Positions 1 through 64,000 of a stretch of 64,000 nucleotides of DNA are shown here, in pieces. The stretch is from Hygrocybe punicea. Taxonomy: Eukaryota; Basidiomycota; Agaricomycetes; Agaricales; Hygrophoraceae. The notes under the pieces are model-generated. The model ran no database searches. It worked only from the letters and a program-made list of their open reading frames with translations, and was not told where the DNA came from. How positions within the stretch are numbered: the first letter of the stretch is position 1; every line of letters begins with the position of its first letter. Both the position numbers and the translations under genes were made by a program. The stretch is from NCBI GenBank assembly GCA_963556145.1, contig OY744464.1, positions 7,601,508 through 7,665,507 of the forward strand, given 5' to 3'.

Positions 1-126
1 CAAACGAAGACGATGGAGCACCCGAGGTCGACAAAACGGGCGGCGGGGTACTCCCTGCCGCTCGCGTATGTTTTTTATTTTTATTTATTCGAACTTAACT
101 AACGCATTTACAAATTACAGGTTGAT

Positions 127-165
127 GCACCACGGCCACCACCACCACCACCACCACCACCACGA
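127..165. repeat. CAC/ACC microsatellite
   Basis: A short run of CAC trinucleotides, followed by GAC/AAC-rich sequence to about 205. It reads as poly-His in one frame, which is a trinucleotide artefact rather than evidence of a protein. A second CAC/ACC run lies at about 628-657 inside the minisatellite. Confidence 0.8.
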
Positions 166-426
166 CAACGACCACGACAACGGCAACGACAACGGCGACG
201 GTTACAACCACCGTCAACGCCACGCCGGACGCGCCCACAGCAACGCCCACGGCCCACCCCCAGCGCCACGCCAAACGCGTTCAAAACGCGCGCCAAACGT
301 ACGTGAATGGGGTGGAGTCAACAAGGTGGAAGAGCAGCAGGGGTGGTGCATCCACCCCGCTCCTTCGTGGTATGTACCTTTATTCATTTTTTCACTGATT
401 TATTCGTCCATTATAGAACGCGGCAC

Positions 427-735
427 CGTACCACCACCACCACGCAACACTAACACCACCGAGGAAGGCCAACGCGGGGTCAACCCGGCCGTCGTCGTGT
501 GTACAACGCGTATGACGTGTCCGGACACCCTCGCGAAGAGGCTCCTATGCCACCACCACCACGCGTCCGCCGAAAACAACCAAAGCGGCCCAGCCGTCGT
601 CGCGTGCACAACGCGTATGACGCGTGGGGCACCACCACCACCACCACCACCACCATCACGCGTCCACCGAAAACGGCCAACACGGTCAACCCACATCGCA
701 TGTACAACGCGTGTGATGCGTTGGGACACCCATGG
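427..735. repeat. GC-rich minisatellite, three units of about 100 bp
   Basis: Three imperfect copies share a core around GTACAACGCGTATGACG, at about 491-530, 595-635 and 693-730, spaced 104 and 98 bp. Each is preceded by a CAC-rich stretch and a segment like CGTCCGCCGAAAAC. All three frames stay open for long distances because the units are GC-rich. Intron-like signals exist nearby (GTATG at about 66 with TTACAG at about 119; GTATGT at 370 with TATAG at 416), so a spliced low-complexity gene entering from the left edge cannot be excluded. No domain is recognisable. Confidence 0.6.
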
Positions 736-799
736 AGAAGCCCGCGTGCGGCTCAATGCCGGCGCAGGGTGTGCCAGCACCCCAGCACCCCAATCTCAC

Positions 800-1045
800 C
801 TCGCAAACAGGCTGGCCACGTCAATTGACGTGCGCAGCACTGTTGCGAGGTCAGAATGGTGCAGGGGCACTGAGCACTAGCGGTCCGCGGTTCAGACCGC
901 GTTTGGACCGAAACCGAACCGATGCAAACCGTTTGCATCGGTTTCGGTCTGGTTTGGGGACTTTGGGTGGAAAACCGGACCATTCGGTTTCCGGTTTGGG
1001 CAAAAAGGCCCCAAACCGGACCAAACCGAACTTCCCCAACACTAA
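800..1045. repeat. Palindromic repeat cluster next to the LINE
   Basis: It contains the palindrome CACGTCAATTGACGTG (about 812-827), related to copies near 15590, 37460 and 37535. It also has a near-perfect inverted repeat at about 907-950, built from GACCGAAACCGA and its complement around a GATGCAAACCGTTTGCATC centre. Beyond that are several CCAAACCGGACC-type repeats. It could be a MITE or terminal-repeat remnant. The LINE coding frame becomes recognisable just after it. Confidence 0.5.
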
Positions 1046-1059
1046 ATACCAGACCAGAA

Positions 1060-4000
1060 CTACGCCCAACCGGCACCGACCACATACCGATATCCACCTC
1101 CATCATTCTCCACCCACAACTAAGACCTGACAAACCATCACGAAACTTTCGCAACACAAACTGGGACACCTTTCGCACCCACCTCGACACTCAACTATGA
1201 CAACACCCCCCTACAGCCCCCATTACCTCCCAACAACAACTAGACGACGCCATATCCACACTGACCAACGTACTACAGTCAACTATCAAAGCTGTAGTCC
1301 CCATTTCCACACCATGCCCGCACTCAAAACGATGGTGGACTCCGCAACTAAACCAGCTCAAACGAGATAAAAACAGGCTAAGTCGACTATCCTATAAGCA
1401 CCGAATAGACGCCACTCACCCCAGCCACGATGAACACAGGGCCGCACGCAACCTATACGGTAATGAAATCCTCAAAGCCAAAGAAAAGCACTGGTCAGCC
1501 TTCCTCAACGAAGCCAGCGACGACGACCTCTGGACGATTAACAAGTGTGTATCCAATCCCATCAGTGACAACCCCAGAGGAGACGGCGGCAAGTGTTCCA
1601 TCCCCACCTTGGAAATAATCCACCCGGACGGCCACATAACTTACGCAACGTCGAACGAAGACAAGAGCCGGGCCATCGCTAACTCCTTCTTTCCCCCCCC
1701 ACCTGAACACTCCTCGGTCCCAATAGACTACTTATACCCAGATCGAGTCCCCTACACGACACACATCTCCAAAGACCTTATCTTCAAACACCTCGCCAAA
1801 ATTCTCCCCTTCAAAGCCCCGGGCCCGGACGGTATCCCCAACATTGTACTCAAAGAATGCACAGCACTCATTTCGGACCACATCCACAACATCTTCAACG
1901 CCATTCTCACACTCAACATATATTACGCCCCATGGAAGGACTCCATCACCAGCGCGCTACGCAAACCGGATAAACCAAGATATGACATCCCCAAAGCCTA
2001 TCGCCCCATCGTATTACTCAATACCCTCCCAAAACTACTGACTTCTATCATCGCAGAAACCATAATGACCATGGTCGAAGAACACCAACTCCTACCCTCC
2101 CACCACTTCGGCGGGCGACCCGGACGAACCACTACCAACTCCATGCACGTCCTAATTCATCGCATCAAACATGCTTGGCGGAACAAAAGAGTAGCCACAA
2201 TCCTATTTTTGGATATCGAAGGGGCATTTCCGAACGGGGTCACGGAGCGGCTGCTCCACAACATGAGAAAAAGACGCATCCCCGAACCCATTATCCAACT
2301 TATCAACAACATCCTAACGGACCGCACAACCCACCTCGCCTTCGATGACTATATCTCCGGCCCGATCCTCCTCAAAAATGGCATCGGCCAAGGCGACCCG
2401 ATATCCATGATAATATATTTATTCTATAACGCTGACTTACTCGACATCCCCATAGGCAAACACGAACTCGCTGTGGCATTTGTAGACGATGCCGCCATAT
2501 ACGTAGAGGGCAAAAACTTCACGACAACCAACAGACTCATCAAAAACATCATGACAAAGCAAGACGGAGCCTTCACCTGGTCCAAGGACCACAATTCTAA
2601 ATTTGAAACCAGCAAATTCGCGCTGATAGACTTCTCACAGCACACCAACATTTTGAGGCCCCCACTCGCGCTCAACGACACCCTCATTAAACCTGTCAAG
2701 ACACATCGTTTCCTTGGCATCATCATGGACCAGCACCTCCGATGGCACGAACAGCGAGAACAAGCTATCGCCAAGACCACCAAATGGATCCATCTCTTTC
2801 GCAGAATAGCACGGCCCAAATCAGGCGTCCCCAGAAAGCTAATGCGACGGTTATATACGGCCGTGGCTATCCCAAAAATGACTTATGCAGCCGACGTTTG
2901 GTACACCCCGGTCCACAAGACGACAAACAGCACCCATAGAAAGGGCTCAGTCAGAGCGATGCGCGAGCTCACAAAAACCCAACGCCTGGCATCTATACCC
3001 ATCACTGGAGCGCTCAGAACTACTCCAAACGACCTACTTGATCTCCACGCTGGCATTCTGCCCGTCGACTTACTAATGCACAAAGTTTGTCACAGATCAG
3101 TCATCAGAATGGCATCCCTCCCCGCCTCACACCCACTACACGCTCTTATACGGCGTTGTGCGAAACACCTCGTCGCCAGACACAGATCCCCCCTCCACAC
3201 ACTCACCCACCTCTTCCATATCGACCCACACGACATAGAACCCATACGCCCAACGCACTCACATACCCCCCCCCCCCCTTTCCACACCTCCATACCCGAC
3301 TCCAGAGACAAATCCATAGAACAACATGACAACGACAACGCAGACATAAAAATATACACGGACGGCTCCACACTCGAAGGAGGCGTGGGCGCAGCGGCGG
3401 TTCTATATCGCAATGGACATACACAAGCCAGAACACTCCGCTACCACCTAGGACCCAGTGACTCTCACCACAACGTCGAGGCAGAAAACATAGCTGGCAC
3501 CCTCGCCTTACACTTACTAAGCCGTGAAATACTCCTACGTGACGTCTCCATTTACATTGATTGCCAACCGACAATACATGCACTAACCTCCACCAGAACA
3601 AGCCCTAAATCCGGTCAACACACACTAGACATCTTCCACAAAGCGGTCTGACGTCTCACCGACACCAACCACCTCCTCGTTATTACTATCAAATGGATAT
3701 CAAGCCACAGTGACGTCCCCGGGAACGAACAAGCCGACACAGAGGCCAAAGCAGCAGCGAGAGGAACTACCAGCCCATGACACTCCCTACCCCACGCCCT
3801 TCGACTCAAACCCCTGCCCTCCAACGCCTCGGCCCTCAAACAATCATTCAATAAGCAATTAATATTACAATGGAAGGACGCCTGGCAACGATCACCACGA
3901 TACACACGATTCACCCGTATCGACCCTGACTTCCCCTGTAACAATTTCCTTAAAACTACACTTGACTTAACTCGCCCCCAGACTAGTCTACTCACACAAA

Positions 4001-4281
4001 TACGCACGGGACATCTCCCACTCAACGCCTATCTACACAAAATCAAGAAATCCGATACCGAAACCTGCCCCAAATGCGCCCAAGCGAAGGAAACCTTACA
4101 CCATTTCCTCTTCGACTGTCCACTCTACCGTAACGCACGTCACTCACTGACTAACTCACTTAGAACACAAGCCTGATCCCTCACCTACCTCCTCAACAAC
4201 AAGAAAGGCATATCAGAGCTACTAAAATTCGTACGCTGTAGAGGGTCGACGTTCCTCTGAGTCCGTATCATCGATATATCA
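1060..4281 (+). pseudogene. LINE ORF2: reverse transcriptase, RNase H, zinc knuckle, five TGA stops
   Basis: One frame reads through the whole segment except for five TGA codons (1198-1200, 3649-3651, 3778-3780, 4174-4176, 4258-4260). Reverse-transcriptase landmarks are APGPDGIPN (about 1825), the FLDIEGAFPN block (about 2205) and the catalytic FVDDAAIY box at 2479-2502, where family members usually have Y/FADD. RNase H follows with YTDGS (about 3355), an E in NVEAEN and D in YIDCQP. The last catalytic block, near ISSHSDVPGNEQAD, lies after the second stop. A C..C..H..C knuckle starts around CPKCAQAKETLHHFLFDC (about 4066). Arginine would suit each stop position, which points to CGA-to-TGA change. 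The copy is dead. Confidence 0.85.
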
Positions 4282-4317
4282 TGAATCCGGACGAACCCGC
4301 TGCCTCCATTCAACTTA

Positions 4318-4376
4318 CATTCGAACCCGACGTAACCCGACGTAACCCGACGTGACGTGACCCGACGTGACCGATG
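4318..4376. repeat. Short tandem repeat, CGACGTAACC-type units
   Basis: Four to six imperfect copies of CCGACGTAAC / CCGACGTGAC follow the end of the LINE frame. A related (GACCC)n run lies at about 4867-4898. Both sit in the presumed LINE 3' UTR. Confidence 0.7.
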
Positions 4377-4866
4377 TAACCCGACACATGCCGCTTTGTG
4401 ACGGCCGCTTTTGGGCTAAATCCGTCAGCCTCAAACGCCTCGGAGTTCCAATTCCAGGAGATGGATCTCTTCGGACTCAATCCCCGACTTCGGATTTACC
4501 TTATTTATGCATCCCCTCGTCCTTTCGGAGATATGTAGGACTTTTCCAATCTTTTTCATGGATATTCGTTTTCCCCTCCACTTTCCTGTCTTCGTTGCTT
4601 TGCAACCCCCCTTTCCACTTCCCCATTCCAGTGTTTCTTTGTAGTTTCTATCGGCCGAAGTAGACATGTCCGAAAGTAGCTACACACTCATGTACTATAA
4701 AAACGGTCACCGATGACCGTACAAAAAAACATACCCTTAGTCCCCGTTTCCCTTTAGTCAGAATCACCTTTTAATCCCTTCAAATGCTCGTCCACGTAGA
4801 CCCTTAGCTTTTTATAGTCCTCTTCGTCGTCTTTATCGTTGTTCCCGTATATTTGTTCATCGTTTC

Positions 4867-4898
4867 CGACCCGACCCGACCCGACCCGACCCGACCCG
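4867..4898. repeat. (GACCC)n microsatellite
   Basis: Six to seven consecutive GACCC units in the presumed LINE 3' region. They are not telomeric repeats, which would be TTAGGG-type, and they stand alone. Confidence 0.8.
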
Positions 4899-5721
4899 CC
4901 GTACCCGACATCGTCGGCATCGTCGGGTTCTTTATTATTTGTCCGTTTTCACTCCGTTCATCGCCGGCTTCGTCGTTATTAGTCCAGTTTTACGCGGCGG
5001 CTTTACTTTTACTATTCCCTTCTTTTTACTTCTATTCCTGACACTGATTTATCCAGTCACTTCTACGCTGACACCCTCAGGTTAGGATCTTTATATATTT
5101 CTTTATATAGTTCCGAAGCCACCAAGAACCCGCATCTACAACGCCGCACAGGCAGACTCAAGGACTCCTTCGGTGACATTCGCAACCCGATCCACACTTG
5201 ACTGACTTTACCCATCAACAGCGCTATTTCCGTCACTGATAACTCCCCACCGCCACCACCACCCCCACACACGCTCGCTCACATCAAGATCTACGCCGCC
5301 CCCGCCCGCCCGACCTCAACGTCGTTCACACCGTACAAACAGCATCAACAGACGATCACCCTTTCATCACACCTTCTCCACCCTGCGGCCCCATCTTCCT
5401 CGTGCATGCCCGCCTCAGCGGCCGAGCACTTATACGGTCTAGACCCCCCCACAACGCAACTTCCACTAGCACCATCGGGCACCCTCACAGCCAGGCCAGA
5501 CGTCTAAAACAGCATTGGATATGCTGGGGTCACGGGGGACTTACTCCGTCGTGTCTACATTCGTAAACCAGAGGCGCAGGAATTGGGATGGATCCCAATT
5601 TTCATATATTTTTTCTACCTCACTAGTATACTCTTTGCCCACATGTAATGTCCGACATAGGGTACAACCCTGCGGGACAATAAATCTGACAAAAAAATAA
5701 AAAAATAAAAAAATAATAACT

Positions 5722-6235
5722 CTCTCCGTTCCTACTCCCACTTCTGTGGTTCGATGGCGATGGCAATGCAGATGCCCATCATCTCTCTCCGCTGCTACTC
5801 CCCCTTCTGTGGTTCGAAAACGAAGGCGGTGGCTATGCTGACGCCCATCAGCTCTCTCCACTGTTACTCCCCCTTCTGTGGTTTGATAACGAAGGCGTTG
5901 GCGACGCTGACATCTCTCCATTGCCACTCCACCTTTTGTGGTTCAATAACGAAGGAGACGCCAATGCCAATGCCTGTCAGCTCTCTCCACTGTTACTCCC
6001 CCTGCTTTGGTTTGATAACGAAGAAGATAGCGACATGCTAATTCACGAGGCGCAATTTGACGCGCTGATTCTCACTCCAACTCAGAACCTCGCTGTAGAC
6101 GCCTATCAGCTCTCCCCGTTGCTACTCGATCTTCTATGGTTCAACAACGAAGGGGGCGGCAGCAGCAGTGAGACCTCCTCATTGAGTCTGAGGCAGACCC
6201 CCGGTAATGATGGAGGAGACCAACCGAATGTGTGA
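5722..6235 (+). CDS. Leucine-rich tandem peptide repeat frame, function unknown
   Basis: The frame opens right after the LINE tail (TAA TAA at 5714-5719) and runs to a TGA at 6233-6235. It encodes six copies of a unit like LSPLLLPLLWFDNEG joined by acidic, Ala/Asn-rich spacers, then a 70-residue unique part and a Ser/Thr-rich end. Unit length is about 20-22 residues. No ATG is near the 5' edge, so the true start is missing, displaced by the LINE, or in an upstream exon. No signal peptide, Lys-Arg cleavage pair or known domain was seen. Conservation of the unit in this one frame, despite base changes, argues for past selection on the protein. It may belong to the transposon gene that follows. 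Confidence 0.45.
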
Positions 6236-7042
6236 ACCCTGGTGAGTTTTTTGTTTCCCTTCTTCACCCTTCTTGTTTTTCATGTTCAAATAAGTTCAGT
6301 GATGAATTGTTTCAGGTAACATTGGCATGTGCAATGAAATGGAGAGTGGACAAGAACTTGACTGCATATGTTGGTGCAGATGTGAATTTTATGAATATCT
6401 TTGGTGTTTATCTGGATCGATGAGGTTTTCTTCTGCATTCGCTTTGTGCTTTTGGATCCCACAATGACCATCGGTTGAATTTCATCACTATGGATAGCAG
6501 ATCGATGTTCAGATGTTGAGGGGAGAATTGAAAGGTTGGTTGGCATGTGTCGTTGCTAACTCCGTCTTCAAACCTTGTAAATTTCTCCACATTGTATGGA
6601 TCCAACTTTCTGTAAACCAGGATGAATCAGAAAAACCAACATAAACCTTGCTGTTAGTCCTTTTCATCCCTCAATTGGGCTTTCATTAACATACTCCAAG
6701 CTCCTGAGGATCAACTACGTCAGCTCCTGATCTGCTATTATAACCTCGGTCTAAATGATAAGAAAATTGCGGCGGAGTGTCTTCTTCACTTCGATACCGA
6801 GAATTATGGGCTTAGGTTGAATTATATTTTCTTTCCTTGCTTATACAGCTCATACATCCTGAATATGCAACAGTCCATCAACGGTCAAGCGTCTCAGGTG
6901 CAAGTGGGGTTTACAGAGCACCCGCCAACAAAATCACACATTCGAGTCAATTGTGGGACCAATAGAAGAGATACGCAGACGTTTTCCGCTGCGTGGTAGT
7001 GAAAACATCTGCAAGAACCTTCGACAATAATATGGCATGCGT

Positions 7043-7203
7043 TGCAGCAGGTGCTGCTAGCCCTAGGACCCTGGAGACCCTTAGCCAGTAGATTCCCTTT
7101 CCTGTAGTAGCTTAGTCATCCATCCCAGGGTTTCCCTTGCTTTCCCCCCCCGCTGCGACTCCTTCTGAGTCTTCCCCTCAGAGGTCTGGAGATTCCCCCT
7201 CCA
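7043..7203 (+). repeat. 5' LTR
   Basis: It starts TGCAGCAGGTGC and ends CCCCTCCA. It matches 9181-9326 closely, differing by a 15-bp insert and a few substitutions. Confidence 0.85.
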
Positions 7204-7206
7204 ACG

Positions 7207-7229
7207 TGGTGATGAGAGAGATTCGAGCC
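7207..7229 (+). promoter_or_regulatory. Primer binding site candidate
   Basis: Three bases after LTR1 is TGGTGATGAGAGAGATTCGA..., whose complement ends ..ATCACCA and carries a T-arm-like TCGAATC. This fits pairing with the 3' end of a tRNA over more than 20 nt. Which tRNA cannot be told from this window. Confidence 0.6.
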
Positions 7230-7514
7230 ACACGACCGTAGGACCAGATCTCGAAAGGACCAAAACACGCAATTTCGAGTATTGAAAGAATTCAACCAGG
7301 AACCCAACAGGACGCGCAAACGAAGCGCAAAGACACATCAGAATCAAACACTATCTCCTCGCCGTCTCATTTATATCCGTCTCGTTTATTCTGTTTCTCG
7401 TTGTTCCATGTCATTTTTCACTTTCAATTTTGGTTCAGATTTTCACGCGCCCGAATTATTATCCCCGACGACATCCTTCTATTCATACAATCTGTCTAGC
7501 TACACGACTATGCC

Positions 7515-9131
7515 ATGGCACCAAAAACACAAAACCCGAAGACCAAGAAGACTGAAAAGGAGCTCCACGCGGAACGCGACGCAAGGATTCTCGAGCTGCA
7601 AAAGCGGTTAGCAGACGAACGCGAGGAGAAAGAGAAAAACGCGGAGAAAAGGATGAAGGAAAAGATACGGCAGAAGGAAAAGACGGCACGACAGACGCTC
7701 CGTCGCGCAATGGAAGGTACGCACCTCGAGACAACAGCCCAGGACTCACCAAAGGCAGAAAACGCGCGACCAACCACAAACACGACGCCATTCGCGTCCC
7801 CCACTCGGCCAACCACGTCCCAAGTCCCCACAACATCGATAGCACCCCCATCGACCGTCTCGCAGGCCCCAACGCCGTCCACACACACGCCCAACACGCC
7901 GCCATCGTCCAATGCACCCGCCACGTCACCACTTGCCCAAACGCCGCTGCTGCCGCGTATGCAACCAAAGGCACCCCAAAATGCAACAGAGATACCCGGA
8001 CTTCAACACCAATGCCCAGCCCCATCCCCATCGACTCAGAAACAGCCAATGCCAACGCTGGCGCGCCCAAACGAGACCCAGCCCAGCCCAGCCACTACTG
8101 CCACGTCACCAGCAACGCCCGCACGTCGAGAACCACCCCGAGACCCAACGCCATCGCCCAACGCAACCGCCACGTCATCACCAACAACCACGAGTCGAGG
8201 AACGCCCCGCATCGCAACGTCGATCCCAGATGCGTCGATAAGGCCCCCACCGCGTCCCCAACATCCGGCCCCATCTCTGTCGACCCAGGAACAGCCGACA
8301 CGAGCGCCCGCATGCCCAAACGAACCCCGGCTGAGCCCAACCGCGACCGACACGTCGACCACGCCCCAGAACGCGCCACGAATGGCCCCAGAGACGCCCC
8401 AAGCCCCCTACATGCCCCAAAACGCGCCGCGAACGGCCCCATACATGCCCCATACCCCAACGGCACCACAGAACGCCCCGCGAGCGCCCCCACAGACGAT
8501 CCATACCTCGTACACGCCCCGAAATGCGTCGCAAACGCACCCCGAAGTCCCCCAATGTAATATACCCCCCCAAATGCCATCGTCGGCCCCCATTTTCATA
8601 TCTCAGCTTAGTAGTATATATAAACGCGATTTTTCTGACCTACGTACAGGTGCTCAGCCATGGAGCAGCACCCACCGCCGCAACCGTCGCTTGTTACCCC
8701 AACACCATGCCTATCGCCCGTCCCCCAGCCCAGCCATTCAGCCCCCTCACAAACCAGCCCCCATGGAAATCACCCCCCCAGCCCCACCACCCCCACGACT
8801 TGTCGACGCAGGTACCCAGACCACACAGGACGAACTGCCACCATCTTTGCGATACGAACTAACCCGAACAGACCTTGCCCAAGCCCTCGATATAGCAGTC
8901 CCATCGAATTTCGGCCGACTTTGCCATATAGCCAGGCTTACATGGGGATCAGACCAGGATCCACGATTTACGAAACTACTAGGTCTCCCACGCAACCACA
9001 GGACGTTTTTGGAGGTTTTGGTTGAGATGATGCACCCTTTCAGGAGTGACCCAGATCCTGTTTTTGCACCAGTTCTGGTCCCAGTAGTAGTGAGGATAGT
9101 AGAGGATTGGGTAGAGTTTTGTGGAGGATGA
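7515..9131 (+). CDS. Gag-like protein of the LTR element, 538 aa
   Basis: The only long frame of the element. Residues about 1-75 are Lys/Glu/Arg-rich and likely coiled coil (repeated EKE, RxxREEKEK). Residues 80-420 are a very Pro/Thr/Ala-rich linker of degenerate repeats. Residues 430-538 form a compact end with a TQTTQDELPPSLRYEL-type segment. No zinc knuckle, protease, RT or RNase H is visible. Identification as gag rests on position inside a complete LTR pair, not on sequence similarity. The ATG at 7515 is the first in frame after the presumed primer binding site. An optional intron (GTAATA at about 8557 to CTACGTACAG at about 8649) could shorten the linker. Confidence 0.6.
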   Translation: MAPKTQNPKTKKTEKELHAERDARILELQKRLADEREEKEKNAEKRMKEKIRQKEKTARQTLRRAMEGTHLETTAQDSPKAENARPTTNTTPFASPTRPTTSQVPTTSIAPPSTVSQAPTPSTHTPNTPPSSNAPATSPLAQTPLLPRMQPKAPQNATEIPGLQHQCPAPSPSTQKQPMPTLARPNETQPSPATTATSPATPARREPPRDPTPSPNATATSSPTTTSRGTPRIATSIPDASIRPPPRPQHPAPSLSTQEQPTRAPACPNEPRLSPTATDTSTTPQNAPRMAPETPQAPYMPQNAPRTAPYMPHTPTAPQNAPRAPPQTIHTSYTPRNASQTHPEVPQCNIPPQMPSSAPIFISQLSSIYKRDFSDLRTGAQPWSSTHRRNRRLLPQHHAYRPSPSPAIQPPHKPAPMEITPPAPPPPRLVDAGTQTTQDELPPSLRYELTRTDLAQALDIAVPSNFGRLCHIARLTWGSDQDPRFTKLLGLPRNHRTFLEVLVEMMHPFRSDPDPVFAPVLVPVVVRIVEDWVEFCGG

Positions 9132-9167
9132 GATGCAGGAGATGTGTGCGAGGGCACACACCATTGT

Positions 9168-9176
9168 GGAGGGGGG
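9168..9176 (+). promoter_or_regulatory. Polypurine tract
   Basis: GGAGGGGGG lies 4 nt before LTR2, the expected primer site for plus-strand DNA synthesis. Confidence 0.6.
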
Positions 9177-9180
9177 TATC

Positions 9181-9326
9181 TGCAGCAGGTGCCCCGGAGA
9201 CCCTTAGCCAGTAGATTCCCTTTCCTGTAGTAGCTTAGTCATCCATCCCAGGGTTTCCCTTGCTTTCCCCCCCCGCTGTGACTCCTTCTGAGTCTTCCCC
9301 TCAGAGGTCTGGAGATTCCCCCTCCA
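9181..9326 (+). repeat. 3' LTR
   Basis: TGCAGCAGGTGC ... CCTCCA, followed by the GCGT target duplication at 9327-9330. Confidence 0.85.
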
Positions 9327-10949
9327 GCGTGTTTCACAGTATGCTGATTTCTCAATGCCCTGCAGTGTGCTAACTATAAACACCCATCACAGGTTGTTGG
9401 TATCGGATTTCCTTACAGCAACTGAACCTCTTGCTGTTGAAGCACACTGCCATCACCACTTTAAACGAAAACGCTTCTGGTGTGCTGGCATGAATGATGT
9501 CTGGTGTCAAGACCAGCATGATAAATGGCTGTGTTTCGGACTTTTTTTTCATAATAGCGTTGATCCATTCATGTTGTACAACAACTGGCTGAAGGTCTGG
9601 TGGACCAACAAGAACCCAAGGCTGATCACAAGCTTTTATATCGAGGCTGCTCGAAAACTGGGAGGTAAGTTGTTGTGTCTATATTAATCTTGCTATGTTC
9701 ATATTATTCAGGAATTCCATTGGTTACTCAAAGTGATCCCGGCTCAGAAAATTTTGGTGTTGCCAACTCACAGACCATGATCTGCCACCAGCTTGATCCC
9801 ACTCTCAGCAACATGATGCAACACCGGTGGATGAAGAAGAAGCATAATGTTAAGTCCGAAGCAAATTGGTCCATATTTTGTCGAGATTTTACCCCCGGTT
9901 TTGAGGATATACTCGATCATGGTGTGACAAATGGGTGGTACAATGTTGATGACCCTGTCGAGCAGTGAGTGTACCTTATTTTAAGGGATGTGACTGTCAA
10001 TATTTTGGATAGTCTTGCATTCAGGTGGCTTGCAATTCCATGGATTCAAGCTGAATTGGATAGATGGGTTATACAGCGAAATCAAACAGCGCCATACAAG
10101 GACAAGAATAAGATTCTTCCTCATGGAATACCGGAACTCATTTGCCTACATCCTGAACGATATGATTCATTGGACTTCAAGGTATGCCGTTTGATAGGCT
10201 CAAATACACCATGTCATAATTATATTTCTAGGTTGTTGTTCCGAAGTATTTGCTTGATGAGGCTGAAAGGCTCTGCCCTCCTCATGACCACCCAGTCTTC
10301 CAGCTGGTTCCGCCACCATTTGAAGAATGTGCACAAGCTCTGTATGCTATCATTGGAAGACCACCCGTGTCATCCAGTTCATTCTGGGTGGTCTATCTTC
10401 AACTTTTTCAGGCTTTTCGTAACTTGGGCAATGCTGAAATTTCAGATGTGTTAGAGTCTTACTGGGAGGTAACAACAGTGGTGAGAGATGACAATGTCCC
10501 CCTCCTACCTGGACTTAGGGAATTATGAAATGGTGATGATGTGGTTGGCCCTCATGGACAACGCTATATTGGCAGCGGCAACAGGAACCTAGGAAACACT
10601 ACCCAAACCGGCCCCGGTTTCCTGGAAACTGCCCCAGCATTGGAATACGCTGTGTTCACGGATGAAGAAGATGATGGGGGTGACAGCAACTCTAACATGG
10701 ACTAAATATGTTTTGTTGCAATAAAAATTTCTCAGTGATTGTTTTTGTTATATTGCGAAGACAACTGAGAAGTGAAACATAAAATGTGTATTGTCTGTAA
10801 ATAAAATGCGCGAAGGAACATTGGGTATTGGGGGGGATTATTAATGATGAAAGAAAGTAGGAGGGATTGATACTTAGAAGAGTGAATGGGTGTCAATAGT
10901 TGGAAGAAAAAAGGGGGGAAAAGAGCATATCTGGATGCCCTTACATCAA

Positions 10950-13560
10950 TCAGACGCGTTGTTTCTTTGTGACCCTTCCAACAGATCCTCCACCTTCGGT
11001 TATCTCCCCTTCTTCACCATTGTTGTTGATCCTGCTATCATACTCCCACAACTTCACCTGTTCCGGCTCCATCTCTTTCAGTAGCCTTTTCAACATGAGC
11101 TCCGGTTTTTTATGCTCCTTTGGTGATGGTTTGATAAGTGGTAGATCATAGAAGTGACAAAATTTGTTGCACATGTGGTCATCTCCGAAATATGTGAATG
11201 AGGTAGCTAAATTCCCATCGGCAAAAACACACCCAGGTCCAAGGGCACTTGAATATAAAATGAGTAACAGGATATAGTATATAATGAATACTCACAGCGA
11301 TGTGATGATTTGTGGATCTGATAGTAATGTGAGACCGCCTGTTGCAGATTGAATGTCAACACTTATTGATTGTAAGTATTATGCCCATACCTGGTTGATC
11401 AGAGATGAAGATGTGTGCCATTGTCTCAACCATTTGTACATGCTGCACAAATGACAAGAATTCACCGACATGTTGTCTCTTCACATCTGATTGTGGAAGT
11501 AGAGTGGCTGATGTGTTGTTGATGTACTTGAGGAAATTGCCATCCCATTCCCCAACAACTTCCTCCAGTAAGTAGGTGTCCCGCTTGCCATTATTGGCAA
11601 CCGCCAATGCTACATTAACATAGCGCATTTGTGGAACCGGAAACAATGGTTCCCCTCAATCCTTATTTTCCTTTGCCATAAATCCATATACGAGGCGCAT
11701 AAGAGCCGATGCCCATCTGGAACAATTGATTTCAGTTGTTAAAATTTCGCCCTGTTTAGGTCCATCAAAAATAATTCGCCCTGAAGAGACACGGTCGTCG
11801 TGGAAGGCTTGCTTGATGCAAACATCAAGTGATGTTGAGCTTGGGAAAATGGGTTTGTCGGACTGGCCAAAGTATGCTTGTTTGCATGTGCCTGCGATGG
11901 GATTATCTGTGGTGAATGTAAGAATGGCCAGGAAGGCCTTTTCCTTCATGAGAACAGGAGTTTTGGGTGAGCATATCAATGGAAGGAAATTCAGTTGGGA
12001 AGATCATGCAGTCGACAACATTTCGGTCAACTTCAAATAAAATGGGGCATCAGCTGGTGACAGTTGCGATCGAATCTTGCTAACATATCCCTTTCATCGC
12101 CCTCCGGCCTGGCGGTTTTTGCACTTGCAATGCACACTTCAATTTAGAAGCATCCTTGTCAATACTGAGCGTGGATGGCAGCAAAGTAATCACCTGAGCC
12201 TGAGGAATACCCTTTCCATGCAAAACTTCATTGCCAGTGGTGCCGTGAGTAGTGTGCTATATCATATACGGTGTTCAGCAAGTACATTGAGAGTAGGACG
12301 CATCTACCTTCTTTCTGGCGACCTTTTTGTGATCTTTTTCATGTTGGACAGTTGTCGAAGGATTACGGTTGACTGATGATTCAATAACCAGGCTTGCTGC
12401 ATGTTGTGGTGTCAATGATGCCAATGGCTAGCAGTTAATCAGCAATAAGATCCTCAGTGTACAATCTTCGCATACCTGTGATAACCCTGGTTCATCTGCA
12501 AAACTGTGGGTAAGCGTGATCTCATATTGTTCATGTGGAAGCGCAAGTATCAATTTGAGAATCTTTCCACCGGCTTCAAAACAATTTTTGCCTTTGACAA
12601 ATTTGAAATAATGCTGAGAGACAGCGTCAATATCTAAACAGCCCTCCCCCTTCAGTATGTATTCCTCCCATTGCACTGAGCGAAGTTCAACATCATTCAT
12701 AGTAAGCACCATGCCCTTGGTCCATTTGAAAAACTTGTGTGCAACGGCCGTGACACCCGTTAGCTTGAGATCACGCATGCCTATATGAACAGGTATGGAG
12801 CTGACTGTCTCACAAATGTCCTGTGAACAAATGTCACATGAAATATTAAACCAGAATGTACCTGTCACTTACTGATACAGGAAGGGCAGTCTTTCAACCA
12901 GGAAGCAGCGTTTTCATCCAGAATTTGATAATAATGACTTGCGCTGTCAGTCCCAAGGCATAGGCTTGGGCACTGAGATGGTTTTTGAACTCAGTGTAGT
13001 GTCGGTGAGCCTCTTTGTAGCCATTCACGACTGGGAGGCCCCAAAATTCTGCGGGAAACATCAGGGGTGGGGTGGGATTGTTATATACTACTGGCATGAC
13101 AACAACTGGCCCAGAAGCTTGAGGGAGTGGAAAGTAACTGAGTCGCATATTGGGGGGATCTAAATGTCCAAGCGGCATTACAGAATCTGCTTGCTCTGCA
13201 ATGTTCTATTGTATAAGTCATAGTATTCATGCTGTAGCATTCCTTAGTACTTACCACTGCGCTGTGCTTGTGCAACCTGCCTTTGAATGGACCTGAGACT
13301 CTCTGTGTTATGACCATCTTGACCATAAGTTAGCAAAACACTATGATTTCAAAATGAATTCCACTGCCATTGATACGGCGACTGGTGTTTTTGTTCATGT
13401 AATGAGCATGGCACTCTGCACACACTTTACGCCCAGGTCGAGATGGATCATTGTTTCGGAGGTAGAATATTTGTGCTGGTGGTATGATTTGTTTTTTGCA
13501 ATGGCCACCACATATAATAAGCTGATTTTCAGATGTGAAATCAGCAGTGTATTCTGGCAT
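10950..13560 (-). pseudogene. Alpha-type protein kinase gene, decayed
   Basis: The 5' exon (13560 downward) has a zinc-ribbon-like start (CGGHC ... CAECHAHY), as in many agaricomycete alpha-kinase proteins. A Pro-rich linker and an exon with GMRDLKLTGVTAVAHKFFKW follow (about 12420-12790). The catalytic region lies at about 11980-10950: SGRIIFDGPKQGEI, a LVYGFMAKEN block, IQSATGGLTLLSDPQIITS, GPGCVFADGNLATSF and a zinc-type H.CNKFC end, the order typical of MHCK/EF2K kinases. A TGA at about 11656-11658 sits after MAKENKD, where family members would have Trp. The surroundings are strongly CpG-poor. With a nonsense codon in the catalytic half it is probably inactive. Exon borders are approximate. 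Confidence 0.68.
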
Positions 13561-13639
13561 AGCTTGAAAAAAAGAATTAAAAAGTTGAAGGAAGGGAGTT
13601 TAAAAGAAAGTGGAAGGTTGACTGTGACTGAGTGAAAAT

Positions 13640-16370
13640 TTTCTTGAGGGAAACCAGAAAAGGTGGCGTTTCACTGAGTGAAAAATTCCTTCATTGTAGT
13701 CACAGCTTGAAAATATGGGATTACACCAAGTAAATCTACCTGTTAGCAGAATTTATCTTGGTGTTCAATTGTGGCAAGCATAGTATACAGTAAAGGAAGT
13801 TAGAAGTACAAATACGTCCAACTATGAGAGCAAGCATTACTGTCCAGCCTTATTGCAGCTGCGATTTGTATTGGGTTAGTGGTGTCTTGGGTCCTCATAC
13901 TATGGCACATCGGACATTGACCCAGCATGCTTACAAATGAGGCTGATCAGTGCTGCTTTCCATACCCAGGTAACTCACAGGTAACCTGCTGGTGCTAAAA
14001 TCAATACCCAGACTTGGTGTAATCTGTGAGAAACAGGTAACTTGGACTTGCAGGTAGAAAACTCATAGGTATTCCCACAGATGAACCTATGGGTGACCTG
14101 CACTTGTGATGATCCCTCATTTATACTACAATTGCCCATCACCATTGAATGCGACTTGAATCAACAACATGTGCACACAGTAATACTCTCACCAGTGGCT
14201 GTCAACACACTCATGTCAACAGACTCAAGATTGCAGTCTCTCATTTGCAATGCCTGAGACTCCATTCTCTGACAACTTTCATTCAAGGGGGGCAGCACAG
14301 TGGATGTTGCCCAGCCAGAGTGTAGTGGTGGGATGGTTCTGACAATCCCTAGATCTTCTCCTAAGCAAAAGCACATTCTTGAATTCCCCTTGGTTTCCAT
14401 GCTCCCTAATGTTTCCCTGGAGCTGGCTAACTTGCTGCCACATGTCTCTAAAACATCCTAGGTATGTTGTTGGCCTGTTTTAGTTAACAGAACTCCAGCT
14501 TGCCTGACTCCGCCAGTTTTCTGTGGCCATGGATTTCTTAAACTTGCCAGAGAACATATGTGGGAATTTGAGCATCATAACCCTCATCAACCAAGCTTGC
14601 AGTCTTCAAGCAGATTGAGCAGCATTGAGGCTTGCCATATTGCATCACTTGTGTGTAATGGAGATGAAGGAGGACCTGAATGATTCAGATGTGCAGGGCT
14701 TAAGAGAAGAACTCCAGAAAGCAGATGCAGCACTTGATGAGGTTTTGGTTATGATTGATGCTTTGAAAGCCCTTGTTGTGCAAGCATTGCTGCCCACCAT
14801 TTCTCCTCCCCCCTAAATGCACTCCTTGTATGATATCAATGGCACTGGCTTTGATCACCCTACTTAGTGCTGCAGGTTTGTCCTCAACTTGGATAAGCAG
14901 CTTGTACCTTCTTTGATGGCCTTTGTCACTGAACCAGGTTATTCACACCCCATTGTAATTGGTATCTGGCCACCATCTGTAGTCTTGATGTTGGAGATTT
15001 GCCAGTGGACTTTCATCTCTGTATTGTTGCTAGTATAACAGATCACATCTGTCTAACCAGCATTTGAAAATATGTGACACAGTTGCCTACAGCTTTGAAC
15101 CTGGAGTAAATGATGACATCATGATAAGTGCTTCAGCAACTCCTGTATCGAGAACGGTTTCATTGATTTCTTCTTTGGTACTAGATGTCAAAATCAATGC
15201 TGGAAAACCCTACAGAAGATGGGCCTCAGCGCAATGAGTCACTGAGCTTGGACGATGTCAGGAGATCAATCAAAGTAAGGTTGTGTCATTTTCATCATTT
15301 TTCCCATCATAAAGGGTTGTTAACCAATTTGGACCATCTACTGAACACCATTGTCATTCAAACTGGAGCCGCTTCTTCCCTGTCCACCACTGTCAACAAA
15401 CCCTTATGAATTGAGACTAGAGTTGACCATCAGTGTGGTATGGGTTGTGATCCTTGACACCACACTTGCACCCTTCAAAAATGCACCCATGATGGGTAGC
15501 ACCTGCCATGACCTGTTCCACCCATGGGTCCTATGCCAGTGTCCTCATCACATTCCACCACCAACTTGCAACCTCACAAATGCAGGGCCATGTCAATTGA
15601 CATGGCCAGCACAGCTCACAAGGTGGTGTTTAAGGGTGGTGGGGCCTTCTGAGGTCTGGGGATGTGGTTGGGCCAGGGGAGCAGAGGGATATGGGTTAGA
15701 TGGACCAAAGTATCAACAAAAAGAAATTACTGTTTTTGGCAGAATGTTTGAGTTCAGGCTCAATTGTTCTGCAACCAGAGGTCAGAGAGGGTTAAATTGT
15801 GACATGTGCATAAGAAGGAGGAAGGTAGAAATGTTCCCCAGCAGTTGGATGTGCATAATACATTGAAAAATCCCTTTTGTTGGATTGCCCATTGCATCCC
15901 ATGACACTGTGTATCTTGTGGTATACACCATAATCATCCTTTCAGAAGATTAGCTGCATGATCTAGTATTGTCATTCAACTCCAACTCACATGGTTCTAA
16001 TTTGTTTTTCACATCTATTCTACAAAGTCGTACACACCATGATGGCTGTATCAATGTCATGGTTGTTCAAAATGGTGAAAGGCCACCCAACAACTTGAAA
16101 TTATCTCAGGACTGCTGCTTAACCAATGAAATGTGGGACATTATTGAAGCTTGCTGGGTTCAGGATCTATTGTGACATCCTACTGCCAGTCAAATTGCAG
16201 AGCAATTACAAAGTCTTCCCAATCAACCCAATGAGACTCGACAGCTTCAATATCTTATTGCTTCTGTCAGCCATATGCAATCCTAGGACTACGTCATTCG
16301 ATCTTCTTATTGTCACATGTCATTCAGTCCGGTATATATGTTATTCACAGTTGGGCCCCTCATAATTTGA
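13640..16370. other. CpG-poor region with no recognisable gene
   Basis: About 2.7 kb with very few CpG dinucleotides and only short open frames (for example 14625-14816, a 63-residue acidic helical frame). TG/CA excess and broken frames suggest old, methylated and deaminated repeats. Only the repeat copy at 15585-15790 was linked to another place in the window. Confidence 0.5.
15585..15790. repeat. Dispersed repeat copy related to the 39-kb array
   Basis: It starts with the palindrome GGCCATGTCAATTGACATGG, followed by a GGGGATGTGGTTGGGCCAGG segment, then AATTACTGTTTTTGGCAG and GAGTTCAGGCTC. The same order of blocks recurs in the four-unit array at about 39170-39810. This copy has lost CpGs relative to that array. 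Confidence 0.6.
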
Positions 16371-16379
16371 CAAGCCTAA

Positions 16380-17600
16380 TTAGTGGATAAACAACGGCAC
16401 TCACCGGAAAATCGTCAAGAGAACCTCAGGCTTCTGCCGGCAGCGACCTCCGAGTCTTCGATGGTTTCAACAACCCGCCTTTCGGTATATGCGCTCTTGC
16501 TCCGGATGCTTGCGGACCACGGATGCATGGCATAACAAATTGTCCGGCCGCGATGAGGAAGTTGACGTATATTGAGCCGCGAGGGTTAGTGCAACAGTTG
16601 CGAGTCGACGGGTGTTCACGGCATGTCGATCCTGCTATGTGCCTCAGCACGAGGTTTGTGCTGGTGCGTATGGCCATCTTGATTGTGATATTTCGAAGGC
16701 CTCACGAGTTTTGCACACAATTTTTGTTCAATTTATATATGCGATTGACGGCACTGTCATTGATACGGTGATAGTTGCAATTATTCCGGACGGTCAAAGA
16801 ACACATTAACAGTGTGCCGAGTAAATCGATCTGGAACTCTTCGAAATCGATGTTGGTGCCCATGGTCTTCCCTACACCTGTCTAGATGACGCATTGGCCT
16901 CCAGTCCACGTCCGCCCACAATGGCGATGGCAACGGTGAGCGCGTGGGGCAAAACGGGGTCGATTGGGATTCCGTGAGGTTCGAGGCGTTCAAGCTTTCA
17001 TGGCGAGTCAGGCGAGATTAGAAGAGGATTACATGGGTCTAAACGTAGGAGGGCCACAGTGACCAGGTGGACGAGATGCAACACACGGAGGGCCTTCGGG
17101 GGGGACCACCCAGCGGTCACCAGCCGCTGTGACTTGGGCGGAGACGCGCAGGAAGCGCGCGGCTAGTGACCGCGCTTGTTGTCTGTCTGTCGGCTACCCG
17201 GACGGACATATGAAATTCAATGGGCTATCGTGGGCGCTTCTCTACACCGCCGCATGTGATGTGAAGCAGACCTGGATATCTCTGACAGAAGCTAACATTC
17301 CGGCGATGGTTAGCTTCCGGGGAGCCAAGAACTTGAGCTGGCCAATGCACGCGCACGGCATGATACTTTCAGGACTCGGAATGGGCAAGACGTACCGGCA
17401 AATAAGGAATGTGGCGCATTCCCTTGATATGCCACACATCGATGGTGTTCCGTCTTCCACCGAGAACGCTGAATGCTTCCAGATAAGAGCGATAAGATCT
17501 ACGATCTGCCGAATAGACGCGGATATGGAAGTCGGTTCCCACAACAGGAATGTTAAATTTCATACCTTCACCTGGACCAAGGAACTTCTGTAACCAACCA
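16380..17600. other. Coding-like region, gene not assigned
   Basis: CpG-rich sequence with several overlapping frames of 60-155 codons on both strands (for example plus 17129-17593; minus 17563-17369 and 16677-16426). No domain could be recognised and the splice structure is unclear. A plus-strand segment at about 17415-17515 resembles minus-strand 57905-57810 (shared YATH...MLPD.SDKIYDL reading), with a TGA before MLPD in this copy. It may be a decayed member of that unknown family. Confidence 0.3.
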
Positions 17601-17693
17601 GACGCGTCGATTTAGGCCAGCCTCTTCCAACACTCTACCAGGCATCCTCACCGTTATAATCTGCCACGCAGCCAACCCCAACAATCGACCTCC

Positions 17694-20437
17694 ATGGTCT
17701 ACCCCTGGGCTCAGACCGACCATTCATCCGCCCTTCTTGATTTCGTAGGGAATACTGTCTTCCGTCTTCTAGGTTTAGTTGGTATCCAGGCATCCTCGGC
17801 CTCCGCTAATGTCCCCGACTCTTCTACACTGCAAAAATGCCTTTATATCTCCACCTCCATGGGCTTATCCCTACTGGTATCCACCTGGCTCTTTTTCAAA
17901 ATCACTGGTGGCCTCTCCAATCCGAATATCAACCAGACATTGCCATTGGTAGGGGTCATCGGCCCCCTCCGGTTTGTCTTGCATTGCATTGCCCAGATGG
18001 CAGCGAGTGCCTTGGTCTTGGGATGGACACCAGGGCCGTTGGCTTCCAAGTGAGTGTCCAAGATCGGCTCTCTCCATTTGACTGCTCTCTCCATTCGACC
18101 GCTCACTAAGCCCGACTCAGCACGTTCTTGCAGCAAGGCGTGAATATATCGCAAGGCATCTTTATTGACACGTTCATGACTGCCGCTCTCGCAATTGCTG
18201 TGCTCGTGCTTGCTGCCGAGAAGACCGCCGAGACACCTTTCGCACCCCTTGCGCTACTTCTATCCATAATGGATTTGATATGGTCTTGGTGCGCATCAAT
18301 CATTGCAGCGGTGTGCATTACATACGCTTTCAAGACGTTTACGTTCAATGCTGCAGTGCGGGGCATACAATCCAAGCCAATCCAGAGACGTGTGGAATTG
18401 ACCACCGAAGAATCAGCGAAGGTGAAAAGGTATGGAGAAGAAACAATTACCTCCGAACTGGACTGGCTCAAGGAGCTCTACTTCAAGCTGCACAATCTGG
18501 AACGCTTCTATGATGACATTTTGCCAAATGTCGGATCAATCTTGTGTGATATGATTTCGGAAGCTCTGGATGATGCAATGCTACGAGAAAGTCATGGCAT
18601 TCTTGACATTGAAACCTACTCTCGACAAAGTCTCGAGCAATTTCTGCGAGGCGAATATGACGCTTGCATGCGAAATTGGGAGAAGTACAATTTGAGAAGA
18701 GACGCTGGAGGTGATCGGGAACTGTTTATGAGCTGCGAAGACGCCTCCAATTCCATCAGACGTCTCGCGCCTCTGAAACTTGTCGACGGGGCGTGGCTGT
18801 CACACGTTAATAAAATCTCCACCCCAATTGAACTGCGCCAAGCGACGCAGAAAGCGTGGCAGATACTTTCGGAAGAACTGGGAGACGGCGATCTTCGCAA
18901 AAACCATGTCCACGTCTACAGCGAGCTCATTCGTGAGACCAGCGGGGCTTGTCCCGAACCACACTCACCCTTCTTCATCGAACCGCAGCACAACATGACG
19001 GACGTCCACGTCTGGAAAGCCGCTGTGGCCCAGCAGCTCATCTCTCTCTTACCCGACAAATTCATGCCGGAGATGCTTGGGTTCAACTTGCACTTCGAGG
19101 GTGTCGCGTTCGAAACTCTTGTCAGTTCCCGCGAGCTCGAGGAGCTCGGCTATAACCCGTCGTACTCTTTGTTGCACGTGTCAATCGACAATCCCCATTC
19201 CGGACACTCAGCTATCGCATTGGAGACCGTGACTGAGTACCTCGACTGCGTTGAACGAGAGTCGGGTGCGGAAGACCTCCAAATCGCTTGGAACCGCGTG
19301 CGAGCCGGCTACCTATTTTCCAAATACCTGAACGCAGCAACGGGTGAGCTTCGCAGTACCCCCGCTGCGGATTTGAGCCCGCGCGAAGAAGCGGTAATCA
19401 AAATCATCGCCGCCAAAGCCCGGGCGGCGCAAAAAATTCACTGCGGGAGCCGCATCATGATCGGCGGTCACCACATCAACCACTGGTTGGACACAGAGCG
19501 TCTTTGTGAGCGCATGTGGCAGACGCAATTTCTGCAAGCCCTCAGCAGCACCGGTCGCCTGGTCCGTAGAGGTCGCAGCGCGGACAGCAAGCTGGTCAAG
19601 GCGATCTCTTGGGGCGGCAAAATGTTCGGTTCGTTCACGGATCTCGAGGTGACAGCAATAAGGCAGTGGATAGACGCGCTGCCTCCGAAACAGGGCAAGA
19701 GTTACTTGACTTTCACCGGGTTACGCGCGGACGCGGCCGCATACGATCCTCGCACGGACAGCCGTTGTTGGACCAATGCCTTTTACCGCAAGACCCCGCT
19801 GATAGAGCAAGCCCTGCGTGACTCCAAAGATGCCACATTCCCTTTCAGTACGAGCATCAGCGACATGAAGGTCACACAACGCCTGAAACTGAGCAAGATG
19901 CTCCCGCTCTGGTTCGCCAGTCTCGGCCTTCTGGAGAACTTTGTCTCCGTGCCCTCTAAGGTTGCAAACGACCGCAGCTGCGCGATACTCAGGGTTCTAA
20001 GAGCACAGCACGGGTTGAGCGTCGAGACCGGAGGCGTCGGCGGCATGGACGAAGCTTTGCGGAGTGATCGAGTTGGTCTGATAGATATCGGTCTGGATTG
20101 GATGGAAAAAACTGGGCTGAAAAGACCACAGCGGGTGGATACTGTCCTTCAGGCTCCTGACGCTGCATTTGCACGAGAGTTGATCACTTTGGGGGTGCGA
20201 CCCGAAGAGCATGCTGAAGTATTGGTGGGTCTCAGCTGCGCCTTTGCGGAATTACATCAGGCCATGATCCCATTCGTGTCGCCGACGCATCGAGATGCTT
20301 TGCAACAGATAGCGATGAGAGAGCGACGTGGATTAGAGGAGTGGCTAGCTCATCTGCGAGGGATTACTGCTGACAGGTCGATGTTGTGCAAAGCATACAG
20401 TGCAGGAAAGTGGGAGATTGACACCTGTTTCGATTGA
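17694..20437 (+). CDS. Partial aquaporin fused to a haem-oxygenase-like iron enzyme, about 890 aa
   Basis: Exon 1 (17694-18049) and exon 2 (18121-20437) join through a 71-nt intron (GTGAGT..CTCAG). Residues 1-165 match a fungal aquaporin: membrane segments, the first pore loop GGLSNPNINQTLPLVG and the SQGIFIDTFMTAALA helix with its LAAEKT turn. About 50 residues including the second pore loop are missing. A last hydrophobic segment (WSWCASIIAAVCITYAF) leads directly into a soluble region. Residues about 250-560 resemble iron-containing redox enzymes of the haem-oxygenase-like fold: RLAPLKLVDGAWL, LGFNLHFEGVAFETL, SLLHVSIDNPHSGH. The last 330 residues are unassigned. The pore should not work as a water channel, and the enzyme may be membrane-tethered. 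Substrate unknown. Whether one transcript covers both halves is inferred from frame continuity. Confidence 0.7.
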
Positions 20438-21484
20438 TATGAGCTACGATTGAATTAAAAGCTTTCTTCATGAGTTTTCATGGCATCTAAGGTCATTGGA
20501 CATGTTAACACGGCGAGTGAAGTCATCAATATCGTGCTCCCTCTGACCTACATCTGTGCACAGTTAGAGTTAGAGGAGATAAAACTGGGTCCCAGTAGGC
20601 TGCCTCAGCGCCATAACCGAGGACCTGGATTGGTCGACTGGAGATAACAGCAAATGAGTCACTGTTAGTTCGATGTGACAGCATATGTGTGGCATATATG
20701 CTACATCCAGAGCCCACCTTGAACCATCCACGCCACTTCTGGTATTGCACTTCTGCTATCAGTACAACTTGAATGTGATGTAAACGTCTGTGCTCATGAT
20801 AAAATGGATCGTCAACCGCACCTGATGACTCAGAAGTGCAGTGCGACCCCATGCTATATCTTTCGAACGCTCATAGACACCACAGAAATTAATATCCAAG
20901 CCCTCAAATGCGAATCCTATTGTCTCATCCCGAGTTGATCTATCGTGATTAACCTCCCACGCATTTATTAGATTCGCAGTGGCATGAGATTGTGGGATCT
21001 TATATCACCATGAAACGAACATGTCCCCGTCCCGCGGTACCTCTGCCACGCCTAACGCAAGCTTTTCACGGACCTTGGCGGCACGTTTGAGGACGGTTCG
21101 GCGTTATGGTGACAAACGTGGTTGCGCCCAATGTCACGGGAGCAATTATTAATAATATTGGTCCAGTATGGGTAGAAGATAAGTTGAGGCGACAGACGGC
21201 GTTGAAGGTAGTGCAATGGTGGACGTGGCAGGTGGCGTAGTGGGAGGGAGAAGAGTTGGTGGGCGGAGCGGGAGACATGGTGGGAGGAGACATGGCAGGC
21301 AGAGTCGGTGAAGGTGATATCGTTTGGGACGCGCAACTTCGCAGCGCAGGAGACGAATGCGGTTTTGCATCGCTGCTCCTGCCAAACCGAGAGCAGCTTA
21401 TCAAAAATGGGCTGATCACGCCGATGTTGCGTCGGCCGTCGGCCTTCGAATCTGTTTGGCCGACTTTGGTTGTCAGCTCTCGAC
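20438..21484. other. Intergenic region, nothing recognised
   Basis: About 1 kb between the aquaporin-iron enzyme gene and the NACHT gene. Only short frames, mostly Ser/Thr/Pro-rich on the minus strand (21052-21500), with no splice pattern or domain. It presumably holds the terminator of the first gene and the promoter of the second. Confidence 0.5.
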
Positions 21485-24400
21485 ATGACCAGTCATGCAC
21501 ATTATGGTGCCAACTACTATGCGCCTATCCATGGGAGTAACATTGGCGGTACAGACAATGTTGTTAATATTTTCAACACTTACCAACCGCCGTGAGCTTT
21601 CGATGGCATTGCCATTTTCATCCACTGGTTCACTCACTGGCAGCCACAGTCTTGACTTTCAATTCCCACCAGCGGATAGAGCCTTATTGGATAGGCTTCC
21701 CCGTGTGAAAGGTGCTCGATGGGATTATATTGACCGCCCGGCCTGTTTGAAGGGGACCCGCATCGAAGAACTAAACAAATTGATAGATTGGATGGACAAC
21801 GAGGGAGAGCGTCGTATGTATGTGTTGACTGGATTGGCTGGGACCGGAAAAACTACGATTGCCAAAAGCACCGCCAATCTCGCCCAAGAGCGTCACATCC
21901 TCGGAGCGAGCTTTTTCTGTTCTCGTGCCTCGGACGAACGAAGTAACATGCAACTCATATTTCCCACCATTGCCTTCCAACTTTCGCACTACAGCTCTGA
22001 ATTCCGTGCCGAAGTTCTTAAGGTTATCATCAATGATCCGGACATCGGTTACTCCCCATTCGAGGAACAGCTGAAACAGTTGATAGTGAAGCCAATGCAG
22101 GGGGCTGTTGCGTCGATCTCGGCATCGTTCAAGCTGAAACTCGGCTTCTCTCGATCACTCTCGGACCAACATATAGCATCTCTAATTTTGCGCCCTCTCC
22201 GCTCATTAGCGACGTCTGCCGAGACGGTTCCAGAGTTCATCCAAATAATCCCTGATGTACAACAAGCCATAATTCTTCCATTGCAACTAATTGCGACCTC
22301 ACTTGGGAAGGGCAATGTGCTGCAGGAGACAAGGGTTAAAGAGAAGATAGTCAATGACATCGCAGCCATCATTGAATCAATCAAGAAAGACTGGCCTCTC
22401 GAACTCCTCCAGGATGTAATCGTGAAACCTGTACGCGATGTGGCTTTGATGGTGGAGGACTCTGGTTGTTCACCTCAAGCGTCCCAATCCGAATTCGAGG
22501 AACTTATTAACTCCCTCCGCAAGATCGCCATATTAGTCGAGGATCGGCTCGGCGAACAATTTCAGAATTCAATCGTTGTATCGACAAGGGAGATTATCGC
22601 TTCGGTCCAACAAGAATTTCGCAAAGGCCACATTTTAGCACATCATGAGTTCAATGACCAAGTTATCGAGCCAATACGGGGAATCATCGCATCGGCGTTG
22701 AAACAAGACCCGTCTCACCTGTTATCAGTCGAACACATTGAAGAGCCGTTGTACTCGGTTGTTTCGTCACTATGGAATAAATTGGACGTCAGTCCCTGGA
22801 TGCCAGACGTCCAACTTAACGATTTGGTTTTGAGTCCGTTACGGAAGATCGTCGAGAAGAAATATAGTTCTTCAATACGCGAACAACTCGTCAATCGGCA
22901 GAACGTTTCGAAAATATTACGGTCGGTCATTTCATTATTAGAGACCAGCCAAAGGACAGGTCGATCGCTATCAGATGAGGAATTCGGCTCATCGATCAAA
23001 GAATTTCTACAACAGATTAAACCTTTTGCGCGGCCAGTCATCGTCGTCGTCGACGCATTAGACGAATGCAAGGATTGGGAGACACCCGAGAAGTTCCTGT
23101 TGGCGTTCGCACGGCACATCCATTCTACCCCCTTTCTTAAAGTATTTGCCACCAGCCGTCCAGAGTTCTCCACACGGCTCGCCCTTCAGGATTCGTCAGT
23201 GGACCGTCTGACAGATGTTCTTATTCTTCATGAGGTCGATCCAGTTCGAGTTGAAGCCGACATCAGATTGTTTCTCCGTGTCCGCTTGGCGGATATAGCA
23301 ACAAAGCGTAGACGCGACAACTTGGAACTTCCAAATCTGTGGCCACCTGAAGATCTTCTAGACAAACTCGTTGAAAAGGCTTCTGGCCTGTTCATTTTTG
23401 CATTCACCATTTGTAGGTTCCTAGAGTCACCCGGTGACCTTCGGGAACAGATCGAGTTCATAGCAAATATTACCACGAACACCGAAGAGGGACGCCTTGG
23501 AATCGATGAACTCTATCAGAAAGTCATTGACACCGCTCTCGACCAGTTCGTTGACCGAAGACAAGTGTCCCAATGTGGCCTCGTTGTTGCTGCCATCGTG
23601 CTGTTTTTTGATCCTCTTTCCTTGTCTGATCTTGCAAATGTGTTAGGCATAAATCCTGGCCGTATCCGCGGTGTCTTGAGGGATCTACATTCTGTTCTCG
23701 TGGTCCCATCGCACGATAGGGGCATCGTCCACACTTTCCACGCATCATTCCACGACTTTGTGACAGATAAGACGAGGTATACTGGCGAAATCTATGTATT
23801 TCGGGAACAACGGCATATGGAAATCACGATATTTCTACTCCAACAGATGATGGCAGGGCTGAAAAAGAACATCTGCCAACTTGATGGTTCCAAGCTGAAC
23901 ACAGAGGTACAGGACCTCCACGAACGAAGGGATGCATCTATCAGCCAACCGCTTGCTTACGCATGTCGATATTGGGCAGAACATCTCTCTCATGTCTCGC
24001 CAACCGAGGGCAGTAAAGAGACGATGTTGATTGGCATGCTCGACACCCTCATAAAAACCAAGCTTTTATATTGGATCGAGTTGCTCAGTCTTCTGGGTGA
24101 GATAAAGTTTGCGGATACATCCCTTGCCAGGGTCAGAAAATGGTTTTCGGTACGTCATCAAGCAGAGAGTTGAACAATACGTGATATTGACAAGAGCTAC
24201 AGGTTTTACGGCGTCCCGACATCAACAACCTACTAGGCGACGTGCACCGATTTGTGATCGATCATTCTGAGGGAATTGGGGACGGTGCTCTCCACGTCTA
24301 TGACTCTGCTCTACTTTTTACACCCCGAAACACGACATTGTTCAAAACCTACCGACATGAATTCCAAACTTCAGTAGGCGTGTTAAGCAGTGTCCAGATA

Positions 24401-25412
24401 ACTTGGGACCCTCCCCTGAATGGGATGGAACATCATTCTCAGATTCCAAAGAGGTTCTCATCCACCGTGCGCACAAATCTTTCTTCATTGGGCAATATCA
24501 TGGCGGAACTGAGGGGATCAGCTGAACACGATCGCAGAGTTGTCATCCATAGAGGTTACTCGCCTCGCATTGTCTGGGTCGGTGTTTGTCCAGACGGCTC
24601 AAGATTTATCTCCAAGTCTGAGGACGAACTGCGTTTGTGGAATACCCAGACCGGTAAAAAAATTCTCACCTCCAATTGCAGCAACACTCCGGAATTCTCA
24701 CCCAACAGCAAACGCTTCATCTTCATGGCGGATAAAAGGATGCAGCTCAGGAACACCCTCACAGGCAAACTCATTGCCACGTTTTTTCCTACCTTATTTT
24801 CGTTCTCTCCTGACGGGATGCGCATCGTTACCGCATATAACGAAACATCTGGTAACTCATCCCTCGGTTGACAGAAAGTCACTGATGATATTCTTTCTAG
24901 CTTTCACCCATCTCTTTGACTCGAATGGGAAACTCATCCGCTCTCTGGGATGTACTAGCCTGCGATCGATGGTATTCTCTCCTGACAGCACACGCATTGT
25001 GTTTGCAAATCCACATGGAACACGGCTTTTGAATGCAGCCACTGGCGAATTACTCACCGTTCTCGCATGCCCAGGGCCATTTCACTTCTCTTCAGACAAC
25101 GCTCACATTATTTATCAGGCTCACAATCGATCTCAAACTTGGAATTTATTGGATGGTGCACACACTGGCACATGCGAACAACCTGGATCTCCAAGCCCAA
25201 ATCCATCAGTCACGTCACAACCGAAATATTCCTTGAAGGGTGCATGGGTCGTTGGGTCATTCCAAGGTCAGCTTAAGCATATCTGCTGGTTGCCAAAAGT
25301 TATTCGAGGTTCCGGACCTGTTGCTTCTTCTGGAGGAAATATTCTTGTTCTTGGAAATGAGCAGGGAAACTGGACTGTTTTAAATCTTTCTTGCATACAA
25401 TGGACAAGTTGA
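21485..25412 (+). CDS. NACHT NTPase with large helical insertion and WD-like C-terminus, about 1257 aa
   Basis: Exons 21485-21591, 21644-24149, 24203-24851 and 24901-25412 join in phase through 49-53-nt introns. The start at 21485 gives a Gly/Asn-rich first exon (GSNIGGTDNVVNIFNTY) like that of many agaricomycete NACHT proteins; an ATG at 21495 would instead read through the first intron. Walker A is GLAGTGKTT (residues 99-107); Walker B is VIVVVDALDEC (Asp at about 506). About 400 residues separate them, against about 70-80 normally, filled by roughly ten helical units like LIVKPLRxIAxS. Further landmarks are FATSRPE, a FIFAFTICRFL segment and FHASFHDF. The last two exons contain degenerate beta-propeller motifs (FSPDS.RIV, LWNTQTGK). 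The family acts in cytoplasmic NLR-like recognition and self/non-self responses; the ligand is unknown. Confidence 0.8.
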
Positions 25413-25603
25413 GTATGGGTTTTCACATAATCTACACTAGGAGGATGCATTGTTATCATAGCAGCATATTTTTATACAAGAGGTCTTCCATATCTTAAAA
25501 TTCTTCAATGATGGCATCCTGACCCTTAAAATTACACATTATAGTGTATAGTGTTTGTGAATATGATAGAGGACATATACACATTGCACTATAGCTTGGT
25601 TAT

Positions 25604-26222
25604 ACAGGAGACGGGTGAGGATTTTTTATGATCAAATAATATACAAATATCCAGTCACATTTTTAAACTATTTGCATTGTTATCTTGCTTGTGGAAATAT
25701 TGTAGAAAATAATGTTATCTAAATGCAGTATTCATACTGAAAATAGTTCTTACAGTAAATATAATTATTTAGGCCATTATTGTTTTCATTATTGTGTATG
25801 TATATTCAGAAAAATGAAAAATATTCAGAAAAATGAAAATGACACAAGTATTTAGGATTTCTGGCTGGACATCTGTGGATCTTATTGTCACACAGATCTT
25901 CCAGATATTTGGTCTTGAGATAATTCAGGCACAAGCCAGGCCCCAATTATCTGGGGACCAAATAGTCTAAAATTCTACCCTTACAATAAAAGCCATAGAT
26001 ATCAGTCTAGGAATCCTATATATTTGTATCATTTTCTCTTTTCTGAATACATTTTCACAATAATGAAAACAATTGTATTTTCTGTGTTTGTATGAATACC
26101 ACATTTAAATATTATTATTTTCTGCAATATTTTCACAAGTGAAATAACAGCACAAATAGTTTCAAAATGTGACTGAATATTTGCATATTAGTTGATCACA
26201 AAAATCCTCATTTATCTCCTGT
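25604..26222. mobile_element. Foldback MITE with long inverted repeats
   Basis: The left arm (ACAGGAGACGGGTGAGGATT.. from 25604) and the complement of the right arm (ACAGGAGATAAATGAGGATT.. from 26222) match over about 250 bp with scattered differences. TTA lies one base outside each arm, compatible with a PIF/Harbinger-type 3-bp target. No coding capacity. AT-rich and CpG-poor. Confidence 0.7.
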
Positions 26223-29200
26223 GTTAGCTAAACACCACTCAGGACATGAACACTGCCCTAACTACTATCATCATGATGGTAGTACTATGTAGACCTCCAT
26301 TAAAAATTGTGTCCTGTTAAAGGAGATCAATTAACAACAACATACCAATGACAAAATCCAGCTTGCACAGCAGCTAGGTGGTGAGGCTGAAAAAAGTTGA
26401 CTTGCAAGAAAAGTCATAAAGAGCAGAAAAAGAGATCCATGAGTTGAGGAACACTCCCATCACCACATTGGAGTGGTCCTGAGGGAGCTCTCCAGGGGAC
26501 TTATGCAGGTCTGAGGGTGGGTGGGTGGATTGACTAGGTTAGGATGGGTCTGATTACTACATCAGGAAGGCTACTGACTAGACCAACCATGAGAACCCTG
26601 GAACATGACTGCACAGGTCCCACTACTCCAACACCAGTGGAGACACACATCAAACTCACCTCATCCCAGTCTCCTACCACCCCCCAAGACTTTGCTGTTA
26701 TGCACAATGTGCTATATCTCAAAATAGTTGGATCACTCATGTCGCCCAGTGGGAAGTCCCTGATTTGGAAAAGTTTATTATTGATTATTGTAGTTTCTGT
26801 TGATTAATCTCCATCAATTACTTATGCCCTCAATTACTTATTTAAACATTCACTAAGCGTTGGAGAGGTCCCTTGGGACCTCTCTGGGTGCTCATGCAGG
26901 AATTGAGAGGGAACACTGGATGTCGAAGGATGAGACTATCTACTACATTGGGAAGCCTACTGACTAAGGTCAACTGTGGGAACCAGGTCACGCGACAGCC
27001 CAGGTACATCTACTACAGTGTTGAGTATGCCTCCACACCCCCTAGCAAATGCAACCTGGCCTACACTATGCAAATTCTACTAGAACACCCAAGATGCTGC
27101 ACTCACCACTTTCCTTTCCACTCACAATCATGAAGTGCCAGCAGCTCCCTCTGATACACAGAACTTGGCAATGGGCTTGCAAGAAAATCCAACCAGGAGT
27201 GGACTACAAGTGGAACAAGAGGATTGTGGTGGGTCTCACAGGGTTCTGAGATGCTTTGAGGACTTGAATGGCTCTCAAGATCCCAGTGAGGATGAGATTT
27301 TGAGTGACTTGGTTAATTCTTGATACTTGCATTCAATCTCTCGCTAGCCATTAGAAGAATTGCACAGTAACCTGTACCTAATGCTGCCAGATAACCAGCA
27401 CTATGACCCTGATCCAAACCACCCTCCAAGTGCCCTACTACTTGCACAAATTGATCTACAACAAGGTAGTGCTCATGGAAACAGAGGGCCTGAGCCTGGT
27501 CCTGAATGTATCATTAACAAAGCTGCCAATCTACCTCCTGATGTTCCTGGCAAACTCAAACAGCAAGGACCTTCAATCCACCACTGCATTCATCAGTGCA
27601 ATCAAAGCTGCTACACTTGAAGGTAGTAATATGCACAAGAAAGAGATTGAATGACTTTGGGAGCCCATGGAAAGATTGTTGCAGTAGCAACACTGTATCT
27701 TCTGTCTTCATTTTCTCAAGCTCCAAGAAATCTGGCCAAGAAAAAATTAATTCCGGTTACAAAGCATGGGAATTCCTACTATACCTATTTTGTCTTGGGC
27801 CAGCTCTACTATGAAACATCCTGCCTGAGAAGTACTGGCAAAATTGCTGCAAGCAAGTTTGTGGTGTCCACCTTTTGCAACAATTCCAATCTCACCTGCC
27901 CAACATCAAGAAGGTACAACTATGCTTTCCAAGTTTGTGAGAGAATTCAAGGAGCTTTATGATCAAAGATGACCAGACCATATTCACTTCATTCAACACA
28001 GCATCCACTTGTTGACTCAGAAATTGTCCATGCAGGGCCTGTGGCCTATCACGCTCAGTGGACAGTGATTGGTAACCTTGGGAAGGGAGTGCACCAGGGT
28101 TGTGATCCCTATGTAAAGCTGTCCCAGCATGGTATTCTTTGTGCACAGATGAACTCCATTTGATGGTGCTGCATCTTGACTTGGGTGATGGGAATAAAAT
28201 CCAAGAAGGAGCAATCGATCTTGGAGGACATTATATCATGTTGCAAGCTTGCCAAGAGGTACCTATGGATTTCAATGGTGTAGAGGCTGCTGCCATCCTC
28301 AAATATTGGGGAGATCATGGTTGGCTATACAGGGATGGGTGGTTTCCTGCTGTGGAGCAGTGGGGGAGGTTTCTCCTTCACAAGAAGCAGGTTACCCAAA
28401 GCTACTGAATTAAATCTCACTCAAGTCACTTAAGTCAAATAACATGAATGGTAAAGGTGAGTGACTTTGAAACAAGTTCTCGACATGTTCTTGAGAGGAT
28501 AACTTTTATGATTTCACCATGGCTTGATATTTGACAGGATGGCAAAGCAGAATTTGCAGAAGTCAAGTACTTCTTCCATCTCAGATTTAACATTGATGAA
28601 ATCTATTCACTTGCACTTGTTTTACCATTTCCCCCCCTGGATTTCAACCTTCTCAGGCTCTCATATCAAACTGTTTACCCATGCCATTACTAAGGGGATG
28701 CAGTGCTGAGAGTTATTGATGTCAAGTCCATTCAATCTGTTGTTTCAATGGTTTCAGACTTCACAATGGTAGAAAATGGGGAAGTTGAAGTGCCTGAATG
28801 CATTCTAGTTGAAAAACCAGGTTTAGAGATTGCATATCTTGTAGGAGGAGAGAACAGAGATGATATCTATGATGATGACAATCTGTATGCTTTGAATTTT
28901 GATATGTATATCATCTTAAATTCTTACTGTCCCACATTTGCCACTGTCATCTGAACCTCTCCTGCATTTCAAATGGATGACTGCATTGACAAGAGTTCCT
29001 GCATGCATTCCATCCAGACTCAGCTCCTTCAGGTCATGGATGGCCATACACTACGAAACCCTTACTATCATTATTTTTCAGTCTTGCACAGCTGGTATTT
29101 TCTTTCACAATTCCTCCCTTAGATCTACCCATCTACTGCTTGCATATGCAGACCTTTTCAGGGGTTTTGATGTCAATTGAAAACAACTCATTTCTGGTCA

Positions 29201-31336
29201 CAAAAACTTGAACTTCAGTCAGAATACTGGAAACAGTGCATATATGCTCATGTAAGAACACCTTGCAGCATTAGAGAAGGAGAATTTTGCACTCATGGCA
29301 GAGTTGAATGCAACAAAGTGAGTACCAGCATCATATTGTCTTGATCCTGCTGCATTCTTTTGATATGTTAGGTCTGCACTATCTCAAGTTGTTGATAAAA
29401 TGCCTTTATCTTCCAATGGCCATACAAACAACCTACTTCTAAGAGAAACACCCTTCCACCTCTCAATAACTCAGAATATTCAAATGCAAAGTTTTCAATG
29501 AAAAAGACATTTAAGAAACAGTGCCAAGACAAAAATGACAACACTAATGCTCCAGCCACCACAAAATGAAACGAAAGCAAAATGATGCAGATGACAGTGA
29601 TGGCAAAGAGAATGAAGACAAAAGACAAAAGACATACATACCTGGAAAATTTTAATGGCAATCCTGTCACTGCAGAATGACTTTGGCAATGGCAAAGCAG
29701 TGTTGGTTTTTGCTGCACAGAGCTCAACTTGCCCCACTTAAATGGACCAAAATTGAAACAGATGCTTATGAATTCTTCAAATCAGAGATGCTATCTGAGT
29801 TCCCTGAATTTCAACTCTGTGATTGTTGCTGGAAGCTTGACCTCTGGGCAACTTTGAACTACCCTTCTTGGTTCAAAAACCCCATCAAGACCAAAGATGT
29901 GCTGAGTGGTGGAAAACTAATGAAAAAGGTCAAAGTTTGATTGGAATCTCTAATAGATCTCAACCATGTCAAGCTGATTCACATGGACAATAAACATTTT
30001 GACAACACTCCCATGACAAACCCAGGTGATTGGACACTCCCAACAAAAGCAAATATCCTAATCAAATTAATGCAACAGATGGCCATTCAAGTGGTCCTGG
30101 TCCCACCATTTCCACTGCAAGTTCAACCCAGGTTCAGATGTGGAAAAGCTTACCCTGGTGAGTTCTTTCTATTACCAAGGACAATATTCCTGACAACAAA
30201 TGGTCCATGCTGTGAAAACCAGGCTGGTTTCATAGACCTACTGTAAGTTGTTATTTGCTTAGTTGTCAGTGACATGTGCTGAATGTTTGGTGTTCAATTT
30301 GAGGGAAAATCTTACTTCAAAACTGGATTTAGGTATGACTTGCCAACAACAACAAACCCCTTGAACTCTGCACCATCTTCATCCAATTCAGCTCAAATTT
30401 CCACATTGAAATCCATATCCCCAGTCCTAGGATTGTCTTTCCTTAACTCAGTTACCGCTTTGTCCACTACTTCTATCCCTCTAATACTGCTCTCATGCCT
30501 GTCATGTCATCTCCTGTGCTGTCTCCTGTACCTGCAACACCATCTCCTCTGTTCTGCCATTCACTGGTATGTTTATCTTTACCTAATCATGCATATCTGA
30601 GTTGAAAGCTACACCTGTAGTAGAATCAACCACAACAATGAAACCAACTAAGACTGCCACATCTAGAACTTCAAAAGGAAATCATGTAGCCAAGGCAACA
30701 TGTGCTAAACCAGGACCAGCAAATACTGCAAGGAACTGCATATGCTTGTTTCCAATGCCTGACTAACATAACTACTTCTGGTTGTAGGAATATCTGTGTA
30801 CAGGCTTGCAACAAACATGGGGGACCTGTTAGAGGACTTCAAGACATATTTTGGTGGCTTGCCAAAGATGAACTTGTCATATGTAATACCATTTTTGTGT
30901 GCTACTCATCTGACTGACACTCTTCTCACATCTTCCAGTGTTATGAGAGTCTTGCCAAGGAAATGGCATGTCCCAATTTTCCACTGTTCTCTGCTTTCTC
31001 TCAATCTCTTGCTTACAACCTTTCCCACAGAAAAAGAGCAAAATGATGATGACATGAAGTCTCAAATTCAGTACAAGACCATTAGCAGGACTTTCAGATT
31101 GTGCAACAACAGAAGAGGTTTGTATAGAAGCATGGAGATGAATGGTAGCAAGCAGGGGAGCAGGGAAGGGGTAAAAAAGGACACTATTTTGTAATCATTT
31201 GCAATCAATTGTAATTGCCATCTGACACACCTATCGAAATCACACATAATTGATCTCAAAAGAATTGGAATCATTCACAATATATCTAGTACCACTCATA
31301 ATGTCTACTGCCACGCAAGAATCTGTTGCAGTAGAT
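26223..31336. other. CpG-poor block of decayed repeats
   Basis: About 5 kb with very low CpG and many short frames. Two diverged direct copies of a segment with CTACTGACTA and GAACCCTGGAAC/GGAACCAGG occur near 26560-26640 and 26930-27010. Frame fragments at 27135-27323, 27360-27620, 27651-27962 and 28139-28408 all run on the plus strand and may be exons of one broken transposon gene. The 29677-30246 fragment is listed separately. No intact gene was found. Confidence 0.5.
29677..30246 (+). pseudogene. Fragment of an agaricomycete repeat-associated protein
   Basis: The frame reads AKQCWFLLHRAQLAPLKWTK, then YEFFKSEMLSEFPEFQLC, KLDLWATLNYPSWF and HVKLIHMDN, broken by a TGA near 29940. The pattern (FPEFxLCxxxWKLxxWAxxNYPSW) resembles a family of unknown function seen beside fungal transposons. 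Family recognition is from memory and moderate. The frame has a stop and no clear start or end. Confidence 0.4.
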
Positions 31337-31338
31337 TA

Positions 31339-31701
31339 CTGCTATTTGTGGAACTTAGGGCGCATGCGGGAAATTTCCAAAAAGCACAGATTTGCTGTCC
31401 AAAAGCAAATCTGCCATAACTCCTTCAGTTTTCCACTTTTCATAGTAGATGTAGGTTTTATTGTAATCCCCTTGAAAATCCACATTCAACCCACTACTCA
31501 GATTTCTTTTATATCTGCTATTTTTTTTCCCCAGAAATGGGGGCATCCTGAAATGCAAAACTCAAATACACCTCTCAGAATGCCTGTAAAAATTCCCAAA
31601 AATTCATATGTTGTATCTACAGCATATATCTAGCTAATGGCATATGTTATTTTATTTTTGGTTGTCTGTGAATCATCATACTTTACAGGATCTCAGCTTA
31701 T
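31339..31701 (+). repeat. Left terminal inverted repeat, 363 bp
   Basis: Matches 36721-36359 on the opposite strand. It contains an inner palindrome (AGATTTGCT.../...AGCAAATCT). Confidence 0.8.
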
Positions 31702-31997
31702 TCTCTGTTACGTTTTTCAACTCCGCAACTCCGATTCCGACTCCGCTACCCACGATGACGATTCCACTTCATCACACCTTCCTTTTTCGTTTCCTTTTAC
31801 CTTTTGTCTTCTTTTGGACATCATTGTTTATTCTTGTCCTTGTTCTCTTTTTATCCTTTCTTCTTCAAGAACAATCCAGACCGACCATGGACACATCCCC
31901 ACGTTACCTTGCTGTATCCGAATAGTCACCTTGCCAACGGACGTCACTTTCATTGTCTTCGCTGTACAACATACTGTCTTCCCAAACCAACGCACAA

Positions 31998-32161
31998 TGG
32001 CTATCCTCACCAAACAGTTCATAACCGTAATGATCATTGGTGCCATAGCGATCACCTTCCTGATTGGTTTCTACATTGTCATGATTTGCCTCTGGAAAAG
32101 GCAACCTTCCTTCATTGATGAAACCGACATCCGCCTCGACAGTATACCGACACGTAATTGA
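31998..32161 (+). CDS. Possible 54-aa single-pass membrane peptide
   Basis: The frame starts MAILTKQF and has one strongly hydrophobic segment of about 26 residues (VMIIGAIAITFLIGFYIVMI, then CLW), a KR stop-transfer pair and a hydrophilic tail ending in TRN. It can be extended upstream in the same frame to 31637, so the start is uncertain. It lies in the CpG-rich block inside the element. No family recognised. Confidence 0.3.
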
Positions 32162-32164
32162 CAA

Positions 32165-33350
32165 TTGCCATTCCCGGATATTTGGTTTCCATATTCATAC
32201 CCTGTGCCTACCATTATCCTCCCTGACGATCCGATGACATTCCTCACCTGCATGCGAACCCTGAACAATCCCCGATCACGAGACATTTCACTGTTCTCTC
32301 TAATCCAACCATCGCCGAAGCACATTCTTTTGGACTTCGACCACAGACCATACGACTTCCCAAACAGTGAACCAACCCCTATTGTATATTGTTCGCACGA
32401 CATCACTTCATTGCAGTACCCGATGACTTGTTCCCACAGCTTGTCACCTGTGCCATGACTCGAAACCTGGACCCACGTTCATTTATCCTTTTCCATCCAT
32501 AACCTTGATACCTCCCACACTCACTTACAACAATACCCTTTCTTGGATGAATACCGACATCAGGTGGACCGCGTTATTCCACACACAGGACAGGACACCG
32601 CCCCTTGATACGTCATTGACACAGACATCGTCATCCGGTACAGCTTATGCTGTTCACATGTCTGACCTCGACTAGCCCACTGTCCTAATTGGTTTTTTCC
32701 TCTATACATTCCTTCATTTTCTTTCATACCAACCTTGCCGCTATATCCATGCTATCTCAAGACACTCTCATCACCAACACCACATTGGACGATATCCATC
32801 TTCAACCCGACCATGCAATGCACTTGCCAAACTGTGCACTTGCCCGTTACAGCAAGTGTAGACCCCGAATTGGCAATTCTGCATGTCACATGATCTGATG
32901 ACAAATCATCCGAGTCATCCGGACCTCTTCTATCCTCAATGACACCTGGGCCTCCAGTTGGATCGCGAGAACATCGACATGAGGACGCCTCATGTCTGTC
33001 TCATGGTGAACACATGGTATTGTTGGACATGTTGTAGCTTCATGGTTGCATTTCTGTTTACCTCCCCTCAAGACCAGTCACTACATATACTGTTCTTGTT
33101 GTTGGTTCGGACTTTTTCTTCTTTTCCTTTCCTTATGTTTAGTCTGGTTCTTGGGGCAGACTCATCTTGTTTTGAGTAACCCCCACGGCTCGCAATGACA
33201 CTAGACCTTGACCCCCCCTGTTAGCAGTGTTGTCTTAGCTATAAGCAACAATAAAAACCGCTGTCTTCTCCCCTGGAAACCCCCCTCCTAGTTAAGTTGA
33301 TTGTTGCCGGAGCCCGCTGCAGAAGCGATCCGTAATATTCTCCGACTCCA
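32165..33350. other. CpG-rich block without a recognised gene
   Basis: Pyrimidine-rich sequence with frames below 100 codons (for example 32165-32458). Near 33250 there is an AATAAAAACCGC motif, and from about 33298 a GATTGTTGCCGGAGCCCGC segment that could be a leader or primer-binding-like site. It contrasts sharply with the CpG-poor flanks, so it may be a younger insertion or the promoter/leader of the next gene. Confidence 0.35.
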
Positions 33351-33355
33351 CCACC

Positions 33356-34891
33356 ATGGCAAACCAAAGTGGTGCCCATGCTTGCAAAAACAAGTGCATA
33401 GCAGCCAAACGTGCATGGAAGCCAACCCCTGAGGAACCTTCAGATTTCCATGACTCTGACTCATGTGTTGCTCCTGATCAGCCCAAGCCTGATGACTCTG
33501 TGTCCTCACCACCTAAAAAAAACCCAGGGTGACCCTCCATGCACTCCATTTTTGTTAACAGGCAGCAAGACTCCAGCAAAGAAAGCTCAAGGTCCAGCAC
33601 AAGTTGAAAGCTTGAAACAAACAGAACCTGACAGTGAGTACCATACTATTCTGCAGGACATAATACACATCTAAAAATCATTAGAGCTGGTCCTCATTGT
33701 CCCTCAAGCTGACAGTGAAGGGGTCCAATGAATCACCTTGACCATGAAAGGGACATTTGAAGATGCACTTGAGGTCATTCATGAGACCCTTGGCTGTATC
33801 AGGGTCATTGTAAAGCCATTGCTGTCTTATAAGCTTAGTTGTGCAACCCTAAAATCAGATGCCATCAACTTATGCAATGAATTGGACGGGGATGGCTTGC
33901 AGGAAGAAGTTTCAGTTGCCCAGTGCAAGAGAAAAAATGCTTTGGTTCCTGTCAAAATTATTATTCTGGAACAGGTATGTGCACATGGTAAATTGCCCTA
34001 AAGATTTGTGCTCACATTGCTTCAGTACATGGCATCCCTTTGTGCACACTCCAATGTCCAAAAGGCCCTGGCAAACAAGAAGAAAATGGTATTACTCAAC
34101 TTGAACAATGCCAATGATGATGTGGAAACTGAGGATCAGAACATACTGGAAAAGGAAAAGAATACTTATGCACAACTCAACGCCATGTTGAAAACATGCC
34201 AGAAGTGTGGGTCAGAAGTCGCATGCAAGATCAATAAGAGTGGAAAGCATGTGGCATTGTCAATTTGTCAGTGTTGAGGATGGGCTATTGCATTGGTACA
34301 TCATATCATTTTTATTCACTCTATACTCACAGTGATCATGATGTGCAGGCTGTGGGAACTCATGGTGTAACACTTTGAACCCCCCCTAAGGGTGATCTCT
34401 TCATAGACTTCCATGGCACAATCAACACAGCAGCCACTGATGTACCCACCACTCTGAATCCTGCCTATGGCAGGCCAGCATATCCAACAATGCCAATGAC
34501 ACCTTGGCAAGCATATCCACCATGGTTCAGTATGCCTCCTCCAACATTTGAACCTCATGGCCAAGGATCTCCGAGTTTGGGGCTCAGGACAGGTAATGTG
34601 CATGCATCTGAGTCCTGGAAACATTCACTCCCACCCTCCAGTGATCCTCCCAACATGAGCACTGCAATTCCTCACCCATTGACATCCGACTTCTTGGGAC
34701 TGCTTGACAAAACTCATTTGAAATGGTGCTTGATGACTTATGCAGATGCATTTGATGCACTTGATTTTTATCATGTTCATGAGATTACTGATCTTTCAGT
34801 TGAACGCATGGGCTCGCTTTTCCACATGTCCAAGGGCAATTCATCTTTTCTCATCAAGGAAGCTAAGTGTGAGGTGGCTCATGTTGACTGA
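33356..34891 (+). pseudogene. Broken multi-exon gene, SAM-like C-terminus, repeat-associated
   Basis: It starts MANQSGAHACKNKCIAAKRAW at 33356 with a Ser/Pro/Asp-rich N-terminus. Later pieces are a helical FEDALEVIHETLGCIRV block (33738-33980), a coiled segment ending KTCQKCGSEVACKINKSG (about 34190-34240) and a Pro-rich linker. The last exon ends LLDKTHLKWCLMTYADAFDALDFYHVHEITDLSVERMG, resembling a sterile-alpha-motif-like end. Stops and frame shifts lie between blocks, though some may be introns. CpG-poor. Probably cargo or an older transposon gene. Confidence 0.4.
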
Positions 34892-35079
34892 GTTGTTGGG
34901 AAGAGGAAGCACACAGAGAGGCAAGGCACAGACTGAGAGAATCACCTCAATAACTCCAATCCTTCACTCATTTTTTTTACACCTTCACACACTTCATAGA
35001 CATTTCATTACCATAGATATTTCATTCTCATGTGCTATATACACTTGAAATACAGTGATGCAGTAGATTTTTTCATGAT

Positions 35080-36197
35080 TTACAAGTACCCAGAGTGCTG
35101 AAACCAGCACCTTGCTGCTTCAGGGGAGACCTTCTTGAGAGCCACATAAAGATATAGGTATGGTGCAGCTTTGTCACCAGTCTCCACTATGTTTTGGAAT
35201 TCAAGTCCATTCTGTTGTATGTAATGTTTTAGGAAGGAGAAGCACTCCTTGATAGGATTCAGGTCTGGGGAATAGGGAGGGAGGTAGACGAGCTTGATGC
35301 CACTAAGAAAACATCAGGCAAATTCAGAAGATAGCCAGAGAGCTCTTACCAGGCTGCACAGAGTTCCTCAATACCCTCAACATATTGGATTTGGCAGTTA
35401 TCCATGAAGAGGACACTATTCCATGCTGGGTAGGGATTCATCACAGCTAAGAGGCCCTCAAGCCACTCTATAAACTCAGCACCATTGTATCCACCCATTT
35501 TGACATGGCTGTAGATTATACCATTCAATGTCATTGCAGGTATGACAGAGTATCTGTGTAAAACCAGGGCCGAATGGTGTCATGTGGAAAAATGAACAAA
35601 ATTTTCCATGATGTACTGTGTGCCATGCACAAAATTGCACCATTTACGGGCTCGGACTCCCCTGTAGGCCCATCTGTTCTCGTGGTAGGTAGTTAGGATA
35701 TTGACAGCACACTCATCTGCACATACAATGTATTCAGGGGGTTCCATACCAATCTCCATCTCAAATGCCCAGTGGGCTTCTTTGCAATGCTTGGCAGCTG
35801 CTTTAGAGAGCTAGACCACCATAGAAACTTAGCATTTCCGAAGGAAAAGGCCTGGACATACCAATTTGGATCACATGCCAAGTCATTTGAGAGTTCTCCA
35901 TATAGTATAGAGTGAGACATCGAGGTTGTGCTGCTCCATGAGTTGTTCTTGGATCTCATCCAGATACAGGTCAGGTGAATGCTCTAGGAGAGCAAGCATG
36001 AACTTGTGAAAGGAAAGGAGTGAAATCACACTATTGCCAGATGGGTGAGCTCTTACATCCACAGATGTTGCAGTCATGATGGGGGCTCTGCCCATGTGAG
36101 TCCTGTCTCTGCACACCTCCCTGATTTGACTCCAGAAGAGGCAAATATGTTGGACAACATGTAGGGGCATATCAAGATTGATCGCAATGGAAGTCAA
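35080..36197 (-). pseudogene. Tc1/mariner-type DDE transposase, possibly intact apart from uncertain 5' exons
   Basis: From the 5' side: a helix-turn-helix-like region, then HSPDLYLDEIQEQLMEQHNLDVSLYTIWRTLK, the first catalytic block PEYIVCADECAVN (about 35700), MTLNGIIYSHVKMGGYNGAEF, the second block VLFMDNCQIQ (about 35395), and after a 47-nt intron (GTAAG..TTAG near 35340-35294) the third block YLPPYSPDLNPIKECF. It ends QHSGYL at 35080. All three acidic residues (D, D, E) are present. Several short frame interruptions between 35540 and 35960 may be introns or damage. Orientation is toward the left arm. Confidence 0.72.
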
Positions 36198-36358
36198 GGT
36201 CTTATGGAGGGTGAATGCCTGGTAGATGACCAGGTGTTTGAGATCTCGAGAGTAGTGGTGTCAGATTGGTATGAGTCGGCATTGGGGTGTTGACTGACTC
36301 ACTGAGGGTGTGGACAGGTTCAGTTCGGAGTTGTAGAAACTGACAGCAAAGAGTGTGG

Positions 36359-36721
36359 ATAAGCTGAGATCCTGTAAAGTATGATGATTTACAGACAACC
36401 AAAAATAAAATAAAATGTGCCATTAGCTAGATATACACTATAGATACAACATATGAATTTTTGGGAATTTTTACAGGCATTCCGAGAGGTATATTTGAGG
36501 TTTGCATTTCAGGATGCCCCAATTTCAGGTGAAAGGAAATAGCAGATATAAAAGAAATCTAAGTAGTGGGTTGAATGTGGATTTTAAAGGGGATTACAAT
36601 GAAACCTACATCTACTATGAAAAGTGGAAAACTGAAGGAGTTATGGCAGATTTGCTTTTAGACAGCAAATCTGTGCGTTTTGGAAATTTCCCACACATGC
36701 CCTAAGTTCTGCAAATAGCAG
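36359..36721 (-). repeat. Right terminal inverted repeat, 363 bp
   Basis: Inverted copy of 31339-31701, followed by TA at 36722-36723. Confidence 0.8.
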
Positions 36722-36778
36722 TAAATGGAACATATATAAAAATAATCAACAGAAACAGAAATGTCTAGTTACTCTAGT

Positions 36779-36786
36779 ATTGGAAA
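36779..36786. repeat. 8-bp target duplication, left copy
   Basis: ATTGGAAA, identical to 40463-40470. Confidence 0.8.
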
Positions 36787-37930
36787 TACTGCTGTTCCAG
36801 CCTGGCCTAAAGCCGTGAGCCAGGCCAAGCCAGGCCCTTTTAGGCCAGGCTTAGCCAGGCTGTGGTGCTGGCTTTTGGTGGCCTAGGGCTCAGCCTGGGC
36901 ATTTACAAGCCATGAGCCAAGCCGTCAAGCCACAGCCTGGCCTTCTTTTTTGCTTCACATCCACTGTCATTGTCATGTTTCTTCCTTCACCATTCACTGC
37001 ACCTCTCATTTACCTCATTGCAGCTGCCCTTGATCCCCTCCGCCCCCACCACCCTCTCACTTTCAGGACCTTCAAAGACACCAGCAGTTGGAAGTGCCAG
37101 CAGACACCATCTGGTGATGGCCACGACACCAGGACCACTGATCTGAAAATGTTTTGCATCGTTCGGACTCTGATGGCAAGAGGGATTGAGGCTGGAGGAG
37201 TGGTGCGCCTACTCTCTGGCCAAGGTACGTCCCACCTTCATTCTGTCACCTCCTGCTGACAGAATGACAAAACAACACATTAGAACACGTCGTTTCATGT
37301 CATAACACCACAACACCACAAATGATGTGTTTTTACACATCATTTAGATGGATCGTCAAAATGACTCATTCGAACACGTCATTTTGTGGAACCCCAACAA
37401 CCCAGCCAGGCCAGCCACCCTCGCAAGGCATCATCGAGCACCTCGCGAGCAGCAGGCCCATGTCAACTGACATGGACAGCAACCTCGTGAGGTAAGGCAA
37501 GACCACTGGGTACCTCGCAAGCAACAGGCCCATGTCAATTGGCGTGGAGGCCACCCTTCATCAGCAAAACAACCGTTAGCAGTACAGGTCTGCCACGTGC
37601 TGTGCAGACATCCATAGAGTCATAGAGTCATAGACTACTTCTTTATATGTCTAAATCTGTATAGTCCCATGCAAAATCTATGCGAGTCTATGCAGCTGGC
37701 TGTCTCACCTGTACCGAGCTGTATAGACTAGTCAATTATCTGTATAGTCCCACATAGTCACATCTAGAATGTAGCCAGAGCACTTATTTTATATTTTATA
37801 TTCTTTCGTTGTCATATAAAAGAAAAGAAAAAATAATTGTATTGATCTACTTCTACAAACATATGCTAACCCCGGCTCTGGTTCAGCACGAGTGGGATTT
37901 CATGAGTCAGTGAATTTGACTGCCTCTGAG

Positions 37931-38330
37931 TCAGGTGCGACGCGAGAGCATGACGGTGCCTTGTGCGAGCTTGTAAACGTGTGAGGACCTGCTTTGAAAT
38001 GAACACAAAATTTTGGCGGTCGTGATGGTAAAGAACTTACAGGACCATGGTGTGATAAACTGTTCCAATATCAAGAGGGTGTCAGCGTCCAGGACGACAA
38101 ACAGGCCGTGGGTGCGAGGCAGAGGGCAAGGTCCGCATAATGTTGCATGTATTGTTCTCGTCTGAGGCCTGGGCCAATGAGAAGGATGTGGGGGCGATCG
38201 AGCAGAGTCTCGAGGTCTGATTTGACTTGTGCTAGACATAGAGATTTTTGTTTTCAGAATCAGTATGAATGTGGAGGATAACCAAGCCGATAGTGTATGT
38301 CGAGCGAGACAAAGGTGCAAGACAACAAGA
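37931..38330 (-). pseudogene. Fragment of an NAD(P)HX dehydratase-like (YjeF C-terminal) gene
   Basis: One frame reads [20 protein letters not shown], then [16 protein letters not shown] one-base shift continues [23 protein letters not shown]. The pair GPGLxR ... VVLDADxL is the nucleotide/metal-binding signature of ATP-dependent NAD(P)HX dehydratases, which repair damaged NAD(P)H. A possible upstream part lies at 38573-38260. The frame shift and the missing remainder mark it as a captured, non-functional fragment inside the hAT-like element. Confidence 0.55.
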
Positions 38331-38601
38331 GATCAAGACAGAATCTATACCGCAGGCGAGGGCGGCAGACACGAGTGATTGTCGGTCGATCCCGACGACG
38401 GCCCAACCACGGAGAAGACCCAGGTGGAAGCTGAGGCGACATAGACAAATAGATATGTTAGCGTATGTATACTTTATACTTTTGAGACCGGTGACCACAC
38501 GGCCGCGGACGAAACGAACGAGGACCGCAATGAATGTGAGGTGAATGTGGTTGTCCGAAGTACCAGAAATCATGATCCCTTCCTCCTGTCAGATCATTTC
38601 A

Positions 38602-38973
38602 ACCGTCAGCCATGTTGAACTCCATCCACGACATGTACATCCCCATATTCGAAATTTGAGCGTGTGCATGAGCGTGTGCCTGTGCCTGCTGCTGCTGATA
38701 CTGCGCCCGTTGGTGTTGCGCATACTGTTGCTGGTAAGCTAGTTGCGCTTGCTGTTGGGCCGTATACGCATAGGTCTGCTGCGGCTGCTGGCTATATTGG
38801 GGTGGCTGGGGCTGGGGCTGCTGGGGCTGAGGTTGGAGCTGGGGTTGCTGTTGCAGCACAGGTGTTGATATCCCGATGTGATCGTGACTTCCCTGCCTGC
38901 TCGCATGCCGGGAACTCTGCGTGCTCCCCCCAACCGGGACACCACTCTTTCCCCCACTCAGACGGTCGTGCAA
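38602..38973 (-). CDS. Gln-rich frame, possible captured exon
   Basis: A 124-codon frame with a Ser/Gly/Arg-rich start (HDRLSGGKSGVPVGGSTQSS), a long Gln/Pro tract, Tyr/Gln repeats, an alternating Ala-His run and the end ISNMGMYMSWMEFNMADG. Low-complexity Gln tracts of this type occur in fungal transcription regulators. The ordered end suggests a real exon. Likely part of the captured host sequence; function unknown. Confidence 0.35.
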
Positions 38974-39169
38974 TCCGCTAGCAAGCAGGGCCCATGAGCG
39001 CCATGTTCGCCCGAATGCTGATAATGGTACCGCAATCCGTTCATATTCTTGTACCGTCGCTGACAGTCACCTACGCCGCAAGCAAATGGGCGCAACCGGC
39101 GTTCCGCGGCACACAGCACACTCCCATTCAGGAGGTGGGAGTGTTTCTGAGGAGGGCCTTAGGGTTGCT

Positions 39170-39810
39170 TGAGGGTGGTGGGGCTAGGGAAGTGCACGGA
39201 GATGGGGCAGCGGAACCAAAAGTAGCAAAAAAAGACATTACCTCTTTTGGCGGAACGTTCGAGTTTGGGCTCGAACATTCTGCCATGCCAGGCAGGAGGG
39301 GCTCGGGAGGGGGCCGTGGAGTGTTTGGGGATGCGGCTGGGCCAGGGCAGTAAAGGGAGGTGGGTTGGAGGGACCAAAGGAAGAATAAAAAGACGATTAC
39401 CTTTTTTGGTGCAATGTCCGAGTTCGAGTTCGAGTTCGAACGTTGCGCCATGGCAGGGCAAGAGGGGGGCCGTGGGGTCATTTGGGGATGTAGTTGGGCC
39501 AGGGGAGTGGAGGGAGGGAGTTAGATAGATAAATTAACAAAAGAAAAAAAATTACGTGTTTGGGGCAAACATTTGAATTTAGGCTCGAACGGGAGGTGGG
39601 AGAAGCTCAGAGGAGGGCCATGGAGTCGTTCGGGGATGTGGTTGGGCTGGGACAGCGAAAGCAAGTGTGTCAAATTAACAAAAGAAAAGAAATTACCTAT
39701 TTTGGCGGAAAGTTCGAGTTTGGACTCGAACGTTCTGCACCTGGACATGGGAGGGGCTCGGAGGAGGGCTGTGGGGTCTTTTGTGAACGAGGTTGAGCTG
39801 GGGTAGCACA
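39170..39810. repeat. Four-unit tandem array, 140-160 bp per unit
   Basis: Units are marked by AAATTACC, a TTTTGGCGGAA-type segment and an inverted core like TTCGAGTTTGGGCTCGAA (near 39257, 39416, 39568 and 39708), then GGAGGGCCGTGGGG and GATGTGGTTGGGCCAGG. One unit has an expanded (GAGTTC)n. A single CpG-decayed copy lies at 15585-15790. Confidence 0.7.
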
Positions 39811-40462
39811 GCAACACCCTCCTTTTGTGATATCTTTATCGGGGTGAGTTCTTGTAAAATAGAATAGTAAATGATAAAAAATAACATACCTCAGCTAGAA
39901 TCCTGGTCCTATTGTTCACTCCATCTTGCTCATTGTCCTCGCCGTTGCCATGTGTCTGGCCTCTTGCGCTGCTGGCTGGCTAGGGAATGAACCGTACCAA
40001 ACAGGGACAAATGTTGGACTTAGAAGAATTTCACAAAGTTGACGGTTATTAACAATATTAACATTTTGAGGCTATATTGTAGTATATATGAAGTATCTAG
40101 CAACTGTGTGTAGGACTTGGCAGGACAGTACCTGTGTAGAAGGAGAGGTTGTCTATCCTCTGCTACATAGAGTGACAGGCATTCTATCCAGATCTATACA
40201 ACACTATACAAATCGGGGTTGTCTATAAGCGTCTATGGATTACTATGGTTTTGACAGGTATCTATATCACTCTATACCAAAACGACTGTTTTGCTGATGT
40301 TGCAAGGTGAGGAAGGCAAAACCTACCTCACGAGGGCCAGGCCCACCCTCGCGAGGTAAGGGAATGCCAAATTGGTGGCGAAACCTAGACGAACCCCTCG
40401 CCCTGCTATCCCTTTTGAAAGCTGTGGCCTGGGCCAGGCCAAGCCAGGCCAGAACAGCAGTA

Positions 40463-40470
40463 ATTGGAAA
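40463..40470. repeat. 8-bp target duplication, right copy
   Basis: ATTGGAAA, identical to 36779-36786. Confidence 0.8.
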
Positions 40471-41120
40471 AATTGTCAATTGCAGTCAGTTATATCTATA
40501 TTGAACAAAATGGATATAAATCTACCCTAATTTAAGGACTTCCCACTGGGCATTTGGGCCAACAAAGAAAAAGGAGAAAGATGGCAAAGCACCACTCATC
40601 AAGATTGCTGATATACTGTAAGCAGACAGTCCCAAATCGGGACTTATTCTTTCTGCTTTAGGGAATGTGATGTCACTGATATATGATCCCTTGACCATCC
40701 ACTGGCGCGGTTGAGATAGTTGCCAGAAATAAGGATCTGATTGTAAATCCCAGCCAATCGATCGAGATCTTTCGAAATGCGGTGTATGATAAGATATTTT
40801 TCCATGTCAAGGTGTCGCAGGGTGCTAGTCATGCCAAACAGTGCTCAACAATTTCACCTTTGAACCTGTGTACATCGATACCGTTTTGTCTGGACCAAGA
40901 GTTCAAATGCCACGATGGACTCAAATATTGGGATATGACCATCCGCCAGACTGGGCTTGGGAGCGAACTTAGCCTCGAAGCCGGAGCGCCACATATTTCT
41001 TGATCAAAGCTTGTCAAGTTATTCAGCAGATCAGAAGGCCAAGATAGATCGAGCACTAGTTCTGTGGCATGTGTCAAAAGAGAGCAAAGGGCATAAGGTT
41101 GTAACGAGAGAAAGATCACA
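40471..41120. other. Unassigned region
   Basis: Minus-strand frames at 41119-40829 and 40832-40644 (LISKDLDRLAGIYNQILISGNYLNRASGW-like) could be exons of an unknown gene. No domain recognised. Nothing else supportable. Confidence 0.3.
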
Positions 41121-41214
41121 GGTCAAGATGTAGATAATGTGCAGCGTCAATACCGACAGCAACTTTGGGCAGTCGACTCGTACAGGGACCGTAGAGAGGA
41201 AGTAATGTTTCGAC

Positions 41215-42106
41215 CTAGAAATACATGTAATCATCGAGAACGAAACAACGTACCCTGATTTTGTATTCAACGCTTGCGCGCGACCAAAATGCCTTCCGTA
41301 CAGTGTACAAGAAATGCCCACGTAGAAACTTCGCATATTGTTCTCGGTAATTGCATTGCTTTTCCTCGAAATAGCAGCCATCCGTGAAATTTGACAAGAT
41401 GACATTGTGTGCTATCACGAGCGCGCCGGAAGCAAGGTTGTCGAAAGCCGCTTTCAGCAGTGGGTAATAGATGGCCTTGTTACGGTAACCCTCAGCGACC
41501 TCCCCCGACTTCGGTCCCTCCGCATCCAAGATCAGGAGATCAATATCCCCGAGACCAGATGCAAGATCCTTAGCGTTGCCAACAACGAAGGTGGTACCAT
41601 GTGCAAGACGGAGGTGCGAGGTCCATACCTGCTTGGTTTATGTCGAGAAGCGTAATGTCCAGATCTGGGTGCACCGTCTTGGCCGCCACGGCCCAGTAGC
41701 CGTAGTAGCTGCCCATGCAAGCGGCACGACGCGAGCGTGCATTCCGCACAATGGCATACAGGAACGCGGTCTCCTCGGGGAAAATGTAAGTCATATAGTC
41801 GCCGTGGTCATACTTTGCATCAACATTCGCGAGATTCCGCTCTACAATCTATGAGTCATAGCGGTCATCGGGGATGACGTCGAGGGCCCGACACTGCGAC
41901 ATGGCCCACCGGGCAAATTCGTGCTTGTCACGAGGGAAGCGTGCTGAAAGGTTGATCTGGTCTTCATTCCAAGTCCTAAATGTATATTTAGGCTCGGTCT
42001 TACTAAGACCCGAGGCCACCAAAAATCCTTGCCAATCTATTCTCGCGGCAAGTGCCGAACTTTGTTTGGCTTTTTCCGGCCTTAGCCAAAAGCTCATGGC
42101 AAGCAC
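41215..42106 (-). pseudogene. SAM-dependent O-methyltransferase pseudogene
   Basis: It reads MSFWLRPEKAKQSSALAARI from near 42097, through a TAG at 41851-41849. The same frame continues ERNLANVDAKYDHGDYMTY, IFPEETAFLY and a class-I fold motif SYYGYWAVAAKTVHPDLDITLLDINQAGMDLA, then shifts by one frame near 41610. The new frame carries HGTTFVVGNAKDLASGLGDI, DLLILDAEGPKSGEVAEGYRNKAIYYPLL and GALVIAHNVILSNF. The order (glycine-rich loop, acidic LDIN ribose site, DLLILD, Tyr/Pro-rich end) fits small-molecule O-methyltransferases. A nonsense codon plus a frame shift make it a pseudogene. Extra 3' exons may lie down to 41050. It lies 17 kb from the borosin gene, so no functional link is implied. Confidence 0.65.
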
Positions 42107-42404
42107 AAGAACGCTGACGCCTCAGCACTTGGGGCTGGGTATAGTCGCGACTCGTTATATTCATAACTTTCATTGGCATTTCCCCGTCCAGCACAGACAT
42201 TTATGTGCTGTCGAATACGGTACATTGACAACCCTCCCTATCTGATCCCCTCTTGATCCCCGCCCTTTTCCTCTTCGTATCTTCCTCCCATGCTTCGTCC
42301 ATATGTGACACCCGAGTCATATTCATGTTTAATGCATATGATCTATGTGTTTTTGTGAACGGCGCTAATATATTATATTGCAACTTTGAACTCTTCTACA
42401 TTAG

Positions 42405-43574
42405 CTATGATACGTCCATGTTGTAGGTATTGCCATTGGGTCGTTTTGCCTCTGGCATCATGTCGTGGTATCCTACTCTCCGCTTGAGAGTTGGCTTCGC
42501 ATGTCTGTCTGAAATTGTCATACGTTTCATCATGGAGTCCTGTAGAATTTTAACATATAGGCCTTGGTCGATAAATCCTCCTTACCTGTGTGAATATGCA
42601 GTCCAATAAAGCGATAGAATGGAGTATTGTCAACATCTTGAAGTTTTGGCCTTTGATAGGAACACAGACGAACGACATCTGTACTTCAACGATATCCCCG
42701 ATGCGATAGATTTGAGGCTTGGCATTTTCATAGCTGACATGAATAGTCAGTCATCTTGTACTCCGAAATAGTTTGCTCCACATTACCTCCTCTCCCCTTG
42801 CTCGTTGACGTGGCATATGTAATAAAGTACCTCGTTTTCTTCGCCATGTGTATAGCCTGACTTAGCCATATCCTCAAGAATGCCGTGGGGGTCGACTGCT
42901 TTGTCAAATGGGACGTGTTGCATCTCCGGTGCATCCCTCTTCGGCGTGAAGTATCGGTTCGTAACATCGAGGCTTGGGTGGCCTGCATGAGTGGACGTGT
43001 TCCATCCTTCAAGTTTTGTGTCGGGGAACTGGCGATAGAATTGAGCGTATATTTCCTGGGCAGCTTTCATGGCATTATTGAATATTGCCGTCCCTGCGCC
43101 TGTAATTGAAACTCCTTGCCTAACAAACTTGTAGCGGGTTGGCTTGACACTATTGGAAATGTTAGTTCCACCTAGTCTGTTAGGGCATCTACTTACGAAG
43201 GCCTTTCCGTTAGAGGTGGGAGAGCAATTCCACATATGATGCCTTGCACGGTAAATATCTTCTCCTCCATCTCCCCACAGTTTGCCTTATCGCCAGATGG
43301 TACATTGATCAGTCGCCAGGTTGGTGGCCTTTCCATACTGACAATTTTTAAATGACGAGCCCAATCTGTAGCCTGCCAGTTGGTATGTAGTAAGTCACAA
43401 GTCGGCAAGTTATTAGTCACTCACTTTTGTTGCGTCAGCCAACTGGTTGTTTCCTCCTTGCTCAGATGCAAGTTTTTGTAATGCGTCACCTAGGTGGGTT
43501 AGCGTTTTGCTCCTCTTCTTTCTATTCTGACTGTCCGACTCACTTGCACCCTGCAGGTCATATGTGGCGTCCAT
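42405..43574 (-). CDS. Multi-exon gene of unknown function (divergent partner A)
   Basis: It starts MDATYDLQGA at 43574 (first intron 43543-43490), continues DALQKLASEQGGNNQLADATK, then ATDWARHLKIVSMERPPTW, RYKFVRQGVSITGAG, AMKAAQEIYAQFYRQFPDTK, EVLYYICHVNEQGERR, PQIYRIGDIVEVQMSFVCVP and the end RPNGNTYNMDVS (TAG 42407-42405). About seven exons with short GT..AG introns. The frame looks intact. The pattern is shared by an abundant agaricomycete family without assigned function, often near transposons (recollection, not a search). It is transcribed away from the 44470-46889 gene across a 0.9-kb shared region. Confidence 0.6.
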
Positions 43575-43860
43575 CGTTCAAAAAGCAGGCGATTTTACAG
43601 GGAGTGTCTAGTTTCTGCTGGCATGTATGCCCTTTGTGCATTTTACCGCTCGCCTCCAGCTTGAAGCCCATCAAGTTGCCCCTGCTTCTGACTGACTTGA
43701 GTTTATCTTAGGTCCACAATTCGATATACCCGTTGCCGTTTCGTCTTGAATTTGTTCACGTTCCGATGCGTCCTTGTTCCCGCTGTCTTTTTGACTTTGA
43801 TTCCATGTTGCTTCATTACCGACCCATGCGTTCTTACCCTTGCTTGCCCGTGTACACTAA

Positions 43861-44143
43861 TTGTGCTCGTACGTTTCATCCTATATTGGTTCTGCAGATC
43901 AGTTTTCTTACTGCGTGTCCTTTCTGTATTAGCCCCAGACCTGTGGTGCCCGATATGCTGTGGTCTCTTGCCATGGATATCTAAATGGTTCTTTGCTTGG
44001 ATATGTCCGTTAATTGTGCTTGTACATTTTATCTTATATTGGTTCTGCGGATCAGATGTTTTCTTATTGCGCATCTTTTCTGTGTTTAGCCCTTGGACCT
44101 GTGGCACCGGTTATACCGTGGATTTTTGCCATGGCAATCTATA
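43861..44143. repeat. Direct duplication in the shared promoter region
   Basis: Two copies of about 125-130 bp (43861-43985 and 44014-44143) share blocks such as TATATTGGTTCTGC, GATCAG, GACCTGTGG and TTGCCATGG. They lie between the two divergent genes, so any binding sites they carry would be doubled. Confidence 0.65.
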
Positions 44144-44394
44144 AGCTTCTTTATTGGAGACTCACAGGGATGCTGTTATGACCTGAAGGCGTGGTTAACT
44201 TGGAGTATTGTGGACATATTAGCCTCCATGCTGTTTGTATAGCATTTGTGTGCCCATTGTTGTTTTGCTGTTTGTGGTAAATATGTATTGAGCTTCTCGT
44301 CTTCGTCTGGTGTGGCGCCGCGTTCCTGCGGTGTTCATGGCACGCCATGGTTTATTCACTAGACTCAACGGCGCAAGTACCCTCCGTTCCTTTC

Positions 44395-44400
44395 TATATA
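44395..44400 (+). promoter_or_regulatory. TATA box of divergent partner B
   Basis: TATATA within TTCTATATAGACC, 70 nt upstream of the ATG at 44470. Confidence 0.5.
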
Positions 44401-44469
44401 GACCGCTTTGTGATATAACTCTGTATTGCTATCCCTTCCCAGTTTTACCTGTTTGCCAATCGTTCTAAC

Positions 44470-46889
44470 ATGTCTCCTCGTTCAACTGCCTCCAAACGGT
44501 GAATTGTCACTCTCAATACTTGCACTTAATTCCTTACACTTTATCTCTCAGTTCTCCTGCCAAATTGGTCAAAAAGGCTGTTGCCCCGTCGCCTTCTCGT
44601 GGTGTTGTGAAGCGTAAAGCAGACATCTCGTTTGATTCTGATATGTTCGTATACTCTGCGATACGTCGTCTTGCTAAATTGACTTTTAAATTCTGTATCA
44701 GTGAAGTTATTGAAACCCCAAAACCCCTCACAAAAAGGAAAAAGGAAACCCAAATTGTCCCTGCTCCAGGGTCTGAAGAATACGACAACCTTCCGGCTGT
44801 ATCCATCTCGTTTGTCCTTTTGTTTTATTTAAACCCTCAGTTGACTTATTTATATATACAGAGCTGAATCTGCAATCCTCGATATCAAATCTAACCTGTC
44901 CTTTGGCTATGATGCAGCGTCTGAGGTGTCTTCTGAAGAAGAAATATTGAGGTAAGTGATTTCTCGATATATCATCAACCCCTTTTATGTTTGTACAGGT
45001 CTCCCGTGACAAAGGGCAAGGCCGTAAGCAGGAGAGGGATGTCTGTGCCTGACAAGGGAAAGGGTTCTTCTACGAAGAAAGTGACTGCCCCTGCTAAAGA
45101 GCCTTCCCCTTTGTAATTTCTTGTCTGCTCTCATCGTCTCGGTGCTGACGCTATTTTTAGCCCAGAACTCAGTGCTCCTGAAGTTACCCCTTCGCCTACA
45201 AGGGCCCGTTCTAGGTATATTTAATCTTTGATCTATTTTTTATAACCTATGTCGATTGTAGTAGGACCAAAACAAAATCGGAGAAAGCTCGCCTTGCTGA
45301 AATCCAGTTTGCATTTAATCTTGATATCTCTTTGCTCTTGCCCTGACGATTTCTAAGGGATCCTGTTACTCCTCCGCTATCTCACAGGCAATCAGCAAAG
45401 GTTACTGTCGACGAGGACGTTGCATCTGCGACTTCTATTAATAATATACCGTAAGTAGTTGCGCATCCTGCTAGCCTTCTCCTTATTGATTTCTTGCAGT
45501 ATTGAGGGTGCCATCGTAAAAGTTGAAAAGTCTCCGAGTCCATCGTGGGTGTGTTCATTTCGAGGGTCAGTTACATCTTACCAGTTGTTTTACAGGCCTG
45601 CTACCTTAGATGTTGATGGAAATGAATCGGAAGCTGCATCAGAAGCCACTTCTGATGCTGTTGGGTAAGTGTAGACTGTTATAGTCTTCTATTGCTCATC
45701 GTCGTTCAGTGCCGCGAGTCCTGGTGAAGGTGGAAATGTGTCGGATTCTTCTGCAGCTGGCATTGTCGAAGATCCAAGCCTTGCTGTTATGCGTAGGGAC
45801 ATACAAGATCCGAGGCTGTCTGATATTTATCAGGACCTTCCCAATCTAAAGTAAGTATTTTGATGTCGTCCGGCTATCTAACCTCTTATATTACCCACAG
45901 CCGATTCTGCGATGTCATTCCTTTTTCATCCGCTGATACCGGATTGTCTCGCGTCTCGTTTTCCTCTCTTGTCGAGAATCTTTCAGAGTTGTCTGTTAAG
46001 TAAGTATACATTCCTCCCGGCTCGCTTGCTCTTTATGCTCACCTTTTCTAGTTCTGTTTTACAAGGTCTACTTTTTGTTCGGTCTGGCTGTTTCGTCAAC
46101 ACCAGCCGAGTAAATCCCTCTGTACTCTCTGTCGAATCGCGTCGCTTGAAGATTGCTGGTGCAAACATCAATGCAGTCGGCATTATGTTGGGAGTTGCGA
46201 CAGAGTGTTTCCTTGTCGATGAATGCCTTAGCGGCTCAGCAAATGCACCTTACCCTGTTCATAAGGTCACAATCATTCCGTTTGCCCAAGAAATGCGCCG
46301 GGATACTTCTTTATGGGGTCAGCTATTCGGATTTCACTTAGTGACTGGCTCTGTTTCCAATCTTGGTATTTCCTTCTCCACTCGAAGGCAGCGTAAGTGA
46401 TATTTATTCTTGATCACTGATATCTTTGCTCATTTGTCACAGTTGCCAGTGCTCCCGCATCCCCCAACAAAGCTGGCGGCCTATTTATGACCGTTTCGAG
46501 CCCTTTGGTATCCACTGCGCTAGGTAATCGGGGCGTCTATCCGGCTTCACGTGCATTCGAAGATAAAAGTATGAATTTGCTTTTGTGTTTATTATGTTAT
46601 CTTTTACTTACTTCAAGTTGTTTACGCAGTTCCTATATATGATGGCCATTCTAAGACGGGTCGTGCTTTTTTATTCACTGATAGTGATTTCCGGAACTTG
46701 TCGAAGTTCCCGCTGTACAAAAAGGGTACTCGAGACTTACCTGTCAATTCTGTTGTTGCTGTTGGTTATACGCTGAGCACATATTTTGCGGAGCGTTCGG
46801 CGACGACTGTACTTTCTTCCAACATACAGTTTGTCGTACTTTTGGGTGTTGCCTCGGCTCTCGATGGGAAAAAGTCTTCGGCGTTGTAA
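44470..46889 (+). CDS. Multi-exon gene of unknown function (divergent partner B)
   Basis: The first exon is 44470-44498 (MSPRSTASKR), followed by about ten short exons separated by 50-80-nt introns and ending SSAL at 46889. The N-terminal half is disordered: Ser/Pro/Lys-rich with KRK and KRKK clusters that could be nuclear signals, and acidic stretches. The C-terminal half is ordered: FVRSGCFVNTSRVNPSVLSV, RRLKIAGANINAVGIMLGV, KVTIIPFAQEMRRDTSLWG and VSNLGISFSTRRQ. No stop or shift was found when introns are removed. The C-terminal pattern resembles a repeat-associated agaricomycete family of unknown function. Confidence 0.6.
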
Positions 46890-47203
46890 TAGTTTCTTGT
46901 AGTTATTGCGCCATTTTTTTAATATAATGTCATTAACCATGCACTCGTTCTGTTGTGTTCAATATCTGGCAGACAATGACATGGCTAAATAGAGTGCGGT
47001 GAGGCTGTTGACAACCGTTGATACGACATCGTCTAGGAAGACGGCCGCAGGTATGAATGAACAAACATACAAACAAAATGTTCTATCACAGTTTGTTCGT
47101 CGGTTTCACCCAGCTTTGAGCCTTTTCCCACTTGGACGCCTTCCCCCATCTTCCAGTTTCCATCACCAAGGGCGACCAAGGCTGACCCAAGATAGCTGAC
47201 AGT

Positions 47204-48250
47204 CTACAACACACACACATAAGCAAATCTCGCGACCGAACGGCATGCGAGAGACCTCGCCAAAATTGTGAAATCCGTCAAACCCATACTAAGCTCTCCA
47301 CCTTTCCCAGCCGCCGCAATCTTCACATCCGCCAAGAACTCCGGAAAGCTGCGTGATCCATGTCTGTGGGTTTTTCGAGGTGGCCGTATCCGTTTTCGTG
47401 GATTTTGACAAGCCATTGTTCGGCAGTATGAGATTGGGTGGTCAAGGGAACTGTGGCTGCAAAGATCTACACTCCCCATGGGTATTTTACAAGACAAAAA
47501 AAAAGTTTTTGATAAGTGAAATACAGATGGAGTTGGAACGGAGCCTACCGAGTAGGCTGTAGTGCTAAAGGAATAGACATCCATAGCAGGAGTGTGTGTT
47601 ACCGCGCCACCGTTTGCATCACTGAGGGGGTACAGTTCTTCAGCGGACTTGTAAGCCCACGAGTCCAGTATACGAATGCGACTGTTTGAGTCCAGGCGCA
47701 TTTGGTCGGTGAAGGGACTTAGACCGGCATCTATTAGTACTGCCTGATGGTCTGATGTTATCATGACATTTTCCTATTGAGAACACGTACATTTGAGTCA
47801 AATTTCTGGCGCCAGTTTCTAGGAGACAAGCCTGTAACTGGACGTAAGAAAGTGTTAACATAACTATTGGGAAATGCGTACCATCTCGCGGGAGTCACGT
47901 TCAAAAGACTTGAATGCAATACTGGCATTGAGACGGTCCAGAGCATCTTTGTACGCGTTCAGCTGACCAGGTTGGGGCCTGGCACATATGTGAATGAAGC
48001 CGGAGGTGAAAAAAAAAAATAAGGTCAACTCACCCACGCAATATGAGTGCCTCTTCAGATGCAATTCCTTCTTGATTACTACGAGGCGTGCATAGAATGG
48101 TCGAAAAGAGAGATGCCGGCATACGTTATAATCAGCGTGTAAGGTCCTTCGGCACCAAGCAAGGGCTCCTCATCAACGAACAAGCCAATATCCCGCGGAA
48201 TTCCTTGAAAATGTAATCTGATCCTGCAGCCCTCTTAACGCTAGACATCG
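47204..48250 (-). CDS. Protein kinase-like gene with altered motifs (possible pseudokinase)
   Basis: Exon pieces read FQGIPRDIGLFVDEEPLLGA with PYTLIITYAGISLFD (N-lobe and hinge-like), then YKDALDRLNASIAFKSFERD, then ITSDHQAVLIDAGLSPFTDQ, ILDSWAYKSAEELYPL and TPAMDVYSFSTTAYSV. The last three correspond to the DFG loop, the APE region and the F-helix of agaricomycete TKL-like kinases. DFG is changed to DAG. The HRD-type loop was not located with certainty. The exon chain is incomplete in my reading, so a pseudogene is possible. It lies just upstream of the Helitron on the opposite strand. Confidence 0.45.
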
Positions 48251-49165
48251 CGGTATGACTTGCTACTGCGCAATGCGCATGCCGTCTTGCTACAAGTAGT
48301 GGATTGATGAAGGCCTATCTGCCCCATCTTCATTTATGCCTACGACATTCATGGTTACCTAGTTTTGTAAAATGTAGTCGATCAGATATAAGGCAATGCG
48401 ATTGACCTCACCTAGTTTTTTGTCGACGCGTCATGGTAGTTTGTTTGGTGGAGTTTGATTTACTTGCCAGCACACCGTCGCAAAAAATGAAAGTCTTCAA
48501 TTTTATATGGGCTATTCCAGCCTCTGTGACTCTCTTCGCTCTATTGCAATTCTTCCTATCATATGTGTTGAGCAGTGGCCTGTTTCTGCCCCACCTCTAT
48601 GAGGCTTGGATTGTAGAGTAGGTCCTTTTTCTTCTGATATTTGCATTTGCTTCAAGTCCGTCCACAGAAACCCTGTATATTGGCTTCGCCGGTTCTCTCC
48701 CATGTGTGTTTTTTATTGGTATCCCAGTGATATTCTATTTACCTTGTTTGACTTCAGACAATCGCCTTGCTTTGCTGGGATGTCGACATATAGTTTGATT
48801 GCATCGCTTGTTCGATTTGACCATGTCCCAATGGTGAGTTATCTTGCTTTTATTAATGTCGTGCTTTATATACTGATTAGTATCAGTATTCCCAATGGAT
48901 GCACGAAGAATGCCGTCAATCACTTGACTTGTCAATTGAGTATGTTTTTTTTATGTCGACCTTTATATGAGTTTGTTGATTCTTGGTAGTGAAAATCCCT
49001 CGCTGCTATATGGTAATCATATCTCAATAGCTCCTGACTTGTTTACAACCATGCGATGGTTGTATTCTCATTTGTGTGTTTCGTTATTGTCTTATTTTAT
49101 GTTTTGTTTGCTAATTAATCATTTGCAGTGAAAATACTACGCTACTATGTGATCATCACTTCCCA

Positions 49166-52100
49166 ATGTCATCCGACGTGGTTGGGTCCACTCACCCATT
49201 TTATTCCCATTTATCGTGTAAGGAGTTTCCTTACTCCGACGGAAAGCATTTGTATGTTCCCTCCCACTCTAGTCTAGGTGAATATATACGGCTCCCCAAA
49301 GTAGACCGTGCCCCAATGGTTGGTGTACTCTTTTTTAAATACTTCAACTTCTCACATGTTCTGCAGATTGCTACTTTCTTTGTGACGAGTCACATGTCAT
49401 CTTCGTGCGCAATGCACTTGTCATTTGCCCGCAACAGTTGTCTGTTGTCAACCATGTCCAATGTCTTTAAAATGTCCAATGTCTTTAAATCATCCACTGT
49501 TGTTAATGTCATACGCAGTTTGTCTTGGGTTCACCATATACTGATAGAGCTATACTATTTGTTGGTACACATTTATGCCATGCCAAAACATAATATTTTG
49601 GCCATATGTACTGCTCTATCTCTTTATATGTGTCGGAATCAAATGTTACGTCATGATTTCTATGCAATGATTGCTCTCTCAAATATGCCATTGAAAATTA
49701 CAAAGCTGTGGAAGCATGCTCCGAATGGTGTTGTACGTGCTTCATCTGTGCTGCATTTCTATGTCATTGGCCTTCATCTTCCAGTATGTCTTGATTTACA
49801 CTGGTTATTTATTATTCATGACTTAGTTTCAGTGTTAAAGTGTCTTGTGTTTTGCACTGTCATTTTTCAACCCACTTCCTGGTTCTTGTCTTGTTTGGAG
49901 TTGCATCAATTACACAACCCCACTATATTTAAAGATGTTAATAAACATGTGCATATAACCTCAAAGCTTGTGGGTGGTGGGAGATCTTATCTATTTCCTG
50001 CACAAGCTTTACATCCATATCTTGAAAATAGTGGTGATAATATTGATCCTGAGTCATTTTATCATTTTGTTGATCACATTAATAAGGCAGACAAAAATAT
50101 TTATCCCATTGATAAGTTTGTATATACAAGAATACCTTTGCTTAACATTGTCCCTCATATATCTGGTAAAATGGTACATAAGATTGCACATGTGCACAAT
50201 ATTTCTATTGGCTCTCATGTACTCAAAAAGGATATGTTGGCATATTTTGAAAACCATGACTGTCTCAATTGTATGCATCATTTTAGCATATTCTCCTTTG
50301 CAAAATCTCAGACAGTAAAAAGACAACGGTGCATACAGCTTACTTCAAAAGAACCTCAAGTATGCGATTTCCCTCCACCTCCATTGTCTCAAAATCTGAC
50401 TCATAATGTTATATCAGACTTTTGCAATGATTCAAAACCCAACAGATTTGAAGAGTCAGGGTGTGCTGTGTGTGGGGAATTGGTGCCTTTGAGTAATCTG
50501 AGTCGCTTGAAAAGTGTAAAAGGTATGCTCAATATCTTAGACGCTCCAGGTGTGACAAGAATTGAGCGTAAAGATTCTTCAGAGAGAATCAGAGAATTCA
50601 AAGGTCCTGTTCTAGACTATCAATGTGATAAAATTTGTGGGGAATGTCGAAGTTGTATTAGGAAAGGAAAGATTCCAAAGCTTGCTCTGGCCAGAGGTCT
50701 TTGGCTTGGTTGTGTTCCAAAAGAACTCTTGGATCTTCGATTTGTTGAAAAACTTCTTGTAGCTCGCATACGACACAATTGTTGTTTCGTGCAGGTTGCC
50801 TCAGGCATGAGAAAAATGACATCACATGTTGTTGCATTTCAATCACCCATTCCAAAAGTGTACCAGGCCCTACCACCCCCTGCTGAGGACCTTGATGATG
50901 TTCTGGCTATTTTGTTCACAGGACCATGTAAGCCAACAGCAAAAGACTTTGAACGCACTCCACTGCTGGTGCGCAGGAACTATGTTTCAAGAGCACTTGA
51001 ATGGTTAAAAGTTAATCACATTGACTACCATGACTTGGATATATCTTATGATAACCTTGCACAATACCCTGAAGATAGTCCACCTGTCTCAGTTGAGTAT
51101 CGTCATAAAGAAACAAATAAAGTACCAGAGGGGACAAGTGTATTTGACAATGAATGTGAAGATGGTACTGAAGATGGTGATTGTCCTTTTGTTGTTCATG
51201 GACTGACTAGTGACTCTCTTAATACCCAAACAATAAACTCTCTCAAGGGTATTGCACTTCGACATCTGAACAGTGGTGGTAAGGTGTTGGCAGTTGGTCA
51301 ATCATCTACATATGAGTCAATCTATAAAAACCCAGAGCTTTATCCACAAATGTTCCCATGGTTATTTCCATATGGATTAGGTGGCATAGGTTCAACATCT
51401 TTGTCTGATGCTGAGCATAAGCGACATCTACTTATGTATCATGATAAACGCTTTCAGACAGACATATACTTTCCTTTTGTTGCTTTTAGTCATGCTCAAA
51501 TCAAGGCAAGCACAGCAAGTGGATATTTACTTGCAGACAAATCAAAATTCAAGGATATCACCAATCGTTTATTAAATGTTAACCAAGATGTATTGCATTC
51601 TTTGGCAAAAAGGCTCTCAGATGGAGAAGCTGTAAAACCAGTTAACCAAGAAGAGAAAGATTGTTATCAGATTGTACAAGACTTGGATCATGTAGGAGCT
51701 AAAGTAAGTGGATCTATAACAAGTAAGAAGTATATGAGAAATGAAATTTGGTCTCTGATTGCATATTGTGGTGCTCCCTCATGGTATATTACACTATCTC
51801 CAGCTGATGTTAAGCATCCTATTTGTTTATACTTTGCTGATACAAAGGAAACTTTTAATCCAACAATTAAATCACATGATGAGCGAATCCGTATGATTGC
51901 CAAAAATCCAGTGGCAGGAGCAAGATTCTTTGACTTCATGGTTAATCTTTTTATTAAGCATGTTTTAGGTGTGAATACAGATCATCCTGGAATATATGGA
52001 GAAACTTCAGCTTATTATGGCACAGTTGAACAACAAGGTCGTCTTACTTTGCATCTTCACATCTTGATTTGGATTCGTGGATGTCTGAGTCCACAAGAAA

Positions 52101-55100
52101 TTAGAAAGAAAATATTGGATCCTTCATCAGATTTTCAGAGAAAGATCATTGAGTATCTGGAAAGCACACATATTGGAGAATTTCTTACAGGAACACAAAA
52201 TGAAGTGTTTGAAAAAATTGATGAAGTTTCACAATCATCCAATTACATAGATCCAACACTGATATTGCCTAAGGCACCCCCAAAGCCTTGTTCAAAGCCA
52301 TGTGGCACTTGTTCCAAATGTCAAGCAGTGAGGAAGTGGGATCATAAGTTTAATTTTGAAGTTGATGATATTTTGGCCAAGTCTAATATACATCGCTGCA
52401 CTACCAACAGAAATAAAGATGGATCTCAAAATAAAAATCGTCAATATGTTGGATGTTTGGATAACCAGTGGGGCAAGTGTAAAGCTCGTTTTCCTCGACC
52501 AGTGTTCAACAAAACTGAAGTGGATCCTGAAACAGGTGCTCTTAACATGAAAAAAAAAGAACCTATGATAAATACTGTTACACCATTGCTTACCTATTTG
52601 TGTCGCTCAAACACAGATGTAACAAGTCTAAAATCTGGAACTGCCATTAAAGGTGTAATTCTTTATGTTTCAGATTACATTACAAAAGTATGTTTAAAAA
52701 CACATGTTATCTTTGATACAATTCGTGCTATGTTTCAGAGGAACAGTGAGATGATTGGAGGCACTGATACACAAAAGGAAAAAGCTCGCAGACTTATGAC
52801 AAAAATTGTTAATAGTCTGAGTGCAAAGATGGAATTTGGTGCCCCAATGATATGCATGTACCTCTTACGTAACCCTGACCATTATACAAACTATCAATTT
52901 GTTCCATTCTATTGGCAGAGCTATGTTCATGAGGCACGTATAATTTGGAATCCAAAAGATACCAGAGATAATGCTGAAAAGGTAGCATTGATTAAACGCC
53001 AAGGTTGTATTATTGGTCTGTCTCATGTTTATGATTATATATATCGACCTCTTGAGCTAGAGTATATGTGCCTATATGACTGGGTAAGTCGTTGTAAACG
53101 TGAGAAGTTTCCTGAGTCAAAGAAAAAAACTAACAAGTGTTATGAAACACCTGTCAGTGTTGATGATGAGAGTACTCATTATGATACTTCTTGTGATTTA
53201 CCAAGTGAAAAAGATGTATCTGATGTGGATAGCCAATATAATCATAGTGTCTTATGCACAGGTATTTTGAATACTAAAAAGGCATGTATCTCAGAAGAAG
53301 CAAACAACAAAGAAACAAAAACTAATATCTCTTCAGGCTTTTTCTCTTTCCTTGATGCTCATCCACTTCACACTTCACATGGAACACGATGTGTGAAGGA
53401 GAGCAGTGCACGTGTTCCTACTTTTACAGGTGCTATATTGCCACGCTGTGATCAAGGTGATCGTGAATATTATTGCTCTACAATGCTTGCATTATTTCGA
53501 CCATGGCGGACTGGACATAACTTGAAAACAGTTGTTCAATCATGGGATGAATCATTTTTGTCATATGAATTTAGTAAGAGACAATTGGAACTTATCGAAA
53601 ATTTCAATATTCGATATGAATGTCTTGATGCTAGAGATGATTTTCATGCCCAGCTTCGCAAAGGATCAGCAAATTTTCCAAGTTGGCTCAAGGCTGATGA
53701 AGCTACATTGAATGATGATATTGAATTAGAAGATGTGATTGATGATGAAGCATTTCCAAATCTATGTGAAGAGATTGATGTAGATTTAAAAGCAGTAGGA
53801 AAGCGTGAAAAGAAACGTCAACTTGACATGGCAACAATACGGTCTGTGGTAACACAAACTGGTTGGACTGAGGTTGTGCCAGCAAATTTGAGTGTTCAGC
53901 CTCCTCCTCCACCTACAATTATCCAGACTGGAACTCAATGGAAAGCTGCTGTGCTGAAGAAACGACAAGATCTGCTCAACCTCCATGCAGAAAACTTACC
54001 AAGTGTTGCCAATCCTGAGAAAATTTTACATAGATCCTATCACAACAATGTTAGAATTATTGATAAGACATATTTTGAAAAAAAATATTATTCAGTAAAA
54101 TCTAAATTAGAAATAGAGAATGTTGTTGAAGAATTTCATCTCAATCAAGAGCAAATTAGAGCTTTTCATATTGTTTCACATCATGCTTCTACAGAAACTT
54201 CTGATCAATTAAAGATGTACATTGGTGGTATGGGTGGCACAGGAAAAACCCAGGTATTGAAGGCATTGGTGCAATTTTTCAATAAAAGAAATGAAACACA
54301 TCGCTTCATCATTGTTGCACCTACTGGAACAGCTGCTGCTCTTCTAGCAGGATCCACTTATCATTATGTATTTGGCTTAAATGAGAAAAGTGATGAACAT
54401 TTGTCAGCCAAACAGCTTTCTCAGTTAAGGTTGCGATTGCAAGGTGTTGACTATATTTTTTTTGATGAAGTGTCTATGTTATCTTGTCAAGACATGTATC
54501 GTATTAGTGTGAGGATGGCAAAAATTTTTAATGAAACAGAAATGCCATGGGGTGGAAAAAATATGATATTTGCAGGAGACTTTGCACAGTTGCCACCAGC
54601 AATAGGACATGAAAATGCATCTTTGTATAGTAGAACTGTTGGCTCTCACGCTACTAGCCGTTTTGATCAAGAAGCTGCAATTGGTAAAGCATTATGGCAC
54701 CAAGTTACAACTGTTGTCATATTACGAGAAAACATGAGACAAAGAAGTCAAACTAAAGAAGATTCTCAGTTAAGACAAGCTCTTACAAACATGCGATATA
54801 AAGCATGCACTCTTGATGATATCATATTTCTACGGTCACGAATTTCAAGCAACATACCTGGTCGTGCTTCAGTGAAAGACAATGAGTTTAGGCAAGTTTC
54901 AATAATCACAAATTTTAATATTCATAAGGATGAGATTAATTGCTTGGGTTCATTGAGATTTTCTAAGGAGACTTCTCAGCCATTGGTTGACTTTTTTTCT
55001 GAAGATTCAATTAGCAGTTCCTATGAGAAGAAAAAATGCAAAAACTCAGCTTGTTCTAGAATCAATAAGGTTACAACACTATCTAAGAATGTTCAGAGCA

Positions 55101-56812
55101 TCATTTGGAATCAACCACATAGCTCAAATGCAAAATGCATACCTGGAAAACTTTCTTTGTGTGTTGGGATGCCAATCATGATTCGGAACAATAGTGCAAC
55201 AGAACTGTGTATAACTCGTGGTCAAGAAGGTACTATATATGGTTGGCAGCATGAGATTGGTTCACTGGGTCAGAGAGTTTTGGACACCTTGTTTGTAAAG
55301 CTTATCAATCCTCCACAGACTGTTCAATTTGATGGGCTTCCAGAGAATGTTGTTCCAATAACAAAAACCACCAATACTGTAGATTGTGCACTACCAGATG
55401 ATTCTTCAATCACTATTTCTCGTAGTCAAGTGGAGGTTCTTCCCAACTTTTCGATGACAGATTACTCTTCTCAAGGTAAGATAAGGCCATATAATGTAGT
55501 GAACCTTAACAACAGCCAGTCTCATCATTCATATTATACTGCTTTGTCACGGAGTTCTTCTGCATCTGGAACTATCATTCTTCAGGGTTTTGATGCAAGA
55601 AAGATCACTGGAGGTGCTTCAGGTGCATTACGTCAAGAATTTCGTGAACTAGAACTTTTAGATGATATAGTTCGTTTAAGATACAATAGCAAGTTACCAA
55701 TGTCAGTCACAGGTGATCGCAGGAATACACTAATCAAATCTTTTAGAGAATGGAAAGGTGAACACTATGTACCTGAAAAAGTCCATAAAGCCATCCGCTG
55801 GAATATGTCTGATAAATTTCATGTGGATTCAGATGAGAATGATAGTCAGTGGAAAATGTTAGACAATGTGAAGAAATTTCCAGCAAAAGGAACATCTCTA
55901 ATTCAGAATGTTCAACCAACAGTTACTAAAAGAAAAATTAGTGGGTCTTGTGTTGCACCACAGAAAAAGAGGTCAAAGACATGTAGCACTATTCTGGATT
56001 CTCAAGCAGCATCTATACATATTCCTGATGGTATATGTTGGAGCAATAACAGTTGTGCATATGATTCCACAATAATTATATTTTATGCTATCTGGCATGA
56101 AAGTCAAACCGGACAACTAACATCTTTTAGAAATGTGAATAACCAGTTTGTAGAATTAATGGAAGATGGGTTTTTGAAATATATCAATGGTGATTATTCA
56201 TTGGAAGACATACGGGAATATCTGAGGCGTTGCTTATATCGTTACGCTCCTGGGAACTTCCCTTGGGGATTACTTACTAGTGTTCACACACTCTTGGATT
56301 ATCTATTACAAACTGATGTCCCCATACTTGAGTCTTCTGTATTTTGCCCTCAACGACACCCTGTGCCAAGACACCAAATAACAACCCATAAATGCTGCAT
56401 TGATATTGGAATAGTTGGTTGTGAATCCATACAAGATGGAATTGATCTCTTTGTGACTCCTCTAAGTTCAAAGTGTCCTATATGTAATGATACGCTACTC
56501 AGAAAGTTTAAATTTGTAAGCTCACCTCAGCTATTTGCATTTACAATTCCTCCTGGAACAACAACGTTGGACCATGATCTTGCAATACCAGTGGAGGGTC
56601 AATTGCAACCATGTAATTATAATCTTAGAGGTGTTATATATTTTGGAGATGTTCATTTCACATCTCGCATTGTCACTACAACAAAACATGTCTGGTTTCA
56701 TGATGGTATTGTAACTGGCAGATCTATGGAATATGAAGGCAAGTTGGATGATATAGTTCTTAATACATGCAACTCCAAGCAAGCATGTGTTGCTATATAT
56801 GTTATTGTATAA
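49166..56812 (+). CDS. Helitron Rep/helicase with C-terminal ubiquitin-protease-like domain, 2548 aa
   Basis: The first 260 or so residues are poorly ordered and may include retained introns. A Cys-rich region follows (GCAVCGELVPLSNLSRL; CDKICGECRSCIRKGKIPKLALARGLWLG). The Helitron-like N domain precedes the rolling-circle nuclease with HUH residues in LTLHLHILIW (H963, H965) and the tyrosine pair YVSDY (Y1167, Y1171). A Pif1-type helicase has Walker A GGMGGTGKTQ (about 1687), Walker B DYIFFDEVSML, FAGDFAQLPPA and the late motif YTALSRSSS. From about 2285, ICWSNNSCAYDST resembles a ubiquitin-specific protease Cys box, followed by a CPIC zinc-finger-like part and KHVWFHDG as a possible His box. 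No stop or shift across 7.6 kb suggests recent activity. Rep nicks and joins one strand; the helicase unwinds donor DNA. Confidence 0.85.
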   Translation: MSSDVVGSTHPFYSHLSCKEFPYSDGKHLYVPSHSSLGEYIRLPKVDRAPMVGVLFFKYFNFSHVLQIATFFVTSHMSSSCAMHLSFARNSCLLSTMSNVFKMSNVFKSSTVVNVIRSLSWVHHILIELYYLLVHIYAMPKHNILAICTALSLYMCRNQMLRHDFYAMIALSNMPLKITKLWKHAPNGVVRASSVLHFYVIGLHLPVCLDLHWLFIIHDLVSVLKCLVFCTVIFQPTSWFLSCLELHQLHNPTIFKDVNKHVHITSKLVGGGRSYLFPAQALHPYLENSGDNIDPESFYHFVDHINKADKNIYPIDKFVYTRIPLLNIVPHISGKMVHKIAHVHNISIGSHVLKKDMLAYFENHDCLNCMHHFSIFSFAKSQTVKRQRCIQLTSKEPQVCDFPPPPLSQNLTHNVISDFCNDSKPNRFEESGCAVCGELVPLSNLSRLKSVKGMLNILDAPGVTRIERKDSSERIREFKGPVLDYQCDKICGECRSCIRKGKIPKLALARGLWLGCVPKELLDLRFVEKLLVARIRHNCCFVQVASGMRKMTSHVVAFQSPIPKVYQALPPPAEDLDDVLAILFTGPCKPTAKDFERTPLLVRRNYVSRALEWLKVNHIDYHDLDISYDNLAQYPEDSPPVSVEYRHKETNKVPEGTSVFDNECEDGTEDGDCPFVVHGLTSDSLNTQTINSLKGIALRHLNSGGKVLAVGQSSTYESIYKNPELYPQMFPWLFPYGLGGIGSTSLSDAEHKRHLLMYHDKRFQTDIYFPFVAFSHAQIKASTASGYLLADKSKFKDITNRLLNVNQDVLHSLAKRLSDGEAVKPVNQEEKDCYQIVQDLDHVGAKVSGSITSKKYMRNEIWSLIAYCGAPSWYITLSPADVKHPICLYFADTKETFNPTIKSHDERIRMIAKNPVAGARFFDFMVNLFIKHVLGVNTDHPGIYGETSAYYGTVEQQGRLTLHLHILIWIRGCLSPQEIRKKILDPSSDFQRKIIEYLESTHIGEFLTGTQNEVFEKIDEVSQSSNYIDPTLILPKAPPKPCSKPCGTCSKCQAVRKWDHKFNFEVDDILAKSNIHRCTTNRNKDGSQNKNRQYVGCLDNQWGKCKARFPRPVFNKTEVDPETGALNMKKKEPMINTVTPLLTYLCRSNTDVTSLKSGTAIKGVILYVSDYITKVCLKTHVIFDTIRAMFQRNSEMIGGTDTQKEKARRLMTKIVNSLSAKMEFGAPMICMYLLRNPDHYTNYQFVPFYWQSYVHEARIIWNPKDTRDNAEKVALIKRQGCIIGLSHVYDYIYRPLELEYMCLYDWVSRCKREKFPESKKKTNKCYETPVSVDDESTHYDTSCDLPSEKDVSDVDSQYNHSVLCTGILNTKKACISEEANNKETKTNISSGFFSFLDAHPLHTSHGTRCVKESSARVPTFTGAILPRCDQGDREYYCSTMLALFRPWRTGHNLKTVVQSWDESFLSYEFSKRQLELIENFNIRYECLDARDDFHAQLRKGSANFPSWLKADEATLNDDIELEDVIDDEAFPNLCEEIDVDLKAVGKREKKRQLDMATIRSVVTQTGWTEVVPANLSVQPPPPPTIIQTGTQWKAAVLKKRQDLLNLHAENLPSVANPEKILHRSYHNNVRIIDKTYFEKKYYSVKSKLEIENVVEEFHLNQEQIRAFHIVSHHASTETSDQLKMYIGGMGGTGKTQVLKALVQFFNKRNETHRFIIVAPTGTAAALLAGSTYHYVFGLNEKSDEHLSAKQLSQLRLRLQGVDYIFFDEVSMLSCQDMYRISVRMAKIFNETEMPWGGKNMIFAGDFAQLPPAIGHENASLYSRTVGSHATSRFDQEAAIGKALWHQVTTVVILRENMRQRSQTKEDSQLRQALTNMRYKACTLDDIIFLRSRISSNIPGRASVKDNEFRQVSIITNFNIHKDEINCLGSLRFSKETSQPLVDFFSEDSISSSYEKKKCKNSACSRINKVTTLSKNVQSIIWNQPHSSNAKCIPGKLSLCVGMPIMIRNNSATELCITRGQEGTIYGWQHEIGSLGQRVLDTLFVKLINPPQTVQFDGLPENVVPITKTTNTVDCALPDDSSITISRSQVEVLPNFSMTDYSSQGKIRPYNVVNLNNSQSHHSYYTALSRSSSASGTIILQGFDARKITGGASGALRQEFRELELLDDIVRLRYNSKLPMSVTGDRRNTLIKSFREWKGEHYVPEKVHKAIRWNMSDKFHVDSDENDSQWKMLDNVKKFPAKGTSLIQNVQPTVTKRKISGSCVAPQKKRSKTCSTILDSQAASIHIPDGICWSNNSCAYDSTIIIFYAIWHESQTGQLTSFRNVNNQFVELMEDGFLKYINGDYSLEDIREYLRRCLYRYAPGNFPWGLLTSVHTLLDYLLQTDVPILESSVFCPQRHPVPRHQITTHKCCIDIGIVGCESIQDGIDLFVTPLSSKCPICNDTLLRKFKFVSSPQLFAFTIPPGTTTLDHDLAIPVEGQLQPCNYNLRGVIYFGDVHFTSRIVTTTKHVWFHDGIVTGRSMEYEGKLDDIVLNTCNSKQACVAIYVIV

Positions 56813-56830
56813 GTTCACATATAAATTTTG

Positions 56831-56870
56831 AGAGGACTCGGATATGCCATGCAAAGCAATGGCCCTCTAG
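56831..56870 (+). other. Candidate Helitron 3' terminus (hairpin plus CTAG)
   Basis: GCCAT (56846-56850) pairs with ATGGC (56859-56863), and an outer AGAGG (56831-56835) pairs with CCTCT (56864-56868). CTAG ends at 56870, fitting the CTRR rule. The base after it is C rather than the canonical T, and the hairpin sits closer to CTAG than usual, so this is a candidate only. Confidence 0.45.
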
Positions 56871-58680
56871 CACAAGTTCAGGGAGGTCACGGTGGGCATA
56901 TGCAATCCTACCTGCGAACGGAATGTAAGTGACTACATGGATTGGTTAGTATATACCGTCGGGTAACGAGTGTATACGAGCCTCACATCGAATGGATGAT
57001 GTCGGGGTTACCATGTGCCAGTGATGCAAACAGCCTCGCAATTTCGTCTGCTTATTGAAGACGCAACGCTGACCGAATCGGACCGAACAACGTTTCCAGC
57101 ATTTTTCCTGTGGCGTTGTTGTGTTTGACGATCAAGGCCCTCGCCCGAAGTATGACCGATTGAGAGGGAGGTAAGGAAAACGTGGACAAGGCGAGAGCTG
57201 AAAAAAACCGTCGGCACCATTTCCGCATAAGACGCGTCAAACACAAACAATATTTATAGTTTACAAACAAAAAGAGTACATGGAGGGACCAAGACAACGG
57301 CATCATCACACCTATCCCCAATACCGTCATCAGCCCGTTCTGTCGCACATAGCACAGGTGTTGGTGTTGTTGTACACTGTAGTCCAACGTCCACATATCC
57401 TGCAATAACTCTGGTGACAAGGTCCGCTACCATGGCCGTCGCTCATCGGGTCAGAGGTCCCATAGAAGTGATCAGAGATCGCGTCTCCTATGAAGCAGTG
57501 TCCAAAAACCTTCAGCAATCATTCGGCCTGGAACATTTCGCGGAAGCTTGCCTGCTTTCAAGTTGTCCACATCAGGGACTGTACGACCGAAGACAACGTT
57601 ATCGGCGACAATGCGAATATCAGGCACAGAGAAGTCTGAAGGCATGGCAACTGGGAATCTCGCGCTATAAATGATTGTTAGGTCGATGCAAATCCTGCAA
57701 GGGTGGAGGACCAGCCTGGTTGACCAGAAGCCTGAGGTCCTTTGTAAACTGGCAGGTGTGGTTCGGTGGATGGCGAAGTGCCGAAATGAATAGACAAGGT
57801 AAGCTATTTAACATTTCCTGTGATCTAATAGCCAGATCGTAGATCTTATCGCTCTCATCTGGGAGCATCCGCTCTTTAGCGCGATCGAAGTGTGTGGCAT
57901 ATCACAGGACCCCAGGACGGTGAACAGAAATGCACCGAGAATGGCACCGTGACCCTCGAGAAATCATTCATTTCAGCGATCGGACCGTGGGAGATTTGCC
58001 TGGGTGAGAGATTGCTCATTTGGCGAAGCCGGTTCTCGAACAACGCCGTCCTGGGACGGGGCTACGAGCGTACAATTCCACAACTCCTTCCAGCAGCATG
58101 GACTTCTTGATGCAATACTAGCTAGGCGGACAGTTCTGCAACTTATGTCAACGAGCGCGACCCAGAGAAGGAGACCGCCAACTACATCAGCCTGACTCAT
58201 ATCTCTTACCACACGAGGAGCTAATCCATGGTAAGCTACAAAACCAATTTCCCGTCGTCGTTCGAATCACCAAACATGTTCCTGAGTACCTTCAGTTCAT
58301 TGTCACCTGCCGTCATTTTACAGGCGCAAAATCGCTCTAACCGGTTATATATAACAACATCAACATTATCGACTATCATCATTGTCCATGTATGAAGCCC
58401 AGGAACCGAGCATAGATTTGTTGAGACTCACGAAAGCTCTTGCTCCACCCACGTCCTTGACATCGGAGCTACACGCTTGCCGCTCAGGATTTCACTCAGG
58501 GCATCAGATTAATTTACCCAAAATTGATCTCGTCAACAGCCGCAGCGTCCGATTATTATTCAGGTTCGCGTACATTTTACTGAAGCGATGAAGGTAAGAC
58601 TTGCGCCACAGAAAACTATGGAAGATTCGTGTTAACGGCATAGAGTGATGGACTGGCTTATCAAGATAGCCCACATCCCA
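56871..58680 (-). other. Coding-like region, probably a minus-strand gene or remnant
   Basis: CpG-rich sequence with plausible minus-strand exon pieces: QADVVGGLLLWVALVDIS (about 58195), ATHFDRAKERMLPDESDKIYDLAIRS (about 57900-57815), MPSDFSVPDIRIVADNVVFGRTVPDVDNLKAGKLP (about 57640-57540) and MVADLVTRVIAGYVDVGLQ (about 57430-57375). Splice signals exist (for example GTAGC / TTGCAG near 57425-57390), but no continuous model could be built and no domain was recognised. Part of it resembles 17415-17515. It sits immediately upstream of the borosin gene, so a role there is possible but unsupported. Confidence 0.3.
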
Positions 58681-58699
58681 CGAATCGTCCGGAAATGCG

Positions 58700-58707
58700 T
58701 ATAAAAA
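58700..58707 (+). promoter_or_regulatory. TATA box of the borosin gene
   Basis: TATAAAAA in GCGTATAAAAAGGG, about 100 nt upstream of the ATG at 58801. Transcription probably starts 25-40 nt further downstream. Confidence 0.6.
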
Positions 58708-58800
58708 GGGTGACCGGACAAGCAATCGCTTTCACATCGTGATTCCTGATATCGGTTTCGCCCTTGTTATAGTTGTCACGAAATACCAGCGTCCACCGTC

Positions 58801-60121
58801 ATGTCTACTGCTCAACCCAAACGAGGCCAGCTTATCATCGTCGGATCTGGCATAAGCAGCGTGGGCCAGCTGACGCTGCAAGCCGTTGCTCACATTGAAC
58901 AAGCCGACGTGGTGTTCTACGTGCTTAGCGATCCAGCCACTGAGGCCTACATTCAAGAGAAGAATTCCAACTGCGTTGACCTATACAAGTACTACGACAA
59001 CGGAAAAGACAGGGTTGACACGTATATCCAGATGTCAGAGGTGAGCCAGCATTAGTAGTACTTGATGTGATTTAGGATTGATCTGATTTTGTCACGATCT
59101 AGGTGATGCTCAGCCGTGTGCGCAAGGGGGAACATGTCGTTGGCGTCTTTTACGGTCACCCCGGATACTTCGTTTCGCCTTCTCATCGTGCCATCGACAG
59201 TGCCCGTGAGGAGGGTTACATCGCGAAAATGCTCCCAGGCATCTCAGCAGAGGATTGCCTCTATGCAGATCTTAACATCGACCCTTCGTCCTTGGGATGC
59301 GTCACGTATGAGGCAACGGACTTACTGGTGATGAATAGGGTCATTATACCTTCAAGTCACTTGATTTTATGCCAAGTTGGCGCTATTGGGGTCTTGGATT
59401 TCAAGTTCAGCGGTTTTAATGTGCAAGGGCTTCTCTTTTCACTTGATCGCTTCACCGGGTCTTGCTGACTGACTTGCGCGTTCAAATCAGAACCACAATT
59501 TCCACCTCCTCGTTGATCGGCTTGAGAAAGAATACGGTGCCGAGCATACAGTCGTCCATTACGTCGCCGCTGTCCTTCCCATGGAGAGGCCCATCATGGA
59601 CAAATATTCGATCGCAGAATTGCGCGATCCTCGCGTCCAAGAAAAGATAAATACGATCTCGACGTTCTATGTCCCTCCCAAGACGAAAGAGACAGTGCCT
59701 GACACGTCTGTTTTGAACAACATGGGCATTGCCAAGCCTGATAAAACCGAGGAGGAAAGGGAACGGTCAGTCATTGCACAGATCTCTTCGCATGTCCCGT
59801 CTGCGGACTATAAGCCGTGGGAGGTATCCGGTGTGGTAAAGAAGCTGGTGATTAAATTGGCCTCGGACCCGAAAGAGCTTGCGGCATATGAACACGATCC
59901 GAACTCCTACGTCGAATCTATCACTGGACTCTCGCCAACGGAAAAGGTAGCCTTAGCATCAGGCGACGCGAATCAAATCAAGTTGATCATGAAAGGTCAA
60001 TATGATTTGCCATTGTTGCCAGCCACAGTCCTTGACTTTTGATCATATCGCAGGCGAAGTGCTTCCTCCTCTCATGGTTCTGGCGCCACCTCCTCTCGTT
60101 GTAGTAATAGTTGTTGTCTGA
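58801..60121 (+). CDS. Borosin precursor: alpha-N-methyltransferase fused to its own core peptide, about 376 aa
   Basis: Exons 58801-59040, 59103-59420, 59491-59995 and 60054-60121; introns of 62, 70 and 58 nt. Residues 1-250 form the SAM-dependent methyltransferase fold of the OphMA family: [39 protein letters not shown] (Y65, R71 and Y75 match the OphMA catalytic Tyr/Arg/Tyr), [30 protein letters not shown] and [17 protein letters not shown] helical clasp follows ([28 protein letters not shown]). Splicing 59996-60053 removes the stop at 60042 and adds a C-terminus ending [11 protein letters not shown], a hydrophobic core-like run with no follower. In this family the enzyme methylates backbone amides of its own C-terminus, which is then cut out and cyclised. 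The last donor is GTCAAT, weak but also seen in the neighbouring MYND gene. Shorter than OphMA (about 417 aa). Product and activity unknown. Confidence 0.88.
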
Positions 60122-60350
60122 GACGTGGTTTGAGTGATTCGAATTCACAGGGTGCACTATATTATACGACACACTATGTCGGCCTTCGTTTGACCGAAGC
60201 GAACTAAAAGAGCATGACAGACAGGATAATTTTGAATAGTATCCAATCAGATTGTCTGCAGCAAAGCAAGCCTCGACATTCCGAGTGCATGTCTCCTATG
60301 CATCAAGCTCTCGTGCGAGTTTTGAAGTAATATAAGACCTGTGCCTCACG

Positions 60351-62266
60351 CTAACGAGCAAGCCCTCCCTCGTTCGCCAATCTCTCCAATTTCAGTTTGC
60401 AAATTAGTTTATGCTCTTGCCAGTCACTGTAAACCGTGTACCCTGTGCAATTAGCGCTGTAAATAAACTTGACCTCAAATCATCAAACCTTTTCTGACAA
60501 TCAACGCTGCAATATCCAGCCTTTTTGCAAGCTGTACACTGCGCAGTACGCTTAGTGTCGCAACCCCTTCGAGTACAGGCGCCTGCCAAGACACACGCTC
60601 TCTCAATGTTGTAGAAGAGCTGCCAGCAAAGCAGATCGGAGACTCCATCTACGGCGGGAGATGTCTGTTTATTGACATTGCGAGACAGATCTACAAGAGC
60701 ACGGAGTGTGCAGGCGCGAGGGAACTGTGGACGTAGAAGGGGTACAACTGCAGGGTTTGTCTCCATAGTCGTACTGATACTGGAAAAAATGCGTGAGAGA
60801 TCCCCAACAAAATCATTCGAAACTGAACAATGCGGATGGTTAGTTATTGGGTGGAAAATGTAGTGATTGTGTTGACGGACAGGTCAGTTGCTCGCTGGCA
60901 CAAGAAGGAACGACAGCATCCAGCATGCCAAACAAGTCAGCCGCAACCCAGCGAAGAAGTAAATTCGCACACTCCTCCGAAGCACCCGCGCTACGGGAGT
61001 GTTCGAGATGCATAGTGTTTGCTGTGTGATGTGTAACGGGAAGGATGATGCCAATAAAATGCGCGCTAATCCCTTGACGGGGTCGTTCATTCACAACTCG
61101 GCGAGCTATGGAGAACATGCTGGTCCATAATGACAGAGAGTCACGATGTGCATTGATTAGTTCAGCGTAAAGTGGATGTGTTCCTCGCACGGCTATGCGC
61201 CAAATGGTGCTGAGTAAAGATACTTCAACAAAACCATCAGCGCCGAGGTATTGATTGAGATGGGCAGCAATGGCGGAAACAAAATTTCCGATGGAACCCG
61301 CGCCCTGAATGATACGAATGAATGTCGATGTTGTAAATGGACGAGTGATCATATGTGGGCGTCGAGAATCGGTATCCCCATCGACGACGGTGGACAAGGT
61401 CAAAGTATTGTGTACAATATCTGGATTGCCGCTTGAAAATGTCCAATACCGGCTTACAAGCGAAATCGTATGATCGCGTTCGTTATCCAGAACACTTGAA
61501 GGTAGTCAGCAAGATTGCCGAAAATTCCGGGATCCAAGACTAGTTACCAGGCGAATGATGGATCGGCTAGCAAAACCCGACTAAAAAGTTTGGGGGGAGT
61601 GGCCCGCTCGAATGTATACGGCTTCCCTGGTTTGAGCGAGTGTTCCGGGTCCGTCAAGAGCTGTCCCTCAGTGTTAGTGTTGCGTCGCAAGACCAACCGG
61701 GACTTACGCGGATCACCATCATGGACCAATATCTCTTCAGCACAGTGATGACCTTCACATCTGTCACATCTGGAGGATTCGCAAATTTAATCGCTGCGTG
61801 GAGGAGGACAGTCATTGGCATAAAAAAGGATGAGTGTAACTGGCCTAGGTGATAAGCGTGATATCGTTCATAAATAATAAAAGGTCCTACGTTCCGGACA
61901 TCGTTAGATCCTGACGGAAGAATACTCAGGTAATTCTTCAATTTGGTTTTGAGTACGTTGCCGCACAGCACGACTGCCACATTGGCGTCGACCAGACGCC
62001 GCCACCTTTGACCTCTCTCGATTGCGGCTGTATCGACGGCAGCTAAAGCTGGGTAAAAGTCCTGAGCGCTACAGTTCAAATTTTCGCAAACCACCCGTGA
62101 ATTTGGTATTTGGGCGACTTACTGCTAATGTATCACCCCACTGGTTTGGTCGATCGTCAAATCCTAGAGCAAGCGCATGGACAACACGAGATGGATTGGA
62201 ACTGAGGAGCCCATTCCATAATCGAACGTGTTCGAGGTTGACGGTCACAATCTCACTGACTTGCAT
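60351..62266 (-). CDS. MYND zinc-finger protein
   Basis: Six exons: 62266-62123, 62061-61708, 61660-61548, 61494 to about 60870, about 60780-60489 and 60426-60351, all joining in phase. It starts MQVSEIVTVNLEHVRLWNGLL. The long middle is helical without a named domain (armadillo-like composition: FIRIIQGAGSIGNFVSAIAAHL, SLLSTIWRIAVRGTHPLY). The C-terminus is a complete MYND finger formed only after the last intron is removed: C..GC...C..C....YCSVDCQK joined to SDWQEHKLIC. MYND fingers bind proline-rich partners; the specific role here is unknown. It is convergent with the borosin gene, 230 bp apart end to end. The reading frame appears intact. Confidence 0.72.
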
Positions 62267-62309
62267 TGCTGTGAAGGCATGTAAATTACTTTGAATAATG
62301 ATCACATAC

Positions 62310-62670
62310 CAGTGTACAATAAGGAAGACTCAGACATAGAGCGGTGTTACGATAGAGGAATTTGTCTTTAAATCTGTCCTATCTGCGACCTCCTAGTGGG
62401 CGTAGCACGAATTTTGGCAGCACAAAAAACAGTGTGAGCGAACATGTGACTCGGAAATTCCCGAAGCCCTGAGCATAAAAATAGTAGAGCGGATTTCTAA
62501 ATGCAACAAAAAAAAAAGTCGGCCATTGCTGGACAGCTGTGGCTGATCCAGACAATGCAGTATGTTGACAAGTTTACTAAATATTGTTATCATATTGTTG
62601 CACACAGTATTCAAAGAGTCTTCAAATTGATGATTTACAGCCATTTGTGTAATATGACTGTATTTATCAC
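62310..62670. other. Intergenic, nothing recognised
   Basis: Short frames only. CpG content drops from about 62480 onward, marking the edge of another repeat-rich block. Confidence 0.5.
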
Positions 62671-62671
62671 T

Positions 62672-63020
62672 CCCCCGGGAATCCACATGGAATCCACCTT
62701 CAGTCCACCTTCAGTCCACATTGTCCAGGTCCAGTCCACCTCCAGTCCGCCTCCAGTCCACCTTCAGTCCACCTTTAGTCCTACCAAAATTTGTCCACCC
62801 CCAGTCCACATGTAGGACTGGACTATTGGTGGACTATTGGTGGACTTTGTCCGGACTTTTGATGGACTGATAAATGATTTTCAGGATAAAGCTTCCACAT
62901 GGATTCCACATGGACTCCGCATGGACAAGACATGGACTATGGGACTGATGCAAGAACAGATTCAAGATGGACTCCATGTGGACTCCATGTGGACTTTATC
63001 TGGACTTTTCATGGACTGAT
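62672..63020. repeat. Inverted array of TCCACC/GGTGGA-type short repeats
   Basis: The left half has about ten units based on CAGTCCACC (62690-62815). The right half has the complement, GGACTATTGGTGGACT, TGGACTCCATGTGGACT and similar (62815-63020). The whole can fold back on itself around 62810. Confidence 0.7.
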
Positions 63021-64000
63021 GAATGATAATCATAACAAAGTAACTATTATGTATTTCATGGGATCATGACATGAACTAGACATGAAAGCATCATAAAGAG
63101 AAATCAACATTTTAGCATACTTTTTATGAAGGAATCCAGTTGAAATTCAGTTAGAAACCTTACACAAATTTCTAAACCGCCAGCTTTCATCAACCATTTT
63201 GTAATTTACTAACCCAATTTTGTAGATAATGCAATTCTAAAACTGCCAGGGGTCTTAGAAGTCACAAGAGCATATTATTTATTTTAGGTATTATTTTCCC
63301 ACGCTCCATATTTAGTAACTCTTAAGTCCATGCAAAACTAATGGTCCCCTATCTGATTGTATTTATATCAAATACCAGTATTATTATATCAGTTCTTGTA
63401 ATTAGAAGTGCTCAATTCTGAAGAAAGGTTGCATGACAAGTCATGCAACCTTCAGTATGCACAGTCATAAACTGTGCATACTGTTACTGTTACAAGCCAC
63501 TAAATTATGTAATATTTCATATTAGTGAATATTGTCACAAGCAGTATTCTATTATTTAGAAACATTTTTATCATCATACAATTGTATGATATATGGAATG
63601 TTGAAAATAGTTAGTTTCAACACTCACTCAGTTCAAGCCCTCACAATTTGTTCAAGATGATACATATATAAAGACAACATCTGAACTGCATATTTCCTGT
63701 TAATGAAAAACCTATGATGCAATTGCTAGCCTTCTCTGTCAATGTCAATTCCATCATCAATGTCACTATCATCATCACCATCAGAATCCATTTCCTCTCT
63801 CCTCTTCTGCTTTTCTGTCTGCCTTTTGATCACTCGCTCTGTATGAAGAAACAGCATTGTATGCAAAAACCAGTTAAAGTTGCCCACAGTCATTCTTTTC
63901 AGAATGGTCTGAAATCCTCCTACCCATGCATTTAACTGCTCACTTGCCTATAATATGTTTTTAGTATCAGCTAAGTAAATGATTGAAATAGAACTTGCTT
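63020..64000. other. AT-rich CpG-poor sequence, no gene
   Basis: Apart from the hairpins at 63425-63483, nothing supportable. The 73-codon frame at 63714 is low-complexity Ile/His/Ser and likely chance. Confidence 0.5.
63425..63483. repeat. Two adjacent perfect hairpins
   Basis: Stem 1: AAGGTTGCATGAC and its complement around AA (63425-63452). Stem 2: CAGTATGCACAGT and its complement around CATAA (63453-63483). Each has 13 perfect base pairs, back to back. A third palindrome, ATCATACAATTGTATGAT, lies near 63573-63590. In AT-rich, CpG-poor sequence; possibly the end of a foldback element. Confidence 0.7.

Follow-up and report, generated by a model that had tools for sequence, protein, structure and literature searches.

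The window, by which we mean the whole stretch of 64,000 nucleotides that was analysed (C6:7601508-7665507 of a 92.2-Mb genome in 42 contigs), contains a borosin gene that we modelled in four exons at 58801-60121 on the forward strand, with a spliced product of 376 residues. The introns, the relatives and Helitron/KDZ-type elements point to a fungal genome. Exon 1 (58801-59040) starts with the ATG at 58801, a start based on homology as well as on the gene model, and is followed by intron 1 (59041-59102, 62 nt, GTGAGC...CTAG), at the place where the relatives P0082 and P0116 read through. Exon 2 (59103-59420) carries methyltransferase domain according to Pfam. After intron 2 (59421-59490, 70 nt, GTGCAA...TCAG), into which several relatives appear to read with a final Q before NxNF, exon 3 (59491-59995) was assigned the end of the methyltransferase domain, a shortened linker and a clasp ending in MK, on the basis of the gene model, homology to solved structures and the alignment of relatives.

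Intron 3 (59996-60053, 58 nt, phase 1, GTCAAT...GCAG) lies between the clasp and the core; its GT occupies 59996-59997, its AG ends at 60053 and a Gly codon is split. The original prediction had proposed this intron, with a CTTGAC about 20 nt ahead of the acceptor, and had argued that its removal restores the frame and adds 21 codons with a Val/Ile-rich end. All of this was borne out by the gene model: GT and AG are in place in phase 1, the branch-like CTTGAC was read at 60031-60036 with its A 18 nt before the final intron base, and exon 4 (60054-60121, 68 nt) consists of the remainder of the split Gly codon, 21 codons and the TGA at 60119-60121. The putative N-methylated core LVVVIVVV (60095-60118), whose boundary we placed from the codons and the tails of relatives, directly follows PPP, and 14 residues separate it from MK. 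A whole-genome search with the start pattern of exon 4 matched this place alone. When 59996-60053 is kept, a 369-residue protein results, in which the TGA at 60040-60042 comes into use as it does in no other form; the predicted stop at 60042 is thus at the correct coordinate. The further claim that the unspliced form has no core-like tail was overstated, because its retained 15-residue tail is itself hydrophobic.

Among GT or GC donors at 59985-60009 and AG ends at 60020-60059, a V/I tail is given only by the donor at 59996 together with an acceptor at 60053 or 60059. The AG at 60058-60059 is also in frame and would yield a protein two residues shorter (374 aa). We consider use of this second acceptor extremely improbable, as 60053 is the first AG past the branch-like site and the GGC formed at the 60053 junction resembles the G-first codon behind the Glu or Asp that spliced relatives show after MK (see below); the V/I core would be the same either way.

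A fused borosin precursor and its relatives

The spliced protein matched TP_methylase (PF00590) with an E-value of 7.2e-17 in Pfam, and a search against solved structures aligned residues 2-355 with dbOphMA (E 4.1e-121) and residues 3-355 with OphMA (E 8.6e-121), both matches stopping at the split glycine of the exon 3/4 junction. The dbOphMA alignment also takes in the predicted helical clasp, with the linker in front of it shortened. A catalytic spacing pattern, built on SonM residues from the relevant passages of PMC8429565 and on KchMA residues from those of PMC11395268 (Y..Y.{5}R...Y.{21}Y), was found at residues 62-97 (Y62, Y65, R71, Y75 and Y97), the same as in OphMA. This exact Tyr/Arg pattern occurs in 64 of the 114 listed relatives that exceed 330 aa and in one of 20 MroMA-like rows, the first Tyr pattern being missing in the other 19, and is therefore not universal. 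In the spliced form only, a hydrophobic V/I-rich C-terminal tail is present on the same polypeptide. The domain, the active-site positions, the clasp and the tail together support the assignment of the gene, from its sequence, as a putative fused fungal borosin precursor.

Among the best 120 of 3692 relatives, the closest were the metagenome proteins P0001 (60% identity) and P0002 (56%), and named fungal proteins, including OphMA, dbOphMA and GymMA1, reached 49–52% (rows P0003-P0012). A quick 68-sequence tree placed the window protein beside P0021 and a clade of 24 rows that includes the intron-bearing relatives (SH-aLRT 84), and this group was split from the OphMA-like and MroMA-like rows with an SH-aLRT of 88. 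Its exact place is unsure because its end branch is long (0.75) and it falls in no starred set. Between the methyltransferase domain and the clasp, within exon 3, about 23 alignment columns are missing, which correspond to the YPxxxW region of the relatives.

OphMA and dbOphMA (P0005 and P0004; PDB 5n0o and 6mjf), the omphalotin and dendrothelin precursors, share with the window protein 50% identity over 94% of its length, the domain order, the catalytic pattern and a fused C-terminal substrate, but they belong to a separate clade and have a follower peptide, whereas the window gene has its stop directly after VVVIVVV. GymMA1, the gymnopeptide precursor (P0012), is likewise similar (49% identity, V/A-rich core) but groups with OphMA and continues with SLNDLTDSVN after its core, where the window protein ends at the V run. 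The original prediction had likened the tail to omphalotin- and gymnopeptide-type cores; descent does not support that kinship, since the gene falls in a separate half of the tree (with modest support), outside the OphMA/GymMA clade, has no follower, and a prolyl oligopeptidase (POP) gene was not found nearby. MroMA1 of Mycena rosella (P0050, PDB 7twk) is also a fused borosin with a hydrophobic C-terminal stretch, but it lies in another clade and has a longer linker. P0009 of Coprinopsis marcescibilis, in the same half of the tree, resembles the window protein in its short tail (EGGVPMNHAQLTFFFIISNL) and differs in its core (51% identity).

Two observations on other tails were made in passing. 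ND[LMT] follows the core in P0012, P0010, P0137 and P0141 (SLNDLT, AVNDMT, SINDMI and SINDMT), and P0022, of the intron-bearing clade, has GVNDTT, so that these tails possibly contain a follower signal common to several clades. The tail of P0028 (Astraeus odoratus) consists after the clasp of tandem SFDEKAVLLQ-like units and may represent a multi-core borosin.

The best candidates of a genome search included one paralog, on another contig (C40:399797-401131, reverse strand), with 57% and 40% identity by part; it encodes another borosin precursor, which belongs to the MroMA-like clade and has the core-like tail VVTPAFVLLVLEVLI. Its two introns correspond in position to introns 1 and 2 and are apparently of the GC-AG type (GCGGGT, 51 nt; GCGAGT, 69 nt), an unusual situation in that both introns of one gene are non-GT. 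The paralog was discarded as a witness for intron 3, as its clasp runs into the tail unbroken by a boundary intron.

The clasp/core junction in the clade

Nine exon-3 pieces were aligned, giving 39 matches, and since many of the matching ORFs begin or end inside introns, we took these relatives to be unspliced genomic contigs. Twenty-three of the 39 are genomic-type ORFs of the window gene's clade that reach the junction, and with P0112 and P0113 the set comes to 25; P0131, P0153, P0154 and P0157 are outside the tree and were placed in the clade by likeness. Left out were the spliced P0022, P0133 with its broken frame, P0155, P0158 and P0159 (junction not reached or not aligned), P0151 (Coprinopsis-like) and ten rows of OphMA-like or other groups. 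After the final MK (or MR) of the clasp, all 25 ORFs have a residue compatible with xGT (Gly in 23, Arg in two), and [G/R][K/R] is present in 22 of them, as is expected when reading into a GTAAR donor. In the control groups an xGT-compatible residue was found in two of 16 OphMA-like and six of 20 MroMA-like rows, and [GRSC][KR] in none of these 36, a count that excludes the C40 paralog (which reads ST). The donors of the relatives are deduced here from amino acids rather than DNA.

P0001, P0002 and P0022 are spliced at the other junctions that they cover, from which we infer that they derive from cDNA, and they read E, E and D, respectively, after MK. Comparison with close relatives from different loci shows what is absent from them. 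In P0125, GKTISFTPSNYDFTFNYIA separates MK from DNTEGVFVPPIFLLVVIID, and exactly GKTISFTPSNYDFTFNYIA is lacking in P0022; P0136 has GKLSPSSSCHYAIKLHDIT ahead of EGHEAICTQAPQLWITAYLVLVA, and P0001 is without GKLSPSSSCHYAIKLHDIT; P0145 has GKPFVSAYKKFPNSCDYIA ahead of EGY, where P0002 reads MK-EGY, the tails diverging thereafter. Each insert corresponds by eye to 19 codons (57 nt). In P0134, the core exon of P0002 can be encoded in another frame at 18 of 18 residues, with an implied intron of 62 nt and a joint-frame score of 11.7, compared with 4.2 for the best of 100 shuffles. P0152 (14 of 18 residues, 65 nt implied) and P0142 (13 of 18, 62 nt) also scored above their shuffles in this test; P0138 did not. 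The intron thus seems to vary in length (57, 58, 62 and perhaps 65 nt) at a constant place and phase, as would suit an intron that is spliced out rather than an extension of the reading frame.

The metagenome sequences P0001, P0002 and P0022 and their unspliced counterparts P0136, P0134 and P0125 thus resemble the window gene in having a phase-1 intron deduced between clasp and core, and differ from it in intron length (57 or 62 nt as deduced), in their tails and in their full linker. The OphMA-like P0143 and P0144 differ in that their tail is unbroken across the junction, though their heads look like intron read-in and suggest that they are genomic. P0151, which is close to P0009, reads LK-GM, as if into a GTATG donor, where P0009 reads LK-EG, a sequence difference hinting that the intron may be older still. 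We conclude that intron 3 is very probably real and is shared across a clade of borosins distinct from the omphalotin/gymnopeptide and MroMA-like groups. The original prediction had named comparison with other fungal borosin C-termini as a check, and the same place and phase deduced across the clade agree with its placement of a V/I-rich tail on a final exon downstream of an intron.

As a chance control, we collected all phase-1 GT...AG pseudo-introns of 50–75 nt on both strands of 154 kb of the contig, excluding the locus, which yielded 12233 tails of 12–60 residues. A run of eight V/I/L/M residues occurred in 35 of the 12233 tails, seven tails reached a V+I+L share of 13/22 or more, and one tail combined the two. 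That the V/I-rich end of exon 4 arose by chance is unlikely, not impossible, and the comparison with relatives gives the stronger support for intron 3.

The usual fungal donor is GTRNGT, from which the GTCAAT of intron 3 departs; P0113, the sole relative among the 25 to read GQ, would have the same GTCAR start. This weak donor, together with a frame that is open to the stop at 60042 and a retained tail that contains L, P, V and A, could mean that intron 3 usually stays in the transcript or has a dead donor, and that the gene makes a 369-aa methyltransferase with the hydrophobic tail, or nothing, as its substrate. We regard this as very unlikely. The tails of spliced members of the clade are longer (31, 37 and 44 residues after MK), and exon 4 stays in frame to a V/I-rich end of a sort rarely produced by chance. 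Furthermore, in the passages of PMC8429565 on SonA a linker of eight residues (54-61) precedes the core, so that a 15-residue tail would leave little to modify.

Predicted product and processing, and surroundings of the gene

Taken as a whole, the locus is best explained as a borosin whose substrate lies on its own 68-nt last exon and is joined to the enzyme by splicing of the 58-nt phase-1 intron, an explanation that we hold with considerable confidence. The protein would dimerise and each chain would thread the LVVVIVVV tail of its partner through the active site, where successive backbone amides of the tail would be methylated; a protease, possibly cutting after PPP, would then free a short, multiply N-methylated peptide. 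This scheme is drawn by analogy with OphMA, in which a chain has its tail methylated by the active site of another; the same arrangement is described for SonM in PMC8429565.

The part of PMC12235650 concerned with OphP describes macrocyclisation of unrelated test peptides whose P1 residue is MeGly, Pro or MeAla, but not of those with Val or MeVal there. By analogy, an OphP-like macrocyclisation of the V run seems doubtful, and we do not predict it because there is neither a follower nor Gly/Ala at the end. The same P1 preference, and the position of PPP in front of an LVVVIVVV that ends the protein, would fit a core made of the segment up to the prolines (e.g. LMVLAPPP) with LVVVIVVV as a follower cut by prolyl oligopeptidase. 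Such a division of the tail is unlikely, given that proline has no amide hydrogen for methylation and that other fungal members (e.g. P0035, P0042 and P0046) end straight in V/I/L runs.

A whole-genome profile search for POP with PF00326 and PF02897 gave no match near the gene, and those to S9_N were confined to a locus on the same contig at a distance of about 4.7 Mb. Searching the ORFs of that POP locus by tblastn against the window, extended by 30 kb on its upstream and 60 kb on its downstream side, returned nothing at 1e-3, in a search that had no positive control, covered a stretch with 100 N and could miss an intron-rich gene. Elsewhere in the genome, C41:3293714-3303658 (reverse strand) contains two peptidase S9 matches of identical score about 9.3 kb apart, which looks like a recent tandem duplication.

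For the large Helitron helicase ORF upstream of the gene (49115-56812, forward strand, 2565 aa), one copy, on C7, shows 100% identity across 280 bp, which suggests that the element was active recently, at some 1.9 kb from the borosin gene. Carriage of the borosin gene by this Helitron was rejected, as the part that aligns with its other copies stops near 56877 and leaves about 1.9 kb up to the ATG. Pfam also identified, on the forward strand, a reverse transcriptase ORF (1201-3647) with a weak RNase H match under its cut-off, a large ORF with a Haem_oxygenas_2 domain (18110-20434) and another with NPHP3_N/NACHT-like ATPase domains (21489-24170). On the reverse strand, an ORF at 60407-60883 has a MYND-like Cys pattern by eye (CVLAGACTRRGCDTKRTAQCTACKKAGYCSVDCQK) and no Pfam match at 0.001, and just past the right end of the window lies an ORF with CxC5 and CxC6 clusters, which are KDZ transposase-associated (L020:2-2056, Pfam). 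A tRNA scan of the window found no tRNA genes.

Some of these features would suit a decaying relic, in which the splice site drifts, the linker has been shortened and the product is no longer made: the gene is the one member of its clade among the best candidates in the genome, it has a long branch and the linker deletion of about 23 columns, no clustered POP was found, and Helitron and KDZ-associated ORFs surround it. Decay is nevertheless improbable in our view, with the four-exon frame open, the catalytic pattern intact at five of five positions and the splice layout common to the relatives.

Reading borosin products from genomic sequence

Within the open-access literature, a scope outside which the founding papers of 2017–2019 fall, no report was found of borosins with an intron between clasp and core, and the intron and exon passages of PMC9233826, PMC9258550, PMC9769878 and PMC7725599 deal with other matters. 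For the present gene, the prediction is a C-terminal tryptic peptide of 2249.384 Da when unmodified, plus 14.016 Da per methyl; LVVVIVVV by itself would have a mass of 838.589 Da as a linear and 820.579 Da as a cyclic peptide before methylation.

A more speculative idea, to which we give little credence, is that the clade's last exon forms a substrate cassette whose joining is regulated; retention would then leave a methyltransferase without substrate or, with an open 57-nt intron, a linker longer by 19 residues. If this were true, splicing would set whether, and in what form, a self-modifying enzyme carries its own product.

A borosin product is read directly off the C-terminus of its precursor. 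As the core of this clade lies behind the clasp/core intron, annotation unaware of the intron would break off shortly behind the enzyme and leave it with no product. Of the 25 genomic-type ORFs, 15 end at most 20 residues past the MK of the clasp, and an in-frame run to a core-like tail was seen by eye in only six (P0112, P0113, P0124, P0125, P0136 and P0145). The rule of a phase-1 G|GT one base past the MK codons of the clasp would make the hidden cores of such 'orphan' methyltransferases readable.
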